Positions 1 through 9,447 of a DNA stretch of 9,447 nucleotides are shown piece by piece. The notes under the pieces were generated by a model, which ran no database searches, was not told where the DNA came from, and saw only the letters and a list, made by a program, of their open reading frames with translations. The stretch is from Pseudomonadota bacterium. GTDB lineage: Bacteria > Myxococcota > UBA9042 > PHBI01. A program made the position numbers and the translations under genes. The DNA is taken from positions 1 through 9,447 of the forward strand of contig SYAK01000307.1 of NCBI GenBank assembly GCA_005788935.1, in the 5' to 3' direction. Within the stretch, counting starts at the first letter, position 1, and each line of letters begins with the position of its first letter.

Positions 1-199
1 CGCCGACGCGGTGCGCTTCGAGCACATCACGTATGGCGATGCGCTCAACCTGAACCTCGGTGTCATGGACGCAACATCGATCAGCCTGTGCAAAGAGAAC
101 GGGCTGCCGATCCTCGTCTTCGACATGACCAAGCCGGGCAACATCCGCCGCGCGGTCGAGGGCACGGTCACGGCGACCGAGGTCAGCGACCGCAGCTGA
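1..199 (+). CDS. pyrH: UMP kinase, C-terminal end (partial)
   Basis: Last 65 residues of uridylate kinase, which phosphorylates UMP to UDP in cytoplasmic pyrimidine nucleotide synthesis. The frame is open from base 2; the 5' end lies outside the window. The tail reads [10 protein letters not shown], then L-G-V-M-D-A-T-S, then the [16 protein letters not shown] block near the C-terminus. This matches the end of bacterial hexameric UMP kinases (E. coli has VMDLAAF and LPIRVFNMNKPGALRRVV). The following gene is frr, the usual partner in the rpsB-tsf-pyrH-frr order, which supports the call. The identification is strong despite the short fragment. Confidence 0.93.
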
Positions 200-222
200 C
201 ACGACTGGCCGCGACCCGTGCA

Positions 223-241
223 GCCCGCTTGCCAAGCGGGC
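223..241. repeat. Perfect 9-bp inverted repeat in the pyrH-frr gap
   Basis: GCCCGCTTG, one base, then its exact complement CAAGCGGGC. As RNA it would form a 7-bp GC-rich stem with a 5-base loop. It begins 24 bases after the pyrH stop. No T-run follows, so it is not a classical intrinsic terminator. Its right half overlaps the candidate -35 box of frr, so it could be a weak terminator, an attenuating hairpin or an operator. Confidence 0.45.
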
Positions 242-256
242 GACGTGCGCTACAGT
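229..256 (+). promoter_or_regulatory. Candidate sigma-70-type promoter for frr
   Basis: TTGCCA (229-234), a 16-base spacer and TACAGT (251-256) lie about 70 bases before the frr start. The boxes match TTGACA/TATAAT at 5 of 6 and 4 of 6 positions. This would allow frr to be transcribed apart from pyrH across the 127-base gap. It is a visual match only; transcript mapping would decide it. Confidence 0.4.
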
Positions 257-326
257 GGCGCCGGTCCCCGGAGCGGGCGGCGCACTGCCCCCTCCCCTTT
301 CTCACTGTTGCTTGCGAGAGGCCGAG

Positions 327-872
327 ATGCTCGACGAGATCGTTCAGGACACCCGCGATTCCCTCATCAAGGTCAAGGACGCCTTCAAGCGCGAGCTCGT
401 GCGGCTGCGCACGGGGCGCGCGAACCTCGCGATCCTCGACGGTGTGCGCGTCGAGTACTACGGCGCGATGACGCCGCTGAACCAGGTCGCGGCGCTCAAC
501 ATCGCGGACCCGCGCCTCATCACCGTCAAGCCGTGGGACAAGAGCCTGCTGACCGCGATCGAGAAGGCCATCGTGAGCGCCAACATCGGCATCACACCCG
601 GCAACGACGGCGAAATCATTCGCCTCCCGGTCCCGCCGCTGACGGGTGAGGTGCGCAAGAACCTCGTGAAGGAGCTGAAGAAAAAGACCGAGGACGCGCG
701 CGTCGCCGCACGCAACGTCCGCCGCGACGCCAACCAGTTGCTGAAGGAGGCGGAGCTCAGCGAGGACGACGAGGCGCGCGGGCTGAAGAGCATCCAGAAG
801 CTCCTTGACGACTCCGTCGCCGACATCGAGCGCGACGCCGACGCCAAGGAGAAGGAGCTGATGGAGGTCTGA
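327..872 (+). CDS. frr: Ribosome recycling factor
   Basis: A 181-residue protein (E. coli RRF is 185) that, with EF-G, splits the post-termination 70S ribosome in the cytoplasm. Conserved RRF landmarks are in order: the R-T-G-R-A motif at residues 28-32, V-E-Y-Y-G then T-P-L-N-Q at 42-53, R-L-P-V-P-P-L-T at 99-106, the K-x-L-K-K-K-type helix at about 114-121, and N-V-R-R-D-A-N at 130-136. A charged helix that closes the three-helix domain I ends the protein. The ATG at 327 is preferred over upstream in-frame starts because it gives the standard family N-terminus and has GAGAGG (316-321) five bases upstream. It follows pyrH in the conserved order, but separated by 127 bases that hold a hairpin and a promoter-like sequence. 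Confidence 0.97.
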   Translation: MLDEIVQDTRDSLIKVKDAFKRELVRLRTGRANLAILDGVRVEYYGAMTPLNQVAALNIADPRLITVKPWDKSLLTAIEKAIVSANIGITPGNDGEIIRLPVPPLTGEVRKNLVKELKKKTEDARVAARNVRRDANQLLKEAELSEDDEARGLKSIQKLLDDSVADIERDADAKEKELMEV

Positions 873-896
873 GGTCAGCGACTCGGCGTGGGCGGC

Positions 897-917
897 GGCG
901 GGTCCTTTCGTCCCGCC
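897..917. terminator. Weak hairpin after frr
   Basis: GGCGGG (897-902) and CCCGCC (912-917) can pair around a 9-base loop, 24 bases beyond the frr stop. No T-tract follows. It is a possible end point for frr transcription, but such stems arise easily in GC-rich DNA. Confidence 0.25.
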
Positions 918-1056
918 CGCGGCCGCGCCCGTTCTGGCCAGACCCCGCTGGCGCGCGCTCGCTGGCACTTGACGGACGGTGCTTGCCACAACGCGGCGAG
1001 ACGCGGTGGCGGCGGGTGGTCTTGCAGCCCGCTTGGCAACGCGCGACACTCGCGGG

Positions 1057-1767
1057 ATGCAAGTCCCCCGCCGCGTCGCGCTGACAGCCCTCCTCCTTGC
1101 GCCGCTCGCCACGGCCTGCGCCACCGCCTCGAACGCGACGCGCGGCGCTGCAACGGACTGCCCGGTCTGCGAGGTGGCCCCACCGCTGCCTCAACTGCAG
1201 GTCCCAGCGCTCATCGACCACCGGGCGGACACCCCCGAGCTCGACCGGTCCAGCACGGTCTCCCTCGAGGCCTTCTCGGCCGATGGCGCGCTCGTCCTGC
1301 TGCGGGTCGATGACAGCGCGCGCGGGCTCGCCTTCATCGCGCTGTGCCTCGACGGGTCGAAGCAGCCGCGCCACTTCCCCGCCGACGGCTCGCTCGAGCG
1401 CGACGTGCGCCAGAGAGGGCTCCGGGCGCTCGGTCCCAAGCCGGTGACGCACTGGTCGGCCCGGCACCCGACGACGGGGCACGAGGTCGCGTTCTCGGAG
1501 ACCGCGACGGCCTTCGCGGTCCTGACCGAGGTCGACGGCTCGGAGGCGCGCTTCCCGTTGGCGCTCCTGCCGCGACACGCGACCGAAGGCGCCGGGGGCC
1601 CGCAGCCGGCCTCGGCGACCAAGCACGTGCTGGCCTGGGCGCCCGGAGGCGGACACCTCGTCGTGATCTACGGCCAGCTGACCCGTGATGCACCAGCCCT
1701 CCGGGCGGATCGGTGGTACATCATCCCGGCCTCATCGAGCGCAGCCGAGGCGTCGACGGCGCCCTGA
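1057..1767 (+). CDS. Putative lipoprotein of unknown function
   Basis: A 236-residue protein I do not recognise. The ATG at 1057 opens with a short basic stretch (Q-V-P-R-R), a hydrophobic run, and the lipobox L-A-T-A-C with Cys21, so I predict export and lipidation at the membrane. The longer in-frame start at 979 would bury this signal and is rejected. After Cys21 come a short linker and a C-P-V-C pair (residues 35-38) that could form a disulfide or bind metal. The rest looks beta-rich: the segments around 71-86 (A-F-S-A-D-G-A-L-V-L-L) and 190-206 (A-W-A-P-G-G-G-H-L-V-V-I-Y) resemble strands of WD40/TolB-like propeller blades, too few for a full propeller. There is no strong ribosome site before 1057. 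It faces the acidic-protein gene tail to tail and may form a single-gene unit. Confidence 0.75.
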   Translation: MQVPRRVALTALLLAPLATACATASNATRGAATDCPVCEVAPPLPQLQVPALIDHRADTPELDRSSTVSLEAFSADGALVLLRVDDSARGLAFIALCLDGSKQPRHFPADGSLERDVRQRGLRALGPKPVTHWSARHPTTGHEVAFSETATAFAVLTEVDGSEARFPLALLPRHATEGAGGPQPASATKHVLAWAPGGGHLVVIYGQLTRDAPALRADRWYIIPASSSAAEASTAP

Positions 1768-1888
1768 CGCGGGCCCCCACGTCGGCGAGCCACTCGCGCG
1801 GACGGTGCGCGTCGGGGGACCTTCGATGAGCGAGGTGACGCAGGAGCGGCGCGGACCGATCCTGCCTCCCGAGCACAGACGGGCGGCT

Positions 1889-2191
1889 TCAGCCCTCGTC
1901 TTCGTCGTCCTCTTCGAAGTCCTCGTCGTCATCCTCGAAGTCGTCGTCGTCGAAGTCATCGTCCTCGAAGTCGTCCTCGTCGTCCTCGTCGTCTTCATCG
2001 TCTTCGACGTCGTCCTCGTCGTCCTCGAACTCCTCGTCGTCCGCTTCCTCGTCCTCGACGTCTTCTTCTTCGTCGTCGTCGTCCTCGTCGTCCTGGTCGT
2101 CATCGTCTTCGAAGTCGTCGTCCTCGTCCTCGTCCTCGCGGCCGAGCGTGAAGATGTTGCGGTTTTCCCAGGGCGTTTCGTGGAGCAGCAT
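1889..2191 (-). CDS. Extremely acidic Asp/Glu-repeat protein
   Basis: A 100-residue protein with two parts. Residues 1-18 (M-L-L-H-E-T-P-W-E-N-R-N-I-F-T-L-G-R) look like an ordinary folded or docking segment. Residues 19-100 contain 71 Asp/Glu out of 82, broken only by five Phe in the C-terminal half plus one early Phe, two Val, one Ala, one Gln and the final Gly. The ATG at 2191 is chosen because GAGAGGG lies about 4 bases upstream on the coding strand; the start at 2248 would add an unsupported basic leader. No signal peptide is visible, so it is probably cytoplasmic. The tail could be a disordered polyanion, a cation buffer or a nucleic-acid mimic; the sequence does not tell which. On the plus strand the repeat gives a spurious Val/Leu-rich frame. 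I know no family name for it. Confidence 0.72.
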   Translation of the reverse strand: MLLHETPWENRNIFTLGREDEDEDDDFEDDDDQDDEDDDDEEEDVEDEEADDEEFEDDEDDVEDDEDDEDDEDDFEDDDFDDDDFEDDDEDFEEDDEDEG

Positions 2192-2298
2192 GATCCCTCT
2201 CGCTTGCGTTGGCGTGCCTTGAAGTCTCCGAGGGGGCCCACGGCGCACGCGCCGATGGCCGTCATTCAGGCCCGCCTTTCCTGCCCTCTGGGGGCGGA

Positions 2299-2322
2299 GG
2301 TGTCAAGGCCCGGCCTGTCACC
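2299..2322. promoter_or_regulatory. Imperfect inverted repeat between divergent genes (candidate operator)
   Basis: GGTGTCAAGGCC, a central C, then GGCCTGTCACC: the arms match apart from one inserted base and a substitution, with a perfect AGGCC-C-GGCCT core at 2306-2316. It lies in the 215-base region shared by the acidic-protein gene (minus) and the thioesterase gene (plus). On the minus strand it contains a perfect TTGACA (2306 down to 2301), although no good -10 box follows at 16-18 bases. A regulator-binding site is plausible but unproven. Confidence 0.35.
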
Positions 2323-2346
2323 ATCATGCGTACACGCCCCACGGAT

Positions 2347-2375
2347 TTGACCTCGGCGTCACCCGTGCGCATCGT
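2347..2375 (+). promoter_or_regulatory. Candidate promoter for the thioesterase gene
   Basis: TTGACC (2347-2352), a 17-base spacer and CATCGT (2370-2375) lie about 30 bases before the ATG at 2407. The -35 box is 5/6 to consensus, but the -10 box only 3/6, so this is a weak call made on position and spacing. Confidence 0.3.
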
Positions 2376-2406
2376 CTCGCGGCACGCCGCACCCCCTGGA
2401 GTCCGC

Positions 2407-2901
2407 ATGGAGCTCGACGCCCTCCTCGAAGGCTACCCGGTCGTCATCTCGCTCCCCGTCTCCTGGGGCGACATGGACGCCTTTCAGCATGTCAACAGCA
2501 CGCGATTCTTCCGCTATTTCGAAGAGGCGCGCATCGCGTGGTTCGAGCGCACGGGGCTCTTTGACCTCGGGCGCGACGTCTTCGCCGACGGCGGGCGCGG
2601 GGTCGGTCCTGTCGTCGCCCACACCGGTTGCCGTTTCCATGCACCGCTGCGTTACCCTGACGAGGTCCGCATCGGGGCGAAGGTCGTGCGGGTCGGGGTG
2701 CATTCGTTCGAGATGGAGTACCGCGTCGTGTCGGTCGCGCTGCACGCGCTCGCGGCCTCGGGGACAGCGGTCATCGTGGCCTTCGACTTCGCCGCCGAGA
2801 CCAAGACGCCGCTGCCCGAGAGCTGGCGGCGTGCGCTCTCCCACGTCGAGAACTGCGTCATCGGCGGGGACGCGCCCGATGACGGTGCCGACAAGGGCTG
2901 A
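2407..2901 (+). CDS. Hotdog-fold acyl-CoA thioesterase (4HBT family)
   Basis: A 164-residue protein, typical of single-domain 4-hydroxybenzoyl-CoA thioesterase/YbgC-like enzymes, which hydrolyse acyl-CoA or acyl-ACP thioesters in the cytoplasm. The N-terminal signature W-G-D-M-D-A-F-Q-H-V-N-S (residues 20-31), followed by R-F-F-R-Y-F-E-E-A-R, is the family hallmark; Asp24 aligns with the catalytic Asp of the Pseudomonas 4-hydroxybenzoyl-CoA thioesterase. A second strand-rich part (about 86-131) supplies the beta sheet. The ATG at 2407 has GGAG (2398-2401) five bases upstream and starts the family domain directly; earlier in-frame starts add low-complexity sequence. The substrate cannot be told from sequence. 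It is divergent from the acidic-protein gene and ends 24 bases before the convergent NTAQ1-like gene. Confidence 0.9.
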   Translation: MELDALLEGYPVVISLPVSWGDMDAFQHVNSTRFFRYFEEARIAWFERTGLFDLGRDVFADGGRGVGPVVAHTGCRFHAPLRYPDEVRIGAKVVRVGVHSFEMEYRVVSVALHALAASGTAVIVAFDFAAETKTPLPESWRRALSHVENCVIGGDAPDDGADKG

Positions 2902-2925
2902 GCAGCCCGACGGCGCGGTGCGCAG

Positions 2926-3480
2926 TCAGCCCGGGCATGTCGCGAAACGGCTCAGCTGATTGAGGTCGCAGGTGAACCCGCGCGACGGATCCTCGTGGGT
3001 GACGTCCCACCAGGCTGGCAGCGTGTGGGTCGGGGCCCCGAGGCGGCCGGGACGCGGCGGGGCCCAGGGCGGGGGAGGTGCCAGCCAGGCCCCGTCAGGG
3101 CCCCGCATGTGCGACCGATCACTCGTGAAATCATCGAGATACCAAGCGGCGGGTGCCACCCGGAATCGCGGGCGCAGGTCGTCGGGAACCGCGTCGCCGC
3201 GCGGGAAGGTCGCGTGGCACCACGCAGCAAAGGGCAAGCTCTCACCCGCAGTGCAGTCCGGGTCGTCGATCGTGGCGCCAGCCGCCGAGACGGTCAGCGA
3301 CACGACGTGATAGTCCCAGATGACCGCCTCGCCCGGGGCCGCGGCGCGCTGCGACCAGCAGGCGACCGAGCGGTGCGCGTTGCTGATGAAGACGACGTGA
3401 CGCCCCGCGAGGTCTGGTGCGAGCGCGCGGACACGTTGCCAGATGTTTTCTTCGCACCACATCGCCGCATAGGGCATCAT
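2926..3480 (-). CDS. Protein N-terminal glutamine amidohydrolase (NTAQ1-like)
   Basis: A 184-residue homologue of eukaryotic NTAQ1 (human about 205), which deamidates N-terminal Gln of proteins to Glu, a tertiary step of the N-degron pathway. Matches are dense: W-C-E-E-N-I-W (residues 8-14) holds the nucleophile Cys9; V-F-I-S-N (30-34) is conserved; V-I-W-D-Y-H-V-V (53-60) holds His58; I-D-D-P-D (71-75) places Asp73 at human Asp97; F-R-V-A-P-A (106-111) and S-D-R-S-H-M with P-P-P-P-W (120-139) follow; D-L-N-Q-L-S-R-F (172-179) resembles the human T-L-S-E-F-T-H-R-F end. Human catalytic residues Cys28, His81 and Asp97 are thus all present. The ATG at 3480 has GGAAAG about 6-7 bases upstream; longer starts run into the divergent lipoprotein gene. 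No signal peptide, so cytoplasmic. The family call is strong; activity in this organism is inferred. Confidence 0.88.
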   Translation of the reverse strand: MMPYAAMWCEENIWQRVRALAPDLAGRHVVFISNAHRSVACWSQRAAAPGEAVIWDYHVVSLTVSAAGATIDDPDCTAGESLPFAAWCHATFPRGDAVPDDLRPRFRVAPAAWYLDDFTSDRSHMRGPDGAWLAPPPPWAPPRPGRLGAPTHTLPAWWDVTHEDPSRGFTCDLNQLSRFATCPG

Positions 3481-3526
3481 GAACGCTTTCCGGGGTTGTG
3501 CCCCGCCCTCCCGAGGTGTCTCCACG

Positions 3527-4726
3527 ATGCATCCTGCACCCGCCCGCCGCCACGGCGCCAGCCTGTCTTTTCTCGTCATCGCGCTCGGCACGGCTGGCTG
3601 CGGCGAAGACTCCGCAACGCCCGCTGGCGCAGCCGACACGATCGCGTCAACTGACACCCTCACGGCTCAGCGTGACGGGTCGACCCCGGCCGACGCGGCG
3701 CCACCGGCCGCGGACACCGGCCCAGCCCCGGATGACACGACGGGTGACGCGGCGCCCGACGTCGGCGCGGGCTTCGACGTGGTCGTGCCCGCGGACGACG
3801 CCACCTCGGGGAGTGAGGACACAGCAGCACCCGCGGTCGATGAAGACGGCGACGGCGCGGCGGACGACGGCGACAACTGCCTCGCGCTCTTCAACCCGAA
3901 TCAGGCCGACGCGGACCTCGACGGCATCGGGGACGCCTGTGACCCGACGAACGACGACAGCGACGGTGACCGCATCCCGACCGCCGCCGACCCCTTCCCC
4001 GACGACGCGAACCGCCCGGGCATGGCGGCACCGAATACCGTCTACGCGCACACAGCCACCGAGCTGTTCCGGATGGACGTCAAGACCATGACGCTCGTGT
4101 CGGTCGCCCGCTTCCGATTCCCGTCCGGGACGCAGAGCGCCAACATGACCGACCTCGCGATCGACCGGCACGGCGTGCTCGGGGGCGTGAGCTTCAACGA
4201 CATCTTCCTCATTCACCCGAACACGGCCGAGTGCTGGCGCATCGGGGCCCTCCCGCGCTCGTTCAACGGCCTGAGCTACATCCCGGCCGCCGCGTCGGGG
4301 CAGGCGGCGGACATGCTCGTCGGGATCTCGCTCGAGGGCGAGTGGTGGCGGGTCGACCTTGGCACAGGCAGTGCCGCGCCGACCGCGACGACGACACTCA
4401 TCGGGAGCTACGGGGGCGGCTGGAGGTCGAGCGGCGACGTCTTCTCGATCGTCGGCGTCGGGACCTTCGCCGCGGTCGACAACGGGGGCGTCGACCAGCT
4501 CGCCGAGGTCAACCCGGCCAACGGCAGCATCGTGCGGCTCCTCGGCGAGCTCGGCGGGAAGACCGCGGTCTATGGCCTCGCGGGCTGGTCGGGGCGCGTC
4601 TTCGCGTTCGACGAGTCGGGGGAAATCATGGCGCTCGATGCGACGACTGGCGCCATCACGTCCCGCACGCGGACGGTGCACGCGTGGTGGGGGGCTGGCG
4701 TCCGCACCATCATCGACGAGGACTGA
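3527..4726 (+). CDS. Lipoprotein with thrombospondin type 3-like calcium-binding repeats
   Basis: A 399-residue predicted lipoprotein. The ATG at 3527 has GAGGTG (3513-3518) eight bases upstream and starts a basic, then hydrophobic signal (residues 6-24) ending in T-A-G-C with Cys25. Residues 26-104 are a disordered Ala/Asp/Thr/Pro linker. Residues 105-160 hold TSP3-type D-x-D-x-D-G repeats: D-E-D-G-D-G, D-N-C, N-P-N-Q-A-D-A-D-L-D-G-I-G-D-A-C-D, then D-S-D-G-D. These are known calcium ligands, with Cys118 and Cys138 able to form the usual disulfide. Residues 168-399 are beta-rich with repeated V-x-x-V/A-D and G-x-x-x-x-L-D-x-x-T-G motifs, suggesting a small beta-propeller like those of large myxobacterial surface lipoproteins. 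It starts 46 bases from the divergent NTAQ1-like gene and heads a three-gene operon. The partner or ligand is unknown. Confidence 0.88.
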   Translation: MHPAPARRHGASLSFLVIALGTAGCGEDSATPAGAADTIASTDTLTAQRDGSTPADAAPPAADTGPAPDDTTGDAAPDVGAGFDVVVPADDATSGSEDTAAPAVDEDGDGAADDGDNCLALFNPNQADADLDGIGDACDPTNDDSDGDRIPTAADPFPDDANRPGMAAPNTVYAHTATELFRMDVKTMTLVSVARFRFPSGTQSANMTDLAIDRHGVLGGVSFNDIFLIHPNTAECWRIGALPRSFNGLSYIPAAASGQAADMLVGISLEGEWWRVDLGTGSAAPTATTTLIGSYGGGWRSSGDVFSIVGVGTFAAVDNGGVDQLAEVNPANGSIVRLLGELGGKTAVYGLAGWSGRVFAFDESGEIMALDATTGAITSRTRTVHAWWGAGVRTIIDED

Positions 4727-4729
4727 GCG

Positions 4730-5530
4730 ATGCGCTGGCGTGTCCTGAGCCTCCTCATCCTGGCGCACGCCAGCTGCGCGACGTCGCCTGCGACCCCGCC
4801 CGCAGCGGGGCTCGGGGCCGCACCCGACCCGTCCGCGACACCGCTGAACGAAGGGGTCGGACCAGCGGGCCCCGTGTCCCATCGCCTCCACGACGCACAC
4901 GCGCACCCGCACGGCCGAGACGGTCGCGACCCCAACCATGGCAACCACCCGATGCCCCATCGCTTCGACGACGCGGCGCGCTGGGCCGCCGTCTTCGACG
5001 CACCCGAGCGCGACGCGTGGCAGCGGCCGACCGTGGTCGTGGCGGCCCTCGTCGGGGCGCGCGAGGACCTCGTCGTGGCCGACATCGGCGCTGGCACCGG
5101 CTACTTCGCGGTCCACTTCGCGCGCGCCCTACCAGCGGGGCGCGTCATCGCGGCGGACATCGAGCCGACGCTGCTGGCGTGGGTGGCGGAGCGGGCGCAG
5201 ACGGCAGGGCTCATGAACCTGACGACCCACCTGACGCCTCCCGACGGGCTCGCGTGGGGGGCTGACATGCCACGCATCGACCTCGCCTTCAGCTGCAACA
5301 CGTACCACCACATCGCCGACCGACCGCGCTACTTCGCCGGAGTCCGGGCCGCACTCGCGCCTCGCGGGCGTCTGGCCATCGTCGACTTCACGCCCGACAG
5401 CCCGCGCGGCCCGGCGAGGCACCACCGCGTGCCCCCCGAGGTGGTCATCGCCGAGCTCGCCGAGGCCGGGTTCCGCATGGTGGCGCGCCTCGATCTGCTG
5501 CCCGACCAGTTCCTGCTGGTCTTCGAGTGA
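4730..5530 (+). CDS. Class I SAM-dependent methyltransferase with lipoprotein signal
   Basis: A 266-residue protein. Residues 1-16 look like a lipoprotein signal: R-W-R, a hydrophobic run, then A-H-A-S-C with Cys16. A Pro/Ala linker follows, then a His-rich stretch (eight His in residues 51-77). The catalytic domain starts at H-R-F-D-D-A (77-82) and E-R-D-A-W-Q-R-P (93-100). The SAM-binding motif I is V-A-D-I-G-A-G-T-G-Y-F (116-126), the ribose-binding acidic residue is Asp143 in A-A-D-I-E-P, motif II is I-D-L-A-F-S-C-N-T-Y-H-H-I (183-195) and motif III is L-A-P-R-G-R-L-A-I-V-D-F (209-220). The fold is intact; the substrate is unknown. The start is 3 bases after the upstream stop, so translation is probably coupled. 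If lipidated, the enzyme would sit outside the cytoplasm, where SAM is not expected. Confidence 0.88.
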   Translation: MRWRVLSLLILAHASCATSPATPPAAGLGAAPDPSATPLNEGVGPAGPVSHRLHDAHAHPHGRDGRDPNHGNHPMPHRFDDAARWAAVFDAPERDAWQRPTVVVAALVGAREDLVVADIGAGTGYFAVHFARALPAGRVIAADIEPTLLAWVAERAQTAGLMNLTTHLTPPDGLAWGADMPRIDLAFSCNTYHHIADRPRYFAGVRAALAPRGRLAIVDFTPDSPRGPARHHRVPPEVVIAELAEAGFRMVARLDLLPDQFLLVFE

Positions 5531-5536
5531 GCGGCC

Positions 5537-6622
5537 TTGGGGTTTCCTGACGCGACGTCAGAGAATCGGCGCGACGGCCTCCTGAGCCATCTGCGAGGCC
5601 TGCGTGACGCGGTCGATGCGGCGATGGTGCTCGGGGCCTCCGTGGTGCGACGCGCGGGGCCCGCAGCCGAGGTTGAGGCGTGGCGGGCGCTCCGACGGCT
5701 CGTCGGACCCGCTGGCGAGACCCGCACCGGGGAGGCCGTCCCCGCGGTGACGCTCGCCCGCCTCGCCCATGGGGCGCGGGTGACGATCCTCGCCGCCACG
5801 CGCGCCCCCGATCTCGCTCCCCTCCTGCGGGCGCGATGTGCGGCGATCGAGCGCCACGCGGCCATCCTCGAGCTCGTCACGGCCCGTGTCGGCGAGGTCC
5901 TTGGCCCGCTCGGGGCAGAGACGACGTGCCTGCTGAAAGGCTCGGCTGCCATCGGGCTCGCATACGACCGGCCCGCCGAGCGGGAGCGTCGCGATCTCGA
6001 CCTGCTCGTCCTGCCATCGGCCTTCCAGGGGGTGCGTACCGCGCTCTGGAACGACGGCTGGCGGGATGACCCGACGCGCGACGCGCCCGGCCCGCCGTTT
6101 TCGGGGCGCTCCTTCGGCATGGTGCGACGCTTCGGGGCGGTCACGGTGAGCCTCGACCTGCACCGCGACCTCGTCGATCGCGCCTGGTGCGGGCTACGCG
6201 GGCCGGCCTTCCGGGAGGCATTCCTCGCGGGTGCTATCCGGGGGCGGGCGCCGCTGCCCGTGTCGTCCCCGGTCGACACCGGGCTCCACACGCTCGCGCA
6301 CCTCGCTGCGGGCGGGTTCCGGCCGACCCTTGGCGCCTGGATCGACCTCACGCGCCTCGTGCCCGGCGTCGGACCCGAGGCGTTGGCCGAGGCCGCCGCG
6401 CGCTGGCGCCTGCGCGGGGCCGCATGGGTCGGCGTCGCAACGCTGGGACGCTGGTTCGGGCAGGCGCTGACGGAGCACGCGCGGGCCCTCGACCTGCCAC
6501 GCGCCCGGCAGGCCCTGCTGTCACGCATCTACGGCGGCGACGGCGGCGACCTCTTGACCGCCCCGACGACAGCGCTGCGGGCCGTGCATGCGGCGCGTGC
6601 GCTGCTGGGCGACCCGGACTGA
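5537..6622 (+). CDS. Nucleotidyltransferase-fold protein (NTP_transf_5-like)
   Basis: A protein of up to 361 residues resembling the uncharacterised nucleotidyltransferase family (Pfam NTP_transf_5). Core motifs: [10 protein letters not shown] (residues 131-140), the Gly-Ser motif region of the polymerase-beta-like fold; R-R-D-L-D-L-L-V (151-158) with metal-binding Asp153 and Asp155; and V-S-L-D-L-H-R-D-L (204-212), with Asp207 a candidate third acidic residue and the typical D-L-H motif. A later [11 protein letters not shown] (265-275) is also usual in the family. The start is uncertain: TTG at 5537, six bases after the preceding stop, keeps the operon tight; ATG at 5624 (332 residues) is the alternative. 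No signal peptide or membrane segment, so cytoplasmic. Third gene of the operon; the transferred nucleotide and acceptor are unknown. Confidence 0.8.
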
Positions 6623-6664
6623 GGCGAGCCGCGGGCACGGCGGAGGGTTGCGCTCGCGCTCGCC
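6623..6664 (+). terminator. Possible stem-loop after the three-gene operon
   Basis: GGCGAGC (6623-6629) directly follows the stop and is complementary to GCTCGCC (6658-6664), with a 28-base GC-rich loop between. There is no T-run, and a long loop weakens the case. It could still end operon transcription or separate it from yebC. Confidence 0.2.
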
Positions 6665-6735
6665 ATCAGCGGCGGGCTCGTGCTATGCGCGCGGCGTCGG
6701 GCGCAGGCAAGAGCCCCCCGACGAGGGACACCGAG

Positions 6736-7458
6736 ATGGGACGTGCATTCGAAAACCGCAAGATGAGCATGTTCGCGCGCTGGGACCGCATGGCCAAGGC
6801 CTTCGCCCGCGTCGCGAAGGACATCACCATCGCTGTCAAGGCCTCGGGCCCGAACCCCGAGTCGAACTCGGCGCTGCGCCGCGCGATCCAGAACGGCCGC
6901 GCCGCCAACATGCCGCGCGACCGCATCGAGGGTGCCATCAAGCGGGCGCTCGGCCCGGACACCGCCGATTACCAGGAGCTCATCTACGAGGGGTACGCGC
7001 CGCATGGTGTGGCCCTCGTCGTCGAGACCGCGACCGACAACCCGACGCGCACCGTCGCCAACGTCCGCATGCACTTCAACAAGGGCGGCGGTAACCTCGG
7101 GGCGGCTGGCAGCGTGGCCTTCATGTTCCGCCGCCGCGGCGTCTTCAAGCTGAAGGCCGCTGGCCTCGATCTCGACACGCTCGAGCTCGAGCTCATCGAC
7201 CACGGGCTCGAGGACCTCGAGCGGGCGACCGACGACGCGGACGAGGCGATCGTCATCGCGCGCTGTGCCTTCAACGACTTCGGGGCGTTGCAAAACGCCA
7301 TCGAGGCGCGCGGGCTGACCCCCGTCTCGGCCGAGTCGGCCTATATCGCCGAGAGCGAGGTGACGCTCGATGACGCGCAGATGAACGACGTCCTCGCCCT
7401 CATCGACCGCCTCGAGCAGGACGAGGACGTCCAGCGAGTCTACCACAACGTCGCGTAA
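6736..7458 (+). CDS. YebC/PmpR family protein (TACO1-like)
   Basis: A 240-residue protein of the YebC/PmpR/TACO1 family. Members were described as DNA-binding transcriptional regulators and, more recently, as ribosome-associated factors that help translate proline-rich sequences. The N-terminus is M-G-R-A-F-E-N-R-K, not the usual M-A-G-H-S-K-W-A-N-I; this variant is familiar from Bacteroidetes and some deltaproteobacteria. Family signatures follow: [12 protein letters not shown] (51-62), [19 protein letters not shown] (84-102), N-K-G-G-G-N-L-G (115-122), G-S-V-A-F-M-F (125-131), and a third domain to the end. ATG 6736 has GAGGGA (6723-6728) seven bases upstream; the long in-frame extension to 6187 overlaps the previous gene and is rejected. 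It is cytoplasmic and probably transcribed separately, as 113 bases separate it from the operon. Confidence 0.95.
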
Positions 7459-7504
7459 GCCGCTGTAACCCATTCAGATCGCACCATTGCCTGCGCGGCG
7501 GACC

Positions 7505-8401
7505 TCAGATGTCGAGGACGCCCGCGCGCTGCAGGACGACGAGGGCCGCGCAGATCTCGAGCCGTGACAGCTTCGAGCTCTCGAACATCTTGCGGATCGA
7601 CAGCTTGCGGTCGACGAGGGTGAGCACCTCGGCGATCTTGAGGTTGTTCAGGAAGACGCGGTGCATCGTGTTCTCGGGGCGCAGCTCGCGACGCTTCGGG
7701 ACGCGCCCGAAGGACTTCAGGGCTGGCTCGTAGAGCCCGAGGAGATGGGCCTCGTTCGAGCGAACGAAGTCGGCGACGTGGTCCTCGACGCGCGCGAGGA
7801 CGAGGAGCCGCTCGATCGAGATGAAGGCCGCGTCCCAGTCGTTGAGCGCGCTGAGCTGCACGACGTCGTCGTAGAGCAGGAAGGTTGCGGGGTCGCGGCC
7901 CGCGATCGGCTCGACGAGCGTCGGCGCGGGTGTGGCGGCGCGGACGTCTGGACGTGCGCGGATGATGGTCTCGGACTCGGCGAAGGCGAGCGCGGCCGAA
8001 TCAAGGGCCGGTGCGTCGTCGGGCGGAGGGGCGGGAAGTTCGTCGGTCCCTGTCGGGGGAAGCCTAGGCCGCTCCGCGCTGCGCGTCGTCGAGCCCGGGC
8101 TGCCTGGCGTCTGCTGTAACGCCGCCCCCGGGGGCACTGGCGGCGGGGCGCGGACGATGCCCGCGTCGCGCGGACGGGCCGCGACACCCGTCCGGGGGCG
8201 GGCGCGGTTGACGAGCAGGTCGACGAGGACGTCGAGGGCCTCGAGCAACGCCACATCCTCGGACGCGAGCGTCGGCTCGGACGCGAGCACCGCCTCACGT
8301 CGGGCGCGCGCGTCGAGCTCGCGCAGCCGCGGCCCGAGCAGGGCCTCGATCTGCGCCACCGGATCGGCGGGATGTGCGGGCGCGTGCCCCGACGCTGCCA
8401 T
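7505..8401 (-). CDS. Unknown protein with winged-helix-like C-terminus
   Basis: A 298-residue protein that I do not recognise. It has three parts: an N-terminal helical segment (about 10-66, with R-L-R-E-L-D-A-R-A-R-R-E), a Pro/Ala/Thr-rich disordered linker (about 67-170), and a C-terminal region (about 171-298). The latter starts with helices around F-L-L-Y-D-D-V-V-Q-L and ends in a wHTH-like stretch: L-N-N-L-K-I-A-E-V-L-T-L-V-D, S-I-R-K-M-F-E-S-S-K-L-S-R-L-E-I, then A-L-V-V-L-Q-R-A-G-V-L-D-I. Such endings resemble winged-helix tails of myxobacterial DUF4388/PATAN-type proteins. ATG 8401 with CTGGAG about 8 bases upstream is preferred; a GTG at 8443, with AGGA upstream, would add 14 residues, but several of those codons have atypical A/T third bases. 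It has no signal peptide. It lies downstream of argD on the same strand and converges with yebC. Confidence 0.8.
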   Translation of the reverse strand: MAASGHAPAHPADPVAQIEALLGPRLRELDARARREAVLASEPTLASEDVALLEALDVLVDLLVNRARPRTGVAARPRDAGIVRAPPPVPPGAALQQTPGSPGSTTRSAERPRLPPTGTDELPAPPPDDAPALDSAALAFAESETIIRARPDVRAATPAPTLVEPIAGRDPATFLLYDDVVQLSALNDWDAAFISIERLLVLARVEDHVADFVRSNEAHLLGLYEPALKSFGRVPKRRELRPENTMHRVFLNNLKIAEVLTLVDRKLSIRKMFESSKLSRLEICAALVVLQRAGVLDI

Positions 8402-8478
8402 GCCTTCGTCTCCAGGTCCGACCAGCGGGAGGCCGACCGTCACCCCTGATTCCTACCGCGACAGACGCGCGCGGGCAA

Positions 8479-8495
8479 CCTGCGACAGTCGCAGG
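8479..8495 (-). terminator. Hairpin after argD
   Basis: A perfect 7-bp inverted repeat, CCTGCGA, three bases, TCGCAGG, begins 18 bases beyond the argD stop on the minus strand and is followed by TTGCCC. It is placed where a terminator would be, but it lacks a real T-tract; it could instead be a site for regulating the downstream gene. Confidence 0.35.
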
Positions 8496-8512
8496 CAAGC
8501 GTTGCGCGTGTC

Positions 8513-9447
8513 TCAGCCTGCCGCGATGACACCCTCGAGGATGGCGAGGGCCGCGTCGACGTCGGCCTCGGTCGTGACGAGCGGTGGCACGAAACGCAGG
8601 GTGCGTCCCTGGACGACATTGATGAGGAGCCCCGCCTCACGCGCCTTGGCGGTCACGGCGAGCGCGAAGTCGTCGGCCGTCGGTCCGTTCGACGCCTCGC
8701 GCCCCGCGAGCTCGAGGCCCTGGACGAGGCCGAGGCCGCGCTGCGCCTTGCAGCGATCCGGGTGGCGGACGACGAGCCCGGCGAGGCCGCAGGCGAGGTG
8801 TCCACCGACACGACGCGCGTTGTCGAGCAGGCCCTCGTCCGCGATGACGTTCAGGACCTCGAGCCCAGCCCGCGTCGCGAGCGCGTTGCCGCCAAACGTC
8901 GTCGCGTGGCTGCCGGGCTCGAAGCCCTTCGCGACCTTCTCGCTGCAGAGCATCGCACCAAGCGGCAACCCGCCCGCGATGCCCTTGGCGGTCGTCAGGA
9001 TGTCAGGCTGCATGCCGAGGTGCTCGTAGCAGAAGAGGCGCCCGGTGCGGCCGACGCCGGTCTGGACCTCGTCGAAGCTGCTGAGGATGTCGCGGGCGTC
9101 GCAGAGCGCGCGCAGGTCCCGGAAGAAGCCGTCGGGAGCCACGTTGATGCCGCCCTCGCACTGGATCGGCTCGACGATGAGCGTGCCGACAGGCGTCGCG
9201 GCCGAGTCGAGGACGCGCGCGACGTCGGCGAGGTCACCGAAGCGGGCGAAGACCACGCCTGGCACGAGGGGCTCGAAACCCTGGTGATATTTCGGCTGTC
9301 CGGTCACCGAGAGGGCCCCGAAGGTGCGCCCGTGGAAGCTGTGGTGGAAGGCGAGGATGCCGGTCTTGTCGGGGCGATTGGCGACCGTCGTCTGGTAGCG
9401 GCGCGCGAGCTTCAGCGCCGCCTCGTTGGCCTCCGCACCCGAGTTGC
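8513..9447 (-). CDS. argD: Acetylornithine-type class III aminotransferase (partial, N-terminus off window)
   Basis: The last 310 residues of a PLP-dependent class III aminotransferase; the frame is open to the right edge. It most resembles N2-acetylornithine aminotransferase, which uses glutamate to make N-acetylornithine in cytoplasmic arginine synthesis, often also serving in lysine synthesis. Motifs in order: N-S-G-A-E-A-N-E-A-A-L-K-L-A-R (1-15), F-H-H-S-F-H-G-R-T (33-41), V-E-P-I-Q-C-E-G-G (91-99), F-D-E-V-Q-T-G-V-G-R-T-G (124-135), T-T-A-K-G-I-A-G-G-L-P-L-G-A (151-164) with Lys154 as the PLP-binding lysine (about 8984-8986), and H-A-T-T-F-G-G-N (near 180). The true start lies beyond the window; GTG near 9307 is an internal valine. 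Ornithine aminotransferase is the main alternative, but the H-A-T-T-F-G-G-N and Q-C-E-G-G forms favour ArgD. Confidence 0.9.
   Translation of the reverse strand, partial: NSGAEANEAALKLARRYQTTVANRPDKTGILAFHHSFHGRTFGALSVTGQPKYHQGFEPLVPGVVFARFGDLADVARVLDSAATPVGTLIVEPIQCEGGINVAPDGFFRDLRALCDARDILSSFDEVQTGVGRTGRLFCYEHLGMQPDILTTAKGIAGGLPLGAMLCSEKVAKGFEPGSHATTFGGNALATRAGLEVLNVIADEGLLDNARRVGGHLACGLAGLVVRHPDRCKAQRGLGLVQGLELAGREASNGPTADDFALAVTAKAREAGLLINVVQGRTLRFVPPLVTTEADVDAALAILEGVIAAG

Follow-up and report, generated by a model that had tools for sequence, protein, structure and literature searches.

The question raised by this locus is whether a bacterium can convert an N-terminal glutamine to glutamate and, if so, whether that glutamate is passed to the bacterial N-degron pathway. 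The locus encodes a homologue of NTAQ1 and lies in a 9,447-nt stretch of DNA that was analysed at its full length (the window). The favoured reading, to which a probability of about 0.6 is assigned, is that the protein is an N-terminal Gln-to-Glu amidase whose product feeds Bpt and ClpS in those bacteria where Bpt exists. As many carriers of the gene also have the next enzymes, some bacteria may begin the marking of proteins for degradation with NTAQ1, a first step that has not been described. We infer both the amidase activity and the flow of its product into Bpt and ClpS from sequence comparisons and a structural model.

An NTAQ1-family protein with an intact catalytic triad

The protein had originally been described as a bacterial NTAQ1 homologue with its catalytic triad intact, and both parts of that description were borne out. 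PF09764 covers residues 4-176 (profile 1-180 of 184) with an E-value of 1.3e-35 and a score of 123.1 bits (cut-off 27), which places the family identity far beyond chance; the sequence adds a new member to this known family. The best phmmer match among PDB sequences was human NTAQ1 (4w79, E 4.9e-23). A structure predicted from an alignment containing 26 relatives had a mean pLDDT of 95.6 and a pTM of 0.91, and all 17 of its matches at E <= 0.001 in a fold search of the PDB were human NTAQ1 (TMq 0.86-0.89).

In the alignment with the human enzyme, Cys28, His81 and Asp97 correspond to C9, H58 and D73 of the window protein (Table 1). The window protein shares with human and animal NTAQ1 the whole domain, the fold (TM 0.86-0.89), the Cys-His-Asp triad, the VIWDYH strand, the DRSHM motif and the Pro-rich segment. 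All motifs cited in the original prediction are present. It differs in length (184 aa, against about 205 aa) and at human Tyr111, a contact of Asp97, which is replaced by Trp87.

Whether bacterial copies as a rule lack the triad was examined in an alignment of 201 rows, comprising the query, 80 genomic loci and the best 120 of 366 protein homologues. C9, H58 and D73 were retained in 201/201 rows, although the invariance of Cys and His in the 80 loci is partly built in, because motifs containing these residues belonged to the patterns with which the loci were found; the Cys was not so used for the 121 protein rows, and Asp73 was in none of the search patterns.

Table 1. Features of the NTAQ1 locus and its immediate neighbours, in window coordinates
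Feature	Position	Strand	Remarks
NTAQ1-family gene	2926..3480	minus	184 aa; ATG at 3480; TGA stop ending at 2926
Candidate ribosome-binding site GGAAAG	3486..3491	minus	5 bases upstream of the NTAQ1 ATG
C9 codon (human nucleophile Cys28)	3454..3456	minus	From alignment; 201/201 rows, partly built in by search patterns
Codons 53-58, VIWDYH, including predicted catalytic H58 (human His81)	3307..3324	minus	Identical to human residues 76-81 in the alignment
D73 codon (human Asp97)	3262..3264	minus	From alignment; D in 201/201 rows
Codons 121-125, DRSHM, family motif	3106..3120	minus	R122, H124 and M125 in 201/201 rows
Thioesterase-like (4HBT_2) neighbour, convergent	2278..2901	plus	PF13279, E 2.7e-23; outside the system
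Probable lipoprotein, divergent neighbour	3479..4726	plus	Thrombospondin type 3-like repeat, PF02412, E 1.6e-4, below cut-off; outside the system

The structural report on human NTAQ1 describes residues 76-80 as holding the substrate N-terminus: Asp79 forms a bond with the first residue's backbone and Tyr80 with its amino group, and Trp78 packs against this residue; the chemistry proposed there is attack by the Cys on the Gln amide, giving Glu as product (PMC4214742). By analogy, the V-I-W-D-Y strand of the window protein would grip the free N-terminus of a polypeptide and C9, assisted by H58 and D73, would attack the side-chain amide of its first Gln, so that ammonia would be released and an N-terminal Glu left. 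The sequence and the structural model together make it very probable that the window protein acts as an N-terminal glutamine amidase.

The next matches in the fold search were bacterial protein-glutaminases (E 4.1e-3 and 3.5e-2; TMq 0.37-0.40), which resemble the window protein in a distant papain-like fold and in the deamidation of glutamine predicted for it. Protein-glutaminases act on side chains inside proteins, and their place directly after human NTAQ1 raises the possibility that the fold serves another kind of glutamine deamidation here, for example of internal protein Gln. This is very improbable, given the weakness of the fold matches and the identity of the N-terminus-holding strand to that of the human enzyme.

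The gene and its surroundings

The NTAQ1 reading frame has a GC content of 0.681/0.605/0.822 at the three codon positions. The gene stands alone in the window: the thioesterase-like gene converges on it and the probable lipoprotein gene, which starts at 3479 or later, diverges from it. The remaining genes include those for ribosome recycling factor, a methyltransferase, a PF14907 protein, YebC and a class-III aminotransferase, and no N-degron pathway gene was found among the neighbours of NTAQ1 in the window. The YebC protein matches metagenomic proteins at 68-95% identity, whereas its named matches, at about 64-67%, are scattered over Eiseniibacteriota, Thermoanaerobaculia, Myxococcales, Deltaproteobacteria and further groups.

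Other features of the window were recorded separately. In NCBIfam the probable lipoprotein weakly matches MtsC (E 9.5e-10, far short of the model cut-off). At 1889-2191 on the minus strand lies an open reading frame of about 100 aa that consists largely of Asp and Glu after its start (MLLHETPWENRNIFTLGRED); a longer frame from a GTG at 2248 is also open, and the region contains overlapping tandem repeats of 15 to 39 bases. A 312-aa open reading frame at 7508-8443 (minus strand) had no Pfam match at E <= 0.01 and no NCBIfam match.

Distribution and origin of bacterial NTAQ1

A protein search returned 366 homologues at E <= 1e-3, among them a close relative (P0002) with 96% identity to the window protein. 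A scan of the GTDB genome collection found 176 loci encoding NTAQ1 relatives, of which 80 were retained for the locus-level analyses. Judged by their titles, these include Myxococcota, Planctomycetota, Spirochaetota, Lentisphaeria and Melainabacteria/Obscuribacterales, together with Gammaproteobacteria (Thiohalocapsa, Halochromatium) and genomes of Acidobacteriota type (Sulfidibacter, Thermoanaerobaculia). Many carriers are metagenome-assembled genomes, but the gene is also present in isolates (Polyangium fumosum, Plesiocystis pacifica, Halochromatium salexigens and H. glycolicum) and in the complete genomes of Minicystis rosea and Sulfidibacter corallicola, and contamination therefore does not explain the spread. 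The automatic label 'protein N-terminal glutamine amidohydrolase' already stands on two public records (P0069, P0073). A literature search by title and abstract, its scope leaving subscription papers mostly outside, returned nothing on bacterial NTAQ1.

A tree was built from 67 rows, 64 from the bacterial side and three from vertebrates. The window protein joins six metagenomic proteins (P0002-P0007) with support of 100/99, and the deeper branching of this clade among the remaining rows is poorly supported. The branch that parts the bacterial rows from the three vertebrate rows also has support of 100/99, and the bacterial rows have diverged among themselves as deeply as from the vertebrates.

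These relationships bear on the alternative, raised in the original prediction, that the gene came from a eukaryote and took on a changed role. The idea draws on the fact that eukaryotes are where this family is best known (PMC4214742). Eukaryotes were sampled with the human segment as query; of its 1981 matches 120 were listed, and the named entries among these were animals. The nearest relatives of the window protein among the matches listed are bacterial or metagenomic, and the 64 bacterial-side rows are deeply diverged and set apart from the vertebrate ones. With eukaryotes represented by three vertebrates only, a recent transfer into the window lineage is unlikely on the sequence evidence, and an acquisition of this kind combined with a change of role is scarcely credible.

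Partner genes in NTAQ1-bearing genomes

The enzymes that would act after an amidase were sought in 50 NTAQ1-bearing genomes, which come from 50 of the 80 retained loci and include four of Polyangium. The marker for Bpt/ATE was PF04377, the domain at the C-terminus of both Bpt and ATE1. PF04377 was found in 35/50 genomes, ClpS in 47/50 and Aat in 48/50. The same searches of 14 control genomes found PF04377 in one, ClpS in five and Aat in four. Every one of the 35 carriers of PF04377 had ClpS (35/35), and PF04377, Aat and ClpS occurred together in 34. NTAN1 (PF14736) was over the cut-off in none of the 50 genomes; weak matches occurred in a single one of them (G013, best E 1.4e-4).

PF04377 was unmatched in 15/50 genomes, including the complete Sulfidibacter genome (L059/G032), which has NTAQ1, Aat and ClpS without a Bpt match. 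Both ClpS and Aat were matched in 12 of these 15. One carrier (G043) had no match to Bpt, Aat or ClpS, and in another (G034) a divergent Aat-like protein was the sole match of the three.

Physical linkage was not found. A tblastn search with 13 Aat, Bpt and ClpS queries gave no match in the 80 loci and the window, many of the loci having short flanks. Clustering of the open reading frames of the same loci and the window revealed no family at a fixed position besides NTAQ1, the exceptions being close relatives and antisense frames that overlap. Co-directional neighbours exist at 58 of the loci; 49 such genes, taken from 46 of them, gave 48 Pfam families, and among the 25 families listed none occurred in more than three members.

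The only proximity to a pathway gene was seen in G095 (L085), where NTAQ1 (6892-7458) and Aat (10551-11165) lie about 3.2 kb apart on the minus strand; plus-strand reading frames lie between them, and the two are not joined in an operon.

Co-occurrence against the phylum background

The association of NTAQ1 with PF04377 was compared with its background within two phyla, in genomes of unreported completeness and by statistics that ignore kinship within phyla: in Planctomycetota (149 genomes), NTAQ1 was found in 7, PF04377 in 40 and both in 7, so that PF04377 occurs in 7/7 genomes with NTAQ1 against 33/142 without (Fisher p 6.6e-5). The seven planctomycetal NTAQ1 proteins are 26-43% identical pairwise, save for one pair at 93%; without the chosen centre and with one member of the 93% pair dropped, the count was 5/5 (p 9.4e-4). 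Aat was present in 6/7 planctomycetal genomes with NTAQ1 and in 56/142 without (p 0.021).

Myxococcota, counted in the same way, gave a different result. Of 140 genomes, 18 had NTAQ1, 51 had PF04377 and 6 had both (6/18 against 45/122, p 1.0). When the window protein was used to search 377 genomes, NTAQ1 was found in 51, PF04377 in 146 and both in 23, or 23/51 with NTAQ1 against 123/326 without (p 0.35). Aat was present in 18/18 of the NTAQ1-bearing genomes in the smaller set and in 103/122 of the others (p 0.13). The association is thus strong in Planctomycetota and absent in Myxococcota. Some Myxococcota, such as G064, G078 and G133, have two PF04377 proteins each, often one strong and one divergent.

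On the NTAQ1 tree, the presence of PF04377 required 10 changes against a shuffled mean of 13.1, and 18/500 shuffles were as low, which amounts to weak clustering. The eight Myxococcota NTAQ1 proteins that best match the window protein (of the 377 genomes; 41-52% identity) come from G343, G002, G391, G004, G434, G095, G453 and G007, among which G095 alone has PF04377, in a weak and divergent form (E 4.3e-17). The presence of Bpt in the organism from which the window derives is accordingly put below one half, because PF04377 occurs in one of its eight nearest sampled Myxococcota and weakly there.

Several observations speak against the Bpt route: PF04377 is unmatched in 15/50 carriers, Myxococcota show no association, and no linkage of NTAQ1 to aat, bpt or clpS was found in the 80 loci and the window. 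With the complete genome that has NTAQ1, Aat and ClpS and no Bpt match, they would be explained if the protein were an N-terminal Gln amidase working outside the N-degron pathway, alongside an incidental Bpt. Such an enzyme might block pyroglutamate closure, or open Gln-peptides to glutamyl aminopeptidases in peptide recycling. The strong co-occurrence with PF04377 in Planctomycetota argues against this role, as does the frequency of Aat (48/50) and ClpS (47/50) in carriers, yet Aat is also frequent in Myxococcota without NTAQ1 (103/122). A role outside the pathway is considered rather unlikely.

A putative glutamine branch of the bacterial N-degron pathway

In Vibrio vulnificus, Bpt is reported to attach Leu to an N-terminal Asp or Glu, which thereby becomes destabilising, and ClpS to recognise N-termini that are bulky and hydrophobic (PMC3692480). 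In the favoured reading, the N-terminal Glu newly formed by NTAQ1 would receive Leu from Bpt in Bpt-bearing bacteria, ClpS would hand the Leu-Glu protein to ClpAP, and Gln would be a tertiary destabilising residue. Each link of the series Gln, Glu, Leu-Glu, ClpS is known separately, and it is by analogy that they are joined here.

The proposal can be set beside two known systems. The V. vulnificus pathway (Aat, Bpt, ClpS and ClpAP) has the same components that accompany NTAQ1 in 34/50 genomes, namely Aat, Bpt and ClpS; its description, in the available part of the source, covers primary and secondary destabilising residues and mentions no amidase and no tertiary residue (PMC3692480). The eukaryotic Arg/N-degron pathway (NTAN1/NTAQ1, ATE1 and UBR ligases) has the same order of an amidase followed by a transferase of the ATE/Bpt family. 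It differs in its use of NTAN1, which was over the cut-off in 0/50 bacterial genomes, and in its recogniser, UBR, for which ClpS is the expected bacterial counterpart. The bacterial host is without a ubiquitin system, so any reading of the product would fall to Bpt/ClpS.

The Gln branch put forward in the original prediction, which would give the bacterial N-degron pathway a new form, is partly supported. The partner genes (PF04377 in 35/50 genomes, with Aat and ClpS in 34/50) and the planctomycetal co-occurrence (7/7 against 33/142) speak for it, the latter supporting it well, whereas Myxococcota (23/51 against 123/326) leave it unsupported and 15/50 carriers are without PF04377. A more ambitious version is offered tentatively, at somewhat less than even odds: a three-tier hierarchy in some bacteria, with tertiary Gln (NTAQ1), secondary Glu (Bpt) and primary Leu (ClpS-ClpAP), built on an ancient bacterial amidase, with an unrecognised Glu enzyme or recogniser in the carriers that lack Bpt.

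If the favoured reading is true, the logic of Gln, Glu and conjugation, taught as eukaryotic, would also be bacterial, and the bacterial N-degron pathway, described with two tiers in the available part of PMC3692480, would gain an amidase tier that is a source of substrates for Bpt. The purpose of bacterial Asp/Glu conjugation would then be testable in cultured Polyangium, Minicystis, Plesiocystis and Halochromatium.

NTAQ1 carriers without Bpt

The carriers that lack Bpt raise a sharp question as to the fate of the N-terminal Glu. One conceivable answer is that another transferase takes the new Glu in these lineages, for example an Aat with an altered choice of acceptor. There is a model for such a change in Plasmodium ATEL1, an Aat relative that accepts Asp and Glu, although our literature search returned nothing that paired 'ATEL1' with 'Plasmodium'. 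Two full Aats were found in 4/15 Bpt-less NTAQ1 genomes (G008, G013, G015 and G036) against 1/35 of those with Bpt, and in two Spirochaetota proteins, L094 (G036) and L096 (G034), the equivalents of E156 and Q188 are lost. We take E156, D186 and Q188 (E. coli numbering) to be residues of the Aat pocket.

The pocket residues were compared in 79 Aat sequences. E156, D186 and Q188 are kept in 24/26 Aats from Bpt-less NTAQ1 genomes (21 genomes), and E156 is present in 39/39 Aats of Bpt-bearing carriers and 14/14 of Myxococcota without NTAQ1. Of the 12 Bpt-less NTAQ1 genomes among the 140 Myxococcota, two full Aats occur in G152 alone, and fragments in G002. With the usual residues kept in 24 of the 26 Aats, the sequences do not support a general switch of this enzyme, and an Aat with a changed acceptor was mostly rejected as a general substitute for Bpt, the two Spirochaetota paralogues being different. 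As an explanation for Bpt-less lineages, an alternative transferase is improbable.

Two groups of Aat proteins were noted in their own right. The full-length pairs of G008, G013 and G015 (L088-L093) have the usual pocket residues, in genomes with NTAQ1 and no PF04377 match, and the divergent Aat-like proteins L094 and L096 likewise come from host genomes that have NTAQ1 and no match to PF04377.
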